Of a stretch of DNA of 64,000 nucleotides, positions 1-64,000 are shown piece after piece. Origin of the DNA: Cloacibacterium caeni (GTDB lineage Bacteria; Bacteroidota; Bacteroidia; Flavobacteriales; Weeksellaceae). The DNA lies in contig NZ_OU015321.1 in NCBI RefSeq assembly GCF_907163105.1, positions 1,550,001 to 1,614,000 on the forward strand. The letters are read 5' to 3'. Each line of letters opens with the position of its first letter. Positions within the stretch are counted from its first letter, which is position 1. The notes under the pieces are model-generated. The model worked only from the letters and a program-made list of their open reading frames with translations. It ran no database searches and had not been told where the DNA came from. Made by a program: the position numbers and the translations under genes.

Positions 1-367
1 AAAAATTCCATTTTGGTATGATTGCCAATAAACCTAATGCCACATAAGAAAACAGCGTAAACAAATCTGAATACAGCATGGTAGAAAGATAAAACTCATG
101 CAAGTAAAAATGAAACAGAATTGCTACTGGGAACAAGATTACGCCTATTTTTCTATAAAAATAAATCCCCACAATTGATAAAAGTCCGATAATATCTACT
201 GCGAAAATCAAATAAAAGTACCAAACTGGAATATTAATGTCTGTTTTCTGAGAATACTCGGTAAGATCTACTCCTATTCCTAAAAAAGATAATGCTACCA
301 TAAAGAAAATGGCAACATAAAAAAAAGTGGTTTTTTCAGGATTTTTGTCAAAATAATTATCTTCCAT
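1..367 (-). CDS. Partial integral membrane protein (C-terminus beyond window)
   Basis: An open frame starts at ATG 367 and runs off the left edge, giving about 122 residues. The protein begins MEDNYFDKNPEK and then shows four hydrophobic stretches (about residues 15-32, 48-66, 70-86 and 100-117) separated by short polar loops, so it is a polytopic inner-membrane protein. I do not recognise a family and no catalytic motif is visible. It lies 20 bp beyond a terminator-like hairpin that follows the Lrp-type gene on the same strand, so it is probably transcribed separately. The real length is unknown because the 3' end is missing. Confidence 0.7.
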   Translation of the reverse strand, partial: MEDNYFDKNPEKTTFFYVAIFFMVALSFLGIGVDLTEYSQKTDINIPVWYFYLIFAVDIIGLLSIVGIYFYRKIGVILFPVAILFHFYLHEFYLSTMLYSDLFTLFSYVALGLLAIIPKWNF

Positions 368-386
368 TCTTTCTAAATTTATAAAA

Positions 387-412
387 AAAGCTTTTGAAAA
401 TTCAAAAGCTTT
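387..412 (-). terminator. Intrinsic terminator after the Lrp-like gene
   Basis: A 12-bp inverted repeat (AAAGCTTTTGAA and its complement) is followed on the minus strand by a T-run. It sits 25 bp after the stop of the regulator gene. Confidence 0.75.
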
Positions 413-436
413 ATACTTTGCGAAAATAATAAATTA

Positions 437-907
437 TTAAACAGAAATAGCATTAATCAATCTATTTTTATCACTTAGAAACTCTTCCATAGAAATCATA
501 GATTCAGTTCTCATAACATCTTGAATGTCATCTATTTGATAAATAATTCTTTTAGCGTCTTCTGTATTTTTAGCTCTTACTTTGCAGAAGATGTTATACT
601 TACCAGAAATTACGCTTGCTTCTACCACATTTGGAATAGACGCTAATTCTGTAAGAACTTCTTGAGTTTTGTTAGATTTGGTTAATAAAATTCCAATAAA
701 TGCAGTAAAATGATAATCTAATTTACCATAATCTATATTTAAAGAAGAACCCAGGATAATACCTGCATCTTCCATTTTCTTTACTCTTACGTGAATAGTA
801 CCTGCAGAAACATCCATCTGTTTAGCGATTTCAGTGAAAGGCATTCTTGTATTTTCTACTAAAAAATCTAAGATTTTTTTGTCTATTTCATCTAATTGAT
901 AATTCAT
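437..907 (-). CDS. Lrp/AsnC-family transcriptional regulator
   Basis: The 156-residue protein has the Lrp/AsnC layout. Residues about 4-60 form a winged helix-turn-helix (LDEIDKKILDFL followed by FTEIAKQMDVSAGTIHVRV), and residues about 65-145 form the RAM/AsnC ligand-binding alpha-beta domain. Family members sense amino acids and bind DNA as octamers or higher oligomers; the effector here cannot be read from sequence. The ATG at 907 is supported by the HTH starting at once. A TAnnTTTG-type box lies about 50 bp upstream at 957-964 and a terminator follows, so the gene appears monocistronic. Confidence 0.93.
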   Translation of the reverse strand: MNYQLDEIDKKILDFLVENTRMPFTEIAKQMDVSAGTIHVRVKKMEDAGIILGSSLNIDYGKLDYHFTAFIGILLTKSNKTQEVLTELASIPNVVEASVISGKYNIFCKVRAKNTEDAKRIIYQIDDIQDVMRTESMISMEEFLSDKNRLINAISV

Positions 908-956
908 ACCAGTATTTTTAGATTATTAAATTTATAAAAATTGCTATCTTTTTTTG

Positions 957-964
957 CAAATTTA
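957..964 (-). promoter_or_regulatory. Bacteroidota -7 box of the Lrp-like gene
   Basis: On the minus strand this reads TAAATTTG, a full match to TAnnTTTG, about 50 bp upstream of the regulator start. Confidence 0.5.
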
Positions 965-1041
965 TGAAATTTAATTGAAATGATAAAATATTATTTTGAC
1001 AAAAAAACATTGATTTTTATCAGAAAATTTCTAAAAATCTC

Positions 1042-4000
1042 TTACTTAGCAGAATCAATTTTAATGGTTTCGGGTTTATTTTTATTAGAATCCTTTAAGG
1101 AATCTTTCACTTTATTTTTCTTTTTGAAAAGATTATTAAAGCTTTTACTATACACTACACCGGCTCCATAAGTTTGGTTGGCCGTAGAATTTAGCGTAGT
1201 TCCTAAACCTAAGTTAGAAGGCTTAGAATAAGCTCTAAGGATTAACGAACCATCATTTTTCTTAGATACATCATATTCTATAATTCCTTCACCAGAAAGG
1301 TAATTTCCGTAGGTGTTTTCGGTTTTCGCAACAGGAATTCCAAAACCAGTTTTCAGTGTAACTCTTGGCGAAAGAATAAAATTACCACCAATATTGGCTC
1401 TATCTGCTGTATTAGAAGCTTGGTCACCTTTGATGTAATTCAAGTCGATTTGGAACTGCTCACTAATCGTATTAATTACGTTGCCCAATTGTTTTAAAAC
1501 CAAATTATACCCCAAATCAGAACCTACATTCCCAATATTGATATTTCCAAATCCACCTGTATTAGAAGTATTAAAATTATTGAGAAGCAATACAGAACCG
1601 AATTGTAGCGTTTTTTCGTCGTTATTGCTCATTCTTACCGTCAAAGCTTCTTTTACCTGAGAAGAAACATCTGGAGCTTGAACATCAAACTCAATTTTAG
1701 GATTTCTAAGATTTTGGGTAATTTTCGTTTGAAGCATTACATTAATCGGTGGCAAATTACCAACTCCTAAATATTCTGTAGCATTAGAAACTGTTCTGTA
1801 ATAATTTGCAGTAATATTCAATGCTGGATTAAATGGATCTCCATCCCAAGAAATGCTGCTAAATTTATCAATTTGGAAGGTTTTTTCTAGAATTGCTTTA
1901 GAAATATACGTTCCGTTTTCAACAGAATATGTTCCATCAAGAGAAATTCTTCCATTTGGTTTCATGACAAACTTTAATTTATCTGAATCTCCTCTCACCA
2001 CAATATCTCCGATATCATCTCCCACCAAAACGCTTACGGTAGAACCTTTATCAACACTCAAAAGAAGGTTAATATCCATATTTACCCCTTTTTTCGTTCC
2101 TTCATCAATACTTACCACACCCGTTTTGTCTTCTTTTAAGAATCTGAGCATTTTAAATTCATCAACAGAAGAAGTGGTATTACTATTTAAGGTAAAAATA
2201 CTGTTATTCAAAATTTGGAATGGCTCTGAATCTGTGGGTGTATCTTTACCCGCAGTAATACTGAGTTTCCCATTATCAAAACCTACATACAAGTCACCTT
2301 TTCCATAAATTTTACCCCAAAACAAATCAAAATCGCTTTGTTTAGTATCTAAAAGCATCAAATTATCCGAAGTAATTAAGACGTTGGCTCCAATATTAGA
2401 AAGATTACTCAAATTAATTTGCGCCAATGAAAGCGTTCCCGAAGAATTATTTCTTCCGTCCCTAATTTTTACAGGTTCAGTAACTAAGATGTTTCCGTTT
2501 TGCAATAAGACTGTAGCATCTGCAAAAGTATAATCTACTCCGTTAAAATTAACTTTCAGACCAAAATCCTTTAAAGCAATATCACCAACGTAATTAATAT
2601 CATTCAGCGGGCCATTAATCGCTACAATTCCCGTTGCTTTCCCTCGGAAATTAGAGAAAATATTGGTCACAAAAGCCTGTACAAAACCTAGATTAAACTC
2701 TTGTAAATCTGCAGTCAAATCTAAAGTAGGAGAAGTGGTATTATTATCTACAGTTCCTTTTACTTCTAATTGATTTTTTCCTAAAAATTCAGAAGAAAGG
2801 ATTTTTGCATTAATGTCAAAAATATTAGGTTGAGCACTATTTTTCGCAGAAATTACCATATCTCCCAATTGTTTTCCGCTTAAGAAAATATCTTTAACTT
2901 CTAAATCAACCAAAGGTTCGAAGCTGGTTTTGCTCATTTTCAACTGTATGTTTCCATTGGCAATTCCTTTTAGGTCAAGATTTCCTTTTTGGCTCGGTAA
3001 TAAGTCTATAATTTTAGAAATTTCTACATTTTTCACATCTATATCTGCGGTGAAATCTTTGGCATCTTTAAAAGTCGCTTCCTTTACAAATAATTCGCTT
3101 TCCTCAGAATACAATCGAAGATTTTTAATGAGAAAATCTCCCGTTTTTTTACGATAAGTAATGCTATGATTGAGTTCTGAAGAAGTGTCTACATTCCAAG
3201 TAAAATTGTTCAGTTTCAGTTCTGTAGGCTCGAACCTTATTACGTAATCACCATTTGCATCAACTCCTTGATTGATGTTAATGGCATAAGATTTCAAGGT
3301 TTCCTTTTCTTCATCTTCTAATGTTCCCAGTTTGAAATTCGCAGCCAAATGAAGCAAGGTATCGTTTTCGTTTCTACCAGTAAGCGTAACGTCTCTCAAT
3401 ACATTTTTGCTGTATTCTACTCTACCAATATTGGCGAAAATTTGTTCAGAAGGATTTGCTGTATTGATTCTGATGACCACATTATTAATCATCGCAGAAT
3501 CTTTGGTTACCTTGTTTTCGTCTAGTTTATATTCTGGATTTGCTTGCGCCAAAAGTCTATCTGCTTGAGAAATTTCTTGTTTTTTAGTCAAAATATATTT
3601 TAGTGAAGTCGAATTAAGATTCAGAACCAAATCATTGGTGTTTCCGTTATACGAACCGTCAATTTTCGCACCTTCAGGAATTTTTAAATTCGGCTCAAAA
3701 TAATTCACTAGTTTTTGACTTACATCAAAATTGTAGGTAAACTGTTGACCTTTGTACAATCTTCTTAGTGGATTTCCGACCAAAATTTTATCAAAACCAT
3801 TTTGGAACATTTTTCCTAAATCTCCCAAATTATATTTTCCAGAAATGTTTCCTTTTACCACATTCGGAATATCTGCATCTACAATTCTGTTTCCGTTTTC
3901 GAAGTAGGCTTTTACGCTACCATTCGGAACGTCTATTTTTTGGTCACCTGCATAGAAAATCACATTATTGAGTTGCGCATCAAGATTCATATCATTCAAA

Positions 4001-5814
4001 TCCTTGAATGCTAATTTCCCATCAACATTTCCACTAAAAACTGATTTTCCGTTACCTTGAACTCCAAAATAACTTAAATTAAGATAATCGATATTTCCTT
4101 TGATATCCGCAAAAAGTCTTGGCGTAGAAAAGTCAATTTTTCCAGTTATTTTTCCTTTTGCTTCTTCATCATTAATGGTAATAATTCCGTTATATTGTTT
4201 TTGATCAAGCGTTCCGTCTAGATAGAGATTATTAATGGTTTTTCCTGTGATATCAATTTTAGAAATATTAGATTTGGTTCTTAAAGTCAACGTATTGACA
4301 TCAAAACCTCTTCCATCTACATTAAATCTCCCCGAAATTAAACCTACCGCATTGTTTTTAGTAATCGCAGAAGTATTGAAATCTTTCACGTCTAAAACAC
4401 CTACATATCGAGGATTTTGCTGGTCAATATCAGACAAAACAATATCTGCATTGGCTCTACCAATAGTTGTAATGGCATTTCCTTTGGCAATCACTCTTTT
4501 TGGCGTAACATCTACAGCTCCTTTATACTGAATTCTTCCAAAAGGATCTGCGAAATTCTTCATTTTATTGGCTACAAAACTCGGAACCATCGCTCGAAGC
4601 GCAGGATAAGTAAAATTGGTAGAAATGTTATTGGTTACAATATTGAAATTCCCTTTCAATAAATTTCTAAACTTAGTATTGGGTGTGTAAATATTTACAT
4701 TTTCGCCAGTTAAAAGGAAATCATTGAGTCTGAAATTATTCAGCGGTCCGTTCATGTCTCCCGAAAGATTGATGGCGGTATAATTATCCCATTTAGTAGC
4801 AAAATAGGAAATATCATAGCCTGAAATAGCGCTTCCGCGCTTCATTTTCATTTCCCAATTCACTTTATTATTGAAATCTTGCCACTTGGTTTCTTTATCT
4901 AAATGAAAAGTAAGGTCGCCTTGTAAAAGCGAATGATCGGTATAAAGTGTTAAATCCTTTAAACTCAAAAATTCCTTAGACATCGAAAAATCAGTAGAAA
5001 ATGTATCTAAAATGTGTACTTTTCCCCATCTTTTGGTCTTAAAACTAAGATTATTAATTCTAGCAGAAATATCTGGTCCAGAAATATTAAGATGTGGTGC
5101 AATAAGATTTACATTTTCTGCTTGCAACCATTTTCCTTCGTCTCCATCGTGATTTTGATTAATGATAGAAATTTTAGAATTTAAAATAACTACTCTAGAA
5201 TTGAGTTTGAAAGGTGGTTTTTTAGGATCACTTGGTTTTCCACTATCAAATTTGGTAATAAATCTGTTAAAATTATCAATAGAATCACCTTTATAAGTCA
5301 CCACTTTTACATCTGCCTCAGAAAGCGTCAATGTAGAAAAATCAAGTTGTCTAGATTTTCCAATTTTCAAGATTGATAACCAGTCAGAATCTGCTCTAAA
5401 TTGCTTGGCAAAAATTAAATCATTATTTCTGTCGTCCTTTATTCTAAGACCATGAATGATAACATCTCCCAGAATGTTCACTTCTACTTTTTCTTTGGAA
5501 ATTTTCACTCCAAAATCATCTTCCAAGAATCCTAAAGCTCTACTGGCTGCATAATCCTTAGTTGCAGGAAGATTGATAATAATTAAAAAGGTAAGAAATA
5601 AAAAAGACGCAATTGCAGCAAACCAAATGAACAATTTGGCCCACCAAGAAAACTTTTGTACATCTTCTACAGCCTGAGCTACAGTTTCTTTGGCCGCTTC
5701 TACAGGATGTTCTATGGTGTGTTTTACGCCTTCTGCAACATCAGTTATTTTTTCACCAACTTTTTCTGAAATTGGTTTGTTGTTTTCGGAGTTATTATTT
5801 TCTAAATTTGCCAT
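1042..5814 (-). CDS. tamB: Translocation/assembly module TamB-like protein (DUF490)
   Basis: A 1590-residue protein. It has a hydrophilic N-terminal segment (1-55), a single membrane anchor (about 60-82, starting WWAKLFIWFAAIASF), a very long region of repetitive beta-rich sequence typical of AsmA/TamB bridge proteins, and a C-terminal TamB (DUF490) domain over about the last 400 residues. Family members span the periplasm and serve outer-membrane assembly or lipid transfer between membranes. The length is normal for Bacteroidota TamB. ATG 5814 is the only start before the anchor and lies 5 bp from the divergent tsaD start. The strongly charged pre-anchor segment (SEKVGEKITDVAEGVKHTI) is an extra feature relative to enterobacterial TamB and may be cytoplasmic. 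Confidence 0.9.
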   Translation of the reverse strand: MANLENNNSENNKPISEKVGEKITDVAEGVKHTIEHPVEAAKETVAQAVEDVQKFSWWAKLFIWFAAIASFLFLTFLIIINLPATKDYAASRALGFLEDDFGVKISKEKVEVNILGDVIIHGLRIKDDRNNDLIFAKQFRADSDWLSILKIGKSRQLDFSTLTLSEADVKVVTYKGDSIDNFNRFITKFDSGKPSDPKKPPFKLNSRVVILNSKISIINQNHDGDEGKWLQAENVNLIAPHLNISGPDISARINNLSFKTKRWGKVHILDTFSTDFSMSKEFLSLKDLTLYTDHSLLQGDLTFHLDKETKWQDFNNKVNWEMKMKRGSAISGYDISYFATKWDNYTAINLSGDMNGPLNNFRLNDFLLTGENVNIYTPNTKFRNLLKGNFNIVTNNISTNFTYPALRAMVPSFVANKMKNFADPFGRIQYKGAVDVTPKRVIAKGNAITTIGRANADIVLSDIDQQNPRYVGVLDVKDFNTSAITKNNAVGLISGRFNVDGRGFDVNTLTLRTKSNISKIDITGKTINNLYLDGTLDQKQYNGIITINDEEAKGKITGKIDFSTPRLFADIKGNIDYLNLSYFGVQGNGKSVFSGNVDGKLAFKDLNDMNLDAQLNNVIFYAGDQKIDVPNGSVKAYFENGNRIVDADIPNVVKGNISGKYNLGDLGKMFQNGFDKILVGNPLRRLYKGQQFTYNFDVSQKLVNYFEPNLKIPEGAKIDGSYNGNTNDLVLNLNSTSLKYILTKKQEISQADRLLAQANPEYKLDENKVTKDSAMINNVVIRINTANPSEQIFANIGRVEYSKNVLRDVTLTGRNENDTLLHLAANFKLGTLEDEEKETLKSYAININQGVDANGDYVIRFEPTELKLNNFTWNVDTSSELNHSITYRKKTGDFLIKNLRLYSEESELFVKEATFKDAKDFTADIDVKNVEISKIIDLLPSQKGNLDLKGIANGNIQLKMSKTSFEPLVDLEVKDIFLSGKQLGDMVISAKNSAQPNIFDINAKILSSEFLGKNQLEVKGTVDNNTTSPTLDLTADLQEFNLGFVQAFVTNIFSNFRGKATGIVAINGPLNDINYVGDIALKDFGLKVNFNGVDYTFADATVLLQNGNILVTEPVKIRDGRNNSSGTLSLAQINLSNLSNIGANVLITSDNLMLLDTKQSDFDLFWGKIYGKGDLYVGFDNGKLSITAGKDTPTDSEPFQILNNSIFTLNSNTTSSVDEFKMLRFLKEDKTGVVSIDEGTKKGVNMDINLLLSVDKGSTVSVLVGDDIGDIVVRGDSDKLKFVMKPNGRISLDGTYSVENGTYISKAILEKTFQIDKFSSISWDGDPFNPALNITANYYRTVSNATEYLGVGNLPPINVMLQTKITQNLRNPKIEFDVQAPDVSSQVKEALTVRMSNNDEKTLQFGSVLLLNNFNTSNTGGFGNINIGNVGSDLGYNLVLKQLGNVINTISEQFQIDLNYIKGDQASNTADRANIGGNFILSPRVTLKTGFGIPVAKTENTYGNYLSGEGIIEYDVSKKNDGSLILRAYSKPSNLGLGTTLNSTANQTYGAGVVYSKSFNNLFKKKNKVKDSLKDSNKNKPETIKIDSAK

Positions 5815-5819
5815 TAATT

Positions 5820-6836
5820 ATGAATGAACCAATTATTTTAGGAATAGAATCTTCTTGTGATGATACTTCTGCTGCCATTATTAACGGAAATAAAATCCTT
5901 TCTAATATAGCAGCGAATCAAACGGTACACCAAGAATATGGTGGCGTAGTTCCAGAATTGGCTTCTAGAGCCCACCAACAAAACATTATTCCCGTAGTGG
6001 AAAAATCCTTCACTAAAGCAAATATACAACAAAAAGATATTTCTGCCATAGGATTTACTCGCGGACCTGGACTTTTAGGCTCTCTGCTTGTAGGAACTTC
6101 TTTTGCCAAATCTTTGGCGATGAGTTTAGATGTTCCATTGATTGAAGTTAACCATCTTCAGGCGCATATTCTTTGTCACTTTATCGAAGATGCAAATCCG
6201 ATGCCACCCAAATTTCCATTTCTATGCCTTACCGTTTCTGGAGGACACACCATGATTGTTTTGGTGAAAGATTATTTTGATATGGAAATCATCGGAAAAA
6301 CCATTGATGATGCAGCTGGTGAAGCTTTTGACAAAATCGGAAAAATCATGGGATTAGATTATCCTGCAGGTCCAATAATCGATAAACTCGCTAAATTAGG
6401 AAATCCTGATGCTTTCACTTTTGGAAAACCAAAATTAGAAAATTACGATTATTCTTTTAGTGGAATTAAAACTTCGGTTTTATATTTTCTTCAAAAACAA
6501 CTGAAAGAAAATCCAAATTTCATTCAAGAAAATGTAGAAAATCTTTGCGCTTCTGTTCAGAAAACCATCATCGATGTATTGATGAAAAAATTAGAAAAAG
6601 CTGCCAAAGATTACGATGTTAAAGAAGTAGCAATTGCTGGTGGTGTTTCCGCCAATTCTGGTTTGAGAGAAGCCATGCAAAAAAATGTAGAAAAATTAGG
6701 CTGGAACGTTTACATCCCGAAATTTGAATACACAACAGACAATGCAGCAATGATTGCCATGGTTGCAAAACTGAAATTCGAACGTGGAGAATTCACAGAT
6801 TTAAGAACCAGCGCAACTGCAAGATATGATATGTAA
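5820..6836 (+). CDS. tsaD: tRNA N6-threonylcarbamoyladenosine transferase TsaD
   Basis: A 338-residue ASKHA-fold protein that transfers the threonylcarbamoyl group to A37 of ANN-decoding tRNAs with TsaB and TsaE in the cytoplasm. It begins MNEPIILGIESSCDDTSAA, and the metal-binding HLQAH motif is at His112 and His116. The phosphate-loop segment SGGHTMIV and the late AIAGGVSANSGLR motif are intact. Full family length (about 335-345). An in-frame upstream ATG at 5772 would prepend 16 residues encoded antisense to tamB; I reject it because all homology starts at MNEPI. The gene is divergent from tamB with a 5-bp gap, so its promoter must lie in tamB coding sequence or the transcript has almost no leader. 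Confidence 0.97.
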   Translation: MNEPIILGIESSCDDTSAAIINGNKILSNIAANQTVHQEYGGVVPELASRAHQQNIIPVVEKSFTKANIQQKDISAIGFTRGPGLLGSLLVGTSFAKSLAMSLDVPLIEVNHLQAHILCHFIEDANPMPPKFPFLCLTVSGGHTMIVLVKDYFDMEIIGKTIDDAAGEAFDKIGKIMGLDYPAGPIIDKLAKLGNPDAFTFGKPKLENYDYSFSGIKTSVLYFLQKQLKENPNFIQENVENLCASVQKTIIDVLMKKLEKAAKDYDVKEVAIAGGVSANSGLREAMQKNVEKLGWNVYIPKFEYTTDNAAMIAMVAKLKFERGEFTDLRTSATARYDM

Positions 6837-6925
6837 TGATGATGGATGATGGATGATGTAAATGATAATATCATAATTTTAAATTTTAAACAAACTCATA
6901 ACTTATAACACTTAACTAAACACTT

Positions 6926-7807
6926 ATGGCTTCAGGCTTTTTTGCAATTTTAGATGATATCGCTGCATTGATGGACGATGTAGCAGTTGCTAGTAAACTG
7001 GCAACTAAAAAAACCGCGGGAATTTTAGGAGACGACTTAGCTGTAAACGCCGAAAAAGCAACAGGTTTCCTTTCTTCCAGAGAATTACCTGTACTTTGGG
7101 CAATTACCAAAGGTTCATTTCTCAACAAATTGATTATTTTACCCATTATTTTTGGGTTAAATTGGTTATTTCCTGCAGCCATTAAAGTTATTTTAGTGAT
7201 TGGTGGTTTATATCTGGCTTATGAAGGTGCCGAAAAAATTATAGAATTTTTCTTTCATAAGAATGACCACAAAACAGAACACGAAGAAGCTCTAGATGTG
7301 ATGGATGATCCTATCGCTGCAGAAAAAGCAAAAGTAAAATCTGCTATTACTACCGATTTCATCCTATCTCTAGAAATTATAATTATTGCTTTAGGTTCTG
7401 TTTTAGATAAACCATTATTAAACCAAATCCTAACCGTTACAGTCGTTTCAATCATCGCTACAGTAGGTGTTTACGGAATTGTAGCTTTAATTGTAAGAAT
7501 GGATGACGCTGGTTACAAACTGCAAAAAAAATCTAAAAAAGAAGGTGGAATTTTATTTAACATTGGTCAATTGCTTATCAATATGTTACCTTGGGTAATT
7601 AAAATTTTAGGAGTAGTAGGTACTATTGCTTTAATTTTAGTAGCTGGAGGAATTTTCCTACACAATGTAGAATATTTACATCATTCGGTTGAAAATTTAC
7701 CTACTCCTGCTATTGTCAATGAATTTGGCGCTGGAATTATTGGCGGTGTCATCATGGTATTGGTGATTACTTTAGTAAAAAAAATTATTTCACTGTTTAA
7801 AAAGTAA
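6926..7807 (+). CDS. DUF808 (YedI-type) membrane protein
   Basis: A 293-residue protein with the hallmark DUF808 N-terminus (MASGFFAILDDIAALMDDV) followed by a conserved cytoplasmic-looking segment and about five to six hydrophobic helices (roughly 65-85, 85-105, 140-165, 165-185, 210-240 and 262-285). The family is widespread and its function is unknown; E. coli YedI is the reference name. Length and N-terminus fit a complete gene with start ATG 6926. The 89-bp spacer before it contains a short GATGGAT repeat (about 6834-6860) and no clear terminator for tsaD, so co-transcription with tsaD is possible. Confidence 0.9.
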   Translation: MASGFFAILDDIAALMDDVAVASKLATKKTAGILGDDLAVNAEKATGFLSSRELPVLWAITKGSFLNKLIILPIIFGLNWLFPAAIKVILVIGGLYLAYEGAEKIIEFFFHKNDHKTEHEEALDVMDDPIAAEKAKVKSAITTDFILSLEIIIIALGSVLDKPLLNQILTVTVVSIIATVGVYGIVALIVRMDDAGYKLQKKSKKEGGILFNIGQLLINMLPWVIKILGVVGTIALILVAGGIFLHNVEYLHHSVENLPTPAIVNEFGAGIIGGVIMVLVITLVKKIISLFKK

Positions 7808-7860
7808 TGAACACTGATAACGCAGATTTTAAGGATTTTTGCTGAACATAAAGAAAATTA

Positions 7861-7940
7861 GGTACAAAGTACCGAAATCAATAGCAAAGTGTGGAGCACT
7901 TTGGCAAAAATAAGCCATACCAAAAAAGGTGCGAAGCACC
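7861..7940 (+). repeat. REP-like hairpins upstream of the transposase
   Basis: Two hairpins with a 5-bp stem and 3-base loop, GGTAC-AAA-GTACC (7861-7873) and GGTGC-GAA-GCACC (7928-7940), are each followed directly by GAAATC. A third hairpin, AAAGTG with CACTTT (7886-7902), lies between them. The shared trailing hexamer suggests a recognition sequence for the adjacent Y1-type transposase rather than simple terminators. Confidence 0.7.
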
Positions 7941-7961
7941 GAAATCTAAAAAACTATTAAA

Positions 7962-8414
7962 ATGGGACAATCTTTAGTAAAAAATTATATTCACATCACT
8001 TTTAGTACTAAAAATAGAAATAATTTAATTACTGAAGATATTGAAGAAGAACTCTACAATTATATAGGAGGAATTTGCAAAAATTTAAAATGTAATCCTC
8101 TAAAAATTGGTGGGTACAAAAACCACGTTCATATTTTGTGTTTATTACATAAAAACATGGCACTATCAAATTTAATTGAAGAAATAAAGTCTCATTCATC
8201 AAAATGGATTAAAACTAAAGGAGATAAATTTAAAATTTTCTATTGGCAAAATGGTTATGGAAGTTTTTCTGTAAATCCGAGAGAGGTTAATAAAGTAGTT
8301 GATTATATTAAGAATCAAAAAGAACATCATAGAACAAAAGGTTTTCAAGAAGAGTTTTTGCTATTTTTGAAAAATTATGAAATTGAGTTTGATGAAAAAT
8401 ATATTTGGGATTGA
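7962..8414 (+). CDS. REP-associated tyrosine transposase (IS200/IS605-like TnpA, Y1 family)
   Basis: A 150-residue protein of the Y1/HUH transposase superfamily. It begins with YIHITFSTKNR, a beta strand typical of the fold, carries the HUH motif as NHVHIL (about residues 65-70), and has the likely catalytic tyrosine in NKVVDYIKNQKEHH (about 109-122). The size is that of a single-domain TnpA; no TnpB follows. Palindromes with a common GAAATC tail flank it in opposite orientations, which is the arrangement of REP-associated transposases (RAYTs) rather than of a mobile IS200 copy. The catalytic motifs are intact, so the enzyme may be active. Start ATG 7962 directly precedes the conserved region. 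Confidence 0.88.
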   Translation: MGQSLVKNYIHITFSTKNRNNLITEDIEEELYNYIGGICKNLKCNPLKIGGYKNHVHILCLLHKNMALSNLIEEIKSHSSKWIKTKGDKFKIFYWQNGYGSFSVNPREVNKVVDYIKNQKEHHRTKGFQEEFLLFLKNYEIEFDEKYIWD

Positions 8415-8418
8415 TTTC

Positions 8419-8499
8419 GCCACTTCGTGGCTTCGCAAATCCAATTTTAATTTTACAAAGGGCTAAAGCCCTTTGCTAATGATATCGCCACTTCATGGC
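8419..8499 (+). repeat. REP-like hairpins downstream of the transposase
   Basis: Three palindromes lie here: GCCAC-TTC-GTGGC (8419-8431), an 8-bp stem with TAAA loop CAAAGGGC-TAAA-GCCCTTTG (8456-8475), and a degenerate copy GCCA-CTTCA-TGGC (8487-8499). The first is preceded by GATTTC, the exact complement of the GAAATC found after the two upstream hairpins, so the flanks are inverted relative to each other. Confidence 0.75.
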
Positions 8500-8540
8500 T
8501 TATTACAAGTACAAAACATTTCAAAAATATTTAAAATAAA

Positions 8541-9236
8541 ATGAAACTTTTCTTTGGCGAAATTATTCCAGATGTAAAAATTAATGACGAAGAGCAACAG
8601 CACATTGTGAAAGTTCTTCGTATGAAAGAAGGCGAAGAAATCTTCGTGACAGACGGAAAAGGAAATCTCGCCAAAGGAAAACTCGTTTTTGAAGGGAAAA
8701 AAGTCAGTCTGAACGTTACCAAAATTCAAGAATATTTTCCGAATATTACCAGACAATTACATATTGCGATTGCTCCCACCAAAAACATCGACAGAATTGA
8801 ATTTTTTGTTGAAAAGGCAACAGAAATGGGTATTTCTGAGATTACTATTCTAAATACTGAAAAAACAGAACGTAAAAACCTGAACATCGAAAAACTCAGA
8901 AAACAAGCTGTTGCAGCCTCTAAACAAAGTTTAAGATTCTTCTTTCCAAAAATTAATGATATTACAAAACTTTCAGATTTTATTAAACATGTAAATCCGG
9001 AAATGACTTTTGTGGCACATTGCGATATTGCTTTTGAACGCATCAACCTTAGCGAAATTCCCGAATTGCCCAATCCTACTTTCCTTATTGGTCCAGAAGG
9101 TGATTTTTCTGAAAAGGAAATTAAAATGTTAGCCGAAAAAGGCATTAAAGCTGTTTCACTGGGGCACCAAAGATTAAGAACTGAAACCGCAGGGATTTTC
9201 GTAGCTGCGTGGAATTATTTTAAGTCAATTTCTTAA
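8541..9236 (+). CDS. rsmE: 16S rRNA (uracil1498-N3)-methyltransferase RsmE
   Basis: A 231-residue SPOUT methyltransferase that methylates U1498 of 16S rRNA with S-adenosylmethionine. Residues 1-65 form the PUA-like RNA-binding part (HIVKVLRMKEGEEIFVTDG), and the C-terminal trefoil knot contains LIGPEGDFSEKEI (about 180-192) and LGHQRLRTETAG (about 206-217). Length and motifs match the family. The start ATG 8541 gives the usual short N-terminus. The gene follows the REP hairpins, so these do not interrupt it. Confidence 0.96.
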   Translation: MKLFFGEIIPDVKINDEEQQHIVKVLRMKEGEEIFVTDGKGNLAKGKLVFEGKKVSLNVTKIQEYFPNITRQLHIAIAPTKNIDRIEFFVEKATEMGISEITILNTEKTERKNLNIEKLRKQAVAASKQSLRFFFPKINDITKLSDFIKHVNPEMTFVAHCDIAFERINLSEIPELPNPTFLIGPEGDFSEKEIKMLAEKGIKAVSLGHQRLRTETAGIFVAAWNYFKSIS

Positions 9237-9356
9237 GAGTTAATCGTGATTTTTTTTCAGAAAAGTAAATTTTAAAAATTTTCTCGCTGATTAGCAGATT
9301 TAGCAAATTCTCTTTAGCGGAAAATTATTTATATTTCATCAGCGTAGTCTGTGGAA
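9237..9356. other. Convergent spacer with degenerate repeats
   Basis: The 120 bp between rsmE and the convergent TrmH-type gene hold degenerate GCTGATTAGCAGATTTAGCA-like segments and CATCAGCGTAGTCTGTGG near 9337-9354. These look like decayed copies of an interspersed repeat. No coding frame or clear terminator is visible. Confidence 0.4.
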
Positions 9357-10022
9357 CTAACCTTTCAAAAACCTTTCCAAAAGTTCTTCGCCACTTCTTA
9401 TAGAATTTACTGTCCATCTGATTTTCATTTCCAGTAATTTTTCTTTGGACAATTTATAATCAATTCCAGATTTCATGAGCTTTTGCTTCAATTCGTACAT
9501 ACAAATTGCGGCGGCAACCGAAACGTTAAAACTTTTGGTAAAACCATACATGGGAATTGCCAAAGTTTCATCTGCAAAATCTAAAATTTCATCAGAAACA
9601 CCTTCCAATTCTGTCCCAAAAACCAATGCAATCGGTTCTTTTACTTCGTAATCAGGCAACATGGTTGCATTATTCTCTGGAGAAACCGCCAAAATTTTAT
9701 AACCTCTGTTTTTAATTTCCTTCAAAGAATCTAAATTATTTGGCATTTTTTCAACTTTCACCCAAGTTTCTGCACCTTTCGTCACCTTCAAATTTGGGTT
9801 GAAAACATTTTCTTCTTCCAAAGCAACCACGTGATGAAAACCGCAAGCTTCCACACTTCTTACAATCGCTGCTGCATTACGGAACTGATACACATCTTCC
9901 ATCACCGGAAGCACAAAATCTGAACTTTCCTGAGAAAAATGCTCTATTTTGCTCAATCTTTCATCAGTAAGAAATTGTTTTAGATAATCAAAAGTTTCTT
10001 GAAATCTGTTTTTAGGAATCAT
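9357..10022 (-). CDS. TrmH/SpoU-family RNA 2'-O-methyltransferase
   Basis: A 221-residue SPOUT methyltransferase, probably acting on tRNA (TrmH, Gm18) or rRNA. The three SpoU motifs are present: the N-terminal VYQFRNAAAIVRSVEACG, then VFGTELEGVSDEIL, then IPMYGFTKSFNVSVAAA. A basic C-terminal tail (KIRWTVNSIRSGEELLERFL) resembles that of TrmH. I place the start at ATG 10022 (MIPKNRFQETF); the frame stays open to a TTG at 10037, but the extra residues (start-QFCQ) look non-conserved. TrmH is the best guess for the target; RlmB-like activity cannot be excluded. Confidence 0.88.
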   Translation of the reverse strand: MIPKNRFQETFDYLKQFLTDERLSKIEHFSQESSDFVLPVMEDVYQFRNAAAIVRSVEACGFHHVVALEEENVFNPNLKVTKGAETWVKVEKMPNNLDSLKEIKNRGYKILAVSPENNATMLPDYEVKEPIALVFGTELEGVSDEILDFADETLAIPMYGFTKSFNVSVAAAICMYELKQKLMKSGIDYKLSKEKLLEMKIRWTVNSIRSGEELLERFLKG

Positions 10023-10108
10023 TTGGCAAAATTGCAAAATATTTTAGAAATTAACTTTAAATTTTTAACTTTAAAGTCTGAAAAATTCTACAAAAAAGAA
10101 AATTTTAC

Positions 10109-11134
10109 ATGAAAAGAAAAGTCCTCATCATATACACAGGCGGAACCATCGGAATGGAGAAAGATTATGAAACCAATAGTCTTCGCGCTTTTGATTTCAA
10201 TCATATTTTCAATAAAATCCCAGAGATGAATCTGCTTGAATGCGAAGTAAGTGTTCATCAGTTTTCAGAACCTTTGGATTCATCAGATGTAGGACCTGAA
10301 GAATGGAAGGAAATCGCTCAATTGATTGAGGAAAATTATCACCTTTTTGATGGATTTTTGATTCTTCACGGAACAGATACGATGGCTTACACGGGTTCTG
10401 CACTGAGTTTCATGCTTAAAAATTTAAGAAAACCTGTGATTTTGACAGGTTCGCAATTACCAATCGGAGATTTAAGAACTGATGCCAAAGAAAATTTGCT
10501 CACCAGTCTTTATTATGCGAGTTTATATCAAAATGATGAAGCGGTGGTACAAGAAGTGGCGCTTTATTTCGAATATAAATTATTAAGAGGAAACCGTTGT
10601 TTAAAATATTCTGCCGAGAATTTCGATGCATTTATCAGTCCAAATTACCCTATTTTAGGAGAATCTGGTGTTCACTTAAAGGTTGAAGAAGCCATGCTAT
10701 ACAGAACGCCTCATCAAGAAGATTTTTCGGTGGATTTACATTTGAATGACAGCATTCTTTTGTGGAGAATTTTTCCTGGAATCAATTTAGAAAGTTTGCC
10801 TCAAATTCCTAAAATCAAGGTTTTAATTCTTCAAGTTTTCGGTTCTGGAACAATTTTTAGCAATAAAAAAACGGAAGAAGTGCTTCAAAAAATCAGAAAT
10901 AACGGAACTGAAATCGTGGTGATTTCTCAATGTGTTTCTGGAGGAATAAGCATCGGAAAATATAATAACAGTAATATTTTCAAAAAGATAGGCGCAATAA
11001 GCGGTCATGACATCACTGCCGAAAGTGCTTTGGCAAAAGCTATGCATTTAATCGATAACCCGAATTATTCAGGAAATTTTGCAGAAAATTTTAAGAAAAA
11101 TCTGCGCGGAGAAATTTCGGAAATTGAAGAATAA
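10109..11134 (+). CDS. ansA: Type I (cytoplasmic) L-asparaginase
   Basis: A 341-residue asparaginase that hydrolyses asparagine to aspartate and ammonia. The first active-site segment YTGGTIGM carries the nucleophile Thr13, and the second, HGTDTMAYTGSAL, lies near residue 89. There is no signal peptide, which fits the cytoplasmic type I enzyme. The length (about 335-340 in the family) and start ATG 10109 fit. It is divergent from the TrmH-type gene; the 86-bp spacer contains two TTAACTTTAAA segments that resemble the -7 box with one mismatch. Confidence 0.94.
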   Translation: MKRKVLIIYTGGTIGMEKDYETNSLRAFDFNHIFNKIPEMNLLECEVSVHQFSEPLDSSDVGPEEWKEIAQLIEENYHLFDGFLILHGTDTMAYTGSALSFMLKNLRKPVILTGSQLPIGDLRTDAKENLLTSLYYASLYQNDEAVVQEVALYFEYKLLRGNRCLKYSAENFDAFISPNYPILGESGVHLKVEEAMLYRTPHQEDFSVDLHLNDSILLWRIFPGINLESLPQIPKIKVLILQVFGSGTIFSNKKTEEVLQKIRNNGTEIVVISQCVSGGISIGKYNNSNIFKKIGAISGHDITAESALAKAMHLIDNPNYSGNFAENFKKNLRGEISEIEE

Positions 11135-11157
11135 ATTCTACCTTTGCCATCTGAAAA

Positions 11158-11244
11158 AGAAAGGTGTCCGAGTGGTTGAAGGAGCTACCCTGGAAAGGTA
11201 GTATACGGGTAACTGTATCGAGGGTTCGAATCCCTTCCTTTCTG
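11158..11244 (+). tRNA. tRNA-Ser (GGA)
   Basis: A class II tRNA of 87 nt. The acceptor stem pairs AGAAAGG with CCTTTCT, the anticodon stem CTACC with GGTAG encloses loop CTGGAAA (anticodon GGA), a long variable arm follows, and the T arm has loop TTCGAAT. The discriminator is G. A CCA end is not encoded (GCA follows). Confidence 0.97.
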
Positions 11245-11246
11245 CA

Positions 11247-11277
11247 AAAAATCCGCAAACTATTGCGGATTTTTTTA
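11247..11277. terminator. Bidirectional terminator between tRNA-Ser and the oxidoreductase
   Basis: A 12-bp stem (AAAAATCCGCAA with its complement, loop ACTA) is A-rich on the left and T-rich on the right, so it can stop both the tRNA and the convergent gene. It overlaps the stop codon of the oxidoreductase (11275-11277). Confidence 0.85.
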
Positions 11278-12312
11278 TTGAAATCTTTTTAAATCTACTT
11301 CTGGATGTATTTCTTCGCCGTTTTCTAAATGATGGTAAAGGTTAATGGAGAAATAATTTCCATTTAGGATTCCTCTTGCTCCCAATCCATTAAACACATA
11401 TAAATTACCAAATTCTGGATGATTTCCTATAATCGGTCTTCTATCTTTAACGGTAGGTCTAAATCCGAATTTCACTTCTTTTACTTCAAAATCATGAGGA
11501 TAAAACTCTGCTAAAGCATTGGTAAGTTTTTCTACCGCAGCATCGTCAATTTTATGATGGATTTGTTCACGGTCATACGTTCCGCCATAGTAATAATTTC
11601 CGTTGTTCAATGGAAAAATAAAATGCTTCTTTTTAATGGTAAAATCATCTTCTAAAGGCACAGAAAGTTGAACTTCTAAATGATGGCCTTTATTCTGATG
11701 TACGGGAATTTCTGAGAAAAATGGGTTTTCTTTGACTGTGATTCCTTCGGCAAAGATTATTTTTTTAAACGAAATATCTTTGTAGGTAGAATCATTTGGT
11801 TTCAATAACTGATAATCAAATTTTTTTTTAACTAGATGATTTTGATTTTCTAAAAAGTTCATCATATCTGTGAAAAAACCACTTACATCTAAACGAGAAG
11901 ATTGATTCACCACTCCACATTCAAATGGATTTTTGACAGAATTAAGTTTTACAAAATCTTTGGAAAGAAAAGGTTTCAAATTTTCGTCATCTGATTTTTT
12001 CAGCCATAATTCTTTTTCTTTTTCGTCATGAAAAACTCTTAGAATGGGTTTTTCTATCAAGTAATTTTGACCTGTATATTGTTTTATTTCGGTCATGGTA
12101 TTTTTAAGAGAATCGATTTGTTCTTGCGCTAACCAAAAAGTGGTAAAACGTTTAAGAACCGCAGGATTTATCATTCCAGCAGAAACCATTGATGCGCTTT
12201 TTTTGCTTTCGGTAAAAAGTAAAAATGATTTATTATTTTTAATGAATTGATGCGCTAAAAACATTGCTGCATAACCATCTCCTACGATAATATATTCTAC
12301 GGATTTCGTCAT
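11275..12312 (-). CDS. FAD-dependent oxidoreductase (DAO family)
   Basis: A 345-residue flavoprotein. The N-terminus holds the dinucleotide-binding fold YIIVGDGYAAMFLA with the GxGxxA/G pattern, and the C-terminal part carries the DAO-type sequence FRPTVKDRRPIIGNH and the FAD-closing segment NGLGARGILNG. Family members oxidise amines or amino acids such as glycine or sarcosine; the substrate cannot be read. There is no signal peptide, so it is cytoplasmic. It ends within the shared terminator and is separated from gldN by a second terminator, so it is an independent unit. Confidence 0.85.
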   Translation of the reverse strand: MTKSVEYIIVGDGYAAMFLAHQFIKNNKSFLLFTESKKSASMVSAGMINPAVLKRFTTFWLAQEQIDSLKNTMTEIKQYTGQNYLIEKPILRVFHDEKEKELWLKKSDDENLKPFLSKDFVKLNSVKNPFECGVVNQSSRLDVSGFFTDMMNFLENQNHLVKKKFDYQLLKPNDSTYKDISFKKIIFAEGITVKENPFFSEIPVHQNKGHHLEVQLSVPLEDDFTIKKKHFIFPLNNGNYYYGGTYDREQIHHKIDDAAVEKLTNALAEFYPHDFEVKEVKFGFRPTVKDRRPIIGNHPEFGNLYVFNGLGARGILNGNYFSINLYHHLENGEEIHPEVDLKRFQ

Positions 12313-12324
12313 AAATTGTCAATA

Positions 12325-12356
12325 AAAAAACCTAAGCAAAGATACTTAGGTTTTTT
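12325..12356 (-). terminator. Terminator of the gldKLMN transcript
   Basis: A 12-bp stem (AAAAAACCTAAG and its complement) with an 8-nt loop and a terminal T-run on the minus strand lies 22 bp after gldN. It also lies just upstream of the oxidoreductase start. Confidence 0.88.
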
Positions 12357-12377
12357 GTTTATATAAGGATATTTGGA

Positions 12378-13475
12378 TTAATAATTCCACATATCGTTCT
12401 CCATTTCTAGAATTTGATTTTTAATTCTGTCAGATTCTTCTAATTGTTCTTCGGCATCATTAGGAATATAATCTTTAATGATTCCTGTTCCTAAACCATT
12501 GTCTGATTTATAAATAATTGAAGAAAATCTTCTAGCATTAAGAATATCATCATAAGTTAAATCTGAAGATAAGTTTTTGCTATTGAAAACTACTGAGTTC
12601 GCAAGAACTTCTCTAGCATCTGGATAATACACCCAGAAAAGATCAATTAATTCATCTTTGTTACCTAAAGAAACACCATCAGCAGTTTTTTCTGCCATCA
12701 TGGTAGGATCTGGTCCCATGGCAGCAATACCTAGAAGCCTGTATTTCATTTGACCATCTCTTCTGTCTACGTACCACATTCCTTTAACTTTAAGAAGTTT
12801 TACGCTTTCAGTTTTAGTTTCAATAACGTCTGTTCCAGCTTTGATATCTTCTGGAGTAAGTTTTTCTCCAGCATTTCTTTTATCAATTAACCAGTCAGAT
12901 TCTTTAGTTACTGACAATCTTTGCTTAATTGCTTCAGGAGCAAGCTTGGTCATGAACATTTCATCATCATATACTTCTTTTATATCACCACTCATGATGT
13001 TGTCAATCAACAATTGATATAAAGATTTATTTTGAGAAACAATTCCGTCAGCATTATGATAAAATGGCTGATTGATTTTTTCATTCATATCAATAATTTC
13101 CCAAACCACCATACTTCTTAGCACGTCCTTTTCATCTATATAACCATAGCTAATAGGTTTATTTCTAGCAGAAATAACTGAATCACCTTTCTTAACAGTA
13201 CCAATCTCTCTGTATACTCTGAAAGCTGCAGGAGATTTAGCATTTAATATAGATAATGAGTTAATAGGCTCTAAATCAGCTTCTGGTTGTGCTGTAGCTG
13301 TAACTTCAGTATTAACATTAGGAGAAACAGGAGCTGCTTCAACTGCGGGAGCTGGAGTTTCTTGTTTAGCAACTGTAGTTTTTTTAGCAGTTCTCTTCTT
13401 CGTAGTTCTTTTCTTTGTCTGCGCGTCTACAGAAAAAACACTTAATGCTAATAGTAAAATTAAAATCTTTTTCAT
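12378..13475 (-). CDS. gldN: T9SS ring protein GldN
   Basis: A 365-residue secreted protein with signal peptide (MKKILILLLALSVFSVDAQ), a Lys/Thr/Arg-rich linker (20-37, KKRTTKKRTAKKTT) and a low-complexity Ala/Pro/Glu stretch (38-68), followed by the conserved GldN domain (about 70-365). GldN (PorN) forms with GldK the periplasmic ring on the outer membrane of the type IX secretion system, in contact with GldM. It is the last gene of gldKLMN, 36 bp after gldM. The basic linker looks longer than I would expect for a typical GldN and is probably variable. The terminator directly follows. Confidence 0.95.
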   Translation of the reverse strand: MKKILILLLALSVFSVDAQTKKRTTKKRTAKKTTVAKQETPAPAVEAAPVSPNVNTEVTATAQPEADLEPINSLSILNAKSPAAFRVYREIGTVKKGDSVISARNKPISYGYIDEKDVLRSMVVWEIIDMNEKINQPFYHNADGIVSQNKSLYQLLIDNIMSGDIKEVYDDEMFMTKLAPEAIKQRLSVTKESDWLIDKRNAGEKLTPEDIKAGTDVIETKTESVKLLKVKGMWYVDRRDGQMKYRLLGIAAMGPDPTMMAEKTADGVSLGNKDELIDLFWVYYPDAREVLANSVVFNSKNLSSDLTYDDILNARRFSSIIYKSDNGLGTGIIKDYIPNDAEEQLEESDRIKNQILEMENDMWNY

Positions 13476-13511
13476 TTTAATGATATGATATGTATATTCT
13501 TAATAACTAAA

Positions 13512-15080
13512 TTATTGAACATTTATTACAACCGGACTGATTTTTTTAAGTGTTTGACCACCTAAACCAGTTGCAGTTGCTTGAATACCTGCAATGTAAC
13601 AAATATCTCCTGATCTTAAGTTTTTAGTAAGACCTGCTACAGAGCTTAATGAATTACCATTTACAAACATCGCAGCTTTTCCTGGAACTTTAAATTTGAA
13701 GCCTGTTACTTGGAATGACACAGGGAAATCAAATTCTGGGATAGCAGCACCTACTGTTTGATTAGCAATAGAAGTTGCTGGCATTGTAACCTCGTTTTCA
13801 CCTCTAATTTGTCCTTGAGGAGCTGGTACATTTTTAACTCTAAATTCAAATTTCTGAGAAATTGGTTGACCTTTTGGCCCTTTTCCTGAAATGGTTAATG
13901 TAGTAGTATTACCTGAACCTGGAGTAATGATCCAAGATCCACCACCTTTTTTAGTAACTGTTCCGCCAGTTGCAGTAAGTGTAGTTTGGCTATTATCAGC
14001 ACCAAGGATAGAACCAGAAATTGGGTTCTGAACACCACGGTATAAAACGTTCATTTTATCAGCAGATAATAAAGCTCCACTTTCGAAGGCTACTTCTTTA
14101 GCACCTGGAACTACTCTATATGGATGAGAGAATTTGTATTCTAATTTTTTACCATTAGCATCATTAAATGAAACTACACCATTGAAAGTATATTCACCAG
14201 GAGTAGAAGAAACTAATGATTTATAACCAATTCCGTTTTCTGTTCTGTCTGCACCAGCAACACCAAATCCTGGTAAATTGCTATCATAAGTACCAATGAA
14301 TACTTTAGCTTCAGCTGGCTCTCCTTGGATAATTACATCTGGAGCAGCAACTACAGCTTCGAAAGCATCAAACTTGATATCTGCATCTACTTTTTCTCTT
14401 AACATTAAAGAAAGAGCGTCTGACTGTAAGTTTCTAGCTTCTGACTGAATAACTTCTAAGTTAGAAAGCGCAGCAATTAAAGGCTGGTTATAAAACTTAT
14501 ACTGTAACCAGTTTTTACCTTGTTCTTTATAAAGAGCGTCATCTGTTGACAATCTATACTTAGCTCTAGTAACAACAGAAGATAAATCTTTATTGTTCCC
14601 AAAATTCTGAATGATGTAGCTTTGAAGCGCAGCCATTTTAGTTTTTAATTCCTCAGAATTTTTAGAAGGTAACTCTGCATCTCCTCCCTTAAAGAACTTT
14701 TTAGTTACAGCGTCTGTATTGTTTAGAGAAGAAAAATTATCTTCTACATTTTTGTCAGCATCAAATCCTGCTTCTGTTTTTAATTGTCCTTTTATTGTTT
14801 CAATAAAACCAACTAAGTCATCAGCTTTTGACTTCATTCCTTTGTATTGTTGACTTGCCAAACCAAAGGTTTCTGGTGAATTATCAGCTTTTTGTTTAAG
14901 GGTTAATTCAAAAATATCGTTCTTTTTCTCTGCTAATGTTCTAGAATCGGTAAGAGATTGATTGGTATCTTGAAATGATCTGATGATTTCTTGGTCTATC
15001 TGCATTGCAAGCATCGCAATGAAAACCAGATACATCAAGTTAATCATTTTCTGACGAGGTGTTTGTTTTCCTTTTGCCAT
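13512..15080 (-). CDS. gldM: T9SS/gliding motor protein GldM
   Basis: A 522-residue protein anchored by one N-terminal helix (MINLMYLVFIAMLAMQI, about 12-28) with a large periplasmic part made of domains D1-D4. GldM dimers with GldL pentamers form the proton-driven inner-membrane motor that powers type IX secretion and, in gliding species, motility. Its start MAKGKQTPRQKM is the conserved cytoplasmic tail. Length agrees with the family (about 510-520). It is 48 bp downstream of gldL and 36 bp upstream of gldN, consistent with one operon. Confidence 0.97.
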   Translation of the reverse strand: MAKGKQTPRQKMINLMYLVFIAMLAMQIDQEIIRSFQDTNQSLTDSRTLAEKKNDIFELTLKQKADNSPETFGLASQQYKGMKSKADDLVGFIETIKGQLKTEAGFDADKNVEDNFSSLNNTDAVTKKFFKGGDAELPSKNSEELKTKMAALQSYIIQNFGNNKDLSSVVTRAKYRLSTDDALYKEQGKNWLQYKFYNQPLIAALSNLEVIQSEARNLQSDALSLMLREKVDADIKFDAFEAVVAAPDVIIQGEPAEAKVFIGTYDSNLPGFGVAGADRTENGIGYKSLVSSTPGEYTFNGVVSFNDANGKKLEYKFSHPYRVVPGAKEVAFESGALLSADKMNVLYRGVQNPISGSILGADNSQTTLTATGGTVTKKGGGSWIITPGSGNTTTLTISGKGPKGQPISQKFEFRVKNVPAPQGQIRGENEVTMPATSIANQTVGAAIPEFDFPVSFQVTGFKFKVPGKAAMFVNGNSLSSVAGLTKNLRSGDICYIAGIQATATGLGGQTLKKISPVVINVQ

Positions 15081-15128
15081 TTTAATTCTTTTTTTTAAAT
15101 TTTTATTGATTAAAATATTGAAAGAAAA

Positions 15129-15815
15129 TTAAGCTTTCATTGCAGAAAGCATACCTCCGTAAACTCTATTAAGATTATTTAAATTAGATGTAAGACCTGC
15201 TAATTCATCATTAAATTTCTGAGATTGGTCTGCAGATTTTTGGATATCTTCTACATACTTTTTGCTCATTTCGCTTTGTGCTTTACCATGCTCTAATTGT
15301 AGTGCATATAATGCATTCATGCTTTCTAGGTGACTAGCAGCCAAAGTTAATTGGTCATTATATTTAGTAGTAGCTTGTGATACATCTACAGTAGAATTAA
15401 TTTGTTCTACAGAAGTTGAGAATTTATCAATTCCTGTTTTTAGTCTTTCGAATAATTCTACATCTAGTTTAGCATCAGCTAACATTTTATCTAATTTATT
15501 TGACAAGGTAACGTCTAAGTCAGAAGTTTCTACCGTAGCTACTTTTCTAGCTTTTGGCTGAGCATCTGCATCTAATAATTCTGGATAAACATTTTCCCAA
15601 GCGTATGATGCTTCTTCTTTAGGTGCATCAAATGCGAAGATTAAGAAAATTAAAGCTTCTACACCTAAACCGATTGCTAGAATCCAAGTACCCGTTAATG
15701 GTCCAATATTCCAGTGATTTAACTTAAATAATGCTCCCAAAATTACAACAGCAGCACCTGCTGAATAAATAAAATTTAAAGTTGTGTCTTTAGTTTTAAA
15801 CGGATTCCCAATCAT
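15129..15815 (-). CDS. gldL: T9SS/gliding motor protein GldL
   Basis: A 228-residue protein with two N-terminal membrane helices (about 12-31 and 40-62) and a long cytoplasmic coiled-coil-like tail rich in Leu, Lys, Glu and Gln. The glutamate in the second helix (Glu53, in GLGVEALIF) corresponds to the intramembrane acidic residue implicated in proton coupling in GldL proteins. GldL is the stator of the GldLM motor. Length is typical (about 215-230). It lies 44 bp after gldK. Confidence 0.97.
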   Translation of the reverse strand: MIGNPFKTKDTTLNFIYSAGAAVVILGALFKLNHWNIGPLTGTWILAIGLGVEALIFLIFAFDAPKEEASYAWENVYPELLDADAQPKARKVATVETSDLDVTLSNKLDKMLADAKLDVELFERLKTGIDKFSTSVEQINSTVDVSQATTKYNDQLTLAASHLESMNALYALQLEHGKAQSEMSKKYVEDIQKSADQSQKFNDELAGLTSNLNNLNRVYGGMLSAMKA

Positions 15816-15859
15816 ACCTTTGATTTTTTAATAGTTTTTGATAATTTAATTTTTACTTT

Positions 15860-17269
15860 TTATTTGCTTGATCTTCTCAATCTAGCTGTTCCTGCAGGAA
15901 CGTCTTGAATAGTTCTAAAACCAATATAACTTCTTGCAGAATCTTTTCTTTCCCAGTCTCTATAGCCTGTCATTAATAAGTAACCTACATCTTTCCAAGA
16001 ACCACCTCTTACAGATTTTTTAAGTTCTCTGTAGGCTTGGTTTGATAAGTAAGGATTTAAAGTTGACGAGAATTGATAAGTAGAGTTGCTGTAAGGAGAC
16101 TCCGTCCATTCTGCTACGTTTCCAGCCATGTCATATAATCCAAATCCATTTCTATGGAAACTTTTTACTCTTGCAGTATATGGATAAGTTCCTTTCTTTT
16201 CGTCTTCAATATAATTACCTCTTTTCGGCTTAAAGTTTGCTAAATAACAACCTCTATCATCTGTAAGATAAGGACCACCCCAAGGATAAGTTGCATTTTC
16301 TAGACCACCTCTTGCTGCGTATTCCCATTCTGCTTCTGTTGGAAGTCTAAATTTCATAGGATTGTCTCCTCTTTTTTTACCAGATTTCACATAGTCTCTT
16401 TTTGCTTTCGTTTTATAATCACAAAAAGCTCTTGCTTGATCCCAAGTTACTCCTACTACTGGATAATCTTTATAAGCTCTATGCCAAAAATATCTATCAA
16501 ATAAAGGCTCGTTATATGCATAGTTGAAATCTTTAACCCAAACTGTAGTATCTGGATAAACTGCAATGCTTTCTTTTTTAAGATAGCTTGCACTTCTTGT
16601 TTTATCTTTTACCGCAGTTGCTATATCTTCCCACTCGTAAGAATATTTTAATTTCTGAGTATCAAGAAGTCTTTCGTTGTTAATTCTTTTAGCTGGCGGT
16701 AAGTAAAGAGATTCCATTACCTCTGCATATTTTTCGTCTGGATATTGACCAGTTTTCCAGTATAATGGCACTCTCCAATCTAATTTTCTAGAATCATTAT
16801 ACCCGTCTCTATCTCCTTGAGCTTCTAAATATTTTTGATATGCGTTTGCATCATCACCAGCTTTTTTAGCTAAAAAAGCATATCTCCCAATTCCATCTTC
16901 ATTGGTATCATCACCTGCAGCTTCTGCTAATAATGTTCTCGCAATAGAGTCTCTTACATAGTTTACGAAGAGTCTGTATTCTGAATTGGTTACCTCTGTT
17001 TCGTCCATAAAAAATGAAGAAACAGTAACGGTTTTCAGAGGAGCTTTTTCTGGAGTTGCGGTAAAGTCTGCATCAGCCTGCCCCATTACGAAAGAACCAC
17101 CAGGAATGGCCACCATACCGTAAGGTCTTTGAGCCTCGAAAGACTTTTTACTTTCTTTTGGCACCAATTCTCCTCTAGAGTCTGGTTTTCCAGAGCTTGC
17201 TCTTCCTCCACCTTTAGAACATGAAACCACAAAAGATGCTGCAAGCATCAAAAGAAACATTCTTTTCAT
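15860..17269 (-). CDS. gldK: T9SS outer-membrane ring lipoprotein GldK
   Basis: A 469-residue lipoprotein. The signal peptide ends in the lipobox VVSC with Cys17. Residues about 50-460 form an FGE-sulfatase-like domain (GMVAIPGGSFVMGQ, FRLPTEAEWEYAARGG, GLYDMAGNVAEWTESPY, SVRGGSWKD). GldK (PorK) builds the outer-membrane-associated ring of the type IX secretion system with GldN and is not an active formylglycine enzyme as far as is known. It is the first gld gene, 113 bp after glmS; no clear promoter or terminator is seen in that gap. Confidence 0.96.
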   Translation of the reverse strand: MKRMFLLMLAASFVVSCSKGGGRASSGKPDSRGELVPKESKKSFEAQRPYGMVAIPGGSFVMGQADADFTATPEKAPLKTVTVSSFFMDETEVTNSEYRLFVNYVRDSIARTLLAEAAGDDTNEDGIGRYAFLAKKAGDDANAYQKYLEAQGDRDGYNDSRKLDWRVPLYWKTGQYPDEKYAEVMESLYLPPAKRINNERLLDTQKLKYSYEWEDIATAVKDKTRSASYLKKESIAVYPDTTVWVKDFNYAYNEPLFDRYFWHRAYKDYPVVGVTWDQARAFCDYKTKAKRDYVKSGKKRGDNPMKFRLPTEAEWEYAARGGLENATYPWGGPYLTDDRGCYLANFKPKRGNYIEDEKKGTYPYTARVKSFHRNGFGLYDMAGNVAEWTESPYSNSTYQFSSTLNPYLSNQAYRELKKSVRGGSWKDVGYLLMTGYRDWERKDSARSYIGFRTIQDVPAGTARLRRSSK

Positions 17270-17382
17270 TATACTATTATAGTTTAAAGCGGTAAATATA
17301 TAATTAATTTTTTTTTTAACAAATCTTTAAGATTTTTTTTAAACGAAAATTAAAGTAAAATATTTTGTATCTGATTAAAAAT

Positions 17383-19233
17383 TTATTCTACTGTTACAGA
17401 TTTTGCAAGATTTCTTGGTTGGTCTACATTGGCACCTCTGTAAACAGCAATGTAGTAAGCTAATAATTGTAACGGAATAGATGCTACTATTGGCGAGAAA
17501 CATTCTGAAGTTTCAGGAATTTCTATTACATAATCTGCCATTGAAGCTACTTGCTCATCTCCGTAATTTACTACAGCGATTACCTTACCTTTTCTTGCTT
17601 TAATTTCTTGAACGTTACTTACAATTTTATCATAATGACCTTTTTTAGGAGCAATGATTACAATTGGCATATTTTCGTCTATTAAAGCGATAGGACCGTG
17701 TTTCATTTCTGCCGCAGGATAACCTTCTGCATGGATATAAGAAATCTCTTTCAATTTAAGTGCTCCTTCTAATGCTGCAGGGAAATTAAATCCTCTACCT
17801 AAGTATAAAAAATTGGTAGAATTCACAAAATCATGCGCAATTTCTTTCACATAATCATGTGTAGATTTTAGCACCTCTTCTACTTTTTTAGGAATATTGT
17901 CTAACTCCGTGATGAGTCTCATGAACTCTGCATTACTTAGATTACCATTATGCTTACCTAATTTAAGGGCGATAAGTGATAAAATAGTTAATTGAGCTGT
18001 AAATGCTTTGGTAGAAGCCACTCCAATTTCTGGACCAGCATGAGTATAAGACCCTGCATCTGAAAATCTTGCAATGGATGAATCTACCACATTACAAATT
18101 CCATAGATGAATGCTCCTTTTTCTTTAGCCAATTTAATCGCTGCCATAGAGTCTGCAGTTTCTCCTGATTGAGAAATAGCTACAACGATATCTTTTTCAG
18201 TAATGATAGGATTTCTGTATCTAAATTCTGAAGCATATTCTACTTCTACAGGAATTCTTGCAAATTCTTCGATAAGATATTCTCCGATTAAACCAGCATG
18301 CCAAGAAGTACCACACGCAATGATGATGATTCTTTCTGCTTTATTAATTCTATCAAGGTGATCCCAAATTCCAGCCATTTTAATAATGCCTTCATTTACA
18401 AGTAATCTACCTCTTAATGTATCTTGAATAGATTTTGGCTGTTCGAAGATTTCTTTTAACATGAAATGCTCGTAGCCTCCTTTTTCTATTTGTTCTAATG
18501 ATAATTTAAGTTCTTGGATAGCAGGTTCTATTTTTTCATTTTCTTTGATGCTTCTAATATCTACACCATTTTCTAATGAAATAGTAGCCATATGTCCATC
18601 TTCTAGATATACTGCTTCTTTTGTAAATTCTACAAATGGCGATGCATCTGAAGCAATAAAATACTCTTTATCTCCTAGACCAATTGCTAATGGTGAGCCT
18701 AATCTTCCTACAACTAAAACTCCTGGATAATCCTTGTGCATTACGGTAATTGCATACGCTCCATAAACTTCATTTAGAGCATATCTTACTGCTTCAGGAA
18801 AGGTGGTGTTTTGAGTATCTAGAATATATTGAATAAGGTTTACTAGAACCTCTGTATCTGTTTCAGAAGAAAACGTAAAACCTTTACCAATGAGCATGGT
18901 CTTAATTGTATCATAATTTTCGATAATACCATTATGTACCAATGCTATTTTACCATCGTTAGAAACATGTGGGTGAGAATTTCTATCACTAGGAACTCCG
19001 TGAGTTGCCCATCTTGTATGTCCCATCCCAATATGAGAAGTTCCTTTCAAGTTTTCTGAAATAGCAACTAAATCAGAAACTTTACCTTTGGTTTTCTTAA
19101 CTTCAAAATTATTATTTTTATCTTCAAGTACAATTCCTGCACTGTCATAACCTCTATATTCTAATCTTCTCAAGCCGTTGATAACAATATCATAAGCATC
19201 TTGAAAACCTGTATAACCTACAATTCCGCACAT
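17383..19233 (-). CDS. glmS: Glutamine--fructose-6-phosphate aminotransferase (isomerizing) GlmS
   Basis: A 616-residue enzyme making glucosamine-6-phosphate from fructose-6-phosphate and glutamine, the entry to peptidoglycan and LPS amino sugars. The N-terminal glutaminase domain starts with MCGIVGYTG (Cys2 nucleophile), and two SIS domains follow (AISQSGETADSM near 355 and the second about 460-600). The C-terminus ends LAKSVTVE, the conserved tail. Length is normal (about 610-615). It starts 7 bp after the DUF4270 gene and precedes gldK. No glmS-type ribozyme is visible because there is almost no leader. Confidence 0.98.
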   Translation of the reverse strand: MCGIVGYTGFQDAYDIVINGLRRLEYRGYDSAGIVLEDKNNNFEVKKTKGKVSDLVAISENLKGTSHIGMGHTRWATHGVPSDRNSHPHVSNDGKIALVHNGIIENYDTIKTMLIGKGFTFSSETDTEVLVNLIQYILDTQNTTFPEAVRYALNEVYGAYAITVMHKDYPGVLVVGRLGSPLAIGLGDKEYFIASDASPFVEFTKEAVYLEDGHMATISLENGVDIRSIKENEKIEPAIQELKLSLEQIEKGGYEHFMLKEIFEQPKSIQDTLRGRLLVNEGIIKMAGIWDHLDRINKAERIIIIACGTSWHAGLIGEYLIEEFARIPVEVEYASEFRYRNPIITEKDIVVAISQSGETADSMAAIKLAKEKGAFIYGICNVVDSSIARFSDAGSYTHAGPEIGVASTKAFTAQLTILSLIALKLGKHNGNLSNAEFMRLITELDNIPKKVEEVLKSTHDYVKEIAHDFVNSTNFLYLGRGFNFPAALEGALKLKEISYIHAEGYPAAEMKHGPIALIDENMPIVIIAPKKGHYDKIVSNVQEIKARKGKVIAVVNYGDEQVASMADYVIEIPETSECFSPIVASIPLQLLAYYIAVYRGANVDQPRNLAKSVTVE

Positions 19234-19240
19234 AGTTATA

Positions 19241-20803
19241 TTATTTTTTTGAGTAAATTACTTTTAATTGAGCATATTTGGTATTACTAGGATTCGGGTT
19301 AGCATCTAAGCTTGGATCCGTTCCTACTAGAACAATTCTTTGAGGAGCATATGCTTTAGTAGTATAATCTGTTCCTAATAATCCCCCTGTGGTAGATGAA
19401 GTTTGGAAACTACCAACATTGATAGTAATTGGTTTATTTGCTTCTTCTTTTTCTACAATATTTTTAATAAACTGAGTAATACCAATTTCATAGTAAGCAG
19501 GATTTTTATCTAAATCTACTGCGTTAACCATTTTGTAAACTCCAGAATAAGCAAAAATATCTCTATCTGGGAAAAACGAAAATGTAGTCGTATTATCTGT
19601 ACCTATTGTTTTTACTAATGTAGCAAAGGTATCTGGCTTAGCATAAGAATTATTCCATAAAACTTCGTCTGAATACAATCTTATTTTAGCAGAAAGCAAA
19701 CCTGCTTTTTCGTTTTTATATAAGTTTTTAAGCTTAGCAATAATGGCATCAGGAATAACTACTTCAGCACCTGGACCGCCCATTCCTTGTAAGAAAAGTT
19801 TAGCATCTCCACTTGCATTAGGAGTACTTGGTACGTGATTAACAAATGTATTGCTTCTGTTATACTGAATCTGATTAAAATGTACATTAGATGAACCTAA
19901 ATCTAGTGTATAACTTCCTTGAGTTCTTGTAGTAGTATTATTTTCTGTCTTATCATATTTATAATAGATAATAGCAGATAATTCATTAGGGTTAAAACTA
20001 AAAATATAACCATCATTTTCTACTACAGAAAATTTCAAACCTCTGAAATGTCTGATAAAACTCGCCGCGTCTTTTAATTCAAAAGAACCTTTTTTATCAA
20101 TAATTTTAGATTGGAAAAAATCTTTATCTAAAGAAATTCTTAAACCTGCATCTCTGCTGAATAATTCAGAATTATCAGAATCTTTGGTAATTTTAATAGA
20201 TCTAATGAATCCGTCAAATGATTTGGTTCCTAATAAAGTTCCTGTATTGACTTGTTGATTCGAATAGAAGTTAGTTTCTGTAGAATATAAGAAATCGGTA
20301 ACTTCATGTACATTAATCGTGAAATTACTTTTTGCTTTTCCGTATTTTTTAATAGGATAACTCGATACTACTTTTTTTGCAGCTATATTATCTGGGTGTA
20401 TGTAATCTTCATAAGTTTTAGTCACTACTGAATCTGTAGCTATTTGATATAATGGCTTCATCTGTAAAACTACTGAATCCACTATTGCATTTGCACCAAA
20501 ATCTGGATCATAAGAAGATAATCTTACTTGAGTAACATATGATGACTTTTGCATCCCGAAGTTTGCCTCATCAAAAGCACCTAAAGTAGCTTCTGATAGT
20601 CTGTCATTATCTGCTTCTAGCGCATCATTATTATAAACATTATAGGCTACTACATCGAAACTTTCTTCTGTTCCTTGAGCTGTTCCATTTTGGAAAAATT
20701 GCATTCCTAATTCGTCTGGCTCAGATTCACAAGCTACTGTAATAGCAGCTCCCGAAAATAAAATAAAAAATAGCCTAAAGATATTCTGAATTTCTTTTAT
20801 CAT
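19241..20803 (-). CDS. DUF4270 lipoprotein
   Basis: A 520-residue exported protein with a signal peptide ending in a lipobox (TVAC, Cys25) and the DUF4270 start (ESEPDELGMQFF). The rest is beta-rich with no catalytic motif that I recognise. DUF4270 lipoproteins are common in Flavobacteriia and of unknown function. Position 25 bp after the GT5-like gene and 7 bp before glmS suggests one transcript through to gldN. Since the downstream genes include the T9SS core, an envelope role is plausible but inferred only from context. Confidence 0.9.
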   Translation of the reverse strand: MIKEIQNIFRLFFILFSGAAITVACESEPDELGMQFFQNGTAQGTEESFDVVAYNVYNNDALEADNDRLSEATLGAFDEANFGMQKSSYVTQVRLSSYDPDFGANAIVDSVVLQMKPLYQIATDSVVTKTYEDYIHPDNIAAKKVVSSYPIKKYGKAKSNFTINVHEVTDFLYSTETNFYSNQQVNTGTLLGTKSFDGFIRSIKITKDSDNSELFSRDAGLRISLDKDFFQSKIIDKKGSFELKDAASFIRHFRGLKFSVVENDGYIFSFNPNELSAIIYYKYDKTENNTTTRTQGSYTLDLGSSNVHFNQIQYNRSNTFVNHVPSTPNASGDAKLFLQGMGGPGAEVVIPDAIIAKLKNLYKNEKAGLLSAKIRLYSDEVLWNNSYAKPDTFATLVKTIGTDNTTTFSFFPDRDIFAYSGVYKMVNAVDLDKNPAYYEIGITQFIKNIVEKEEANKPITINVGSFQTSSTTGGLLGTDYTTKAYAPQRIVLVGTDPSLDANPNPSNTKYAQLKVIYSKK

Positions 20804-20828
20804 TTAAGTAATTATATGTGATTTGTGA

Positions 20829-21599
20829 TTAGTAAATTTCGCTTATAGAACCGCCGTCTACATATTCGTTTTTAGGTGTTTTAGATTCTTCAAAGGCTTT
20901 GTCTAGTTTTTCTTCTAAAAATTCATCTCCTTTTACAATAGTATCTACCAAATTCATGCTTTCTATTACAAAACTTTGGATGGTAGGCTCTTCTAATGCT
21001 TTAAGGTTTTCAATATTATCAAACTTTAATTTTTCAGTAATATTGTCACCTAGAGATAAATCTTTTTCATTGTACACAGAAAGTACAAGTTGAGTATCGT
21101 TAAAATAAGAATCTGTCTTATAGTAATTTTTAAGGTAAATCGGGATAAATGAAGCCATCCATCCGTTAAAATGGATAATATCTGGAACCCAATTTAGTTT
21201 TTTAATGGTTTCTATTACACCTCTTGCAAAGAAAATTGCTCGTTCATCATTATCTTCAAACGGTTGATTATCTTCATCCTGATAATATTGTTTTCTCTTG
21301 AAATATTCTTCATTATCTATGAAATAAACCTGCAATCTTTCTCCTGGCAAAGAAGCTACTTTTATGATTAACGGCTGGTCTAAATCATTGATAATAATGT
21401 TCATTCCAGATAATCTAATCACTTCATGCAACTGAAATTTTCTCTCGCTGATAAATCCAAATCTCGGCATAAAAACTCTTACGTCATTGCCTTCTTGGTG
21501 CATCTTCAGTGCCATCTTGTTCACCATCATCGCCATATTACTATCTTCCTGATATGGAAACATCTCTGTGGTGACGTATAAAATCTTTTGATTCGGCAT
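20829..21599 (-). CDS. Starch/glycogen synthase catalytic-domain (GT5 N-terminal) protein, single-domain
   Basis: A 256-residue protein matching only the N-terminal Rossmann half of GT5 glycogen synthases: MPNQKILYVTTEMFPYQED, then DVRVFMPRFGFI, then WVPDIIHFNGWMASFIPIYLK. Full-length GlgA has about 470 residues with a second C-terminal domain, absent here. The ADP-glucose-binding KxGGL motif expected around residue 15-20 is not present; the aligned stretch reads PYQEDSNMAMM. Glycogen synthase activity is therefore doubtful. I choose ATG 21599; the frame opens further to a TTG at 21623, which lies close to the likely promoter. It heads the minus-strand run that continues into DUF4270 and glmS. 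Confidence 0.8.
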   Translation of the reverse strand: MPNQKILYVTTEMFPYQEDSNMAMMVNKMALKMHQEGNDVRVFMPRFGFISERKFQLHEVIRLSGMNIIINDLDQPLIIKVASLPGERLQVYFIDNEEYFKRKQYYQDEDNQPFEDNDERAIFFARGVIETIKKLNWVPDIIHFNGWMASFIPIYLKNYYKTDSYFNDTQLVLSVYNEKDLSLGDNITEKLKFDNIENLKALEEPTIQSFVIESMNLVDTIVKGDEFLEEKLDKAFEESKTPKNEYVDGGSISEIY

Positions 21600-21638
21600 A
21601 ATATTTTTTTCTTCTCTATACAAAGACGGTTAATTATG

Positions 21639-21646
21639 CAAAAATA
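21639..21646 (-). promoter_or_regulatory. -7 box of the GT5-DUF4270-glmS-gld run
   Basis: On the minus strand this is TATTTTTG, a full TAnnTTTG match about 40 bp upstream of the chosen start of the GT5-like gene. It supports ATG 21599 over the TTG at 21623. Confidence 0.5.
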
Positions 21647-21686
21647 CAAAAAAATAACCGAATTTCTTTTAATTAACAATTTTTTA

Positions 21687-21694
21687 TAACTTTA
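21687..21694 (+). promoter_or_regulatory. -7 box of panC
   Basis: TAACTTTA matches TAnnTTTG in seven of eight positions, 17 bp before the panC ATG. A short leader of this kind recurs in this window. Confidence 0.4.
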
Positions 21695-21711
21695 CCCTAA
21701 ATACAATTTTT

Positions 21712-22554
21712 ATGAAAGTTCTGAAAAGCAAAAAAACACTGATTGATTATGTTGAAAGACAGAGAGAAATGGGTAAAAAAATAGGATTTGCTCCTACTAT
21801 GGGCGCACTTCACCAAGGTCACCTTTCTCTTTACAAAGCTGCTAAAAAAGAAAACGACGAAGTTATTTCTTCCATTTTTGTAAATCCTACCCAATTTAAT
21901 AATCCAGATGATTTTCAAAAGTACCCGAAAACCTTAGAAAAAGACTTAGAACTTTTAGAAAAAGCAGGTGTAGACGCTGTTTACGTTCCTAATGTAGAAG
22001 AAATGTATCCAGATGGACTAAACAGTAAAAAATATGATTTTGACGGACTCGAAAACGAAATGGAAGGCAAATACAGACCTGGTCATTTTGACGGAGTAGG
22101 AACCATCGTAGAAGAACTTTTCAGACAAGTACAGCCACACAATGCTTACTTTGGCGAAAAAGATTACCAGCAATTAGCCATTATCAAAAAAATGGTAGAA
22201 AAAACAAAACTACCCGTAAAAATTCACGAAGTTCCTACTTTAAGAGAAGAAGATGGACTTGCCATGAGTTCTAGAAATGTAAGACTCACTGAAATCCAAA
22301 GAAAAGAAGCAACCATCATCTACGAAACACTTACAAAAGTAAAAGAATGGTTTAAAGTGATTTCTCTGGAAGAAATTAAACAAAAAGTGACTGATATATT
22401 TAGAAATTCTAATTTCGAATTAGAGTATTTTGTCATTGCAGATGAAGAAACGCTTAAAGAAGCAAATGCTATAGATGAAGATAAAGAATACAGAGCATTT
22501 ATCGTAGCGTATGCTGATGAAGTAAGATTAATAGATAATATGCATTTAGGATAA
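21712..22554 (+). CDS. panC: Pantoate--beta-alanine ligase PanC
   Basis: A 280-residue ATP-dependent ligase joining pantoate and beta-alanine in coenzyme A synthesis. The nucleotide-binding segment FAPTMGALHQGHLSL carries the HxGH-type motif (HQGH), and FGEKDYQQLAII and AMSSRNVRL (KMSKS-like site) follow in order. The length matches the family. Start ATG 21712 gives the usual MKVLKSKKTL. It stands alone: the neighbour to the left is divergent, and a bidirectional terminator follows. Confidence 0.97.
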   Translation: MKVLKSKKTLIDYVERQREMGKKIGFAPTMGALHQGHLSLYKAAKKENDEVISSIFVNPTQFNNPDDFQKYPKTLEKDLELLEKAGVDAVYVPNVEEMYPDGLNSKKYDFDGLENEMEGKYRPGHFDGVGTIVEELFRQVQPHNAYFGEKDYQQLAIIKKMVEKTKLPVKIHEVPTLREEDGLAMSSRNVRLTEIQRKEATIIYETLTKVKEWFKVISLEEIKQKVTDIFRNSNFELEYFVIADEETLKEANAIDEDKEYRAFIVAYADEVRLIDNMHLG

Positions 22555-22562
22555 AATAAATA

Positions 22563-22592
22563 AAAAGCCTTCAAGTTACCTTGAAGGCTTTT
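22563..22592. terminator. Bidirectional terminator of panC and the tRNA cluster
   Basis: A 13-bp stem (AAAAGCCTTCAAG and complement, loop TTAC) has A-rich left and T-rich right flanks. It separates panC from the convergent tRNA genes. Confidence 0.88.
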
Positions 22593-22644
22593 AAACACCA
22601 AATCACAAAATATTAATATGAAAAAAATTTACTTTCGTAAATTG

Positions 22645-22717
22645 TGACCTGGCTGGGATTCGAACCCAGGACCCATACATTAAAAGTGTATTGCTCTACC
22701 AGCTGAGCTACCAGGTC
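22645..22717 (-). tRNA. tRNA-Lys (TTT), copy 2
   Basis: A 73-nt class I tRNA with acceptor GACCTGG/CCAGGTC, anticodon loop containing TTT, T loop TTCGAAT and discriminator A; CCA is not encoded. It is identical base for base to the copy at 22882-22954. Confidence 0.97.
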
Positions 22718-22762
22718 TTTGAAATTTATAAAAATTTCTAAGTTTTTATTTTTTGCTCTTCG

Positions 22763-22845
22763 TGCCTACGACTGGACTCGAACCAGCACATCCTTAGGAA
22801 ACCACCCCCTCAAGATGGCGTGTCTACCAATTTCACCACGTAGGC
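22763..22845 (-). tRNA. tRNA-Leu (GAG)
   Basis: An 83-nt class II tRNA with acceptor GCCTACG/CGTAGGC, anticodon stem CCATC/GGTGG, loop TTGAGGG (anticodon GAG), a variable arm and discriminator A. It lies between two identical tRNA-Lys genes. Confidence 0.95.
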
Positions 22846-22881
22846 AAAAAAAATCCGTAAAGGGTATACGGAATTTTGTTG

Positions 22882-22954
22882 TGACCTGGCTGGGATTCGA
22901 ACCCAGGACCCATACATTAAAAGTGTATTGCTCTACCAGCTGAGCTACCAGGTC
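22882..22954 (-). tRNA. tRNA-Lys (TTT), copy 1
   Basis: Same sequence as 22645-22717. It is the first gene of the minus-strand cluster Lys-Leu-Lys. A small hairpin (TCCGTA with TACGGA, about 22854-22873) lies between it and tRNA-Leu and could be a processing or pausing site. Confidence 0.97.
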
Positions 22955-22982
22955 TCCTTAACATCTCTGTTAAAAAGTGGTG

Positions 22983-22990
22983 CAAAGATA
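22983..22990 (-). promoter_or_regulatory. -7 box of the tRNA cluster
   Basis: On the minus strand this is TATCTTTG, a full TAnnTTTG match 29 bp upstream of the first tRNA-Lys. Confidence 0.6.
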
Positions 22991-23021
22991 CGCCTTTTTT
23001 TAAATTCTCAAAATTTTTTAA

Positions 23022-23029
23022 GAACTTTG
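23022..23029 (+). promoter_or_regulatory. -7 box of aroK
   Basis: GAACTTTG matches TAnnTTTG except the first base, 15 bp before ATG 23044. It overlaps the in-frame GTG at 23029, which argues against that GTG as the start. Confidence 0.4.
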
Positions 23030-23043
23030 TGCAAAATAAAATT

Positions 23044-23565
23044 ATGATAATTTCACTTGTAGGCTACATGGGAAGCGGTAAATCTCACATTTCCAAAATA
23101 TTGGGAGAAAAAATAAATTTTAAAATTTTTGACCTCGACAAAGAAATTTCTAAGAAAAAAAACATGACTATACCCGAAATTTTTGAGAAAAAGGGTGAAA
23201 TCTACTTTAGAAAGTCAGAAAAAGAAACTTTGGAAGAGCTACTTGCTACCCAGGAAAATTGTATTATTAGTCTAGGTGGTGGCACTCCTGTGTATTATAA
23301 TAACATGGAAATTCTTAATAATAATTCTATCACCATTTATCTGAGAGCAAATATTGGCACACTGGTTCAAAGATTATCTAAACAAAAAGAAAAAAGACCT
23401 CTTATTGCGAGAATAAGTGACGAAGATTTACCAGAATTTATCGCCAAACACCTTTTTGAGAGAAACATTTTTTACAATAAAGCACAATACGTTGTAGATA
23501 CCGACCATAAAACACCAGAAGAAATAGTAGAGGAAATCACTACTATTCTTCAGCTACATCCTTAA
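23044..23565 (+). CDS. aroK: Shikimate kinase AroK
   Basis: A 173-residue kinase phosphorylating shikimate at the 3-hydroxyl in the chorismate pathway. The Walker A motif is GYMGSGKS at residues 6-13, the shikimate-binding DLDKEI and a YFRKSE segment follow, and SLGGGTPVY matches the GGG substrate motif. An adenine-loop arginine is in KEKRPLI. I start at ATG 23044, since the upstream in-frame GTG at 23029 lies in the likely -7 box. The 3' end overlaps the convergent S4 gene by 23 bp. Confidence 0.95.
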   Translation: MIISLVGYMGSGKSHISKILGEKINFKIFDLDKEISKKKNMTIPEIFEKKGEIYFRKSEKETLEELLATQENCIISLGGGTPVYYNNMEILNNNSITIYLRANIGTLVQRLSKQKEKRPLIARISDEDLPEFIAKHLFERNIFYNKAQYVVDTDHKTPEEIVEEITTILQLHP

Positions 23566-23974
23566 AGAAAGAATCCCAATCATCTTCTGTCATAGAAGTT
23601 TCATCATGGTCTGTTTCTAAGAAATCATCCATATCTCTTCTATCTTTTTTGGTTGGTCTTCCTTCTCCTTTGGTACGATAATAATCCTGAGACATTTTTC
23701 TGAGTTTTAGCAATTCATATTGCTCTTTCTCGGTCATGTCTGCTACATGAAGGGCAACTAATTTGGCTCCTATTCTACTTTTGGGAATTTGTAAAACCTT
23801 AATTTTATAGTCGATTTGATTTTTTCTTATCTTGATAATATCTCCTTCTTTTACTTCTTTGGAAGATTTTACAGTGTTTTCTCCTACAGAAACTCTATTT
23901 TTCTTAATTTCTTCAGCTGCTATATTTCTTGTTTTGTAAAACCTAATACTCCATAAAAATTTATCAATTCTCAT
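23543..23974 (-). CDS. S4-domain RNA-binding protein (Hsp15/HslR-like)
   Basis: A 143-residue protein with an N-terminal S4 RNA-binding domain (MRIDKFLWSIRFYKTRNIA to about residue 60), a basic middle part (KGEGRPTKKDRRD) and an acidic tail. E. coli Hsp15, the best known relative, recycles stalled 50S subunits that carry nascent chain and tRNA; the same role is inferred. Length fits Hsp15 (about 133). It converges on aroK and overlaps its 3' end by 23 bp; a promoter of the next gene lies directly upstream. Confidence 0.88.
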   Translation of the reverse strand: MRIDKFLWSIRFYKTRNIAAEEIKKNRVSVGENTVKSSKEVKEGDIIKIRKNQIDYKIKVLQIPKSRIGAKLVALHVADMTEKEQYELLKLRKMSQDYYRTKGEGRPTKKDRRDMDDFLETDHDETSMTEDDWDSFFKDVAEE

Positions 23975-23984
23975 AATTTATTTA

Positions 23985-23992
23985 TACTTTTG
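23985..23992 (+). promoter_or_regulatory. -7 box of the lipoprotein gene at 24049
   Basis: TACTTTTG is a full TAnnTTTG match 56 bp before the ATG. Confidence 0.5.
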
Positions 23993-24048
23993 CAGTTATT
24001 GAAAATATCGAGCAATTTAATTAAACAAATCTAAAGGATAAAAAACTT

Positions 24049-24789
24049 ATGAAAAAAATATTTTTGTTTCTTGCTTTAGCTTCTCTAGCTATCACATCAT
24101 GTAATAATGATGATGACAATAACAGCACTACAGAAGAAGTGAGTATAGAAACTCAGAATACATATGATGATGAGGCCATTCAAAAATTTTTAAAAGACAA
24201 CTATTTTGATTCTAGAGGAAATATCGTAGCATTTAGCAGTACTTCTACCACAGATGATAATGAGAAACCTCTATCTGATTACAATCCCGTAAAACTAAAT
24301 TCTGGAGTAATTTACATCAGCAGATACACTCCTACTAATGGAAAAGCCATCGTAGCTACTGATAAAATAAAGTTAATGCACAACACTTATACCTACGTAG
24401 CTGTAAAAGGTAGTGATAATGTAGTGAAATTTGACTCGAAATATCCTTTTAGAACCACTATTATTACTACTGGAACACCAGAAATAGACCCTGCTTATTT
24501 CCATGTAAGAACAAGTGTTCTGAACAAATACAACACAGACAACAGCACGACTAAAACCAGAGCATTCTATGAAATGGAAGGTTTCCAGGAGGCGATTAAA
24601 AATTTCCAAAGTTGTGAATTAAATGACACGGACAACTACAACTTACAAGGCGTAATTATAGTACCTTCTAGAGCTGCATTTGCAAGAGATGAACATTTTG
24701 CATATTCTGCTTTTAGTTTCAGAAATAGAACATTTGTTTTCAACTTCCAAGTGTTTAAAACAGAAACAAGAACATCAGCAGAAGACTAA
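24049..24789 (+). CDS. Exported lipoprotein, possibly FKBP-like
   Basis: A 246-residue lipoprotein with signal peptide and lipobox ITSC (Cys18), followed by an Asn/Asp-rich linker. The C-terminal part (about 170-240) has GFQEAIKNFQ, then VIIVPSRAAFA, then FVFNFQVFKTE, an order reminiscent of the second half of FKBP-type prolyl isomerases. Several FKBP active-site aromatic positions are not recognisable, so an isomerase activity is unproven. It has its own -7 box and a strong terminator, and is likely monocistronic. Confidence 0.65.
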   Translation: MKKIFLFLALASLAITSCNNDDDNNSTTEEVSIETQNTYDDEAIQKFLKDNYFDSRGNIVAFSSTSTTDDNEKPLSDYNPVKLNSGVIYISRYTPTNGKAIVATDKIKLMHNTYTYVAVKGSDNVVKFDSKYPFRTTIITTGTPEIDPAYFHVRTSVLNKYNTDNSTTKTRAFYEMEGFQEAIKNFQSCELNDTDNYNLQGVIIVPSRAAFARDEHFAYSAFSFRNRTFVFNFQVFKTETRTSAED

Positions 24790-24796
24790 AAAATAT

Positions 24797-24820
24797 AACC
24801 GCCTAATTAGGCGGTTTTTT
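24797..24820. terminator. Terminator between the lipoprotein and recO
   Basis: The stem AACCGCCT with AGGCGGTT around loop AATT is followed by seven T on the plus strand and preceded by an A-rich tract, so it can serve both convergent genes. Confidence 0.85.
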
Positions 24821-25503
24821 TATTCAAATACTTCTAAAATTACAGGTAAAGATTTAGGCGAATAAAATTCTGGAAAGTGCATTTTATAGTATTGTAAAAT
24901 AGAATCTAATAAAGGCTTTCTGTATTTTTTTTCAATTATAAAATCTTCTTCTATCTCTTCGTCTAAAATTTTCTTCCAGAGGGAAGATAGTTCTTCATCT
25001 ACTTCTTTTTGTGAAATCTCTTCTTGAAAAATCCCCTTTTCAATATTTAAAAATTTTTCTTCGGATACCAATGGAGAAATTCCAAAAAACTGAAGCATTC
25101 TAATCAGAAAAAAATAATGCGCATGCATCTTTTTATCTAAAATTTTCTGTTTGAAAAATTTAATTTCTTGATAAAGAGCAACTTGCTGACTTTCATTCTT
25201 CAAAATTTGATTAAGAAAATCAGAAAGAAAGAAAATCACCGCGTTCTGATGAACATTTACCTCATCAGGTAATTTCTCACTGAGTTCTACCTTTTTAATG
25301 GTAGGAAGATTGCCATGATGACTTGAAAAGGTAATTTCCAGCTCATTAAGCGGCGAAAGAAAAGCTTTCTTTTTGTTCTTAGCAGAATATATTCCTCTCA
25401 TGAAAAACGACTGAAAACCGCTTTCTAACGTATAACAATGCAGAATGGCATCATAATCTCCGTATTTAATATATGAGAGTAAAAATCCTGTGTTTTTATC
25501 CAT
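24820..25503 (-). CDS. recO: DNA repair protein RecO
   Basis: A 227-residue protein with the RecO N-terminal OB fold (NTGFLLSYIKYGDYDAILHCYTLE) and helical C-terminal part. RecO loads RecA onto SSB-coated single-stranded DNA with RecR in recombinational repair. The usual Cys4 zinc-finger cysteines are not visible, which is common in Bacteroidota RecO. The start ATG (25503) overlaps the porZ stop by one base in the arrangement TAATG, so the two are translationally coupled. Confidence 0.9.
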   Translation of the reverse strand: MDKNTGFLLSYIKYGDYDAILHCYTLESGFQSFFMRGIYSAKNKKKAFLSPLNELEITFSSHHGNLPTIKKVELSEKLPDEVNVHQNAVIFFLSDFLNQILKNESQQVALYQEIKFFKQKILDKKMHAHYFFLIRMLQFFGISPLVSEEKFLNIEKGIFQEEISQKEVDEELSSLWKKILDEEIEEDFIIEKKYRKPLLDSILQYYKMHFPEFYSPKSLPVILEVFE

Positions 25504-27758
25504 TAATTCACCACTGCAATTTTAGCGGTAGCTTTATCGGTTCCATCTTCATTGGTCATTAAGACAAAATAAATTCCCGAAGCTACTCTAATGCCTTTTT
25601 GATTATTGAGGTTCCATTCGTAATATCCGCCTCTTGCTACTGCTTGATGAACTACGTTTCCTGCTGCATCTGTAATTCTAATATTGGTTTTTTCGGCAAG
25701 TCCTGTAATTTTTACATTTCCTCTGTATTGACTTGTAACGACTGGATTTGGGTAAACCTTTATATCTGAAAAATCGCTAGAAATATTGATTACATCTCCT
25801 TGATACACCACAATTCCATCAAAAGTTACAAAATAAACCCTTCCTGTTTTGGGATCAACTTTTATATCGGTAACCACATCACTGGGTAATGGCGAATTCA
25901 CTTTTGTAAAATGAGAAATGGTATTTTCACCATTAGAACTAAGATAAAAAACACCTCCACCTTCTACAGAAACCCATTTTTGATTCCCAGAGTCAACTTC
26001 AATTTGAAGAATGGGTAAATCCTTAAAAAGTTCTTCTGGAATTCCATTTTGGGTGATGACAATAGGCTCTACTATAGGAGTTTTTTCAACAGCTGAAGAC
26101 CCCCCAGATAAAATTCTTAGCCCTTTATCAGTACCTATCCAAATATCTCCTGATTTATCGCCAGCAGAGCTCAAAGTTCCTGCGCCACTATCTGGCAATC
26201 CGCTTTTAACATCTAAAAGAAATATTTTATCATCTGATAAATTATCAATCGTCTTGTTATAATCAAACGCAACAAAATAATTTTGTCTTGGTGTAGATAA
26301 CCAAATGTAACCATCAAAAAAAATAGGTTTCTGAGCTGCCGCAACAACATTTAAATCCTTGACTAAAAAACCATCAGTATTTTTATCATAAAATAGTAAT
26401 GACGAAGCAACAGTACCTATTGTAAAAGCCATACTCCCAATTAAATTATTCTGATCATCATAGGTAAAACCTACTGGTCTGTTATAACTGAAATTTGTAG
26501 AAAGACTATAATATTTAACAAAATCAAAATCTTTTTTAGATTCATTATAAGTAAATTTATAAATACCTTGACCTGTTGTTTGATTATAGTTTGCGGTAAA
26601 AACTTCTTTGTAATTGACTGGGCTTGCAATAACATCTAAAGTATTAAAAATAATAGGATTATTTAAAAAATAAGAAGGATACACCCATTGTCTTCCATCA
26701 TAGAAATAAAATCCTAAATCTGGCCTTGGACTTATAGGAGAATTATACCTTCCTTCTCTTCCCCCAGTTGATACCCATAATTTATCATCTTGAATTTGAA
26801 TCTTATATGAAATATTAGAATACGGTCCATCTGGTTTATAGGAGGTTTTAGATTCATCATAAATCCCTGAAAGTTTAGTTCCTGTATAAACTTGATTGTT
26901 TACTACGAAAGCCGTATTTACTTCTTCTGCAATATCTATTGTTTTTTGCAATGTTCCTGTAAGTGTATACGCGTACACTTTGGTTTGGTCTGCAACAATA
27001 ATTTGGGAATCCGTAATTTTGAGGTCTTTAATTTTGGTAAAACTTTGCGGAATAGAACTTAAACTTCCCACATTACCATAATACACCGTATTATTATTAG
27101 ATAATACCAAAATTGCTTTAGAATCTATCTGTGTATAATTCCCTGGTACTGAATTCCAATTGCTGTACACCGAAAAAGTTACATCTATAGGATGATATTT
27201 AAGACTAGTTCCTGTAATCGCATAAACCGTATTGTCTTTTATGGTGGCTTCTAAAACTTTTTCGTAAGAAGTACCATTAAAAAAGAAACAAGTATCCCCA
27301 AATTCTTTTTTGGTGATGTTAAAAATAGAAACACCATAACCTACAGAAATCACGGCTTTGTCTCCATTGATAGAAATATTATTAATCGTTTTACTTCCGG
27401 TATAACTTTGAGAAAGCGGAATATCTACCACATACGTTACACCATCTGCAGTTACCACATCTAGATTACCAGATTTATAACCTATAATTGCTGTATTGGT
27501 AGCAGCGTCATAGTCAAAAGCCGAAATTTTCACTTCGTGCAAACCATTGGCTTTAGAAAGTTTGGTAATTTCACCTGAAATGGTGTTGTAATAAAAAACT
27601 CCGTTCTCGGTTGCTGCAATAATTTTCCCATCTTTTTCTTTGAAAGCCAAAACATTATTGTAAGAGAACAAATCGCTCCACTTACTATTGGTGTTTTGCG
27701 AAAACACTGAAAAATACAAAAAGAGCAGTAAAAAGACTAATATATTTTTTTTCATCAT
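25503..27758 (-). CDS. porZ: T9SS attachment-complex protein PorZ
   Basis: A 751-residue secreted protein: signal peptide (MMKKNILVFLLLFLYFSVFS), two beta-propeller regions (about 25-310 and 320-650) with many WI/WV-type blades (GDIWIGTDKGLRILSGG), and a C-terminal sorting domain of about 85 residues beginning near KVYPNPV and ending ATAKIAVVN. PorZ works with PorU, PorV and PorQ in the attachment complex that joins T9SS cargo to anionic lipopolysaccharide at the cell surface. The ATG choice is 27758; an in-frame TTG one codon upstream is less likely. Its coupling to recO appears incidental. Confidence 0.88.
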   Translation of the reverse strand: MMKKNILVFLLLFLYFSVFSQNTNSKWSDLFSYNNVLAFKEKDGKIIAATENGVFYYNTISGEITKLSKANGLHEVKISAFDYDAATNTAIIGYKSGNLDVVTADGVTYVVDIPLSQSYTGSKTINNISINGDKAVISVGYGVSIFNITKKEFGDTCFFFNGTSYEKVLEATIKDNTVYAITGTSLKYHPIDVTFSVYSNWNSVPGNYTQIDSKAILVLSNNNTVYYGNVGSLSSIPQSFTKIKDLKITDSQIIVADQTKVYAYTLTGTLQKTIDIAEEVNTAFVVNNQVYTGTKLSGIYDESKTSYKPDGPYSNISYKIQIQDDKLWVSTGGREGRYNSPISPRPDLGFYFYDGRQWVYPSYFLNNPIIFNTLDVIASPVNYKEVFTANYNQTTGQGIYKFTYNESKKDFDFVKYYSLSTNFSYNRPVGFTYDDQNNLIGSMAFTIGTVASSLLFYDKNTDGFLVKDLNVVAAAQKPIFFDGYIWLSTPRQNYFVAFDYNKTIDNLSDDKIFLLDVKSGLPDSGAGTLSSAGDKSGDIWIGTDKGLRILSGGSSAVEKTPIVEPIVITQNGIPEELFKDLPILQIEVDSGNQKWVSVEGGGVFYLSSNGENTISHFTKVNSPLPSDVVTDIKVDPKTGRVYFVTFDGIVVYQGDVINISSDFSDIKVYPNPVVTSQYRGNVKITGLAEKTNIRITDAAGNVVHQAVARGGYYEWNLNNQKGIRVASGIYFVLMTNEDGTDKATAKIAVVN

Positions 27759-27764
27759 CAATTT

Positions 27765-28715
27765 TTAACCTAAAATGCTATCATCTATAACTTGATTATT
27801 CCATGAAATATTTTGTAAGCTCTTATTTTTGTCAAAATAAAAATCTATTCTTCCTAAAAGCAATCCAGCCCAACCTACTTGATTCACCAAAACGTTTTTG
27901 CCACTTTTATTGGTAAAAGATTGTGGTTCTGGTAAAAAAGTATGAGTGTGACCTCCTAAAATTAAATCAATATTATCCGTTTGAGCTGCTAATTTTTTGT
28001 CAGAAATTTTATCAGCATCATCTCTGTAATCAAAACCAATATGTGATAGACAAATTACCAAATCACAACCTTTTTCTTTTCTCAGAAAATCTGCATAATG
28101 CTGTGCGATTTCTACTGGGTTTAAATACTTAGTTTCCTGATATTGTTTCTTGCCCACCAATCCATCTAACTCTATTCCCACTCCGAAAAGTCCTACTTTA
28201 ATTCCATCTTTTTTGAAGATTTTATATTTTTCGGTTTTTCCATCAAGAATGGTATTGCTGAAATCATAATTAGAAGTGATAAAAGGGAATTTAGCATTTG
28301 GTAAAGCCTTCAAGAAGCCCTCTAAACCATTATCGAAATCATGATTTCCCATAGTTGCAGCATCATAACCCATCATAGACATTAATTTAAATTCTAGTTC
28401 GCCTCCATAAAAATTAAAATATGGTGTTCCTTGAAAAATGTCACCTGCATCTAACAAAAGAACATTTTTTTCTTGGCTTCTAATCTGCTGAATTAAAGTA
28501 GCACGTCTTGCAAAACCTCCTTGATTAGGATTTCTAGAATAACTAGAATCAAAAGGTTCTATTCTACTGTGTTGGTCATTGGTATGTAAAACGGTCAATT
28601 TATAAGCCGCATTTTTATCAAGAATACTTTTTTGACTGGCAAAAACTAAATTAGGCGCTAAAGAAAGTGCTAATGTTCCGCCTCCTACTGTTCTTAAAAA
28701 TTCTTTTCTGTTCAT
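27765..28715 (-). CDS. 5'-nucleotidase N-terminal (metallophosphatase) domain protein
   Basis: A 316-residue exported hydrolase corresponding to the catalytic half of UshA-type 5'-nucleotidases. Its N-terminus (MNRKEFLRTVGGGTLALSL) looks like a signal of Tat-related form, though the twin Arg is reduced to NRKEF. Metal ligands are seen in VLHTNDQHSRIEP, LLDAGDIFQG, TMGNHDFDNG, ICLSHIGFDYR and LILGGHTHTF. The substrate-binding C-terminal domain is missing here and is encoded by the preceding gene (28715-29464), whose stop overlaps this start as TAATG. It probably acts with that partner in the periplasm on nucleotides. Confidence 0.9.
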   Translation of the reverse strand: MNRKEFLRTVGGGTLALSLAPNLVFASQKSILDKNAAYKLTVLHTNDQHSRIEPFDSSYSRNPNQGGFARRATLIQQIRSQEKNVLLLDAGDIFQGTPYFNFYGGELEFKLMSMMGYDAATMGNHDFDNGLEGFLKALPNAKFPFITSNYDFSNTILDGKTEKYKIFKKDGIKVGLFGVGIELDGLVGKKQYQETKYLNPVEIAQHYADFLRKEKGCDLVICLSHIGFDYRDDADKISDKKLAAQTDNIDLILGGHTHTFLPEPQSFTNKSGKNVLVNQVGWAGLLLGRIDFYFDKNKSLQNISWNNQVIDDSILG

Positions 28716-29464
28716 TAGTTTTTCCCTTTAAAATTTAAACGAATATCTGTATTAGCTTTTACTTCTGGATTTTTCTTGAAATATTCTAAAAATAAATCTC
28801 TTAATTTAATTCCTGTAGAAATCAATTCTCCTTTGCTGAAAAACTTCATATTATCACCACCCAAAGCAAGATAATCAGACGTAGCAATGTAATACACCTT
28901 TTCATCTTCTACATTTTCGCCATCGATTAAGGCTTGATTGATTTTACCGTTTTCTGTTTCGATGTAAAGATGAGAAACAGGGTTATTTTTCTGTGTTTCT
29001 AGATAATATTGAAATAAACCTCTTAAATCACTCCCTTTCATTTTTACGATTACCACTTCGTTTTCAAAAGGCATTACTTCAAAAACATGTTTGGTCAAAA
29101 TATCTCCTGCTCCAATCGTAGAACGAATTCCACCGATGTTAATTACCGCAGCATCTACATCAATATCATTTTTTTCGCCCCATTCTTCTGCTCCTTCATA
29201 AGTGAAATCTGCCAAAAGGTTCCCTAAATTAGAATTGTCTCCCGATTTATTAAGGTCTACAGAAGTGTAAGAAATTTTAGAATTCATTTTTTTCTCCAAC
29301 TCTACTTTGTAAGGAGCAATAACGGAAACAAAATTCTGATTTTCTGCAATTTCAGAAGTGATAGAAGTATTTTTCTGCGGTTGAACTTGAGCCACTTGAA
29401 GCGGAGCTCTGCATGCAGAAGCAGTAAGCGCAACGATGGCCAACAACCAAATTTTATTTTTCAT
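28715..29464 (-). CDS. 5'-nucleotidase C-terminal domain lipoprotein
   Basis: A 249-residue lipoprotein (lipobox ASAC, Cys18) made of the 5'-nucleotidase C-terminal substrate-binding domain: NLLADFTYEGAEEWG, AVINIGGIRSTIGAGDI, and YYIATSDYLALGGDNMKFF. In UshA-type enzymes this domain follows the metallophosphatase domain in one chain. Here it is a separate gene placed first. I use ATG 29464, since the in-frame upstream start at 29488 falls in the likely promoter (29486-29493) and would spoil the signal peptide. Confidence 0.9.
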   Translation of the reverse strand: MKNKIWLLAIVALTASACRAPLQVAQVQPQKNTSITSEIAENQNFVSVIAPYKVELEKKMNSKISYTSVDLNKSGDNSNLGNLLADFTYEGAEEWGEKNDIDVDAAVINIGGIRSTIGAGDILTKHVFEVMPFENEVVIVKMKGSDLRGLFQYYLETQKNNPVSHLYIETENGKINQALIDGENVEDEKVYYIATSDYLALGGDNMKFFSKGELISTGIKLRDLFLEYFKKNPEVKANTDIRLNFKGKN

Positions 29465-29485
29465 GATTTTATAAAAATTGTAATG

Positions 29486-29493
29486 CAAATATA
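29486..29493 (-). promoter_or_regulatory. -7 box of the split 5'-nucleotidase operon
   Basis: On the minus strand this is TATATTTG, a full TAnnTTTG match 21 bp upstream of ATG 29464. Confidence 0.6.
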
Positions 29494-29518
29494 ATTGATT
29501 ATCTGTTATTATGAATAG

Positions 29519-29755
29519 ATTTTTTGGCGGGCGTGAACCGAAGAAATTTGCGTAAAAAATAGCCCCGATTGCCTCTTTGTTTCTTTATATTTTTAAAGGA
29601 ATCGGCTAAACTCTTGCCTCGTTTTGAAGCGGAAATCCTTTTAAAATTTTCAGGTTTTTTCATTTTATGAAACCTGAGTGAAAAAATTTTAAAAGGTTGC
29701 AGCGAAAAGCGGGACCAAAAGTGATGAGAATTAGTAAACTTCTTGCTCCTGAAAA
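29519..29755. ncRNA. Structured intergenic element, possible noncoding RNA
   Basis: This 340-bp gene-free region folds strongly. A 14-bp perfect arm CCTTTTAAAATTTT (29637-29650) pairs with 29683-29696, and inside it CAGGTTT (29651-29657) pairs with 29670-29676, giving a loop of about 12 nt. Outside, GCCCCG near 29561 can pair with CGGGAC at 29709-29714. GC-rich islands (TTGGCGGGCG, AGCCCCGATT, AGCGGGACC) stand out from the AT-rich background. I recall similar AGCCCCGAT...AGCGGGA segments in other Flavobacteriia intergenic regions, but cannot confirm an Rfam match. The overlapping frame on the minus strand looks non-coding. Confidence 0.5.
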
Positions 29756-29767
29756 AAAAATTTTCAC

Positions 29768-29775
29768 TAATTTTG
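29768..29775 (+). promoter_or_regulatory. -7 box of dapA
   Basis: TAATTTTG is a full TAnnTTTG match 31 bp before the dapA ATG. Confidence 0.6.
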
Positions 29776-29806
29776 AACAAATTAATTTTTATAACACAAT
29801 TTAACA

Positions 29807-30679
29807 ATGAGTAACTTAAAAGGAGTAGGTGTAGCATTAGTAACACCTTTCAACGAAGATTTATCAGTAGATTTTGATTCGCTAACGAGATTAGTAGAAT
29901 ACAACATCGAAAATGGCACCAATTATTTAGTAGTTCTAGGAACCACAGCAGAAGCTGCTACTCTTTCTGCAGCAGAAAAACAAGAAGTTATAAAACACGT
30001 TATAAAGATTAATAATAAACGTTTACCATTGGTTTTAGGAATCGGTGGAAACAATACTCTAGAAGTTAAAAAACAAATTGAAGAAGCAGATTTAACTGAT
30101 TTCGATGCGGTTCTATCAGTATCTCCTTACTATAACAAACCCAACCAAGAAGGACTTTATCAGCATTATAAAATGCTAGCTTCTACAGGAAAACAAATCA
30201 TTATTTACAACGTTCCAGGAAGAACTGGTCAAAACATAGAAGCTTCTACCACATTGCGTTTAGCAAATGAATTCCCTAATCTTTTTATGATTAAAGAAGC
30301 TGCACCAAACATCTTACAATATTTTGACATTTTAAGAAAAAAACCTGCAAATTTCTCTTTAGTTTCTGGAGATGATGAATATACGCTTCCAGTAACTTTA
30401 GCTGGTGGAGACGGTGTAATTTCTGTAATTGGACAAGGTTATCCTAAGGAATTTTCTACGATGGTACAACTTGCTTTCGAAGGAAAAGTAAAAGAAGCTT
30501 ATGAAATTCATAACAAATTAGTAGAAATCACCAGACTTATTTTTGCTGAAGGAAATCCTTGCGGAATTAAAACCGTTTTAGCAGAGAAAGGAATCATCAA
30601 AAACTACTTAAGATTGCCTCTAGTTGTTGCTTCTGAAGGTTTACAAGCCAAAATAAAAGCAGAAATGGCAAAAATTTAA
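29807..30679 (+). CDS. dapA: 4-hydroxy-tetrahydrodipicolinate synthase DapA
   Basis: A 290-residue TIM-barrel aldolase condensing pyruvate and aspartate semialdehyde in lysine and diaminopimelate synthesis. Motifs include GVALVTPFNEDLSVD, LGTTAEAATLS (TT pair), YNVPGRTGQNIE (Tyr and Arg of the active site), and MIKEAAPN with the Schiff-base lysine. The family's GNPCGIKT-like segment (EGNPCGIKTVLA) is also present. Length is typical (about 292). Monocistronic with promoter and terminator. Confidence 0.97.
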   Translation: MSNLKGVGVALVTPFNEDLSVDFDSLTRLVEYNIENGTNYLVVLGTTAEAATLSAAEKQEVIKHVIKINNKRLPLVLGIGGNNTLEVKKQIEEADLTDFDAVLSVSPYYNKPNQEGLYQHYKMLASTGKQIIIYNVPGRTGQNIEASTTLRLANEFPNLFMIKEAAPNILQYFDILRKKPANFSLVSGDDEYTLPVTLAGGDGVISVIGQGYPKEFSTMVQLAFEGKVKEAYEIHNKLVEITRLIFAEGNPCGIKTVLAEKGIIKNYLRLPLVVASEGLQAKIKAEMAKI

Positions 30680-30705
30680 TATTATAAATTTTAAATTTCA
30701 ATATT

Positions 30706-30736
30706 AAGAACTTACCTTTGTGTAAGTTCTTTTTTT
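30706..30736 (+). terminator. Terminator of dapA that contains the next gene's -7 box
   Basis: A 10-bp stem AAGAACTTAC/GTAAGTTCTT with 6-nt loop precedes a T-run that ends at the ATG of the GNAT gene (30737). The same bases include TACCTTTG (30713-30720), a full TAnnTTTG match, so terminator and promoter overlap. Confidence 0.75.
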
Positions 30737-31225
30737 ATGATTACAAAAGCCACAATAAAAGACATTCCTTTAATTCAAGATTTAGCAGAAAAATCTTGGA
30801 GAAGTCACTATCCGGGAATTATTTCTCCTGAACAAATAGATTTCATGCTGGATTTAATGTATTCGGAAGAAGAAATCACCAGTCAATTTAATAATCCCAA
30901 TTATCATTATTGTCTTTTGGGTGATGCAGAAAATTTCTATGGAATTATGGGCTTCGAAAATCATTATGAACAAAACACTACTAAACTCCATAGAATCTAC
31001 ATTACCGAAGATGGAAAAGGAAAAGGTCTAGGAAAAGAAGCCATTCAGTTTCTTAAAAATCAAATTCTAGAAGTGGGCGACCAAAGAATTATCCTTGCCG
31101 TAAATAAGCAAAATCCATCTTATCATTTTTATCTTTCTCAAGGCTTCAAAGTCTATGAAGAAGGTGTTTTTGACATTGGAAATGGCTTCGTGATGGATGA
31201 TTACTTGATGGAATGGAATGCATAA
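30737..31225 (+). CDS. GNAT-family N-acetyltransferase
   Basis: A 162-residue acetyltransferase with the acetyl-CoA-binding motif A as LHRIYITEDGKGKGLGKEA (about 85-103; R/Q-x-x-G-x-G/A pattern GKGKGLG) and motif B NPSYHFYLSQGFKVYEEG. The substrate is unknown; the family modifies proteins, antibiotics or small amines. ATG 30737 abuts the dapA terminator. Its message would have a leader of roughly 10 nt if the TACCTTTG box is used. Confidence 0.88.
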   Translation: MITKATIKDIPLIQDLAEKSWRSHYPGIISPEQIDFMLDLMYSEEEITSQFNNPNYHYCLLGDAENFYGIMGFENHYEQNTTKLHRIYITEDGKGKGLGKEAIQFLKNQILEVGDQRIILAVNKQNPSYHFYLSQGFKVYEEGVFDIGNGFVMDDYLMEWNA

Positions 31226-31274
31226 ATTATCATATCTTTAACACTTCATATACATTCTCTATTAATTTTTTCAC

Positions 31275-31282
31275 TAACTTTG
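31275..31282 (+). promoter_or_regulatory. -7 box of the metal-efflux operon
   Basis: TAACTTTG is a full TAnnTTTG match 13 bp before ATG 31295, the first gene of the operon. Confidence 0.6.
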
Positions 31283-31294
31283 TGAAATATTCAG

Positions 31295-31684
31295 ATGAAA
31301 AGACATTTTTCAATATTTATCTTAACAATTTACCTCTTTAGTTTTACAGAGGTAAAAGAAGTATTGAAAATTCCTGCATTAATCGAACATTATCAGGAAC
31401 ATAAATCTGAAAATAAAAACATCAGTATTATTGGGTTTATCGCGCTTCATTATTTAAGCGGTAGCCAAAAAGACAGTGATTATGAAAAAGATATGAAACT
31501 GCCTTTTAAAGCCCATGAAATTTCTTCAGTCAGCTTTGCTATCCAAGACTTACCTAAATCTTTTGAGTTAAATTTAGCTCAAACTAAAAAGTTTTTTGAA
31601 GAAAAAAACCAGAACTTTCATTACACTGAAAGTTTTATCAATCCACATTTACTTTCATTTTTTCAACCGCCAGAGCTGATTTAA
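31295..31684 (+). CDS. Small exported hypothetical protein at the head of the metal-efflux operon
   Basis: A 129-residue protein with a hydrophobic N-terminus (MKRHFSIFILTIYLFSF) that could be a signal or anchor. The middle reads IIGFIALHYLSGSQKDSD and is followed by several His (KAHEIS, NFHYTES, NPHLLS). I do not recognise a family. Position 66 bp before the RND pump and directly after the operon promoter suggests a role in metal handling, for example a periplasmic sensor or chaperone, but this is only inferred. Confidence 0.75.
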   Translation: MKRHFSIFILTIYLFSFTEVKEVLKIPALIEHYQEHKSENKNISIIGFIALHYLSGSQKDSDYEKDMKLPFKAHEISSVSFAIQDLPKSFELNLAQTKKFFEEKNQNFHYTESFINPHLLSFFQPPELI

Positions 31685-31750
31685 TTTATTGGTATAGAAA
31701 ACTCATTACTATTTGGTTTTGAGACGTTTCACTCTATAAATTAAATTAAA

Positions 31751-34700
31751 ATGCTTAACAAAATCATAGAATTTTCCATCAAGAATAAACTGATTATCGC
31801 TTTATTCACGCTTGGATTAATCATTTATGGAATATTTGAGGTAAGAAAATTACCTATAGATGCTGTTCCTGATATTACAGACAATCAGGTACAGATTATT
31901 ACCGTTTCCCCAAGTTTGGGAGCACCAGATGTAGAAAGATTCATCACTTTTCCGCTAGAACAAGCCAATAATAACATTGCAGGAATTAAACAAATGCGTA
32001 GTTTTTCGCGTTTCGGACTTTCTGTAATTACTATCGTTTTTAAAGATGAAGTAGATTTACATTGGGCACGTCAACAAGTTGCAGAAAGACTTCAGCAAGT
32101 TTCTAAAGATATTCCTACCAGTTTAGGAACACCTTCTATGGCACCCATTTCTACAGGTTTAGGAGAAATTTATCAATATGTAGTTCGTCCGAAAAAAGGT
32201 TATGAACACCGTTACAATGCGATGCAACTCAGAACTATTCAAGATTGGATTGTTCGCAGACAATTATTAGGAACGGAAGGAGTTGCAGATGTAGCGAGTT
32301 TTGGTGGAGATTTAAAGCAATATGAAGTTGCCGTAAATCCTTCTCAACTGAAATCTATGGGTGTAACCATGACCGAAGTTTTTGATGCATTACAAAAAAA
32401 CAATCAAAATACTGGAGGCGCTTATATAGAAAAAGGTCCGAGTGTTCTTTTTATCAGAACCGAAGGATTAATGGGAAAAATTACAGATATTGAGAACACT
32501 GTAGTTAAAAATTTAGAAGACGGAACACCAATTTTGATTAAAAATATTGGAACCGTACAATACGGAAAAGCCATCAGATACGGCGCAATGACTTACAACG
32601 GACAAGGAGAAGTTGCAGGAGCTGTGGTGATGATGATGAAAGGAGAAAACTCAAACGAAGTCATTAAAAAAGTAAAAACAAGAATAGAAGAAATCCAAAA
32701 AACTTTACCAGAAGGCGTAAAAATAGATGCATTCTTAGACCGAACCAAAATGGTAAATAATGCCATCGGAACAGTTGAGAAAAACCTTTTAGAAGGTGCA
32801 CTAATTGTAGTTTTCGTATTGGTATTATTCCTCGGAAATCTGCGTGCTGGATTTTTGGTCGCTTCTGTTATTCCGCTCTCCATGCTTTTTGCCATCATTA
32901 TGATGAATATTTTTGGAGTTTCAGGGAATTTAATGAGTTTAGGCGCATTAGATTTCGGATTAATTGTAGATGGAGCCGTCATTATTGTAGAAGCGGTTTT
33001 GCATAGATTACAACACTTGAAAATCTATCAAAATCAAAGCATTTCTCAAACCATGATGGATGACGAAGTCTATACTTCTTCTAGCAAAATGATGAATTCT
33101 GCGGTGTTTGGACAAATCATTATCCTAATCGTTTACTTACCAATTCTCACTTTAGAAGGTGTAGAAGGTAAAATGTTTATTCCGATGGCGCAAACTGTAA
33201 TTTTTGCATTATTGGGAGCATTTATTCTTTCTTTAACTTATATCCCGATGATGAGCTCTCTTGTTTTGTCTAAAAAAATTGACAATAAGAAGACCATTTC
33301 GGATAAAATGATTGAAAAAATTGAGAAAAACTACGATAAATCATTAGAAAGAGTTTTAAAAGTTCCTAACTTAATATTCTTCGGGATTGTTGGTGTATTT
33401 TTCTTTGCCGTTTTTATAATGACCAGATTAGGTGGAGAATTTATTCCAAGTCTTCCTGAAGGAGATTTCGCAGTAGACACCAGAGTTCTACCAGGCAGTA
33501 ATCTGAAAACTTCTACAGATGCTGTTCAAAAGTCATCACAGATTTTAATGAAAAAATTCCCGGAAATTGAAAAAATTGTAGGGAAAACAGGAAGCTCCGA
33601 AATCCCAACCGATCCTATGCCAATTGATGCTAGTGATATGATGATTATCTTAAAACCTCGTGCTGAATGGACTTCTGCAACAACTTATGATGAACTCTCA
33701 GAAAAAATGTCTGCAGAATTGAAGAAAAATATGATTGGCGTTACCTACTCTTTCCAATATCCTGTTGCAATGCGTTTTAACGAATTAATGACAGGAGCAA
33801 GACAAGATGTAGTTTGTAAAATTTTTGGAGAAAATCTTGACACCTTAAAAGTTTATGCTGAAAAATTAGGTCAAATTTCTAAAAAAATACAAGGCGCACA
33901 AAATATTTATGTAGAACCCGTTTCAGGAATGCCACAGATTGTAATTACTTACAAACGTGAAGCCATGTCACAATTTGGACTCAATGTAAGTGATGTAAAT
34001 AATATCGTGAATACCGCTTTTGCAGGACAAGCTACAGGCTCTGTATTCGAAGGAGAAAAGAAATTTGATTTGGTGGTTCGTTTAGATGGAAACCAAAGAA
34101 AAAATGTAGACGATGTCAATAATCTACTCATCTCTACTCCTTCTGGAATCGAAATTCCACTCAGTACAGTTGCAAATGTGGAATTAAAGGAAAGCATTAA
34201 CCAAATTCAGCGTGAAAATGCTCAGCGAAGAATCATCGTTGGATTTAATGTAAGAAACCGAGATATACAATCTACGGTAGAAGATTTACAACAAAATGTA
34301 GAAAAACAACTGAAACTTCCTGCTGGTTATTCTATAAAATATGGTGGAACTTTTGAAAATCTTCAACAAGCAAAATCACGTTTAGCAATAGCCGTTCCGG
34401 TGAGTTTATTTTTAATTTTATTGATGCTGTATTTTGCATTTAATTCAGTAAAATACGGATTGCTCATCTTCTCTGCAATTCCACTTTCCGCGATTGGAGG
34501 AATCCTCTCACTCTGGTTAAGAGACATGAATTTCAGTATTTCTGCGGGAGTTGGTTTCATCGCATTATTTGGGGTTGCGGTTTTAAATGGCATTGTTCTT
34601 ATTTCGGAATTTAACCGCCAAAAAACAATACAACCAGATTTAAAAACTGCAGTAATTATAGGTGGTAGAACCAGATTAAGACCTGTTTTAATGACTGCCT

Positions 34701-34921
34701 TTGTAGCATCTCTAGGATTTTTGCCAATGGCAATTTCTACAGGTGAAGGTGCAGAAGTTCAGCGACCACTCGCTACAGTTGTAATTGGTGGTTTATTGTT
34801 GGCCACTTATCTTACGCTTTATCTTTTGCCAGTAATGTACATTTGGTTTGAGGCACATTTCCCTGAAAAAAATAGAAAATTGCAAGAAATAGAAGATACT
34901 GAAGATGGATACCAACTATAA
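31751..34921 (+). CDS. CzcA-type heavy-metal efflux RND pump
   Basis: A 1056-residue HME-RND transporter with twelve membrane helices and two large periplasmic loops, exporting metal ions by proton antiport through a tripartite complex. It starts MLNKIIEFSIKNKLIIALF. Transmembrane helix 4 carries DFGLIVDGAVIIVE (Asp401, Asp407), the acidic signature of CzcA/CnrA-like pumps for divalent ions (Zn, Co, Cd or Ni) rather than the Cu(I)/Ag(I) pumps of CusA type. Which ion is exported is not certain. The partner channel and adaptor are encoded downstream in the same direction. Confidence 0.95.
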   Translation: MLNKIIEFSIKNKLIIALFTLGLIIYGIFEVRKLPIDAVPDITDNQVQIITVSPSLGAPDVERFITFPLEQANNNIAGIKQMRSFSRFGLSVITIVFKDEVDLHWARQQVAERLQQVSKDIPTSLGTPSMAPISTGLGEIYQYVVRPKKGYEHRYNAMQLRTIQDWIVRRQLLGTEGVADVASFGGDLKQYEVAVNPSQLKSMGVTMTEVFDALQKNNQNTGGAYIEKGPSVLFIRTEGLMGKITDIENTVVKNLEDGTPILIKNIGTVQYGKAIRYGAMTYNGQGEVAGAVVMMMKGENSNEVIKKVKTRIEEIQKTLPEGVKIDAFLDRTKMVNNAIGTVEKNLLEGALIVVFVLVLFLGNLRAGFLVASVIPLSMLFAIIMMNIFGVSGNLMSLGALDFGLIVDGAVIIVEAVLHRLQHLKIYQNQSISQTMMDDEVYTSSSKMMNSAVFGQIIILIVYLPILTLEGVEGKMFIPMAQTVIFALLGAFILSLTYIPMMSSLVLSKKIDNKKTISDKMIEKIEKNYDKSLERVLKVPNLIFFGIVGVFFFAVFIMTRLGGEFIPSLPEGDFAVDTRVLPGSNLKTSTDAVQKSSQILMKKFPEIEKIVGKTGSSEIPTDPMPIDASDMMIILKPRAEWTSATTYDELSEKMSAELKKNMIGVTYSFQYPVAMRFNELMTGARQDVVCKIFGENLDTLKVYAEKLGQISKKIQGAQNIYVEPVSGMPQIVITYKREAMSQFGLNVSDVNNIVNTAFAGQATGSVFEGEKKFDLVVRLDGNQRKNVDDVNNLLISTPSGIEIPLSTVANVELKESINQIQRENAQRRIIVGFNVRNRDIQSTVEDLQQNVEKQLKLPAGYSIKYGGTFENLQQAKSRLAIAVPVSLFLILLMLYFAFNSVKYGLLIFSAIPLSAIGGILSLWLRDMNFSISAGVGFIALFGVAVLNGIVLISEFNRQKTIQPDLKTAVIIGGRTRLRPVLMTAFVASLGFLPMAISTGEGAEVQRPLATVVIGGLLLATYLTLYLLPVMYIWFEAHFPEKNRKLQEIEDTEDGYQL

Positions 34922-34926
34922 ATCTA

Positions 34927-34996
34927 AACACAGAGACACAAAGAATTTCACGGAGAACACCGTGAACTCTAATAATTTCTCTGTGACCTCTGTGGT
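34927..34996. repeat. Imperfect palindrome between pump and channel genes
   Basis: A perfect 7-bp hairpin TTCACGG/CCGTGAA (34947-34966, loop AGAACA) sits inside longer imperfect arms: ACACAGAGACACAAAGAA on the left and TTTCTCTGTGACCTCTGTGG on the right. It fills the gap between the pump stop and the TolC start. It may be an interspersed REP-like repeat or a partial attenuator that tunes expression of the downstream genes. Confidence 0.65.
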
Positions 34997-35015
34997 AAAA
35001 AATAAATCAAATAAA

Positions 35016-36236
35016 ATGAAAGAAAAATTTTTAAAAATATTCACTTTTCTAATTTTTGGAATAGGATTTTCACAAACTCCTATTTCGTTAGAAAGTGCTA
35101 TCAATAAAGCTTTGGATAATAATTTAGCCATCAAGGACGGAACATTAAGGGTACAATATCAAGAAAAAATGCAACGTTCTGCTACAGTTATTGATCCATT
35201 GATGATTTCGGGAGAAATCGGACAAATGAATTCAGCTTATGTTGACAATAAATTTTCGGTTTCTCAAACAATTAGATTGCCAAAATTTTACAACAGTCAG
35301 AAGAAAGTTTTAGCAGAAGAATATAAAAATTCTATGTTACAATTGGATGTTCATAAATGGCAACTCAAAAAAGAAATCTCTTTGATTTACAATGAGTTAA
35401 AATATCTAGACGAGAAGAAAAAACTGCTCAAAAAAGCAGACAGCATCTTTTCTCAATATTACAAAAGAGCTGAACTTAGACTGAAAAAAGGAGAAAGCAA
35501 TCTCTTAGAAAAAGCGACTGCCGAAAACTTGAGAAGTCAAGCAGAACTGCAACTCAACGCACTCGAAAAAGACAGAGAAATTGCTTTGCAGAAATTTAAT
35601 TTCCTCATCAATGATGGAACTTTTTACCAAAATGATAAAGAAAAATATACTGTTTTAGATATTAACAATCTTGGTGAAAATTTCTCAGGAAATCCAATTA
35701 TTTTAAAACAATTGGAACAAGAAAAAAACATTCAAAACGCTAAACTTTTGGCTGAAAAATCTAAGCTTACTCCTAGTTTTAACATTGGGTACAACAATAT
35801 GTCTATGTACGGAACGGGTGCAGATGATAAATTTTATGAACGTTCGGCAAGATTTCACTCTGGTATGGTAGGAATAGGTTTACCTGTTTTTAATTCAGCA
35901 CAGAAATCAGTGATTGAAGCTCAGAAAATCAACCAACAAATCGCTGAAAATAATTATCAGCTAGGTTCATTACAACTGAAAAATCAATACACACAGAACT
36001 TTAATCTTTATCAAAAACTAACGGACGAGATTTCTTACTATCAGAAAACAGGTTTGGCAAACAGCGAAAGCATCTTAAAAACCGCCAATAACCAATATTA
36101 TAACGGAGAAATCAATTATTTAGAATGGACTCTTTTAGTGAATCAAGCATTTGAAATTGAAAACAAATACACGGATCGATTAAAAGAACTCAATGACATT
36201 ATTATAGAAATCAACGCGCTGAAAAGCGATAATTAA
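35016..36236 (+). CDS. TolC-family outer-membrane efflux protein
   Basis: A 406-residue outer-membrane factor with signal peptide (MKEKFLKIFTFLIFGIGFS) and two OEP repeats of long coiled-coil helices (LRSQAELQLNALEKDREIA). It supplies the exit channel for the upstream RND pump. The same frame is open from an ATG at 34905 inside the pump gene, but that version would put the palindromic spacer into the protein and bury the signal peptide, so I start at 35016. It is followed after 7 bp by the cytochrome gene. Confidence 0.92.
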   Translation: MKEKFLKIFTFLIFGIGFSQTPISLESAINKALDNNLAIKDGTLRVQYQEKMQRSATVIDPLMISGEIGQMNSAYVDNKFSVSQTIRLPKFYNSQKKVLAEEYKNSMLQLDVHKWQLKKEISLIYNELKYLDEKKKLLKKADSIFSQYYKRAELRLKKGESNLLEKATAENLRSQAELQLNALEKDREIALQKFNFLINDGTFYQNDKEKYTVLDINNLGENFSGNPIILKQLEQEKNIQNAKLLAEKSKLTPSFNIGYNNMSMYGTGADDKFYERSARFHSGMVGIGLPVFNSAQKSVIEAQKINQQIAENNYQLGSLQLKNQYTQNFNLYQKLTDEISYYQKTGLANSESILKTANNQYYNGEINYLEWTLLVNQAFEIENKYTDRLKELNDIIIEINALKSDN

Positions 36237-36243
36237 TTAAAAG

Positions 36244-36810
36244 ATGAAAAAATTTACCGCAACACATAGAATTATACATTGGGTTATCGCAATTTCAATG
36301 TTCGTATTATTAGCCACTGGATTTTTAAGAATGTATTGGATGGGCAGAAAAACCATTTCTGCTGCTATCAATAACGAACTTGCCGCTAAAGGTTTAGCAT
36401 TACCAGAAGAAAGCGTTCGTGCTATTGCAAAATCTATCATCAATCCAATGTTTGAGTGGCACGTTAACTTTGCTTATGTATTGGTTTTTGCTTTTGTTTT
36501 AAGGATAGTTTATATGCTGGTAAAAGGCATTAAATTCCCTAATCCTTTTTCTAAAACGGCTTCTGGAAAAGAAAAATTCCAAGGGACTATTTATTTTATT
36601 TTCTACTTTTTAGTGGTGGTAGAAGCTGCAACAGGTATGATGCTAAAATTTGAATTAGCAGGAGAAAATATTTTAGAAAAAGCCGAAGAAATTCACAAAC
36701 TAGCCATTTATTGGATGCCAGGATTCATCGTCCTTCACTTTGTAGGAATTACCGTTGCCGAATTGACCAACAAAAAAGGAATTGTTTCTAAAATGATTGG
36801 AGGAGAATAA
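36244..36810 (+). CDS. Cytochrome b561-like membrane protein
   Basis: A 188-residue protein with four membrane helices and well placed histidines: THRIIHW (His8, His12) in helix 1, FEWHVNFAY before helix 2, and EIHKLAIYW and VLHFVG around helix 4. This is the pattern of di-haem cytochrome b561/Ni-Fe-hydrogenase-type b subunits, which move electrons between membrane and periplasmic partners. It is inserted between the TolC gene (7 bp away) and the adaptor gene (51 bp away), an unusual companion for a metal pump. A role in reducing metal ions or quinones is conceivable but unproven. Confidence 0.8.
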   Translation: MKKFTATHRIIHWVIAISMFVLLATGFLRMYWMGRKTISAAINNELAAKGLALPEESVRAIAKSIINPMFEWHVNFAYVLVFAFVLRIVYMLVKGIKFPNPFSKTASGKEKFQGTIYFIFYFLVVVEAATGMMLKFELAGENILEKAEEIHKLAIYWMPGFIVLHFVGITVAELTNKKGIVSKMIGGE

Positions 36811-36861
36811 TCCTTAATCAAATGAAAATTTTAATTTTTTTAAGCAAAAAATGAATCAAAA

Positions 36862-37995
36862 ATGAAAAAAATAATTTCAATTATAACGATAACTCTTCTA
36901 CTCTTTTCTTGTGGCAAAAAAGAAGAAACTGCCAAAGAAGAATTTGAAGTATTAGCCGCTGAAAACCAAATTACGCTGAACGATAACCAAATCAAAAATG
37001 CGGGTATAGAAATAGGAAATTTAGATTACGAAGATATTTCAGCAAAAATAATCCTCAACGGATCTGTAGATGTTCCGCCACAGAATTTAGCAAGCGTTTC
37101 TGCACCAAGTGGTGGTTATGTGCGTTTTATTCGTCATATGCCAGGAATGCACGTAGATAAAGGCGAAACCTTAGCTGTTTTAGAGGATCCACAGATTGTT
37201 CAGTTGCAGCAAGATTATCTTTTGGCAAAGTCTAATTTAGGTTACGCACAAAAAGATTATGCTAGACAAAGTGAATTAAATCAAAGCAAAGCTGCATCAG
37301 ATAAAGCGATGCAACTCGCCCAAACTGAAGCTCAAAATCAAAATATTTTGATGAGAGGAATGGCCGAAAAATTGAGAGCTCTTGGAATAAATCCGAATAA
37401 TCTGAACGCTGGAAACATCAAAAGAAGTGTGGCGGTTACATCTCCTGTTTCTGGTTATATCTCTAGTGTGAATGTAAAAATGGGACAATATGTTTCACCT
37501 ACAGAAAGACTTTTTGATGTAGTAAACACAGGAGATATTCATCTTGCACTAAAGGTTTTTGAAAAAGATTTGAATAAAATTGCTTTGAACCAAAGAGTCT
37601 TTGCCTATACCAACCAAAATCCACAGAAAAAATACGCTGCAAATGTTATTTTAATTGGCAGAGATTTTCAGCCAGATAAATCTGTAATTATTCTCTGTCA
37701 TTTTATGGAATATGACAAGAGTTTAATCCCTGGAACATATATGAATGCAGAAGTAGAAACTAAAACTGAAACAGGAAATACCGTTCCTGATGATGCCGTG
37801 GTAACTTGGGAAGGCAAACAATATATTTTTGAAGAAATACAACCAAAAACCTATAAAATGTTTCCTGTAACCATAGGAAATTCGGAAAATGGGAGAACAG
37901 AAATTTTGAACCTTGACGAAAAGGCTAAAAACAAGAAATTTGTAACGAAAGGAGCTTATTATCTATTGATGGGACTTAAAAATGTAGAAGAATAA
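36862..37995 (+). CDS. RND efflux periplasmic adaptor lipoprotein (HlyD/CusB type)
   Basis: A 377-residue membrane-fusion protein with lipobox (LFSC, Cys17). Barrel-sandwich halves flank a short helical hairpin: VSAPSGGYVRFIRHMPG before and VTSPVSGYISSVNVKMG after residues about 110-185. A beta-barrel and membrane-proximal domain follow. It links the inner-membrane pump to the TolC-type channel. Gene order pump-channel-cytochrome-adaptor is atypical, as adaptors usually adjoin the pump gene. Confidence 0.92.
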   Translation: MKKIISIITITLLLFSCGKKEETAKEEFEVLAAENQITLNDNQIKNAGIEIGNLDYEDISAKIILNGSVDVPPQNLASVSAPSGGYVRFIRHMPGMHVDKGETLAVLEDPQIVQLQQDYLLAKSNLGYAQKDYARQSELNQSKAASDKAMQLAQTEAQNQNILMRGMAEKLRALGINPNNLNAGNIKRSVAVTSPVSGYISSVNVKMGQYVSPTERLFDVVNTGDIHLALKVFEKDLNKIALNQRVFAYTNQNPQKKYAANVILIGRDFQPDKSVIILCHFMEYDKSLIPGTYMNAEVETKTETGNTVPDDAVVTWEGKQYIFEEIQPKTYKMFPVTIGNSENGRTEILNLDEKAKNKKFVTKGAYYLLMGLKNVEE

Positions 37996-38015
37996 CACCA
38001 CAAAACACCCACAAA

Positions 38016-39113
38016 ATGAACTTAAAAAACATCCAAACCGAAGTAGATGCTTCTTTTCTGTACGGTTTATTAGCAGAGAAAGAAGAAGACCAAAATGTAA
38101 AAGAAATTTTTTTACAAATGTCTGCCATCGAAAAATCTCACGCAGTAGCATTTTTACAGAAAGTAGGACTCACGGAAAAAGACATGCCGAAACCTTCTAC
38201 AAGAGCAAAAATTCTTAAAAAAATTGGAGGAATTTTAGGTTATGATTATGTTTTAGGGGTTTTAATGGATACCGAAAAATCATTGTCTAGCTCTATCGGA
38301 AAAGCCAGAGTTAATACAAAAACTCAAGCATCTATTTCTGATACAGCTCACGTGAAAATTTTAGAAAATATTCTTCAAAACAATCCTAAAATTGGAGGAA
38401 ATGCTCTTTCTCGTTTTGAAAAAAGACATCGTTCTGTTGGCGGAAACGCACTTAGAGCAGCTGTTTTAGGAGGAAATGACGGTTTAATTTCCAACTTTTC
38501 ATTAATTATGGGAGTTGCAGGAGCAAGTAGCGGACAAAAAGAAGTACTGCTCGCAGGTTTAGCTGGGCTTTTAGCAGGTTCATTGTCTATGGCATTAGGA
38601 GAATGGATTTCGGTACAGAGTTCCAAAGAATTATACGAAAACCAGATGTCTCTGGAAATGGATGAATTAGAAGTAAATCCCGAAGGAGAATTAAAAGAAA
38701 TAGAATTGATTTACAGAGCGAAAGGAATTCCTGTGGAACAAGCAGCACAAATGGCAACAGAACTCATGAATGACAAAGATTCTGCACATCAATTTTTGGT
38801 AAAAGAAGAATTAGGAATCAACTCCGAAGAACTGAAAGGTTCTGCCATGGAAGCCGCAATTTCTTCATTCGTATTATTTGCAATTGGAGCCATTTTACCA
38901 CTTTTCCCGTTTTTCTTTTTAGGAGGAACTCCAGCAATTATTGCCAGTGCTATTTCTAGTTCCGTTGGTTTGTTTTTAATAGGTTCTGCCATTACTCTTT
39001 TCACAGGAAAGAGCATTTGGTATTCAGGTTTCAGACAAGTTATTTTCGGATTATTGGCTGCAGCAATCACTTTCGGAATCGGTAAATTAATTGGCGTTTC
39101 TGTGATAGGATAA
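38016..39113 (+). CDS. Ferritin-like/VIT1 fusion metal transporter (MbfA-like)
   Basis: A 365-residue fusion. Residues 1-110 are a ferritin-like four-helix domain with iron-ligand-type glutamates and EKSH (AIEKSHAVAF), and residues about 145-365 are a VIT1/CCC1-type membrane transporter (AVLGGNDGLISNFSLIMGVAGA, then GLAGLLAGSLSMALGEWISVQS). Proteins of this layout (MbfA) export iron, and VIT1 relatives move Fe(II) or Mn(II). It is the last gene of the metal operon, 20 bp after the adaptor, and precedes a terminator. Confidence 0.9.
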   Translation: MNLKNIQTEVDASFLYGLLAEKEEDQNVKEIFLQMSAIEKSHAVAFLQKVGLTEKDMPKPSTRAKILKKIGGILGYDYVLGVLMDTEKSLSSSIGKARVNTKTQASISDTAHVKILENILQNNPKIGGNALSRFEKRHRSVGGNALRAAVLGGNDGLISNFSLIMGVAGASSGQKEVLLAGLAGLLAGSLSMALGEWISVQSSKELYENQMSLEMDELEVNPEGELKEIELIYRAKGIPVEQAAQMATELMNDKDSAHQFLVKEELGINSEELKGSAMEAAISSFVLFAIGAILPLFPFFFLGGTPAIIASAISSSVGLFLIGSAITLFTGKSIWYSGFRQVIFGLLAAAITFGIGKLIGVSVIG

Positions 39114-39141
39114 AATTTTAAAACATTTCAACTCAATTTTT

Positions 39142-39174
39142 AAAAATGCCGTGACAAAATTCATGGCATTTTTT
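39142..39174 (+). terminator. Terminator of the metal-efflux operon
   Basis: The stem AAAAATGCCGTGA/TCATGGCATTTTT (one G-T pair) with loop CAAAAT is followed by T residues, 28 bp after the VIT1 fusion gene. Confidence 0.85.
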
Positions 39175-39229
39175 TTCAAAAAACCACTCTTATAGTTCTT
39201 CAATAAAGGATTTTTTGTAAATTAGTCCT

Positions 39230-39937
39230 ATGAAAAAACTAATAATCACTGCCCTAATTTTATTGAGCTATCAAGTTGAAGCTCAAATCAAAGCTGTAAC
39301 TGACGAAGGAAAAGAAGTGGTTCTATTTGATAATGGAACTTGGAAATTTGCTAACGATAGTGATGCAAAAGTTCTAGAAACCATCACTACCAATGAAACT
39401 CCATTTAATAAAGATAAAGCTTCCACATTTTTATACCGAAGCAAAAAAGTAAATGCGGGAGTTTATGTAAATCCTAAAATCTGGAAAATTACCGATGCTT
39501 TTAAAACTCCAGTTTTAGAATATGCTTTTGTAAACAGTTTAAATCCTAATACTTTTGGATTGTTAGTCTCTGAAAATATAGAAGTAGGAAGTTTGAAAAA
39601 TCTGAAAGATCTCATCATTATCAATACCCAAAATAGAGCAGATTATTTTAAATTAAAAGAATCTGAATACAGAACTGTAAATGGTTTAAAAGTTCTTTAC
39701 CTAAGATACATTGCGAATACTAAAGGTCTTGATTTTGAATATCAAATGTATGCTTTTCTTACAGACAATGGATATTGCTCTTTAACCAGTTATGCTTTTG
39801 CTAAAAATTTCGACCAAAATAAAGCAGAATTAGACCGATTCTTAAATGGTTTGGTAGAAACAAAAAAAGCAGAAGGCACTCAAACAGTAGAAGTATATAC
39901 ATCACCACCTCCAGCAAAAATTAAGAGTAAAAATTAA
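39230..39937 (+). CDS. Exported hypothetical protein
   Basis: A 235-residue protein with signal peptide (MKKLIITALILLSYQVEAQ). The first mature segment, AVTDEGKEVVLFDNGTWKF, is a short motif seen in many Bacteroidota exported proteins. The rest is mixed alpha/beta without recognisable catalytic residues. It follows the metal-operon terminator, so it is transcribed separately, and it overlaps the 3' end of convergent recG by 4 bp. Function unknown. Confidence 0.8.
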   Translation: MKKLIITALILLSYQVEAQIKAVTDEGKEVVLFDNGTWKFANDSDAKVLETITTNETPFNKDKASTFLYRSKKVNAGVYVNPKIWKITDAFKTPVLEYAFVNSLNPNTFGLLVSENIEVGSLKNLKDLIIINTQNRADYFKLKESEYRTVNGLKVLYLRYIANTKGLDFEYQMYAFLTDNGYCSLTSYAFAKNFDQNKAELDRFLNGLVETKKAEGTQTVEVYTSPPPAKIKSKN

Positions 39938-42027
39938 GAGATTTTCCCCCATTTATTTTTGCCTTTGTACTGCTTAACGTAGTAATTTCTAAGGCTTTGA
40001 TGCTCTGGAAGCTGTAGATTTCCGTCTATTTTTAGCAAATGTTCTACGGTTTCTTTTGCTGCTTTTATGATATTTCCATCATTTACCAAATCCAGGCGTT
40101 TAAAATCTACCATTCCGCTTTGTTGAGTTCCCAGAATATCTCCAGGACCGCGCAATTGCATGTCTACTTCAGAAATTTTAAAACCGTCATTGGTTTCGCA
40201 CATGGTTTTGATGCGTTTTCTAGATTCTGTGGAGAGTTTATCACCCGTCATCAGAATACAATAGCTTTGTTCAGCTCCTCTTCCTACTCTACCACGAAGC
40301 TGGTGCAACTGTGAAAGCCCAAATCTTTCGGCACTTTCTATCACCATTACTGAAGCATTCGGAACATTTACACCCACTTCTATTACGGTAGTTGCGACCA
40401 TAATATCTGCTTTTCCTTTGGCAAAATAATTCATGGCTGCATCTTTTTCATCGGGTTTCATTTTCCCGTGAAGCATGGTGGTATTATAATCTGGAAGCGG
40501 AAAAATTTCTGAAATATGCTCAAAACCTTCCATTAAATTTTTATAATCCAGCGTTTCAGATTCCTCGATTAATGGATATACAAAATACACTTGTCTGCCT
40601 TTGGCAATTTCTTCTTTGGCAAAACCATAAACAGAATTTCTATCTTTTTCTCTTCGGTGAGCTGTGATAATGGGTTTTCTACCAACAGGCATTTCATCAA
40701 TTACCGAAACATCTAAATCAGAATAATAGCTCATTGCCAAAGTTCTAGGAATAGGTGTAGCCGTCATTACCAAAATATGCGGTGCAATTTTATTTTTAGC
40801 CCAAAGTTTTGCTCTTTGCGCTACTCCAAATCTATGCTGTTCATCAATGATGGCTAATCCTAAATTTTTGAACCGAACAATATCTTCTAAAACCGCATGA
40901 GTTCCTACTAAAATCGAAAGTTCACCATTTAAAAGTTCTTCATGAATCATTTTTCTTTCGGCGGTTTTGGTAGAACCGGTGAGTAATCTTACTTTAACAT
41001 CTGTTTCCTTCAATAAATCTGCAATCGAATTAAAATGTTGAGTTGCCAAAATTTCTGTAGGCGCCATCATACAACTTTGGAAACCATTATCCATCGCCAA
41101 AAGCATCGCCAAAAGGGCCACCATCGTTTTACCAGAACCTACATCTCCTTGCAATAATCGGTTCATTTGGATAGGTTTTTTCAAATCATTTCTGATTTCT
41201 TTCAGCACTCTTTTTTGGGCATTGGTTAATTCAAAAGGAAGGAAATTTTCATAGAAATTGTTGAAATTTTCGCCTACTATCGGAAAAGGATTTCCAATGG
41301 TAAAACTTTTGTTGTAATTTTTTTTCAAACCGTAACCCAACTGAAAAAAGAAGGCTTCTTCAAATTTTAATCTTCTGTCTGCATGTTTTGCAAAATCTGC
41401 ATTTTGTGGAAAATGAATGTTGAGATATGCTTGTTGACGACTCATCAATTTCAGAGATTTCATGAGGGAAACTGGCAAATTTTCTTCGATTAACTGAGGA
41501 ATCTGCGAAATGATGTTGGCTTGAACCGTTTGAAAAAATTTCTGGTTTAGTCCACGTTTCGTCAATTTTTCTGAACTTGGATAAATAGGTCTGAGTCTTT
41601 CTTCTGCCGATTTCTTGTCTTCTAATTCAATTTCTGGATGCGGCATAGAAAAACTATGGTTAAACTCTTGAATTCTCCCAAAAATATAGATTTCTCGGTT
41701 TACGGGAATCTGTTCTTTCATCCAATTAGAATACTGAAACCAAACTACATCTAGTGTTCCTGTTCCGTCTGTAAATTTCCCAGAAAGTCGTTTTTTTCCT
41801 TTGGCATAAGTGATTTCCTGCAATTCTGTAATCCTACCTTTGAGTTGAATTTCCAAATTATCTTCCTTGATGTCTGCAATTTTATAAACTTTCGATTTAT
41901 CCAAATATCTTATCGGAAAAAAATGCAGAAAATCTTCCACCGTTCTAATATCTAAGACATTAGCAATCAACTTGGCACGTTCTGTACCAATTCCTTTTAT
42001 AAATTCTATGGAAGTGTCTAGATTCAA
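39934..42027 (-). CDS. recG: ATP-dependent DNA helicase RecG
   Basis: A 697-residue superfamily 2 helicase that reverses stalled forks and resolves branched DNA. It has the wedge/OB domain (about 1-230), Walker A GDVGSGKT, the DEQH box in IIDEQHRFG, motif III [13 protein letters not shown] and the C-terminal [30 protein letters not shown] region. The start is TTG 42027 (then [13 protein letters not shown]); an in-frame stop lies 12 bp upstream and no ATG is available. Homologues I recall start at the same residue. A TAATTTTG sequence overlaps this TTG, an odd position for a promoter. Confidence 0.95.
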   Translation of the reverse strand: [697 protein letters not shown]

Positions 42028-42093
42028 AATTACAATTTAGGATTTTCGGAATGTGAAATTAAGGAAATTCTTAAAAAAATTAGAATTATTTTT

Positions 42094-42101
42094 TAATTTT
42101 G
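42094..42101 (+). promoter_or_regulatory. -7 box of the HNH/GHKL gene
   Basis: TAATTTTG is a full TAnnTTTG match 29 bp before ATG 42131. Confidence 0.55.
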
Positions 42102-42130
42102 GAAGTATAAATAAATAAAAACAATAAAAC

Positions 42131-43186
42131 ATGTCAGAAAGAGATGATTTCTCTGAAGCTACAAAAAAAATAATCGCTTCTCGAGCTGGATACTTATGCA
42201 GTTTTTTAGGTTGTGGTCAACTCACTTTAGGTCCAAGTAATGAAAGTTCTACAAGTATATCAAAAAATGGGATGGCTTGCCATATAAATGCAGCTTCCCC
42301 TGGAAGAGGCTCTAGAAGATATAATTTTGAAATGAGTATAGAAGAAAGAACACACGCAAATAATGGAATTTGGATGTGTTATGATCATGGAAAATTAATT
42401 GACGATGATGAATCAAGATTTACAACAGATATACTTTTAAAATGGAAAGAAATTGCTGAACAAACAGCAAAAATTATGCAGGAAAGAAAATGTACATATG
42501 AAGATGCTATCTCAATTTACAACTTTTCAAATCTTATTACTGATAAAATATCATTTAATAATTTAGGTCATGAAACAGAAATAATAGGAAACACTTTAAA
42601 AGATTGCTGCACCGAAATTTCTTGGGGTAAAAAATCAGAAAATATAACTCGAGACTATTTGATTGAATTAGCAAGAAATGCATTTATTCATGGATCTGCA
42701 ACAGAAATTGAACTTGAAATTCTTGAAGATAAAATTATTTTAATCGATAATGGGAATGAATTTAATCCAAAAAAATTATTAGAATCTAAAAAAATAAGAG
42801 GTGGATTTATTGCTGCAGAAACATTTCAAAATAACGATTGTAATCTAGTAACAACTTACAAAAGAGATTATAATAAAAATATTTATTCAATCTCAAAAAT
42901 AAGAAAAGCTGAAGATGTTGAGTCGCTTACGCCTTGTAATTTAAGAATAACTTATGACGATTTTAGAAAAGGAACTTTAGATTTTTCAATTTTTGAACAC
43001 TGCAATGAAATTTTTGTGATTCTTCCAAATTTTTTAACTCCAAGTGATATTGGATTAATAATTAATCTACGTGATGAGTTATTAAAATTAGAAAAGCAAA
43101 TAAACATAGTTTACTACGATATCTCAGAGCATTTAGTAAAATGGATTATTGATGAAAATCCTTATTGGAGAATTATTAAAATATAA
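42131..43186 (+). CDS. HNH-like domain fused to a GHKL (histidine-kinase-type) ATPase domain, unknown function
   Basis: A 351-residue cytoplasmic protein of two parts. Residues about 8-112 carry an HNH-like metal-binding layout: Cys23/Cys28 (YLCSFLGCGQ), ACHINAASPG with His51, and NNGIWMCYDHGKLID with Asn79, Cys83 and His86, then a TxxLLKWKEIAE tail typical of such proteins. Residues about 165-300 resemble a GHKL/Bergerat ATPase: N box IELARNAFIHGSA (Glu179, Asn183, His187), G1 box LIDNGNEF (Asp206, Gly208) and a KKIRGGFIAAE loop. No HisKA or receiver domain is visible. The gene is AT-rich and sits in an accessory spot between recG and a hairpin repeat pair. A nuclease-ATPase of defence type is a reasonable hypothesis only. 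Confidence 0.75.
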   Translation: MSERDDFSEATKKIIASRAGYLCSFLGCGQLTLGPSNESSTSISKNGMACHINAASPGRGSRRYNFEMSIEERTHANNGIWMCYDHGKLIDDDESRFTTDILLKWKEIAEQTAKIMQERKCTYEDAISIYNFSNLITDKISFNNLGHETEIIGNTLKDCCTEISWGKKSENITRDYLIELARNAFIHGSATEIELEILEDKIILIDNGNEFNPKKLLESKKIRGGFIAAETFQNNDCNLVTTYKRDYNKNIYSISKIRKAEDVESLTPCNLRITYDDFRKGTLDFSIFEHCNEIFVILPNFLTPSDIGLIINLRDELLKLEKQINIVYYDISEHLVKWIIDENPYWRIIKI

Positions 43187-43242
43187 GTTATCAAAAAAAT
43201 CAAATAGATTATTTGGTATTTTAATTCACTATACTTTTAATG

Positions 43243-43274
43243 AAAAAAGTCTTCTAATCATGAAAGTCTTTTTT
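43243..43274 (+). terminator. Probable terminator of the HNH/GHKL gene
   Basis: A stem AAAAAAGTCTTC with GAAAGTCTTTTTT, containing one mismatch and a bulge, ends in a T-run 56 bp after the stop. Confidence 0.5.
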
Positions 43275-43281
43275 ATTCTGT

Positions 43282-43370
43282 TTTGGCTAAAGCCAAATTG
43301 ATTTTTATGATTTCTAAAACGGACTAAAGTCCGTTCCTATTGATAAAAATATTCATAAATCCTGTGGATT
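43282..43370. repeat. Pair of TAAA-tetraloop hairpins plus a short hairpin
   Basis: TTTGGC-TAAA-GCCAAA (43282-43297) and AACGGAC-TAAA-GTCCGTT (43318-43335) lie 20 bp apart, followed by TATTGA and by AATCC-TGT-GGATT (43358-43370). The same two-hairpin arrangement recurs at 49379-49429, so this is an interspersed repeat and not a unique terminator. Confidence 0.75.
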
Positions 43371-43420
43371 GCTTCTTTATTTAATTCTTCGCAAAGATTT
43401 TTCAAAAACCATAACTCAAA

Positions 43421-43957
43421 TTACTCTTTAATCTTAGATTTAAACTTCTTCTGATAGTTTTCCCATTGTTCACGGGTTTTGATATTTTTATATTCGCCTT
43501 TAGAAAATAGAGTGATATAAGGTTCTAATTCTTTGGCAGAGAAATATCCCATCAAATTGGTAATCGGTTGAGCATTTTCGTCTAAAAATACCAAAGCTGG
43601 ATAGCCATTGACATTCATAAACTTCGCGAACTGGTGCATTGCATTTTTGCTTTTTGCCTTGGTAGCAAAATCAGGATTGGTAAAAACTCTGTCGTAAAAA
43701 TTAACCGTCTGATTGCCTTCTGCATTGAATTTTACAGCATAAAAATTTTCATTGATGTATTTCGAAATAATAGGATGTGAATAGGTTTGTTTATCCATCA
43801 ATTTACACGGTCCACACCAATCTGCATAAAAATCGATGAGAATCTTTTTTGGATTGGCTTTTTGAGCAGTTAACGCTTGTTCCATCGTCATCCAATTCAC
43901 TTGTGAAAAGGAAAAACTGAACACCCAAAGAAATAACATCGATAAAGTAGCTTTCAT
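43421..43957 (-). CDS. Exported thioredoxin-family protein
   Basis: A 178-residue protein with signal peptide (MKATLSMLFLWVFSFSFS) and a thioredoxin fold carrying WCGPC in DFYADWCGPCKLMDKQT, with the cis-proline segment NGYPALVFLDE. It probably acts as a periplasmic disulfide reductase or isomerase. The extra segment after the active site (EGNQTVNFYDRVF) resembles thiol:disulfide proteins of DUF255/thioredoxin_7 style. It lies 18 bp after a POT transporter gene on the same strand and may be co-transcribed with it. Confidence 0.87.
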   Translation of the reverse strand: MKATLSMLFLWVFSFSFSQVNWMTMEQALTAQKANPKKILIDFYADWCGPCKLMDKQTYSHPIISKYINENFYAVKFNAEGNQTVNFYDRVFTNPDFATKAKSKNAMHQFAKFMNVNGYPALVFLDENAQPITNLMGYFSAKELEPYITLFSKGEYKNIKTREQWENYQKKFKSKIKE

Positions 43958-43975
43958 ACAGTAGTTTTTATGTGG

Positions 43976-45493
43976 TTAATGAACCTCTTGCATTAATTTT
44001 TTCACAAAAGGAGATATCAAAATCAGTACCAAACCAGCCACTAAAGCATAGATTCCTAAATCTTTATATCCTTCTGTGTAAGTAATTAATTTTTCATAGT
44101 TGGTTGCCCCTTCCTTTGCTGAAGCCATATTTGCACCAATAATTCCTGCGACATATTGTCCGTAAGCTGAAGCCAAAAACCAAGTTCCCATCATTACACC
44201 TTGTAGTTTTTCGGAAGAAAGCTTCGTCATAATAGACAAACCAATTGGCGATAAGCATAGTTCACCAAAGGTAATAACCAATAAAGCAATTGTGAAAATA
44301 TTCAGAGAAGTTATCCCTTGAAGAGTGGCAAAAAATTTAGTCGCAAAAAGCACATAATATCCTAATCCTAAAAAGATAAATCCTAAACCAAATTTAATGA
44401 TTGTATTAGGCTCCATCTTTCTTTTGCTTAACCAAAGCCAAATAAAACTGAAAACAAATGCAAAAATAATCACAAAAAATGCACCTCCAGAATTATTAAT
44501 ACCATTAGGATCAGCATTAAAAAAAAGCAATTTTTTATCGAGATGTTCCGCCGCAAAAATACTCAAAGAACCGCCACTCTGCTCATAAATTCCCCAAAAA
44601 AGAATAGAGAAAACAATAAAAACCAAAGCTGCCCACAATTTATTTCTTTCAGCAGGAGTGACTTTGGACATTTCATAGAAAAGATAGAGCAAAGTTAATG
44701 GACCAATCGTCCACATAAAATAATCTGTATATTCTGGAACAGAAACCATTTTCATGATTACCGGAACTAGAACTAATGTCAATATATAGGTTCCGTATTC
44801 TTTCCATTTTTCTAGAGGCTGATAAATACCATCAGAATTTAATTTTTGAGGTTGTAAACCAATAGGTCCTAAACTTCTTTGAGTAAAAATAAAATTAACT
44901 AAACTTATTATCATTACCAAAGCTGCAAAACCAAAAGCAAAATTCCATCTTTTATCTTCTGGAATAAAGCTAGAAAACATATCGCCTTTTCCTACAGCAA
45001 TACAAATATATCCACCAATAAAAGCTCCTATATTAATACCTGCATAAAACAATGAAAAACCAGCGTCTGTTCTATTATCATTAGATTTATACAATTGTCC
45101 AACCATGGAAGAAATGTTAGGTTTAAAAAAACCTGTTCCTACAACGGTAAAAGAAATACCCAAAAAGAAAAACTGATGAGGATCTATTGCTAAAATTAAA
45201 CTCCCAACTATCATCAGTAAACCTCCCCAAAATAGAGATTTCCTGAAACCAAGGATTTTATCCGCAAAAAGTCCGCCCACGAAAGTAAATGCGTATACAA
45301 AAGCTTGAGTAGCTCCATATTGCAGTTGTGCATCATCTTTTTTCATTAATAATTCGTAAACCATAAAAAAAGTGAGCATTCCGCGCATTCCGTAGAAGCA
45401 GAAACGTTCCCACATTTCAGAGAAAAAGAGTGACCAAATCTGGCGAGGATATTTACCTTTAAAATCTTGAATTTGTTCGAGAGTTAAATTCAT
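43976..45493 (-). CDS. POT-family (PTR2) proton-coupled peptide transporter 1
   Basis: A 505-residue MFS protein importing di- and tripeptides with protons. It shows the POT features FFSEMWERFCFYGMRGML (ExxER-like E-W-E-R-F) in helix 1, TGFFKPNISSMVGQLY in helix 4 and FSLFYAGINIGAF in helix 5. Twelve or more hydrophobic helices are visible. I use ATG 45493; an in-frame TTG at 45526 lies in the repeated operator-like sequence. It is the last of three POT genes in a row and is followed by thioredoxin after 18 bp. Confidence 0.93.
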   Translation of the reverse strand: MNLTLEQIQDFKGKYPRQIWSLFFSEMWERFCFYGMRGMLTFFMVYELLMKKDDAQLQYGATQAFVYAFTFVGGLFADKILGFRKSLFWGGLLMIVGSLILAIDPHQFFFLGISFTVVGTGFFKPNISSMVGQLYKSNDNRTDAGFSLFYAGINIGAFIGGYICIAVGKGDMFSSFIPEDKRWNFAFGFAALVMIISLVNFIFTQRSLGPIGLQPQKLNSDGIYQPLEKWKEYGTYILTLVLVPVIMKMVSVPEYTDYFMWTIGPLTLLYLFYEMSKVTPAERNKLWAALVFIVFSILFWGIYEQSGGSLSIFAAEHLDKKLLFFNADPNGINNSGGAFFVIIFAFVFSFIWLWLSKRKMEPNTIIKFGLGFIFLGLGYYVLFATKFFATLQGITSLNIFTIALLVITFGELCLSPIGLSIMTKLSSEKLQGVMMGTWFLASAYGQYVAGIIGANMASAKEGATNYEKLITYTEGYKDLGIYALVAGLVLILISPFVKKLMQEVH

Positions 45494-45514
45494 TTTAATT
45501 GTATTTCTTGTTAA

Positions 45515-45548
45515 AAACTTTGGCAAAGATTTTTAAACTTTGGCAAAG
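45515..45548. promoter_or_regulatory. Two direct repeats of AAACTTTGGCAAAG ahead of POT transporter 1
   Basis: AAACTTTGGCAAAG occurs at 45515-45528 and 45535-45548, exactly 20 bp (about two helical turns) apart. Each contains the palindrome CTTTG-G-CAAAG. This could be a paired operator or a short interspersed repeat; both are inferred. Confidence 0.5.
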
Positions 45549-45561
45549 TAGTACGAAAATA

Positions 45562-45593
45562 AAAAAAACCACCGATGTTTCGATGGTTTTTAT
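45562..45593 (-). terminator. Terminator of POT transporter 2
   Basis: On the minus strand a stem AAAAACCATCGA/TCGGTGGTTTTT (one G-U pair) ends in a T-run, 17 bp after the stop at 45610. Confidence 0.8.
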
Positions 45594-45609
45594 AAGATAT
45601 TTTAATGAA

Positions 45610-46989
45610 TTATTTAACACCGTGCATCATTGCAACCAATTTTTTATTTAGTAATACGAGCCCTAAACCACAAATGATAACAAAAATTGACACATACAAG
45701 AAAATATTACCAGCTCCCATACTTTCAACATATGATGCCAAATAACCTCCAATTACATTAGCAAAGAAAGATGCTAATAACCAAACACCCATTAGCAATG
45801 AAGCTAATTTTGGAGGAGATAATTTTGTAACAACAGATAAACCAACTGGTGACAAACATAATTCACCTATCGTATGTAATAAATACGTAAATACTAACCA
45901 TAGTAAACTCGCTTTAATAGTATCATCAGCAATATTACCACCTCTTTCAGCAACTGCTCCTAACATAAAGAAGAAACCAACTCCTAATAAAATCATACCT
46001 AATCCCATCTTAATAGGTGTAGATAATTTTTTACCAGCTTCTGAACTCCAAAACACACTAAACAATGGTGCTAAAAGAACAATAAACAATGGATTAACTG
46101 ATTGAAACCATGAAGTTGGAATTGTAAATCCAAAAACATTTCTATCAATAAATTTATCAGTGTACAATGATAAAGAAGATCCTGCTTGTTCAAAACCAGC
46201 AAAGAAGAAAATTGCAAACAAGAAATAAACAAATATAACCGCAATCCTTTGTTTTTCTGCCTTTGTTAATGGTTTATTTGGATCAGCTACTTCTCCAGTA
46301 TCTGCATTAGGAGTAGAATTTAAACTACCTGGCTTTTTACCTAAATCTCCTAAATACTTTTGAGCCAACATATTAAAAGCAATTTGTCCTAAAAACATAC
46401 CAATTGCTGCCGCTAAAAATCCGTAACGGTAACCATAAGAGATAATATTATTACCTGTTTCGTCTTTTACTGCAAATATATTATCTGTTAAAAAACCTAT
46501 TACTAATGGAGCTAAGAAAGCACCTAAATTAATACCCATGTAAAATATAGAAAACGCTGAATCTCTTCTCTCATCTCCATCTTTATAAAGTCCACCAACT
46601 AATGTTGAAATATTAGGTTTGAAAAATCCATTTCCAATAATCAACAAAAACAACCCAAGATACAACCCAGTATGAGATCCTATTGAAAACAATATCAACT
46701 GCCCCACCATCATTGTAAGACCACCAATAGTAATTGATAATCTTTGACCTAAGTATTTGTCGGCTAGCCAACCACCAATAAGTGGTGTAAAATATACAAA
46801 TCCTGTAAACCAACCATAAATTAAACTAGCTGTCCCTTCATCAAAAGCAAGTCCCCCTTCTAAAAAGGTTTTAGTAAGATATAGGATCAAAATCCCTCTC
46901 ATACCATAATAAGAAAAACGTTCCCACATTTCTGTGAAAAATAAAAGGTATAGTCCTTTAGGATGTCCTTTTTGTTGTGCTGTATCCAT
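45610..46989 (-). CDS. POT-family peptide transporter 2
   Basis: A 459-residue paralogue of the neighbouring transporters with FFTEMWERFSYYGMRGIL at helix 1, NGFFKPNISTLVGGLY at helix 4 and FSIFYMGINLGAF at helix 5. It is shorter than the other two because its central cytoplasmic loop is small. It has its own -7 box (47021-47028) and terminator, so each POT gene is an independent unit despite the tandem layout. The specificity for particular peptides cannot be deduced. Confidence 0.94.
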   Translation of the reverse strand: MDTAQQKGHPKGLYLLFFTEMWERFSYYGMRGILILYLTKTFLEGGLAFDEGTASLIYGWFTGFVYFTPLIGGWLADKYLGQRLSITIGGLTMMVGQLILFSIGSHTGLYLGLFLLIIGNGFFKPNISTLVGGLYKDGDERRDSAFSIFYMGINLGAFLAPLVIGFLTDNIFAVKDETGNNIISYGYRYGFLAAAIGMFLGQIAFNMLAQKYLGDLGKKPGSLNSTPNADTGEVADPNKPLTKAEKQRIAVIFVYFLFAIFFFAGFEQAGSSLSLYTDKFIDRNVFGFTIPTSWFQSVNPLFIVLLAPLFSVFWSSEAGKKLSTPIKMGLGMILLGVGFFFMLGAVAERGGNIADDTIKASLLWLVFTYLLHTIGELCLSPVGLSVVTKLSPPKLASLLMGVWLLASFFANVIGGYLASYVESMGAGNIFLYVSIFVIICGLGLVLLNKKLVAMMHGVK

Positions 46990-47020
46990 ATTTTTATTGT
47001 TAATTTTTTGTTAAGACTAG

Positions 47021-47028
47021 CAAATATA
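47021..47028 (-). promoter_or_regulatory. -7 box of POT transporter 2
   Basis: On the minus strand this is TATATTTG, a full TAnnTTTG match 31 bp upstream of the start. Confidence 0.6.
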
Positions 47029-47050
47029 GTTTTTTTTTGGTTTAGTCAAT

Positions 47051-47079
47051 AAAAAAGTCAGCACTAAAAGTACTGACTT
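47051..47079 (-). terminator. Terminator of POT transporter 3
   Basis: On the minus strand AAGTCAGTACT pairs with AGTGCTGACTT (one G-U pair) and is followed by a T-run, 12 bp after the stop at 47092. Confidence 0.82.
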
Positions 47080-47091
47080 ATATCTTCTTAA

Positions 47092-48747
47092 TTAGTGACC
47101 TTGGTCTTTCATAATTTTATTCAAACGCTTTAGCATAGCTACTCCTAGTAAAGTAGCAAAAATGAGTAAAGCAAAATTTACCAAGAAATAATTCATCTTA
47201 TTGTCATAGCTGTACCAAGTACTTGCTAAAATTCCTGAAAGTTTATTTCCTACGGAATTGGCCAAGAAGAAACCACCCATCATTAATGCGGTGATTCTCG
47301 CTGGAGAAAGTTTTGAAACGAAAGAAAGTCCCATCGGTGATAGACATAATTCCCCAACTGTAATCACTCCATAACTTGCAACTAACCACCACGGTGAAAC
47401 TTTTACGGCTCCATTATCACCAGCGTAAACCGCAAGAACCATCACCAAACAAGAAAGTGCTGAGATAAATAATCCCAAAACAATTTTAGTTGGCGTTAAA
47501 GGTTCTTTTCCTTTTCGTCTGAGCATGGCCCAGAATGCTACAATTACTGGCGTTAACGCAATTACCCAAAATGGATTAATGGATTGGAATAATTCTGTAT
47601 TGTATAGAAACACTTTTTGGGAAGGATTTTGCTCTAATTGTGCTTTTTGTTCAGGTTTAATATTTCTGAAATAAATATCTTTTCCTTGAGTTTTTAGAGT
47701 TTTTCCTTCTTCATCTTTTTGCGTTTGGTATTGGTCATCATACACAGAAACTTCTTTGTCTTTGAAATCTTTTCCGTCAACCATATAAATATCTTCCAAA
47801 GGTTTTTCTACACTTGCAGGAACACTTCTATCGGTATAATAGTTTGCCCAACGAGTTAAAGCCGTTCCGTTTTGCTTGAAAACCGCCCAGAAAAACATCG
47901 AAATTAAAAAGATAGACAACAATGCGCCAATCGCAGGTTTTTCTTTCTGATTCGCTTTGAAATAAAGAGAAACATAAAAATAAATAACAGGAATACACGC
48001 AAAAATAAACGCATCTGTACTATCACTTCCGAAGATTTCTCCCGGTAAGAACCAACCGATTGCTCCCGCGATAATTGCAGGTAAGAATACTTTAACCAAA
48101 ATTTCAGAAAGTTTGGTATCTCCTTCCTGTACTGGCTTCATTTCTGCAGCTTGTCTGTAATGTTTCATTCCTACTGTGAAAACTACTAAACTAACCAACA
48201 TCCCGATTCCAGCGGTGATAAATGCTTCTCCCCAACCGAATTTATTACGCATAAATGCTGCAATAATATTACAGATGAATGCTCCGATATTAATTCCCAT
48301 GTAGAAAATGTTATAACCAGAATCTTTATTGGCTTTATATTTTTCGTCTGAATAAAGATTTCCTAAAAGTGTAGAAATAGTAGGCTTAAAGAAACCATTT
48401 CCCACAATAATTAATCCTAAAGAAGTATAAAAAAGTGGTAAATCTTTGAAAACGCCCATCCCAATGTAACCCGCAGCCATCAAAATACCACCCAAATAAA
48501 TAGATTTCACGTATCCTAGAACTCTATCTGCCAAGAAACCACCAATAAATGGAGTAAGATAAGTAAGGGCAATGTAAGTCCCGAAGATATCATCTGCCAT
48601 TTTATCAGGAAGACCTAATCCTCCTCTCATTCCTTCTGGCTCAATAAGATATAATACAAAAATTCCTAAAATTAAATAATACCCGAATCTTTCCCACATT
48701 TCTGTGAAGAACAAATACGGTAAACCTTTTGGATGTTTATTGTTCAT
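47092..48747 (-). CDS. POT-family peptide transporter 3, with enlarged central loop
   Basis: A 551-residue POT transporter with FFTEMWERFGYYLILGIF, GNGFFKPTISTLLGNLY and YNIFYMGINIGAF. Unlike its two neighbours it carries a hydrophilic insertion of about 95 residues (roughly 300-395), including EGKTLKTQGKDIYFRN, between membrane segments in the second half. Helix 1 lacks the GMRG sequence seen in the other two. I use ATG 48747; a TTG at 48765 is an extension. The gene is divergent from the toxin-antitoxin pair. Confidence 0.92.
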   Translation of the reverse strand: MNNKHPKGLPYLFFTEMWERFGYYLILGIFVLYLIEPEGMRGGLGLPDKMADDIFGTYIALTYLTPFIGGFLADRVLGYVKSIYLGGILMAAGYIGMGVFKDLPLFYTSLGLIIVGNGFFKPTISTLLGNLYSDEKYKANKDSGYNIFYMGINIGAFICNIIAAFMRNKFGWGEAFITAGIGMLVSLVVFTVGMKHYRQAAEMKPVQEGDTKLSEILVKVFLPAIIAGAIGWFLPGEIFGSDSTDAFIFACIPVIYFYVSLYFKANQKEKPAIGALLSIFLISMFFWAVFKQNGTALTRWANYYTDRSVPASVEKPLEDIYMVDGKDFKDKEVSVYDDQYQTQKDEEGKTLKTQGKDIYFRNIKPEQKAQLEQNPSQKVFLYNTELFQSINPFWVIALTPVIVAFWAMLRRKGKEPLTPTKIVLGLFISALSCLVMVLAVYAGDNGAVKVSPWWLVASYGVITVGELCLSPMGLSFVSKLSPARITALMMGGFFLANSVGNKLSGILASTWYSYDNKMNYFLVNFALLIFATLLGVAMLKRLNKIMKDQGH

Positions 48748-48799
48748 AAAAATTATTTTTCCCAAAAATAAGTTTTTTAAATGGAATGAAAAATTTTTC

Positions 48800-48807
48800 T
48801 AACTTTG
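48800..48807 (+). promoter_or_regulatory. -7 box of the toxin-antitoxin pair
   Basis: TAACTTTG is a full TAnnTTTG match 21 bp before ATG 48829. It overlaps the in-frame TTG at 48805, ruling that out as the start. Confidence 0.6.
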
Positions 48808-48828
48808 ATAAAAATAAATTCTAAAAAA

Positions 48829-49077
48829 ATGGAAATCACAATAAAAGATTTAGAAAAAAATCTAAAGACACTTCCCAAAGAACTTTTAGGGAATGTGAAT
48901 GACTATATTGATTTCTTGAAGGAGAAATACTTAGATAAAGATTGGGCAAATCAACTATCTGATAGCCAAAAAGAATCCATCAAAAAAGGAATTTCAGATA
49001 TAGAAAATGGGAACATCATTTCGCATGAAGAAGCCAAACAAAAAATTAGAAATTACCTTCAATCAAAAGCCATTTAA
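48829..49077 (+). CDS. Antitoxin of a ParE/RelE-type toxin-antitoxin module
   Basis: An 82-residue, highly charged helical protein (MEITIKDLEKNLKTLPKEL... ending NYLQSKAI) with the C-terminal segment SIKKGISDIENGNIISHEE. That segment is typical of antitoxins paired with RelE/ParE toxins in Bacteroidota, where a Kxx.DIENG..ISHEE stretch binds the toxin. The stop TAA is followed immediately by the toxin ATG with no gap. A DNA-binding fold is not obvious in the N-terminal part, so self-regulation is uncertain. Likely a two-gene operon from the TAACTTTG box. Confidence 0.85.
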   Translation: MEITIKDLEKNLKTLPKELLGNVNDYIDFLKEKYLDKDWANQLSDSQKESIKKGISDIENGNIISHEEAKQKIRNYLQSKAI

Positions 49078-49356
49078 ATGAAAATTATTTGGTCTAAAGA
49101 AACTCTAGAAAACTATTTAAAAGTTTTAGATTATTTACTAGAAAACTGGACAATAAAAGAAATCGAAAGATTTGAAAATAATTTTGACGAACTGATTGAA
49201 AGGTTAAAATCACACAAAGAAATTTGTCCAAAATCTAAACTTCTAAATTTCAGAAAATGCAAAATAGACGAAAATAATTCTTTAATTTATCAAGAAGTAA
49301 ATCATACAATTTTCCTTATCACAATTATAGATAATAGAAGCTTTCATAGCTACTAA
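49078..49356 (+). CDS. ParE/RelE-superfamily toxin
   Basis: A 92-residue protein of the ParE/RelE fold: IIWSKETLENYLKVLDYL at the N-terminus, a central helix (IKEIERFENNFDELIERL), then the strands RKCKIDENNSLIYQEV and IFLITIIDNR. The two branches poison gyrase (ParE) or cut ribosome-bound mRNA (RelE); the residues do not decide between them. It starts at the base after the antitoxin stop, so it is translationally coupled. Complete length. Confidence 0.85.
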   Translation: MKIIWSKETLENYLKVLDYLLENWTIKEIERFENNFDELIERLKSHKEICPKSKLLNFRKCKIDENNSLIYQEVNHTIFLITIIDNRSFHSY

Positions 49357-49378
49357 AAATTCGAAAATTTAATAAGTT

Positions 49379-49429
49379 TTAGCTAAAGCTAATGGAATTT
49401 TCATAAAAAAAGCGGACTAAAGTCCGCTT
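49379..49429. repeat. Second pair of TAAA-tetraloop hairpins
   Basis: TTAGC-TAAA-GCTAA (49379-49392) and AAGCGGAC-TAAA-GTCCGCTT (49410-49429) lie 17 bp apart and are followed by AATATTGA. Order, spacing and trailing TATTGA match the pair at 43282-43335. It lies after the toxin gene and may also act as a terminator. Confidence 0.75.
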
Positions 49430-49450
49430 AATATTGAGTTTTTGACTATT

Positions 49451-49490
49451 TCAAAGATTTTCTAAAATAAAATCTTTCATTTTACAAATT
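49451..49490 (-). pseudogene. Relic of the 3' end of an S9 peptidase gene
   Basis: The minus strand reads KMKDFILENL then a stop, nearly identical to the last residues (KMTDFILENL) of the dipeptidyl peptidase that ends at 50121. About 24 of 30 bases agree. The lipoprotein gene at 49509-50102 lies between the two copies, so this looks like a duplicated or displaced gene end. Confidence 0.55.
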
Positions 49491-49508
49491 GTCAAAAAAC
49501 TTAAAAAT

Positions 49509-50102
49509 CTAATTATAAATCTTTTTTCTAAACTCTTTAAGCAAATGATCATAAGTGTCATAGAGCTGTTTAAGAGGAGTTGTTGTAATTCCAGTACTGA
49601 AATTTTTCTTATAATCAGAAATAGCTTCTTTAGAATATACAATTTTTCCTTGTTTTAAATCGACAATTTGTAATACTGTATGATAAACTCTAGTTTTTGA
49701 AACATCATCTATTTTTACTTTTATGATTTTATTGTCAAGATCATCTTTGTTTTCGGGTTTTCTCATAAATCTTAAGATTACTAAATAATCGAACTCCTCA
49801 GAATAATTTTCTTTCATAATATCAATGAAACCATCAGTAACCCTAACAAACCTATCATTATCAAATTCTAGTAAAGAATTTTTTACATACAGATTTTCAC
49901 CAAAAATATTTTTGAAATCATTATCAACAGTTTTAATGAATGACAAATCATTTGTATGAAGATTATTCTTAATAAATAAATATTTTTTACTTTTATTCAA
50001 AATAAATTCATCTTTATAGCTTGATGATAAAGACATTTTTGTATTTGCAATACAAGAAGTTAATAAAACTATCAAAAATAAATAGGCAAATATTTTTCTC
50101 AT
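49509..50102 (-). CDS. Hypothetical lipoprotein
   Basis: A 197-residue lipoprotein with lipobox LTSC (Cys17, in LIVLLTSCIAN) and no recognised domain. The pattern of alternating strands with VYHTVLQIVDLKQGKIVYSKEA resembles lipoproteins that carry a GNA1162-like or FlgT-like stress fold, but I cannot assign a family. It is more AT-rich than the peptidase gene upstream and lies between that gene and a copy of its 3' end, consistent with insertion. Start ATG 50102 gives a standard signal peptide. Confidence 0.75.
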   Translation of the reverse strand: MRKIFAYLFLIVLLTSCIANTKMSLSSSYKDEFILNKSKKYLFIKNNLHTNDLSFIKTVDNDFKNIFGENLYVKNSLLEFDNDRFVRVTDGFIDIMKENYSEEFDYLVILRFMRKPENKDDLDNKIIKVKIDDVSKTRVYHTVLQIVDLKQGKIVYSKEAISDYKKNFSTGITTTPLKQLYDTYDHLLKEFRKKIYN

Positions 50103-50120
50103 AATTTCAATAATTTTTTC

Positions 50121-52250
50121 TTACAAATTTTCCAAAATAAAATCCGTCATTTTTTTATACAATTGAGGTCTGGTTTGTCCACCATAAATACCGTGATTTT
50201 TGTCTGGGTATGCCATAAACTCAAACTGCTTATTATTTTGAATTAATGCTTCAGAAAATTCCATAGAATTTTGGAAATGTACGTTATCATCTGCTGTTCC
50301 GTGAATGAGAAGGAATTTACCTTTTAGTAATTTTGCAAAAGTAGTCGGCGAATTTTGGTCATAACCTTCAGGATTTTCTTGTGGCGTTTGCAAGAATCTT
50401 TCGGTGTAAATGCTGTCATAATATCTCCAATTGGTAACTGGCGCTACCGCAATTCCTGCTTTGAAAACATCTGCACCTTTTGTCATGGCTAAACTTGCCA
50501 TATAACCACCATAACTCCACCCAAAAATACCAATTCTAGACTTGTCAATGTAAGATTGATTTCCTAACCATTTTGCAGCAGCAATTTGGTCTTCTATTTC
50601 GTATTTTCCTAGATTTTTATAGGTTACTTTTTTGTATTTTGTTCCTCTATAACCTGTTCCACGACCATCTACACAAACTACGATATATCCTTTTTGAACC
50701 AAATGATTGAACCAAAGTCCGTTTCCTCCGTCCCAAGAATTAGAAACTTGCTGAGAACCCGGTCCTGAATATTGAAACATGAAAAGTGGATATTTTTTAT
50801 TCGGGTCAAAATCCTTAGGTTTCATGATGTAAGCATTCATTTGGTCTCCTGCTTCATTCGGAATAATCATAAATTCTTTGGTAACCAAATTATCTGCATT
50901 TAATTTGCTTAAAAGCGCATCATTATTCTGCAATTCTTTCACAAATTTCCCGTTTCCATCTTTTAAAGTATAAGTGAATGGTTTTTTAGCAGTAGAATTA
51001 GTCTCAATAAAATATTGGAAATTTTTAGAAAAATCTGCTCTATTATTTCCTTCCGCTTGAGAAAGCAATACAGATTTCCCTGATGAAATATTAAATTTAG
51101 AAACTACTTTATTGATGCTTCCTTTCTCGGTTGTTTGTAAGAAAACTTCTTTCGTTTTAGGGTTAAAACCATAATAATCAGTAATTTCCCAGTTTCCTTT
51201 GGTTACTTGTTTGTTCAGTTTTCCTTTCGCATCATACCAATACAAATGTCTGAAACCACTTCTCTCGGAAGCCCATAAAAATGAATTATCTTCTAAAAAT
51301 TCTAACGTAAGATTATCCGTATCAATCCAAGCTTGGTCTGTTTCGGTTAATAATTTAGAAACGGCTCCAGAAGCGGTATTAATTTTTAAAATCTCTACTT
51401 TATTCTGATGTCTATTCGAGGTCGCAATCGCTACCTCATCATTTTTAGCCGTACTAAAAACTTGTGGAATATAATAATTCTCAAAACCTGCCAAGTCTAA
51501 ATGGATGGTTTTACCAGAATTGACTTGATATAAATGAGCAGAAACTTCTGAGTTTTTCTCTCCAGCTTTTGGATATTTAAAACGGTAATCTGTAGGATAA
51601 AGCGATTTATTATACATCTGCATATTCATCTCTGGAACTTGCGATTCATCAAATCTTACAAAAATGATGGCATCACTTCCTTTGTTCCATTGATAGAAAT
51701 CTGCATGCCCGAATTCTTCTTCATAAACCCAATCTCCCAATCCATTAATCACTGAATTTTTCTTACCGTCATTGGTAATTTGGGTGATTTTTCCAGATTC
51801 TAAATCTTGATAAAATAAATTATTGTCTGAAATAAAAGCCACCAATTTTCCATTAGGCGAAAATTTAGGCTCTTGAACGAAATTTCCGTTGTTCAGACTG
51901 ATTATTTTTCCTGAAGTAAGGTCTTTAACATCAAATTTCCCTAAAAATGAATGTCTATAAATAGGCTCAGATTCTTTTTGCAAAAGAATTTTTGATTCAT
52001 CATCAGAAAAAATATAACTCTCAAAACTTCCGTCTACAATATTGCCTACTTTTTCCGTGGTTTTGTAAGAATATTTTGCAATACCGCCTCTTTCGATTAC
52101 GGCATAGTTTTCTCCATTTTTAAGAGAAGCGATTCCCGCAATGTTTTTGCCACGGTAGTAACCCGAATAGATTTTTTCTAGAGTAATTTCTTGAGCAAAG
52201 CCAAAATGTATCATTCCCAAGAAACCTAATGTTAAAAACAATTTCTTCAT
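50121..52250 (-). CDS. S9 family dipeptidyl peptidase IV
   Basis: A 709-residue exported prolyl peptidase with signal peptide (MKKLFLTLGFLGMIHFGFA). An N-terminal beta-propeller (about 40-440; includes DWVYEEEFGHADFYQW, the conserved Glu pair that binds the substrate amino group) precedes an alpha/beta-hydrolase domain with nucleophile GWSYGGYMA, the Asp in HGTADDNVH and the His in DKNHGIYGG. It removes X-Pro dipeptides in the periplasm or outside the cell. This fits the three peptide transporters encoded nearby. Full length for the S9B subfamily. Confidence 0.95.
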   Translation of the reverse strand: MKKLFLTLGFLGMIHFGFAQEITLEKIYSGYYRGKNIAGIASLKNGENYAVIERGGIAKYSYKTTEKVGNIVDGSFESYIFSDDESKILLQKESEPIYRHSFLGKFDVKDLTSGKIISLNNGNFVQEPKFSPNGKLVAFISDNNLFYQDLESGKITQITNDGKKNSVINGLGDWVYEEEFGHADFYQWNKGSDAIIFVRFDESQVPEMNMQMYNKSLYPTDYRFKYPKAGEKNSEVSAHLYQVNSGKTIHLDLAGFENYYIPQVFSTAKNDEVAIATSNRHQNKVEILKINTASGAVSKLLTETDQAWIDTDNLTLEFLEDNSFLWASERSGFRHLYWYDAKGKLNKQVTKGNWEITDYYGFNPKTKEVFLQTTEKGSINKVVSKFNISSGKSVLLSQAEGNNRADFSKNFQYFIETNSTAKKPFTYTLKDGNGKFVKELQNNDALLSKLNADNLVTKEFMIIPNEAGDQMNAYIMKPKDFDPNKKYPLFMFQYSGPGSQQVSNSWDGGNGLWFNHLVQKGYIVVCVDGRGTGYRGTKYKKVTYKNLGKYEIEDQIAAAKWLGNQSYIDKSRIGIFGWSYGGYMASLAMTKGADVFKAGIAVAPVTNWRYYDSIYTERFLQTPQENPEGYDQNSPTTFAKLLKGKFLLIHGTADDNVHFQNSMEFSEALIQNNKQFEFMAYPDKNHGIYGGQTRPQLYKKMTDFILENL

Positions 52251-52280
52251 TCCTTAATTTTTAAATTTTTCTAAATGTTA

Positions 52281-53321
52281 TTATTCAGAAAAAGCTCCAT
52301 AATATGCCGCTCCATATAATGCTGTTTTGCTATTTAGGTTTAAATAAATAGGAATTCCAGCTAAAAGCGGTTCCATTTCGTCACATTTTAAGAAGCTTTC
52401 TTCTATTTTATCTTTGTTGATAAAGTTATAAATTCTTGGCGGAATTCCACCTGCTAAAATTAACCCACCCGTTGCTTTGTAATTCAGCACCATATTATTG
52501 GCTCTTCTCGCCATAAAATCTACCAGCATTTCCATTGCCAAAACGCAAGTGGTACATAATCCAGACATTGCAGTTTCACTGATTACGGCAGATTTATCTT
52601 TAGCTTCTGCTAATTTCTGGGTAAGCCAAGCTTGTTCTTCGTAGCCTTTTACATCTCTCAAAAATTCGTATATTTTGTAAATAGCTGGTCCAGAAACCAA
52701 TCTTTCCCAAACGATGATTTCGCCATAGGTTTTTTGTAAAAATTTCACCAATTCAAATTCTACATCTGTTCTCGGCGCAAATTCACTGTGACCACCTTCA
52801 GAAGGCATTGGTCTTAAATATTTTCCGTCCCAGAAAAGACAAGCTTCACCTAAACCAGTTCCTGGAGCCAAGATAGCAATATGACCACCAATAGAAGGAT
52901 TTCCATTTCTCATGGTCACCATAAATTCATCATCTACCTCTGTCATTCCAAAAGCAGTAGCTTCTAAATCATTAATAAGATAGACTTTTTCTATTTGTAG
53001 ATCTCTACTAAGTTCTGTTACATCTATTTTAAATTTTATATTGGTAGTGTGACAAGTTCCGTTTACTACAGGACCTGCAGCACCAATAGAAATTCTGCCT
53101 GGCTTCTCAAAATTATTTTTTTTGATAAAATCAAGAATAATTTCTGTCAAAGAATTATGATGATTGGTGGTATACGTTTCTTCTAACTTAAGAACCATTT
53201 TGCCATTTTGCGAAACAAATTGTGCAATATTAGTTTTGGTTCCACCTACATCTGCTGCTAGAATTGAAAGGTTATTGTTTGCTGGATTTTCGATTTGTGG
53301 TAAATAAAGCGGAAATTTCAT
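52281..53321 (-). CDS. glk: Glucokinase (bacterial Glk type)
   Basis: A 346-residue ATP-dependent hexokinase of the Glk family. The phosphate-1 motif is LAADVGGTKTNIAQF (about 22-36), the sugar-binding part contains INDLEATAFG, GPGTGLGEA-like APGTGLGEACLF and SEGGHSEFAPR, and the adenosine motif is GGLILAGGIPPRI. It phosphorylates glucose to glucose-6-phosphate in the cytoplasm. Family length is about 320-345. It lies 31 bp upstream of the dipeptidyl peptidase gene on the same strand, so the two may share a transcript. Confidence 0.94.
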   Translation of the reverse strand: MKFPLYLPQIENPANNNLSILAADVGGTKTNIAQFVSQNGKMVLKLEETYTTNHHNSLTEIILDFIKKNNFEKPGRISIGAAGPVVNGTCHTTNIKFKIDVTELSRDLQIEKVYLINDLEATAFGMTEVDDEFMVTMRNGNPSIGGHIAILAPGTGLGEACLFWDGKYLRPMPSEGGHSEFAPRTDVEFELVKFLQKTYGEIIVWERLVSGPAIYKIYEFLRDVKGYEEQAWLTQKLAEAKDKSAVISETAMSGLCTTCVLAMEMLVDFMARRANNMVLNYKATGGLILAGGIPPRIYNFINKDKIEESFLKCDEMEPLLAGIPIYLNLNSKTALYGAAYYGAFSE

Positions 53322-53429
53322 AGTGTGAAAATTTTAAATAATGTGTTGTTTAATTTTAATAAAATTGCTTTGAAAAAAATTCCCCTAAAAGTACGGATTT
53401 TCAGCAATTTAAACCTCATAGAAAACGCC

Positions 53430-54086
53430 CTAAAAACATGATTTTAGTCTTGTTATTTCATGAAAATTCGCAACCTCTCCTTCCAGAATTGCAGACGAAT
53501 GAAAGCTCTTGGCATGTGTGAATTTTTTAATCTCAACAAGGTTAGAAGAACGCAAACCTCCACCGCATAAAATGTCTATTCTTCCCGCTGAAATTCCCAC
53601 CAATTTTTGGAGCATTTCTTTGCCTTCATCTACATTAGATTTTCCACCAGACGTCAAAACGGTAGAAAAACCACAATTAATAAGCTTTTCCAGTGATTTT
53701 TCTAGATTTTCTGTTCTATCAAAAGCACGATGAAAAGTACATGGTTTTCCTTTTGCAAATTGGATAAGTTCCTTGCATTGCTCTTCGTTTACCTCATCAT
53801 TTTGGTCTAAAATCCCAAAAACAAAACCATCTGCACCTGCGTTATAAAAATTTTGCAATTGGTGTTTCATCAAGCTAAAACCTTCATCTGAATAGAAAAA
53901 ATTTCCACCTCTCGGACGAATCATCACGTAAATAGGTACATCTATTTCCTTTTTTAAATTTTTGAAATCTTCTAAATCAGGAGTGGTTCCGCCCAAATGA
54001 AAATCTGCACAAAACTCTATTCTATCTGCACCAGCTTTCGTAGCGATAACAGCAGATTCTTTATTAAAACAAGCTATTTCTAACAT
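53430..54086 (-). CDS. cutC: CutC family protein (copper homeostasis)
   Basis: A 218-residue TIM-barrel protein with the CutC signatures KAGADRIEFCADFHLGGTTP, VMIRPRGGNFFYS and CTFHRAFDRT. CutC was named for copper tolerance in E. coli, but its biochemical function is still disputed. Length is near the family (about 240, here with a trimmed C-terminus). It starts one base after the GxxExxY gene stop, so the two are likely coupled. Confidence 0.93.
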   Translation of the reverse strand: MLEIACFNKESAVIATKAGADRIEFCADFHLGGTTPDLEDFKNLKKEIDVPIYVMIRPRGGNFFYSDEGFSLMKHQLQNFYNAGADGFVFGILDQNDEVNEEQCKELIQFAKGKPCTFHRAFDRTENLEKSLEKLINCGFSTVLTSGGKSNVDEGKEMLQKLVGISAGRIDILCGGGLRSSNLVEIKKFTHAKSFHSSAILEGEVANFHEITRLKSCF

Positions 54087-54087
54087 T

Positions 54088-54465
54088 TTACAATTTGTTT
54101 ACGATTCTGTGAATTCCATCTTTTAATAACTGAGTTTTAAAATTGATTAATAATCCCAATTTTAAACCTGTAAATTTCAAATAAGTATTGGTTTGCGCAA
54201 AATGAATAGGATGTAATTCTAATACTGATTTCACTTCTACAATCACTTTTTCTTCAACTAAAATATCAATTCTATAAGCATTGTCTATTTCAATTTCTTT
54301 ATAATTAAGAGCAAGTGCGTATTGTTGCTTTACCTTTAAACCTAATTTTTGAAGTTCATACACAAGTGCAGTTTCATAAGCACTTTCTAATAGTCCAACT
54401 CCGAGGTTTTTGTGCACTTCTAATGCTGCGCCAATTATTTTATAGGAAATTTCATTTTCTGTCAT
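54088..54465 (-). CDS. GxxExxY protein
   Basis: A 125-residue protein that contains the eponymous motif GLLESAYE (Gly-x-x-Glu-x-x-Tyr) in KNLGVGLLESAYE, followed by YRIDILVEEKVIVEVKSV, a segment with the D-(x)n-ExK pattern of PD-(D/E)XK nucleases. The family is common and uncharacterised; a nuclease-like fold is suggested by the EVK sequence. ATG 54465 is used; an in-frame TTG at 54498 is an extension into the repeat region. It lies immediately beside the tandem repeat array. Confidence 0.9.
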   Translation of the reverse strand: MTENEISYKIIGAALEVHKNLGVGLLESAYETALVYELQKLGLKVKQQYALALNYKEIEIDNAYRIDILVEEKVIVEVKSVLELHPIHFAQTNTYLKFTGLKLGLLINFKTQLLKDGIHRIVNKL

Positions 54466-54502
54466 AGGTGTTATTAGTTTTTTATTTTTTAAACGCAAAG
54501 TC

Positions 54503-55310
54503 TTACGAAATTTATTTAAATATTAAGTGAGCAAAGTTTTTATCAACTAGTTGATTTTATCAAGCTCCTTCATAGATTCTCATCTTAAATATAAAAAATA
54601 TTTTCAAGCTCTTTCAATTCGCTTGCGAATAAAACTTTGCTTGCTTAAAAAGTTTTAGACATTAAAAAAACCTTTGCGTTTAAAAATTAAATAAACTTAA
54701 ATGTAAGGTTTTACGAAATTATTTAAATATTAAGTGAGCAAAGTTCTTATCAACGAGTTGATTTTATTAAGTTCCTGCATAGATTCTCATCTTAAATATA
54801 AAAAATATTTTCAAGCTCTTTCAATTCGCTTGCGAATAAAACTTTGCTTGCTTAAAAAGTTTTAGATGTTAAAAAAACCTTTGCGTTTAAAAAATTAAAT
54901 AAACTTTAAATGTAAGGTTTTACGAAATTTATTTAAATATTAAGTGAGCAAAATTCTTATCAACGAGTTGATTTTATTAAGTTCCTGAATAGATTCTCAT
55001 CTTAAATATAAAAAATATTTTCAAGCTCTTTCAATTCGCTTGCGAATAAAACTTTGCTTGCTTAAAAAGTTTTAGACATTAAAAAAACCTTTGCGTTTAA
55101 AAAATTAAATAAACTTTAAATGTAAGGTTTTACGAAATTTATTTAAATATTAAGTGAGCAAAGTTTTTATCAACGAGTTGATTTTATTAAGTTCCTGCAT
55201 AGATTCTCATCTTAAATATAAAAAAATATTTTCAAGCTCTTTCAATTCGCTTGCGAATAAAACTTTGCTTGCTTAAAAAGTTTTAGATATTAAAAAAAAC
55301 TTTGCGTTTA
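54503..55310. repeat. Tandem array, four copies of a 207-210 bp unit
   Basis: The landmark TTACGAAAT recurs at 54503, 54711, 54920 and 55130. Units are about 95 percent alike, with small indels. Each holds AGTGAGCAAAGTT on the left and AACTTTGCTTGCTT on the right (complementary arms), an inner hairpin ATTCGC-TT-GCGAAT and a palindrome-like CAACGAGTTG. All frames contain stops, so it is not a repeat-protein gene. It fills the whole space between the GxxExxY start and the glycosylasparaginase stop. Confidence 0.92.
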
Positions 55311-55317
55311 ATCAATT

Positions 55318-56301
55318 TTAAATTAAGCTTTTGGCATCAATTAAAACATTGTTTTCTTGAGTGTGAACCGCGTAATTGAACCCTTTTTGCAAACAAAACG
55401 CTCCTGTTTCACCAAATTTATTGATGGCAATAAAACCAATCTGAGTGTCTTTTACATTACGGTTTTGATTCACAAAATTCTTATAAATTCTCTTCACTGC
55501 TTCTTCACACGCTTGTTGAGGAGATTTTCCTTGTCGCATTAATTCTACCACCAAATGCGAACCGCAAGTTCTAATCACTTCTTCGCCATGACCAGTTGCA
55601 GTTGCTGCGCCTACTTCATTATCTACAAAAAGTCCGGCTCCAATTATTGGAGAATCTCCCACTCTGCCATGCATTTTAAACGCCATTCCAGAAGTAGTAC
55701 ACGCTCCAGAAAGATTTCCGTGTTCATCAAGCGCAATCATGCCAATTGTGTCATGGTTTTCTATATTTACCACAGGTTTATATTCTGATGTTTTGAGCCA
55801 ATCTTTCCATTCTTTTTCGGATTCTGGTGTAAGCAAATTTATTTTTTCAAAACCTTGAGAAACCGCAAATTGCAAAGCTCCATCACCAACTAACATGACG
55901 TGAGGCGTTTTTTCCATTACAGCTCTGGCTACAGAAATTGGATTTTTGATATGTTCTAAAGACGCTACCGAACCAATATTTGCTTTTTCATCCATAATAC
56001 AAGCATCTAGCGTAACTCTTCCATCTCTGTCTGGTCTTCCTCCGTAACCTACACTCCTTTCATTCGGGTCGTCTTCTACCAATCTCACGCCTTTTTCTAC
56101 AGCATCCAGAGCTTTTCCTCCTTGAGAAAGAACTTTCCACGCTTCTTCATTGGATTGAATCCCAAATCTCCAAGTCGAAAGCACGACTGGTTTTCTGATT
56201 TTTTTATTTTTCGGAAGAATTTCTTCGGCTTTTAAAGGATTCAAAGCCAAGATTGTAGATAAAATTCCTGCATTTTTCAAAAATTTTCTTCTGGTAGCCA
56301 T
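55318..56301 (-). CDS. N4-(beta-N-acetylglucosaminyl)-L-asparaginase (glycosylasparaginase)
   Basis: A 327-residue Ntn-hydrolase precursor. The signal is Tat-like (MATRRKFLKNAGILS, with Arg4-Arg5). The autocatalytic nucleophile is Thr185 in NHDTIGMIALD; cleavage before it yields alpha and beta subunits. Further motifs are YGGRPDRDGRVTLDA and TATGHGEEVIR. The enzyme removes GlcNAc-Asn links from glycopeptides in the periplasm. A flavobacterial glycosylasparaginase (Elizabethkingia meningoseptica) is the model for this family. It is followed by the tandem array with no clear terminator. Confidence 0.94.
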   Translation of the reverse strand: MATRRKFLKNAGILSTILALNPLKAEEILPKNKKIRKPVVLSTWRFGIQSNEEAWKVLSQGGKALDAVEKGVRLVEDDPNERSVGYGGRPDRDGRVTLDACIMDEKANIGSVASLEHIKNPISVARAVMEKTPHVMLVGDGALQFAVSQGFEKINLLTPESEKEWKDWLKTSEYKPVVNIENHDTIGMIALDEHGNLSGACTTSGMAFKMHGRVGDSPIIGAGLFVDNEVGAATATGHGEEVIRTCGSHLVVELMRQGKSPQQACEEAVKRIYKNFVNQNRNVKDTQIGFIAINKFGETGAFCLQKGFNYAVHTQENNVLIDAKSLI

Positions 56302-56435
56302 TTATTTTAGGTTTTTATAAATTGATCACACTAACTACAAATGAAAATACATACGTTGATAAGGTCAGTTTATGAAAACTGAATTTATTGTCACAAGATA
56401 AATTATTTTTTCTATTACTAAATGATTATAGTACT
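56302..56435. other. Gene-free spacer
   Basis: An AT-rich spacer ahead of the glycosylasparaginase gene. It contains a small hairpin CAGTTT-ATG-AAAACTG near 56367-56382 and no convincing TAnnTTTG box. Confidence 0.4.
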
Positions 56436-56472
56436 AAAAAATCTGGGGCGCTTCCTTTGTAAGCGCCCCAGA
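56436..56472 (-). terminator. Strong terminator of the phosphorylase gene
   Basis: A perfect 12-bp GC-rich stem (TCTGGGGCGCTT and complement, loop CCTTTGT) is followed on the minus strand by a T-run. It is the most stable hairpin in the window. Confidence 0.92.
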
Positions 56473-56495
56473 CGTAAAAAATATTAATATATGGA

Positions 56496-58154
56496 TTAAT
56501 TATTATACATAATTTTGTAATATTCATCAGCCATTCTATCAGAATTGAATTGACCTTTTACATCATCCATTGCATTTTTCACTACTTGTCTCCATTCATC
56601 TGGTCTTTCGTAGTACATTGGTAAGATTTGGTTTTCTAAGATGTCATACAATTGGTTCATATCATAATTGTCTACATCGAAAACGCTCATATTCGCATAA
56701 TCTGCTTGTGGAACCACAAAAGAGTTCACGCCATTTTTTGCAAATTCTGGAATCCAACCATCATCTGTAGAAAGGTTTACTGAAGCGTTCATAGAAGCCG
56801 TCATACCAGAAGTACCAGAAGCTTCTCTAGGAACTCTTGGATTGTTTAACCAAACATCAGAACCTTGTTTTAGAGATTTACTTAATGACAATTCATAACC
56901 TGTAAGAACCGCCATGTTTTTATGATTTTTACTTTCTTCTACCAAATTATTGAAAGTAGAAATCGCTGCATAATCTACTGGATAAGGCTTTCCTGCAAAG
57001 ATAATTTGCACTGGATATTTTTTGTTTTCCAATAATTTTCTGAATCTTTCTTTGTCTTGTAACAATAAATCTGCTCTTTTGTATCCTGCAAATCTTCTAG
57101 CCCAAACCATTGTGAATACTTTAGAATCAAACAATTTACCACATTGGTCTGCTACAATTCTGAAAGTTCTCTTTTTAAGATATTTTTTTCTGAAATCGAA
57201 TTCTTCGTCTTCTCTTTCTTCTCTAGCGTTATACAATGGTTTATCTGCCCAATATTTGAAATCTTGTGCATTGGTAATGGCTTTAATTTCGCAGATTCCT
57301 GGATATTTACCCCACATTTCGTTAGAAACTACACCGTGTAACTGAGAAACTCCATTCGCAATTTTTGCCATTCTCAAAGCGCACAATGAGTGGTTAAATT
57401 GGTCGTTATCTTGTCCTTCAATTTTCTTTACTTCTTCTAAGCTTAAGCCAGAGAAATAAGACATTTGGTGACAATTGTGTACATTGTGTTTTTCGTTTCC
57501 TGCTTCTTCTGGAGTGTGCGTAGTGAAAACCAATCTTTCTTTTACTTTTTCTAAATCTCCACCGAATTTTTTCAACAAATAGAATGCTGCTGGTAAACCG
57601 TGCGCTTCGTTTAAGTGATATACTTCTCTTTCTAGGTTTAATTCGTCTAAAAGTTTAGCTCCTCCTTTTCCTAGAAGGATGTATTGTGCCAATTTTGTAG
57701 ATTCATTAGCATCATATAATCTGTGGCAGATGGTTTTAGAAACGTGGTCATTTTCTGGCACATCTGTAGAAAGTAAAAAGATAGGTGCAGTTTTAAACGT
57801 TTCTGGGTTCAGGTACATTACTTTTACCCAAACTGGTGCATCATGAATGTCAATTTGGAATTTAATTCCTGTATCTTCTAAGAAGCTGTACATTTTCTTA
57901 GTCCAAACTGGATTAAGCGTTTGATCGTGATTTCTAGCTTGGTCATAATAACCAAATTTCCACAAAATACCGATTCCGACGGTGTCTTGCTTCAGATTAT
58001 AAACACTTCTCATGTGAGAACCTGCCAAAAATCCTAAACCTCCACTGTATATTTTCAATGCTTGATCAATGGCAAATTCCATCGAAAAATACGCAACTTT
58101 CTTGCTGTAATTCGGGTTGATGCTATAAGGCATCTGATAATTTTTAAAATCCAT
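56496..58154 (-). CDS. Alpha-glucan phosphorylase homologue (GT35) without the PLP lysine
   Basis: A 552-residue GT-B protein similar to alpha-glucan phosphorylases of the short type: YFSMEFAIDQALKIYSGGLG, VYHLNEAHGLPAAFYLL, FTTHTPEEAGNEKHN, FTMVWARRFAGYKRADLL and DVWLNNPRVPREASGTSG. In phosphorylases the last motif continues with a lysine that forms the pyridoxal-phosphate link (EASGT..M-K). Here Thr452 occupies that place (codon ACG) and the following Asn-Gly is Asn-Ala. Either the protein is not a PLP phosphorylase or it has lost activity. It has its own promoter (58181-58188) and terminator. Confidence 0.82.
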   Translation of the reverse strand: MDFKNYQMPYSINPNYSKKVAYFSMEFAIDQALKIYSGGLGFLAGSHMRSVYNLKQDTVGIGILWKFGYYDQARNHDQTLNPVWTKKMYSFLEDTGIKFQIDIHDAPVWVKVMYLNPETFKTAPIFLLSTDVPENDHVSKTICHRLYDANESTKLAQYILLGKGGAKLLDELNLEREVYHLNEAHGLPAAFYLLKKFGGDLEKVKERLVFTTHTPEEAGNEKHNVHNCHQMSYFSGLSLEEVKKIEGQDNDQFNHSLCALRMAKIANGVSQLHGVVSNEMWGKYPGICEIKAITNAQDFKYWADKPLYNAREEREDEEFDFRKKYLKKRTFRIVADQCGKLFDSKVFTMVWARRFAGYKRADLLLQDKERFRKLLENKKYPVQIIFAGKPYPVDYAAISTFNNLVEESKNHKNMAVLTGYELSLSKSLKQGSDVWLNNPRVPREASGTSGMTASMNASVNLSTDDGWIPEFAKNGVNSFVVPQADYANMSVFDVDNYDMNQLYDILENQILPMYYERPDEWRQVVKNAMDDVKGQFNSDRMADEYYKIMYNN

Positions 58155-58180
58155 TATTCTCGTTTCTTTAAAATCAGGTG

Positions 58181-58188
58181 CAAAGGTA
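58181..58188 (-). promoter_or_regulatory. -7 box of the phosphorylase homologue
   Basis: On the minus strand this reads TACCTTTG, a full TAnnTTTG match 26 bp upstream of the start. Confidence 0.6.
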
Positions 58189-58347
58189 TTATTTTTTTAG
58201 AAAACTGAAGCGGAATGTATGTTAAGAATAGAAAATTTGATAAAAATCATAAATTCTTTTATAAAATCAGCAATCTTGCATGATGTAAATCATCTCAAAA
58301 TAGGTGTCATAAAACACAGTTTTTAATAATTTTACCAACTGAAAATC

Positions 58348-58941
58348 ATGCTTGTAAAAATTATGGAAAGAACAATGAATAAACCCCTAGCCCAAACTTT
58401 AGAAGACTTAAAAAATGTCTCGGCAGACTTTAATACCGTTGTAGAAAACCTATTCGAATTCAGTTTCGAAGAATACAACCAAGTTTTCAAAATCAACGAA
58501 CTAGATATTCCTGCCAAAACGTATAAAAGATTCCCTGTTTTTAACAATGAAAACGCCGTAGCAATTCTCATGTTATGGGGCGCAGAAAATAAAACAGCGA
58601 TTCATGACCACAAAAACTACGAGGGAAAAATAAAAGTCCTAAAAGGTGAATTAACCGAAGTATATTACAAAGAAACCAAAGATTTCATAGAATATGAAGG
58701 CGCTGGTGTAGCGATAGAAGGCATTTCTTTCGCCGAAGAAATGGGCGGAATTCACAGCATTCTGAACAATAAACCTACGCTATCGGTAAGTTTACATATT
58801 TACAAAACCAACCAACTGAACCTAAGTGGAGTTAGAATTTTCGACTTAGAAAATAAAAAATGGGCGATTCTTAATGACAAAGCACCATCATGCACTTGGA
58901 ATTTACCAGAAGAAGCTTTTGAAAAAATTTATCAACTATAA
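58348..58941 (+). CDS. Cysteine dioxygenase type I
   Basis: A 197-residue cupin that oxidises cysteine to cysteine sulfinate with Fe(II) and oxygen. Metal ligands are His-x-His in AIHDHKNYEGKIKVLKG and a third His in GGIHSILNN; the surrounding GELTEVYY fits the family. Three in-frame ATGs (58348, 58363, 58375) are possible; I list the first, which follows a TAATTTTA box (58327-58334) by 13 bp, but any could be used. The gene ends before a clear terminator. Confidence 0.88.
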   Translation: MLVKIMERTMNKPLAQTLEDLKNVSADFNTVVENLFEFSFEEYNQVFKINELDIPAKTYKRFPVFNNENAVAILMLWGAENKTAIHDHKNYEGKIKVLKGELTEVYYKETKDFIEYEGAGVAIEGISFAEEMGGIHSILNNKPTLSVSLHIYKTNQLNLSGVRIFDLENKKWAILNDKAPSCTWNLPEEAFEKIYQL

Positions 58942-58975
58942 ACACAAAACCATATAAACTCAAACTATCTTTCCA

Positions 58976-59009
58976 AAAATCCACAAGTTCTAGAATTTGT
59001 GGATTTTTT
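58976..59009 (+). terminator. Terminator of the cysteine dioxygenase gene
   Basis: The stem AAAATCCACAA pairs with TTGTGGATTTT and is followed by T residues, 34 bp after the stop. Confidence 0.85.
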
Positions 59010-59059
59010 ATGTTTTAAAGCCTCATTTCATCGAAAAATTTGCCCCAAAAACCACTTTT

Positions 59060-59158
59060 GTTCGAATCATGTTCGAATCAAGCTCGAATCAGCTTCGGAA
59101 AACGGGTACTTTTTCCGAACAAAACTCGAACTTGACTCGACTTTGATTCGACTTTGAC
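59060..59158. repeat. Palindromic array of TCGA motifs with 11-bp spacing
   Basis: TTCGAATCA, TTCGAATCA and CTCGAATCA begin at 59061, 59072 and 59083; a complementary set of 11-bp units (CTCGAACTTGA, CTCGACTTTGA, TTCGACTTTGA) begins at 59125, 59136 and 59147. The arms also share TTCGGAAAA/TTTTTCCGAA close to the centre, so the whole folds as an imperfect hairpin with loop CGGGTAC. The 11-bp spacing rules out coding repeats. Confidence 0.75.
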
Positions 59159-59229
59159 TGCCACTAAATTCATAAAGTTTATAGTTTTCAGATTTTGAAT
59201 GAAAAACATTTCCAAGAAATTTTTCTTTT

Positions 59230-59316
59230 CCCCAATCCTAAAGGTTGGAAAAATATCTTGAAAATTTATCAAAATTACACCTTTTAGGGACGGGGAGATT
59301 AATTTTGATAAAATTT
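59230..59316. repeat. Interleaved inverted repeats upstream of mtaB
   Basis: Pair 1 is CCCCAATCCTAAAGG (59230-59244) with CCTTTTAGGGACGGGG (59280-59295). Pair 2 is AAAATTTATCAAAATTA (59261-59277) with TAATTTTGATAAAATTT (59300-59316, 16 of 17). The order is left1-left2-right1-right2. A small TAAA-loop hairpin (59232-59248) overlaps the first arm. Confidence 0.7.
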
Positions 59317-59357
59317 CTTCTCAACCTCTGTTCAGTTCATTCTAAATATTTTTTCCG

Positions 59358-59365
59358 TAAATTTG
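59358..59365 (+). promoter_or_regulatory. -7 box of mtaB
   Basis: TAAATTTG is a full TAnnTTTG match 13 bp before the mtaB ATG. Confidence 0.6.
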
Positions 59366-59378
59366 CATCCAATTTATT

Positions 59379-60728
59379 ATGGAAAATTTCACTAAAAAAA
59401 CCGCTGCTTTTCACACGCTGGGTTGCAAACTGAACTTTGCGGAAACCTCTACTATCGCCAGACAATTGACTGGTGCAGGTTACCAAAAAGTAAGTTTTGA
59501 CGATGCTGCGAATGTTTATATCATCAATACCTGTTCTGTAACTGATAATGCCGACAAGGAATGTAAACTTCATGTAAAACGCGCGATGAAAGCCAATCCT
59601 GATGGTTTGGTGGTGATTGTGGGTTGTTATGCTCAACTAAAACCCGAAGAAATTTCTGCCATTGAAGGCGTAGATTTGGTTTTAGGAGCCAAAGAAAAAT
59701 TCAATATTCTGAGTTACCTCGAAGATTTAGAAAAAACAGAACATCACGCCCAAGTTCACTCTTGCGAAATAGAAGAAACCGACTTTTTCATCGGAAGTTA
59801 TTCTATTGGCGACAGAACCAGAGCTTTTTTGAAGGTTCAAGACGGTTGCGATTATAAATGTACCTATTGCACGATTCCTTTGGCTAGAGGAATTTCTAGA
59901 AGTGACACCGTAGAAAACGTAGTGAAAAATGCCAAAGAAATTGCCGAAAAAGACATCAAAGAAATTGTTTTGACAGGTGTAAACATTGGCGATTACGGAA
60001 AAGGTGAATTTGGCAATAAAAAACACGAACATACTTTCCTAGATTTGGTGAAAGAACTCAATAAAGTAGAGGGAATTGAAAGAATTAGAATTTCTTCTAT
60101 CGAACCGAATTTACTGAAAGACGAAACCATAGATTTGGTGGCAGAAAGCAAGAGTTTTGTGCCGCATTTCCATATTCCGTTGCAAAGTGGAAGCGATGAT
60201 TTGCTCAAAAAAATGAAGCGAAGATACCTCACCAAATTGTACAGCGACAGAGTTTCTAAAATTAGAGAAGTAATGCCCGATGCTGCGATTGGCGTAGATG
60301 TAATTGTAGGATTTCCGGGAGAAACTGAAGAGAAGTTTTTAGAAACCTACAACTTTATCAACGAACTGCCGATTACGTATTTACACGTTTTCACGTATTC
60401 TGAAAGAGAAAATACCGAAGCCGTAGAAATGGAAGGTGTAGTACCGATTGCAGAACGTAAAAAACGCAACAAAATGCTCAGAATTCTTTCTGAGAAAAAG
60501 AAAATGGCATTTTACCAAACGCAATTAGGAAAAACCTTGCCTGTACTTTGGGAACATGAAGAAAAAGACGGAAAAATGTTTGGCTTCACCGAAAATTATG
60601 TGCGTGTTCAGAAACCTTTTGATGCGAGTTCTATCAACCAAATAGAAATGGTGAAATTAGATAAAATTCAACCAGACGGAACGGTTTCTATCTCTCCTAT
60701 TTTCGAGGAGTTTTTGGCGAAAGTGTAA
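59379..60728 (+). CDS. mtaB: tRNA t6A37 methylthiotransferase MtaB
   Basis: A 449-residue radical-SAM methylthiotransferase. The N-terminal UPF0004 domain (1-115) binds one iron-sulfur cluster (GCKLNFAETS, INTCSVTDNAD, IVGCYAQLKP), and the radical-SAM domain has CDYKCTYCTIP (CxxxCxxC), followed by a TRAM domain at the end. It converts t6A37 to ms2t6A37 in tRNA, a modification built on the product of TsaD, which is also encoded in this window. Start ATG 59379 follows the -7 box by 13 bp; full family length. Confidence 0.93.
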   Translation: MENFTKKTAAFHTLGCKLNFAETSTIARQLTGAGYQKVSFDDAANVYIINTCSVTDNADKECKLHVKRAMKANPDGLVVIVGCYAQLKPEEISAIEGVDLVLGAKEKFNILSYLEDLEKTEHHAQVHSCEIEETDFFIGSYSIGDRTRAFLKVQDGCDYKCTYCTIPLARGISRSDTVENVVKNAKEIAEKDIKEIVLTGVNIGDYGKGEFGNKKHEHTFLDLVKELNKVEGIERIRISSIEPNLLKDETIDLVAESKSFVPHFHIPLQSGSDDLLKKMKRRYLTKLYSDRVSKIREVMPDAAIGVDVIVGFPGETEEKFLETYNFINELPITYLHVFTYSERENTEAVEMEGVVPIAERKKRNKMLRILSEKKKMAFYQTQLGKTLPVLWEHEEKDGKMFGFTENYVRVQKPFDASSINQIEMVKLDKIQPDGTVSISPIFEEFLAKV

Positions 60729-60730
60729 GG

Positions 60731-60768
60731 AATTTTCATTTCCTCTTATCCTAAAGGATGTGAAAATT
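60731..60768. repeat. TAAA-tetraloop hairpin after mtaB
   Basis: ATCC-TAAA-GGAT (60748-60759) is enclosed by AATTTTCA/TGAAAATT (60731-60738, 60761-60768). It belongs to the same TAAA-loop family as 8456-8475, 43282-43335 and 49379-49429. Confidence 0.7.
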
Positions 60769-60784
60769 CTAAAATAGAAATTCT

Positions 60785-60816
60785 AAAATCGTTGCAGTGA
60801 TGTGACGATTTTTTTT
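60785..60816 (+). terminator. Terminator of mtaB
   Basis: AAAATCGTTGCA pairs with TGTGACGATTTT (two wobble pairs, loop GTGA) and is followed by T residues. Confidence 0.75.
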
Positions 60817-60823
60817 GTGGGTT

Positions 60824-60862
60824 CCCCTCTTTCAGAGGGGTGTCAAAATCTTTGATTTTGAC
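60824..60862. repeat. Pair of trinucleotide-loop hairpins
   Basis: CCCCTCT-TTC-AGAGGGG (60824-60840) and GTCAAAATC-TTT-GATTTTGAC (60842-60862) lie side by side, followed by GGGGTG. The 3-base loops relate them to the hairpins around the transposase (7861-7940, 8419-8431) and at 63280-63300. I recall closely similar sequences in other Chryseobacterium-type genomes. Confidence 0.75.
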
Positions 60863-60945
60863 GGGGTGTTTAGAAATGTTCTGATGATTTTTAGCAATTT
60901 CAATCAATTTTCTGACTTCGCCTAATTCTATTTCATAATTTTTTT

Positions 60946-62904
60946 TTATTTCAAGCCTCTTTCTTTATAGATTTCATCAAATATTTTTTTGTTTCTTTTA
61001 TATACAGATATGAAAGCTATAATAGAATCTGTATTCGTATCAACTCTATCATTTTTTGGCGAACGTTTAAGATTAGATGTTAAATCTGTATTCTCATAAT
61101 AAAAATTAATATATTTTTTTAACCAATTCCATAACTGAAAATAGTCATTCAATTTTAATAAATTAGACTCATTTATAGCTTTAGAGCATATTTCTGCGAT
61201 TTTTGACGTTCTAATGCTTCTTTCATTTAATTCGTAAGAATAAGAAGCAAATGTTTCGCGATGAAATGGTTTATTATAATTGTATATATAAGCAAAATAA
61301 TTTAAAATTGTATTTTCTTCAAATCGAAGTATCTCCATTATTTTATTTTCGTTTCCTTTCAAAATATCCCAATTTAAATGATGTGATATCTTGCAAAAAG
61401 TTTCTATGTCCCAATCAATATCATTCCTTTTTAAGATTTCAGAATAATCCCATTTTTCTGCATACAAAACTAATATCTCTTTACTTATATGAAGGTCAGT
61501 ATTTTTACTTAGCACTTCCCAAGAAAGAAAATCTTTAAAATTAGAAAGATGTTCAGGTGTTAGATTGGAATTATTACTAAAACAATGCCACTCCATACTT
61601 TCATCACGACCTGACCAACTTGAACAACCCACCCCCCATTTAGTGGCCATTTCAGATAAAGTTTGAACAGAAATACTCAAATGACGCTGTTGAGAAATTA
61701 TTGAGGGACAATAGGTTTCATTATCTCTACCAATTTTTTTCCACCTACCATTCCAGGTAAATTTGTTTTTATTATTTTCAATAAACTGAGCAGAAAATTC
61801 TATCCTAGAAATTTTAATAATTTCATCAAAATCTATTCTCTCAATAAACTCTTCAATACTATCTATATCCCAACAATTATTTCCTCTTCTTGAAAGACGT
61901 TTAAAGTCCCATCTTTCAGAATATTTTTTCATTAATTCATTTGATATTGGAACACTGTAATTTTCACTAAGAATATTAAAATTCAAAAAATCTTTAAAAC
62001 TGTCAATTAAGTCACTGTTCCAATCAACATTTTTTGATTTCGATAAAATATCAAAATTAATATGACTTGAAAATTCTTTTATTAGTTCCGTGTTCCAGTA
62101 GAGGTCGTTGGACTCTTGAATTATAGCAAACATATTTTTATCGATTTGATTTATGTACTTACGTATTATATCAAAATTAATTTCAATTGTTTTATTTAAA
62201 ATTACATTTCCAAGCCAACTACTATATGAATTAGGATAAGAAAAAATCGTGTCGAAATCCCACTTTACGTTTGTAATTTTTGAAAAATAACTAAGATATA
62301 GTTTTTGATTTTCAAATTCTATATTTTGAAGTGCTGTATTTAATAGTTTAGTATCCCAAAATATTTCCGAATAATCAATCAGACAATTTATATATAAAAA
62401 AGAATAATATTTTGTTATTAAATGTTCGTCCCACTTAATTCCTGGATTTGAACTTAAATTTAACCAATCAAGATTTTTCCCTTTTTCCTTTGGTAAATAT
62501 TTATCAATAAGGAATTGATCCCAAGGAATAGAAGGGTTTTTTAGAATTGACGGCCAATGCAAATAATTTTTGTACTTATCAATTAACGATTCAGTCCAAT
62601 TAATTTTAGTATTTTGAGAAAACAAACACCCTTTTTCAATACCATTTTTTGTTAATACTCCAGTACTAAGCTCTTCAAAAAACTCTTCTATTAGTTCTTC
62701 TGTTAAAGGGAGGTCTAAACTTACCTTATTCCAATTTATTTTTCTTCTATACTCCTTGAGTATATTAGTATCTAAACTCAAATCAAAAAAAAATGAATTT
62801 AATTTAACACCCTCATATGAATTATAATTCTCATATTTATGACTTAAAAAGTCATACAAATCAAAATTTGTATTAATTGTTTCAATTAAATTATTTATTC
62901 TCAT
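60946..62904 (-). CDS. Large hypothetical protein with W-x-x-x-L-I repeats (alpha-solenoid-like)
   Basis: A 652-residue protein with no signal peptide or membrane helix. Residues about 55-560 consist of degenerate repeats of about 25-30 residues with the theme W-[DN]-x-x-L-I-x-x-Y-x-x-x-L-x-W-x-x-L-S-x-N: examples are INWTESLIDKYKNYLHW, IPWDQFLIDKYL, IKWDEHLITKYYSFLY, LYWNTELIKEFSSHI and VDWNSDLIDSFKDFL. Helical solenoids usually mediate protein contacts; no enzyme motif is seen. A Cys/Trp/His-rich interruption (KWGVGCSSWSGRDESMEW) lies near 425-442. Very AT-rich and bracketed by hairpin repeats, it looks like acquired accessory DNA. Confidence 0.8.
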   Translation of the reverse strand: MRINNLIETINTNFDLYDFLSHKYENYNSYEGVKLNSFFFDLSLDTNILKEYRRKINWNKVSLDLPLTEELIEEFFEELSTGVLTKNGIEKGCLFSQNTKINWTESLIDKYKNYLHWPSILKNPSIPWDQFLIDKYLPKEKGKNLDWLNLSSNPGIKWDEHLITKYYSFLYINCLIDYSEIFWDTKLLNTALQNIEFENQKLYLSYFSKITNVKWDFDTIFSYPNSYSSWLGNVILNKTIEINFDIIRKYINQIDKNMFAIIQESNDLYWNTELIKEFSSHINFDILSKSKNVDWNSDLIDSFKDFLNFNILSENYSVPISNELMKKYSERWDFKRLSRRGNNCWDIDSIEEFIERIDFDEIIKISRIEFSAQFIENNKNKFTWNGRWKKIGRDNETYCPSIISQQRHLSISVQTLSEMATKWGVGCSSWSGRDESMEWHCFSNNSNLTPEHLSNFKDFLSWEVLSKNTDLHISKEILVLYAEKWDYSEILKRNDIDWDIETFCKISHHLNWDILKGNENKIMEILRFEENTILNYFAYIYNYNKPFHRETFASYSYELNERSIRTSKIAEICSKAINESNLLKLNDYFQLWNWLKKYINFYYENTDLTSNLKRSPKNDRVDTNTDSIIAFISVYKRNKKIFDEIYKERGLK

Positions 62905-63441
62905 AAATCTATTCTTTTTACACTGAAATTGTTATAATTAGTCTATGTTAAATTACACATTAACGAATCTTCTATGTTTTAATTAAATAATATTAAACCA
63001 CGGATTTTAAACCACCAGCAAAAGTATTAACTAATATATAAAAAGACTTTCGTTTACAAAAATATATTTGAACCAATAGATAGTAAATAGTACGTTTTCA
63101 AATAAATATAGACATTTTGAAGTAAATCCTTAAGAAGAATTTCAGATTTTAAATTTATAAATTTATGTTCAAAATATAACATTAAAAAACTTCTTTCTTA
63201 CTAATGATTTTTGGACAGAAAGAACGTAAATGATTTAGTGCTTTTAACATTCTTGTTTCAAAATCGACTTCTCCCGCTCTTCGAAGTCTCCGACTTCGAA
63301 ATATTAATTTCTTTTCTATGTAGAGATTCCTACGGAAATCGAAGATTCGACGAAGTCAATGACAAACTACGTGTGAAAAATTTATATTTCCAAAAATTTA
63401 ACCTTCCCAAAAAAATCCCATCAAAGAGCTAAAACCAGCTT
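62905..63441. other. 537-bp gene-free region before the serine hydrolase
   Basis: No convincing gene. A minus-strand TATTTTTG box (CAAAAATA at 63056-63063) could drive the W-repeat gene with a leader of about 150 bases. The right third holds hairpin repeats. The open frame from the TTG at 63211 crosses those hairpins and has no protein-like features. Confidence 0.5.
63280..63340. repeat. Trinucleotide-loop hairpins upstream of the serine hydrolase
   Basis: TTCGAAGTC-TCC-GACTTCGAA (63280-63300) is a perfect 9-bp stem. GATTCC-TAC-GGAAATC (63325-63340, one bulge) follows. They resemble the hairpins at 7861-7940 and 60824-60862. Confidence 0.7.
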
Positions 63442-64000
63442 ATGAAAATTTTAAAATTTCTACCTCTTTTAGTGTTACTTCCGTTTTTGAGTTGCAGCAG
63501 TACTGAAGATGAACCAACGCCAACTCCCACAGAAACCATGTATTTTCCTAATAATACAGACAATAATTGGGAAACCAAATCTATCGCCAGTCTCGGTTGG
63601 AACCAAAGCGCAGTGCAACCGCTTAAAGATTTTTTGGCAGAAAAACATTCTAAATCTTTTATGATTCTCGTAAACGGTAGAATTGTAATGGAAGAATATT
63701 TCAACGGGCATTCTGCTACCGCAACTTGGCCATGGAACAGCGCCGGAAAAACGCTGGTTTCTACCACTACAGGAATTGCGCAACAAGAAGGTTTACTGAA
63801 CATCAACAATAAAGTTTCTCAATATTTAGGAAACGGGTGGACTAGCGAACCTCTGGAAAAAGAAAACCTCATCACGCCTAGACATTTACTTACTATGACT
63901 TCGGGCTTAAATGACGAAAGCAATTGGGTGATAAAATCTAACCTCACGTATTTGGCAGATGCTGGAACGAGATGGTCTTACAGCAATGTTTTTCAGAAAT
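63442..64000 (+). CDS. Serine hydrolase of the beta-lactamase (class C/esterase) family, partial
   Basis: About 186 residues before the window ends. A lipoprotein signal (MKILKFLPLLVLLPFLSC, lipobox Cys18) is followed by a Thr/Pro-rich linker. The nucleophile motif SxxK is SAGK in PWNSAGKTLVSTTTG, then LLNINNKVSQYLGNGW, ITPRHLLTMTSGL and the second catalytic motif Tyr-Ser-Asn in WSYSNVFQ. Such proteins are esterases, D-aminopeptidases or penicillin-binding-like enzymes, not necessarily antibiotic-degrading. The C-terminus including the KTG/HxG motif is outside the window. Confidence 0.9.
   Translation, partial: MKILKFLPLLVLLPFLSCSSTEDEPTPTPTETMYFPNNTDNNWETKSIASLGWNQSAVQPLKDFLAEKHSKSFMILVNGRIVMEEYFNGHSATATWPWNSAGKTLVSTTTGIAQQEGLLNINNKVSQYLGNGWTSEPLEKENLITPRHLLTMTSGLNDESNWVIKSNLTYLADAGTRWSYSNVFQK

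Follow-up and report, generated by a model that had tools for sequence, protein, structure and literature searches.

The gene studied here lies in a window of 64,000 nucleotides, from a genome assembled as one contig of 2.72 Mb, and encodes a protein of 351 amino acids that joins an HNH nuclease domain to a GHKL ATPase domain (HNH-GHKL). On our reading, the genes of this genome place it in the Flavobacteriales, Chryseobacterium group. The open reading frame is intact, begins with ATG and ends with TAA after 351 codons, and has the same two ends as in an earlier note on this DNA. Its coordinates and those of its features are collected in Table 1. Both flanking genes, recG and a gene for a thioredoxin-like protein, are oriented opposite to it. 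The gene is AT-rich, as that note had said (27.8% GC vs 32.6% for the window).

Comparison with congeners bears on how the gene came to be there. In three of them (G039, G056 and G080) recG and the thioredoxin-like gene are adjacent, at about 93-95% DNA identity to the window, and a segment of about 1.17 kb is missing; the claim that the gene occupies an accessory gap is thus borne out. Because these congeners have no gene at the recG/thioredoxin-like site, the window copy is a horizontally acquired single gene and the sole content of the insert. Its surroundings are housekeeping genes: when the ten genes around it were scanned with PADLOC as a control, nine gave no match and the tenth, recG, had a best hit of 1.5e-11. 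Upstream of the start codon, TAATTTTG is a candidate -7 element in agreement with TAnnTTTG, which we take to be the Bacteroidota consensus.

A perfect palindrome, GGACTAAAGTCC, occurs at 43321-43332 and again at 49414-49425 (two in the window vs 0.11 expected). The REP-like hairpins reported beside the gene are therefore real as palindromes, but they do not belong to it: the downstream one (43321-43332) is kept at the empty sites of G056 and G080, making it an independent element, and the hairpins were rejected as a component of the system. Elsewhere in the window (48805-49356), two small adjoining ORFs resemble a RelB/RelE-type toxin-antitoxin pair; they have no PADLOC match.

Table 1. Features of the HNH-GHKL locus (window coordinates)
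Feature	Position	Strand	Basis or conservation
recG helicase gene, left flank, conserved neighbour outside the system	39934..42027	-	
Inserted segment missing in congeners, ends approximate	42070..43236	.	Comparison with congeners
TAATTTTG, candidate -7 promoter element (Bacteroidota type), 29 nt before the start codon	42094..42101	+	Presumed consensus
HNH-GHKL gene, single, 351 aa	42131..43186	+	ORF and family of 14 relatives
HNH nuclease domain, Cap5/SAVED-HNH type, residues 1-119	42131..42487	+	Sequence homology, alignment
Probable structural zinc site C23, C28, C83, H86	42197..42388	+	Sequence; zinc by analogy with AsCap5
H51	42281..42283	+	Invariant in family
N78	42362..42364	+	Invariant in family
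D91	42401..42403	+	Invariant in family
GHKL/HATPase domain, residues 138-258 (about), SpoIIAB/RsbW-like fold	42542..42904	+	Profile, fold
N box E179-x3-N183-x3-H187-G188-x-A190	42665..42700	+	See text
G1 box D206-N-G208-x2-F211	42746..42763	+	See text
G2 box G224-G225	42800..42805	+	G224: no variation in alignment A3, almost none in A2
Small alpha/beta domain, residues 259-351, resembling STAS only in the order of its elements	42905..43183	+	Model, alignment
Thioredoxin-like protein gene, right flank, conserved neighbour outside the system	43421..43957	-	

Domains and active sites of the protein

Residues 3-121 match the PADLOC CBASS endonuclease effector, SAVED-HNH and PDC-M68A models, the best E-value of the scan (1.8e-19) being that of PDC-M68A. 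The solved HNH-SAVED structure 7rwm was matched in a sequence search with the single window protein (7.7e-4), and the family profile matched 9om4 (2e-9; annotated only as HNH endonuclease) and 8ysq (1.1e-8). Judged by these matches, the N-terminal domain is an HNH nuclease of the type found in the CBASS effector Cap5, which agrees with the HNH-like domain of the earlier note. Seven residues never vary across the 14 rows of the HNH-GHKL alignment: C23, C28, H51, N78, C83, H86 and D91. Which of them are catalytic? Position 86 is a cysteine in several wider relatives (L005, L006, L038, L051 and L053), and this suggests that C23, C28, C83 and H86 form a zinc site, probably holding a zinc ion as in the zinc finger that AsCap5 carries (PMC8568899). 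Given that role, H51, N78 and D91 would be the catalytic set. Of the residues put forward for mutation, H51, N183 and D206 stand, but N79 was rejected as an HNH residue: position 79 is a glycine and the conserved asparagine is N78.

The second half is harder to annotate. No Pfam or NCBIfam model reached it when the window protein was scanned by itself; HATPase_c and HNH_2 match some relatives, weakly. A C-terminal profile of 12 sequences, run against 395 genomes, also retrieved histidine-kinase ATPase domains (best E 9e-6), and those of the domains that were read directly have the N box and DNG motif in register. HHalign of this profile against HATPase domains collected independently via Pfam PF13581 gave an E-value of 1.3e-7 and a score of 49.5; as controls, 30 alignments with shuffled columns scored 15.2 or less and the reversed one 10.2.

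Structure prediction led to the same fold. An AlphaFold model built on 25 sequences was confident (pLDDT 89.2, pTM 0.85), the single-sequence model being useless (pLDDT 37). In Foldseek searches its best PDB match was SpoIIAB (1th8_A; E 3.4e-4, TM 0.62 on target), followed by RsbW (6m36; TM 0.70) and then histidine kinases; Cap5 (8fmh) was also matched (E 2.7e-3), an alignment taken to run through the HNH domain. In the model, then, the fold of the GHKL domain is nearest to those of two anti-sigma kinases, SpoIIAB and RsbW. A Bergerat fold free of signalling modules had been described for this region; the fold is confirmed, but its type is refined to one from a family of signalling kinases. 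The N, G1 and G2 boxes of the GHKL superfamily are all conserved, and the invariance of E179, N183, G188, A190 and G208, together with the near-invariance of H187, D206 and G224, argues that the ATP site is probably functional.

The two-domain picture of the protein holds for HNH and GHKL but omits a third domain, a small C-terminal one in which C269 is invariant and C291 nearly so in the family alignment. The order of its elements in the AlphaFold model resembles that of a shortened STAS domain, which would make a striking companion to a SpoIIAB-type domain. Searching the PDB with profiles of the C-terminal part returned matches at chance level only. HHalign gave STAS identity a probability of 0.1% in one comparison and of 8% in the other, where the register differed although the score exceeded 40 shuffles.

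These features raise the question of whether the protein is a fused kinase switch, in which a SpoIIAB/CapK-like serine/threonine kinase would phosphorylate its own C-terminal (or HNH) domain and so free the nuclease, perhaps on a single-stranded DNA trigger as for CapK. The two best fold matches fit such a kinase, as do the invariant glutamate (E179) and asparagine (N183) of the N box and a C-terminal element order compatible with a shortened STAS domain, and CapK/CapS and VapKSC link GHKL kinases and STAS proteins to immunity (PMC13373217). However, STAS identity lacks profile support, some relatives have a threonine in place of the SxSD serine or lack it, and the surroundings of the loci showed no recognisable STAS or sigma-factor gene. 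We regard a kinase switch as unlikely, and its complete one-chain form, with a SpoIIAB-type kinase, its own STAS-like substrate and an HNH domain whose DNA cleavage is started directly by infection-triggered phosphorylation, as slightly less likely still. Nucleotide-dependent gating of the HNH domains is favoured over autophosphorylation.

Relatives and their genomic settings

Alignment-based scans found 14 relatives with the same architecture, about 30-45% identical; pattern scans with the window protein alone gave none. Three are incomplete: L021 is cut by the contig end, L024 is incomplete at its start and L030 has an early stop. L023 and L024, both on contigs from Verrucomicrobia, may represent one gene. 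The relatives come from at least five phyla: Bacteroidota (another genus of the same family, Mariniphaga and Pedobacter), Alphaproteobacteria (Rhodobacteraceae, Rhizobium, Salipiger, Devosia and Gemmobacter), Campylobacterota, Myxococcota and Verrucomicrobia, with Helicobacteraceae and Myxococcaceae among the families represented. Two are in phages, Rhizobium phage RHph_N28_2 and an IMG/VR provirus; no PHROG covering the GHKL half was found. Across this range the HNH and ATP-site residues are invariant or nearly so. Scored on the C-terminal profile, family members reach at least 158 bits; histidine kinases do not go above about 26, and the rest of the HNH proteins in the set score nothing. HNH-GHKL proteins therefore stand apart as a group of their own within a broad range of HNH fusions.

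A GHKL domain combined with a nuclease is also the logic of MutL. On that ground the protein might serve housekeeping or DNA repair, its nuclease coupled to an ATP-driven, MutL-like clamp action. Its distribution is patchy, however: with the C-terminal half as query the gene was found in only 2 of 396 genomes of the order, congeners are without it, and its contexts are those of mobile and defence genes. A repair role is accordingly extremely improbable.

Six bacterial relatives lie near genes listed by PADLOC. For instance, of the two loci from Mariniphaga or Rhizobium relatives, L020 has the BREX genes BrxHI (1.5e-254), PglZ (6e-42) and BrxA (5e-10) as neighbours, and L025 has BovA (1.9e-193), an Argonaute-associated nuclease (1.6e-98) and the Gabija genes GajA (1.8e-73) and GajB (6.4e-55). 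The others adjoin a SIR2-type PDC-S25 gene (2.5e-69) and a CBASS-type E1-E2 gene (9.5e-131) in L026, a class II Argonaute (1.2e-193) and a type I specificity subunit (1.1e-35) in L028, a reverse transcriptase (5e-45) in L023, and PDC-S05 (1.8e-79) in L027. In L021 an AbiEi-type gene lies about 5.3 kb from the HNH-GHKL gene. Among the neighbours scanned at L022, L029, L030 and L094 there was no defence gene, and several contigs are short. No partner gene was found to recur beside the relatives. Relatives thus occur in defence islands and phages and have no conserved housekeeping context, the setting that the earlier note had named as evidence against its proposal.

Two of the loci have other points of note. 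In L027 (9186-13248) the HNH-GHKL gene is followed by a different GHKL gene (HATPase_c_3, 603 aa), a gene for a DUF4062 protein and the PDC-S05 gene. In L094, from the genome (G109) of the closest relative in the same taxonomic family, small ORFs, unrelated to one another, form a long array, and some of them start with a repeated MCSETRPNAKPENV leader; this is possibly an immunity-gene array.

Both phage copies lie between the large terminase gene and a NusG-like gene, each at its own point and on the other strand from the packaging genes, as expected of a moron. Could the protein instead be a selfish, homing-type HNH endonuclease that aids its own spread or phage packaging? The HNH domain, the closeness of the phage copies to terminase genes and the clean one-gene insertion are what such an element would show. 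Against it, the phage copies run opposite to the packaging genes and have no intron location, chromosomal relatives adjoin defence genes, the HNH domain is of CBASS-effector type, and homing has no need of an ATPase module. We consider this very unlikely.

Proposed function

That relatives are carried by phages and accompany known anti-phage genes, across five phyla or more, indicates that HNH-GHKL is probably an undescribed one-gene anti-phage system, the defence role being read from structure and context. That a single gene suffices is suggested by its being alone in the insert and by the absence of a recurring partner. The reading that we think likely is of a stand-alone effector in which a sensing half, made up of the GHKL and C-terminal domains, releases the HNH nuclease. 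The earlier proposal of a candidate defence protein gains support from both domains and from the defence-island and phage contexts.

In this mechanism killing or restriction would fall to the Cap5-type HNH nuclease. ATP would be bound by the GHKL domain, which together with the C-terminal domain would form the sensing and switching half, standing where Cap5 has its SAVED sensor. While the cell is at rest, this half might keep the HNH domains separated or out of alignment; a signal of infection would then alter the ATP-bound state or the oligomer, bring the HNH domains into an active arrangement and lead to DNA cutting. In Cap5 itself an HNH dimer is kept inactive until the other half receives its signal and rearranges (PMC8568899). 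The model can be tested directly through the conserved residues.

Comparison with known systems

No published or named HNH-GHKL system was found in profile libraries or in the openly accessible literature, although one may be described elsewhere; the earlier note likewise knew of none. Cap5, the HNH-SAVED effector of CBASS (PMC8568899; PDB 7rwk, 7rwm and 8fmh), has the same type of N-terminal HNH domain, about the same total size, the probable zinc site, and a nuclease half followed by a C-terminal regulatory half; HNH-GHKL differs in having GHKL and C-terminal domains where Cap5 has SAVED. No SAVED sensor was found in the window protein: the PADLOC SAVED-HNH models match only residues 5-142, and profile and fold give GHKL for the C-terminal half. 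There is no CD-NTase/cyclase gene in the window context and none was recognised among the neighbours scanned at the other loci. Membership of Cap5/CBASS was rejected for lack of a SAVED domain and of an adjacent CD-NTase gene.

VcSduA, a Shedu protein with a GHKL domain that has been shown to be anti-phage (PMC12137116), likewise joins a GHKL ATPase to a nuclease in a single protein, but its GHKL domain is N-terminal and its nuclease is of the PD-(D/E)xK (DUF4263) class rather than HNH. The window protein has no Pfam match to DUF4263, and the SduA model of PADLOC aligns with residues 4-121, the HNH part, alone; Shedu membership was rejected for want of this nuclease. SpoIIAB, RsbW and CapK, the last of which regulates immune operons (PMC13373217), share the GHKL fold and ATP-site motifs but have no HNH domain, whereas HNH-GHKL has no HTH, no STAS partner found and no sigma-factor context. 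Prokaryotic MORC-like GHKL proteins occur in operons with HNH genes, unfused in the HNH-GHKL manner (PMC2292703).

The HNH module itself recurs with other partners. It is shared with PDC-M68A and with ORF2 of the P2-EC46 Z-region (AJ512680; 53% identity over 111 aa), the C-terminal half of which is unrelated to the GHKL family. In that ORF (L017, 488-1594), as in L003 and L037, the part after the HNH module weakly matches, below threshold, the contractile sheath initiator PF10934 (E 9e-4 to 0.03) and is possibly a phage-tail-derived sensor in a lysogenic-conversion gene. The module is also joined to other sensor-like modules, NACHT (L032) and nSTAND (L033), as the presumed effector; these proteins differ in having a large NTPase and a repeat sensor (about 1,450-1,600 aa). 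Both are NLR-like with long repeat regions, and L034, L035, L048 and L050 resemble L032 by sequence.

The HNH module is thus already widely shared, and GHKL-controlled nucleases are already known in VcSduA. If our reading is right, HNH-GHKL would extend the regulatory halves of the HNH effectors in bacterial immunity by a new class, the GHKL domain of anti-sigma-kinase type. As a compact protein of 351 residues, carried by at least five phyla and by temperate phages, it would join two themes that have been described separately, Cap5-type HNH effectors and the GHKL control of immunity seen in CapK and VcSduA.
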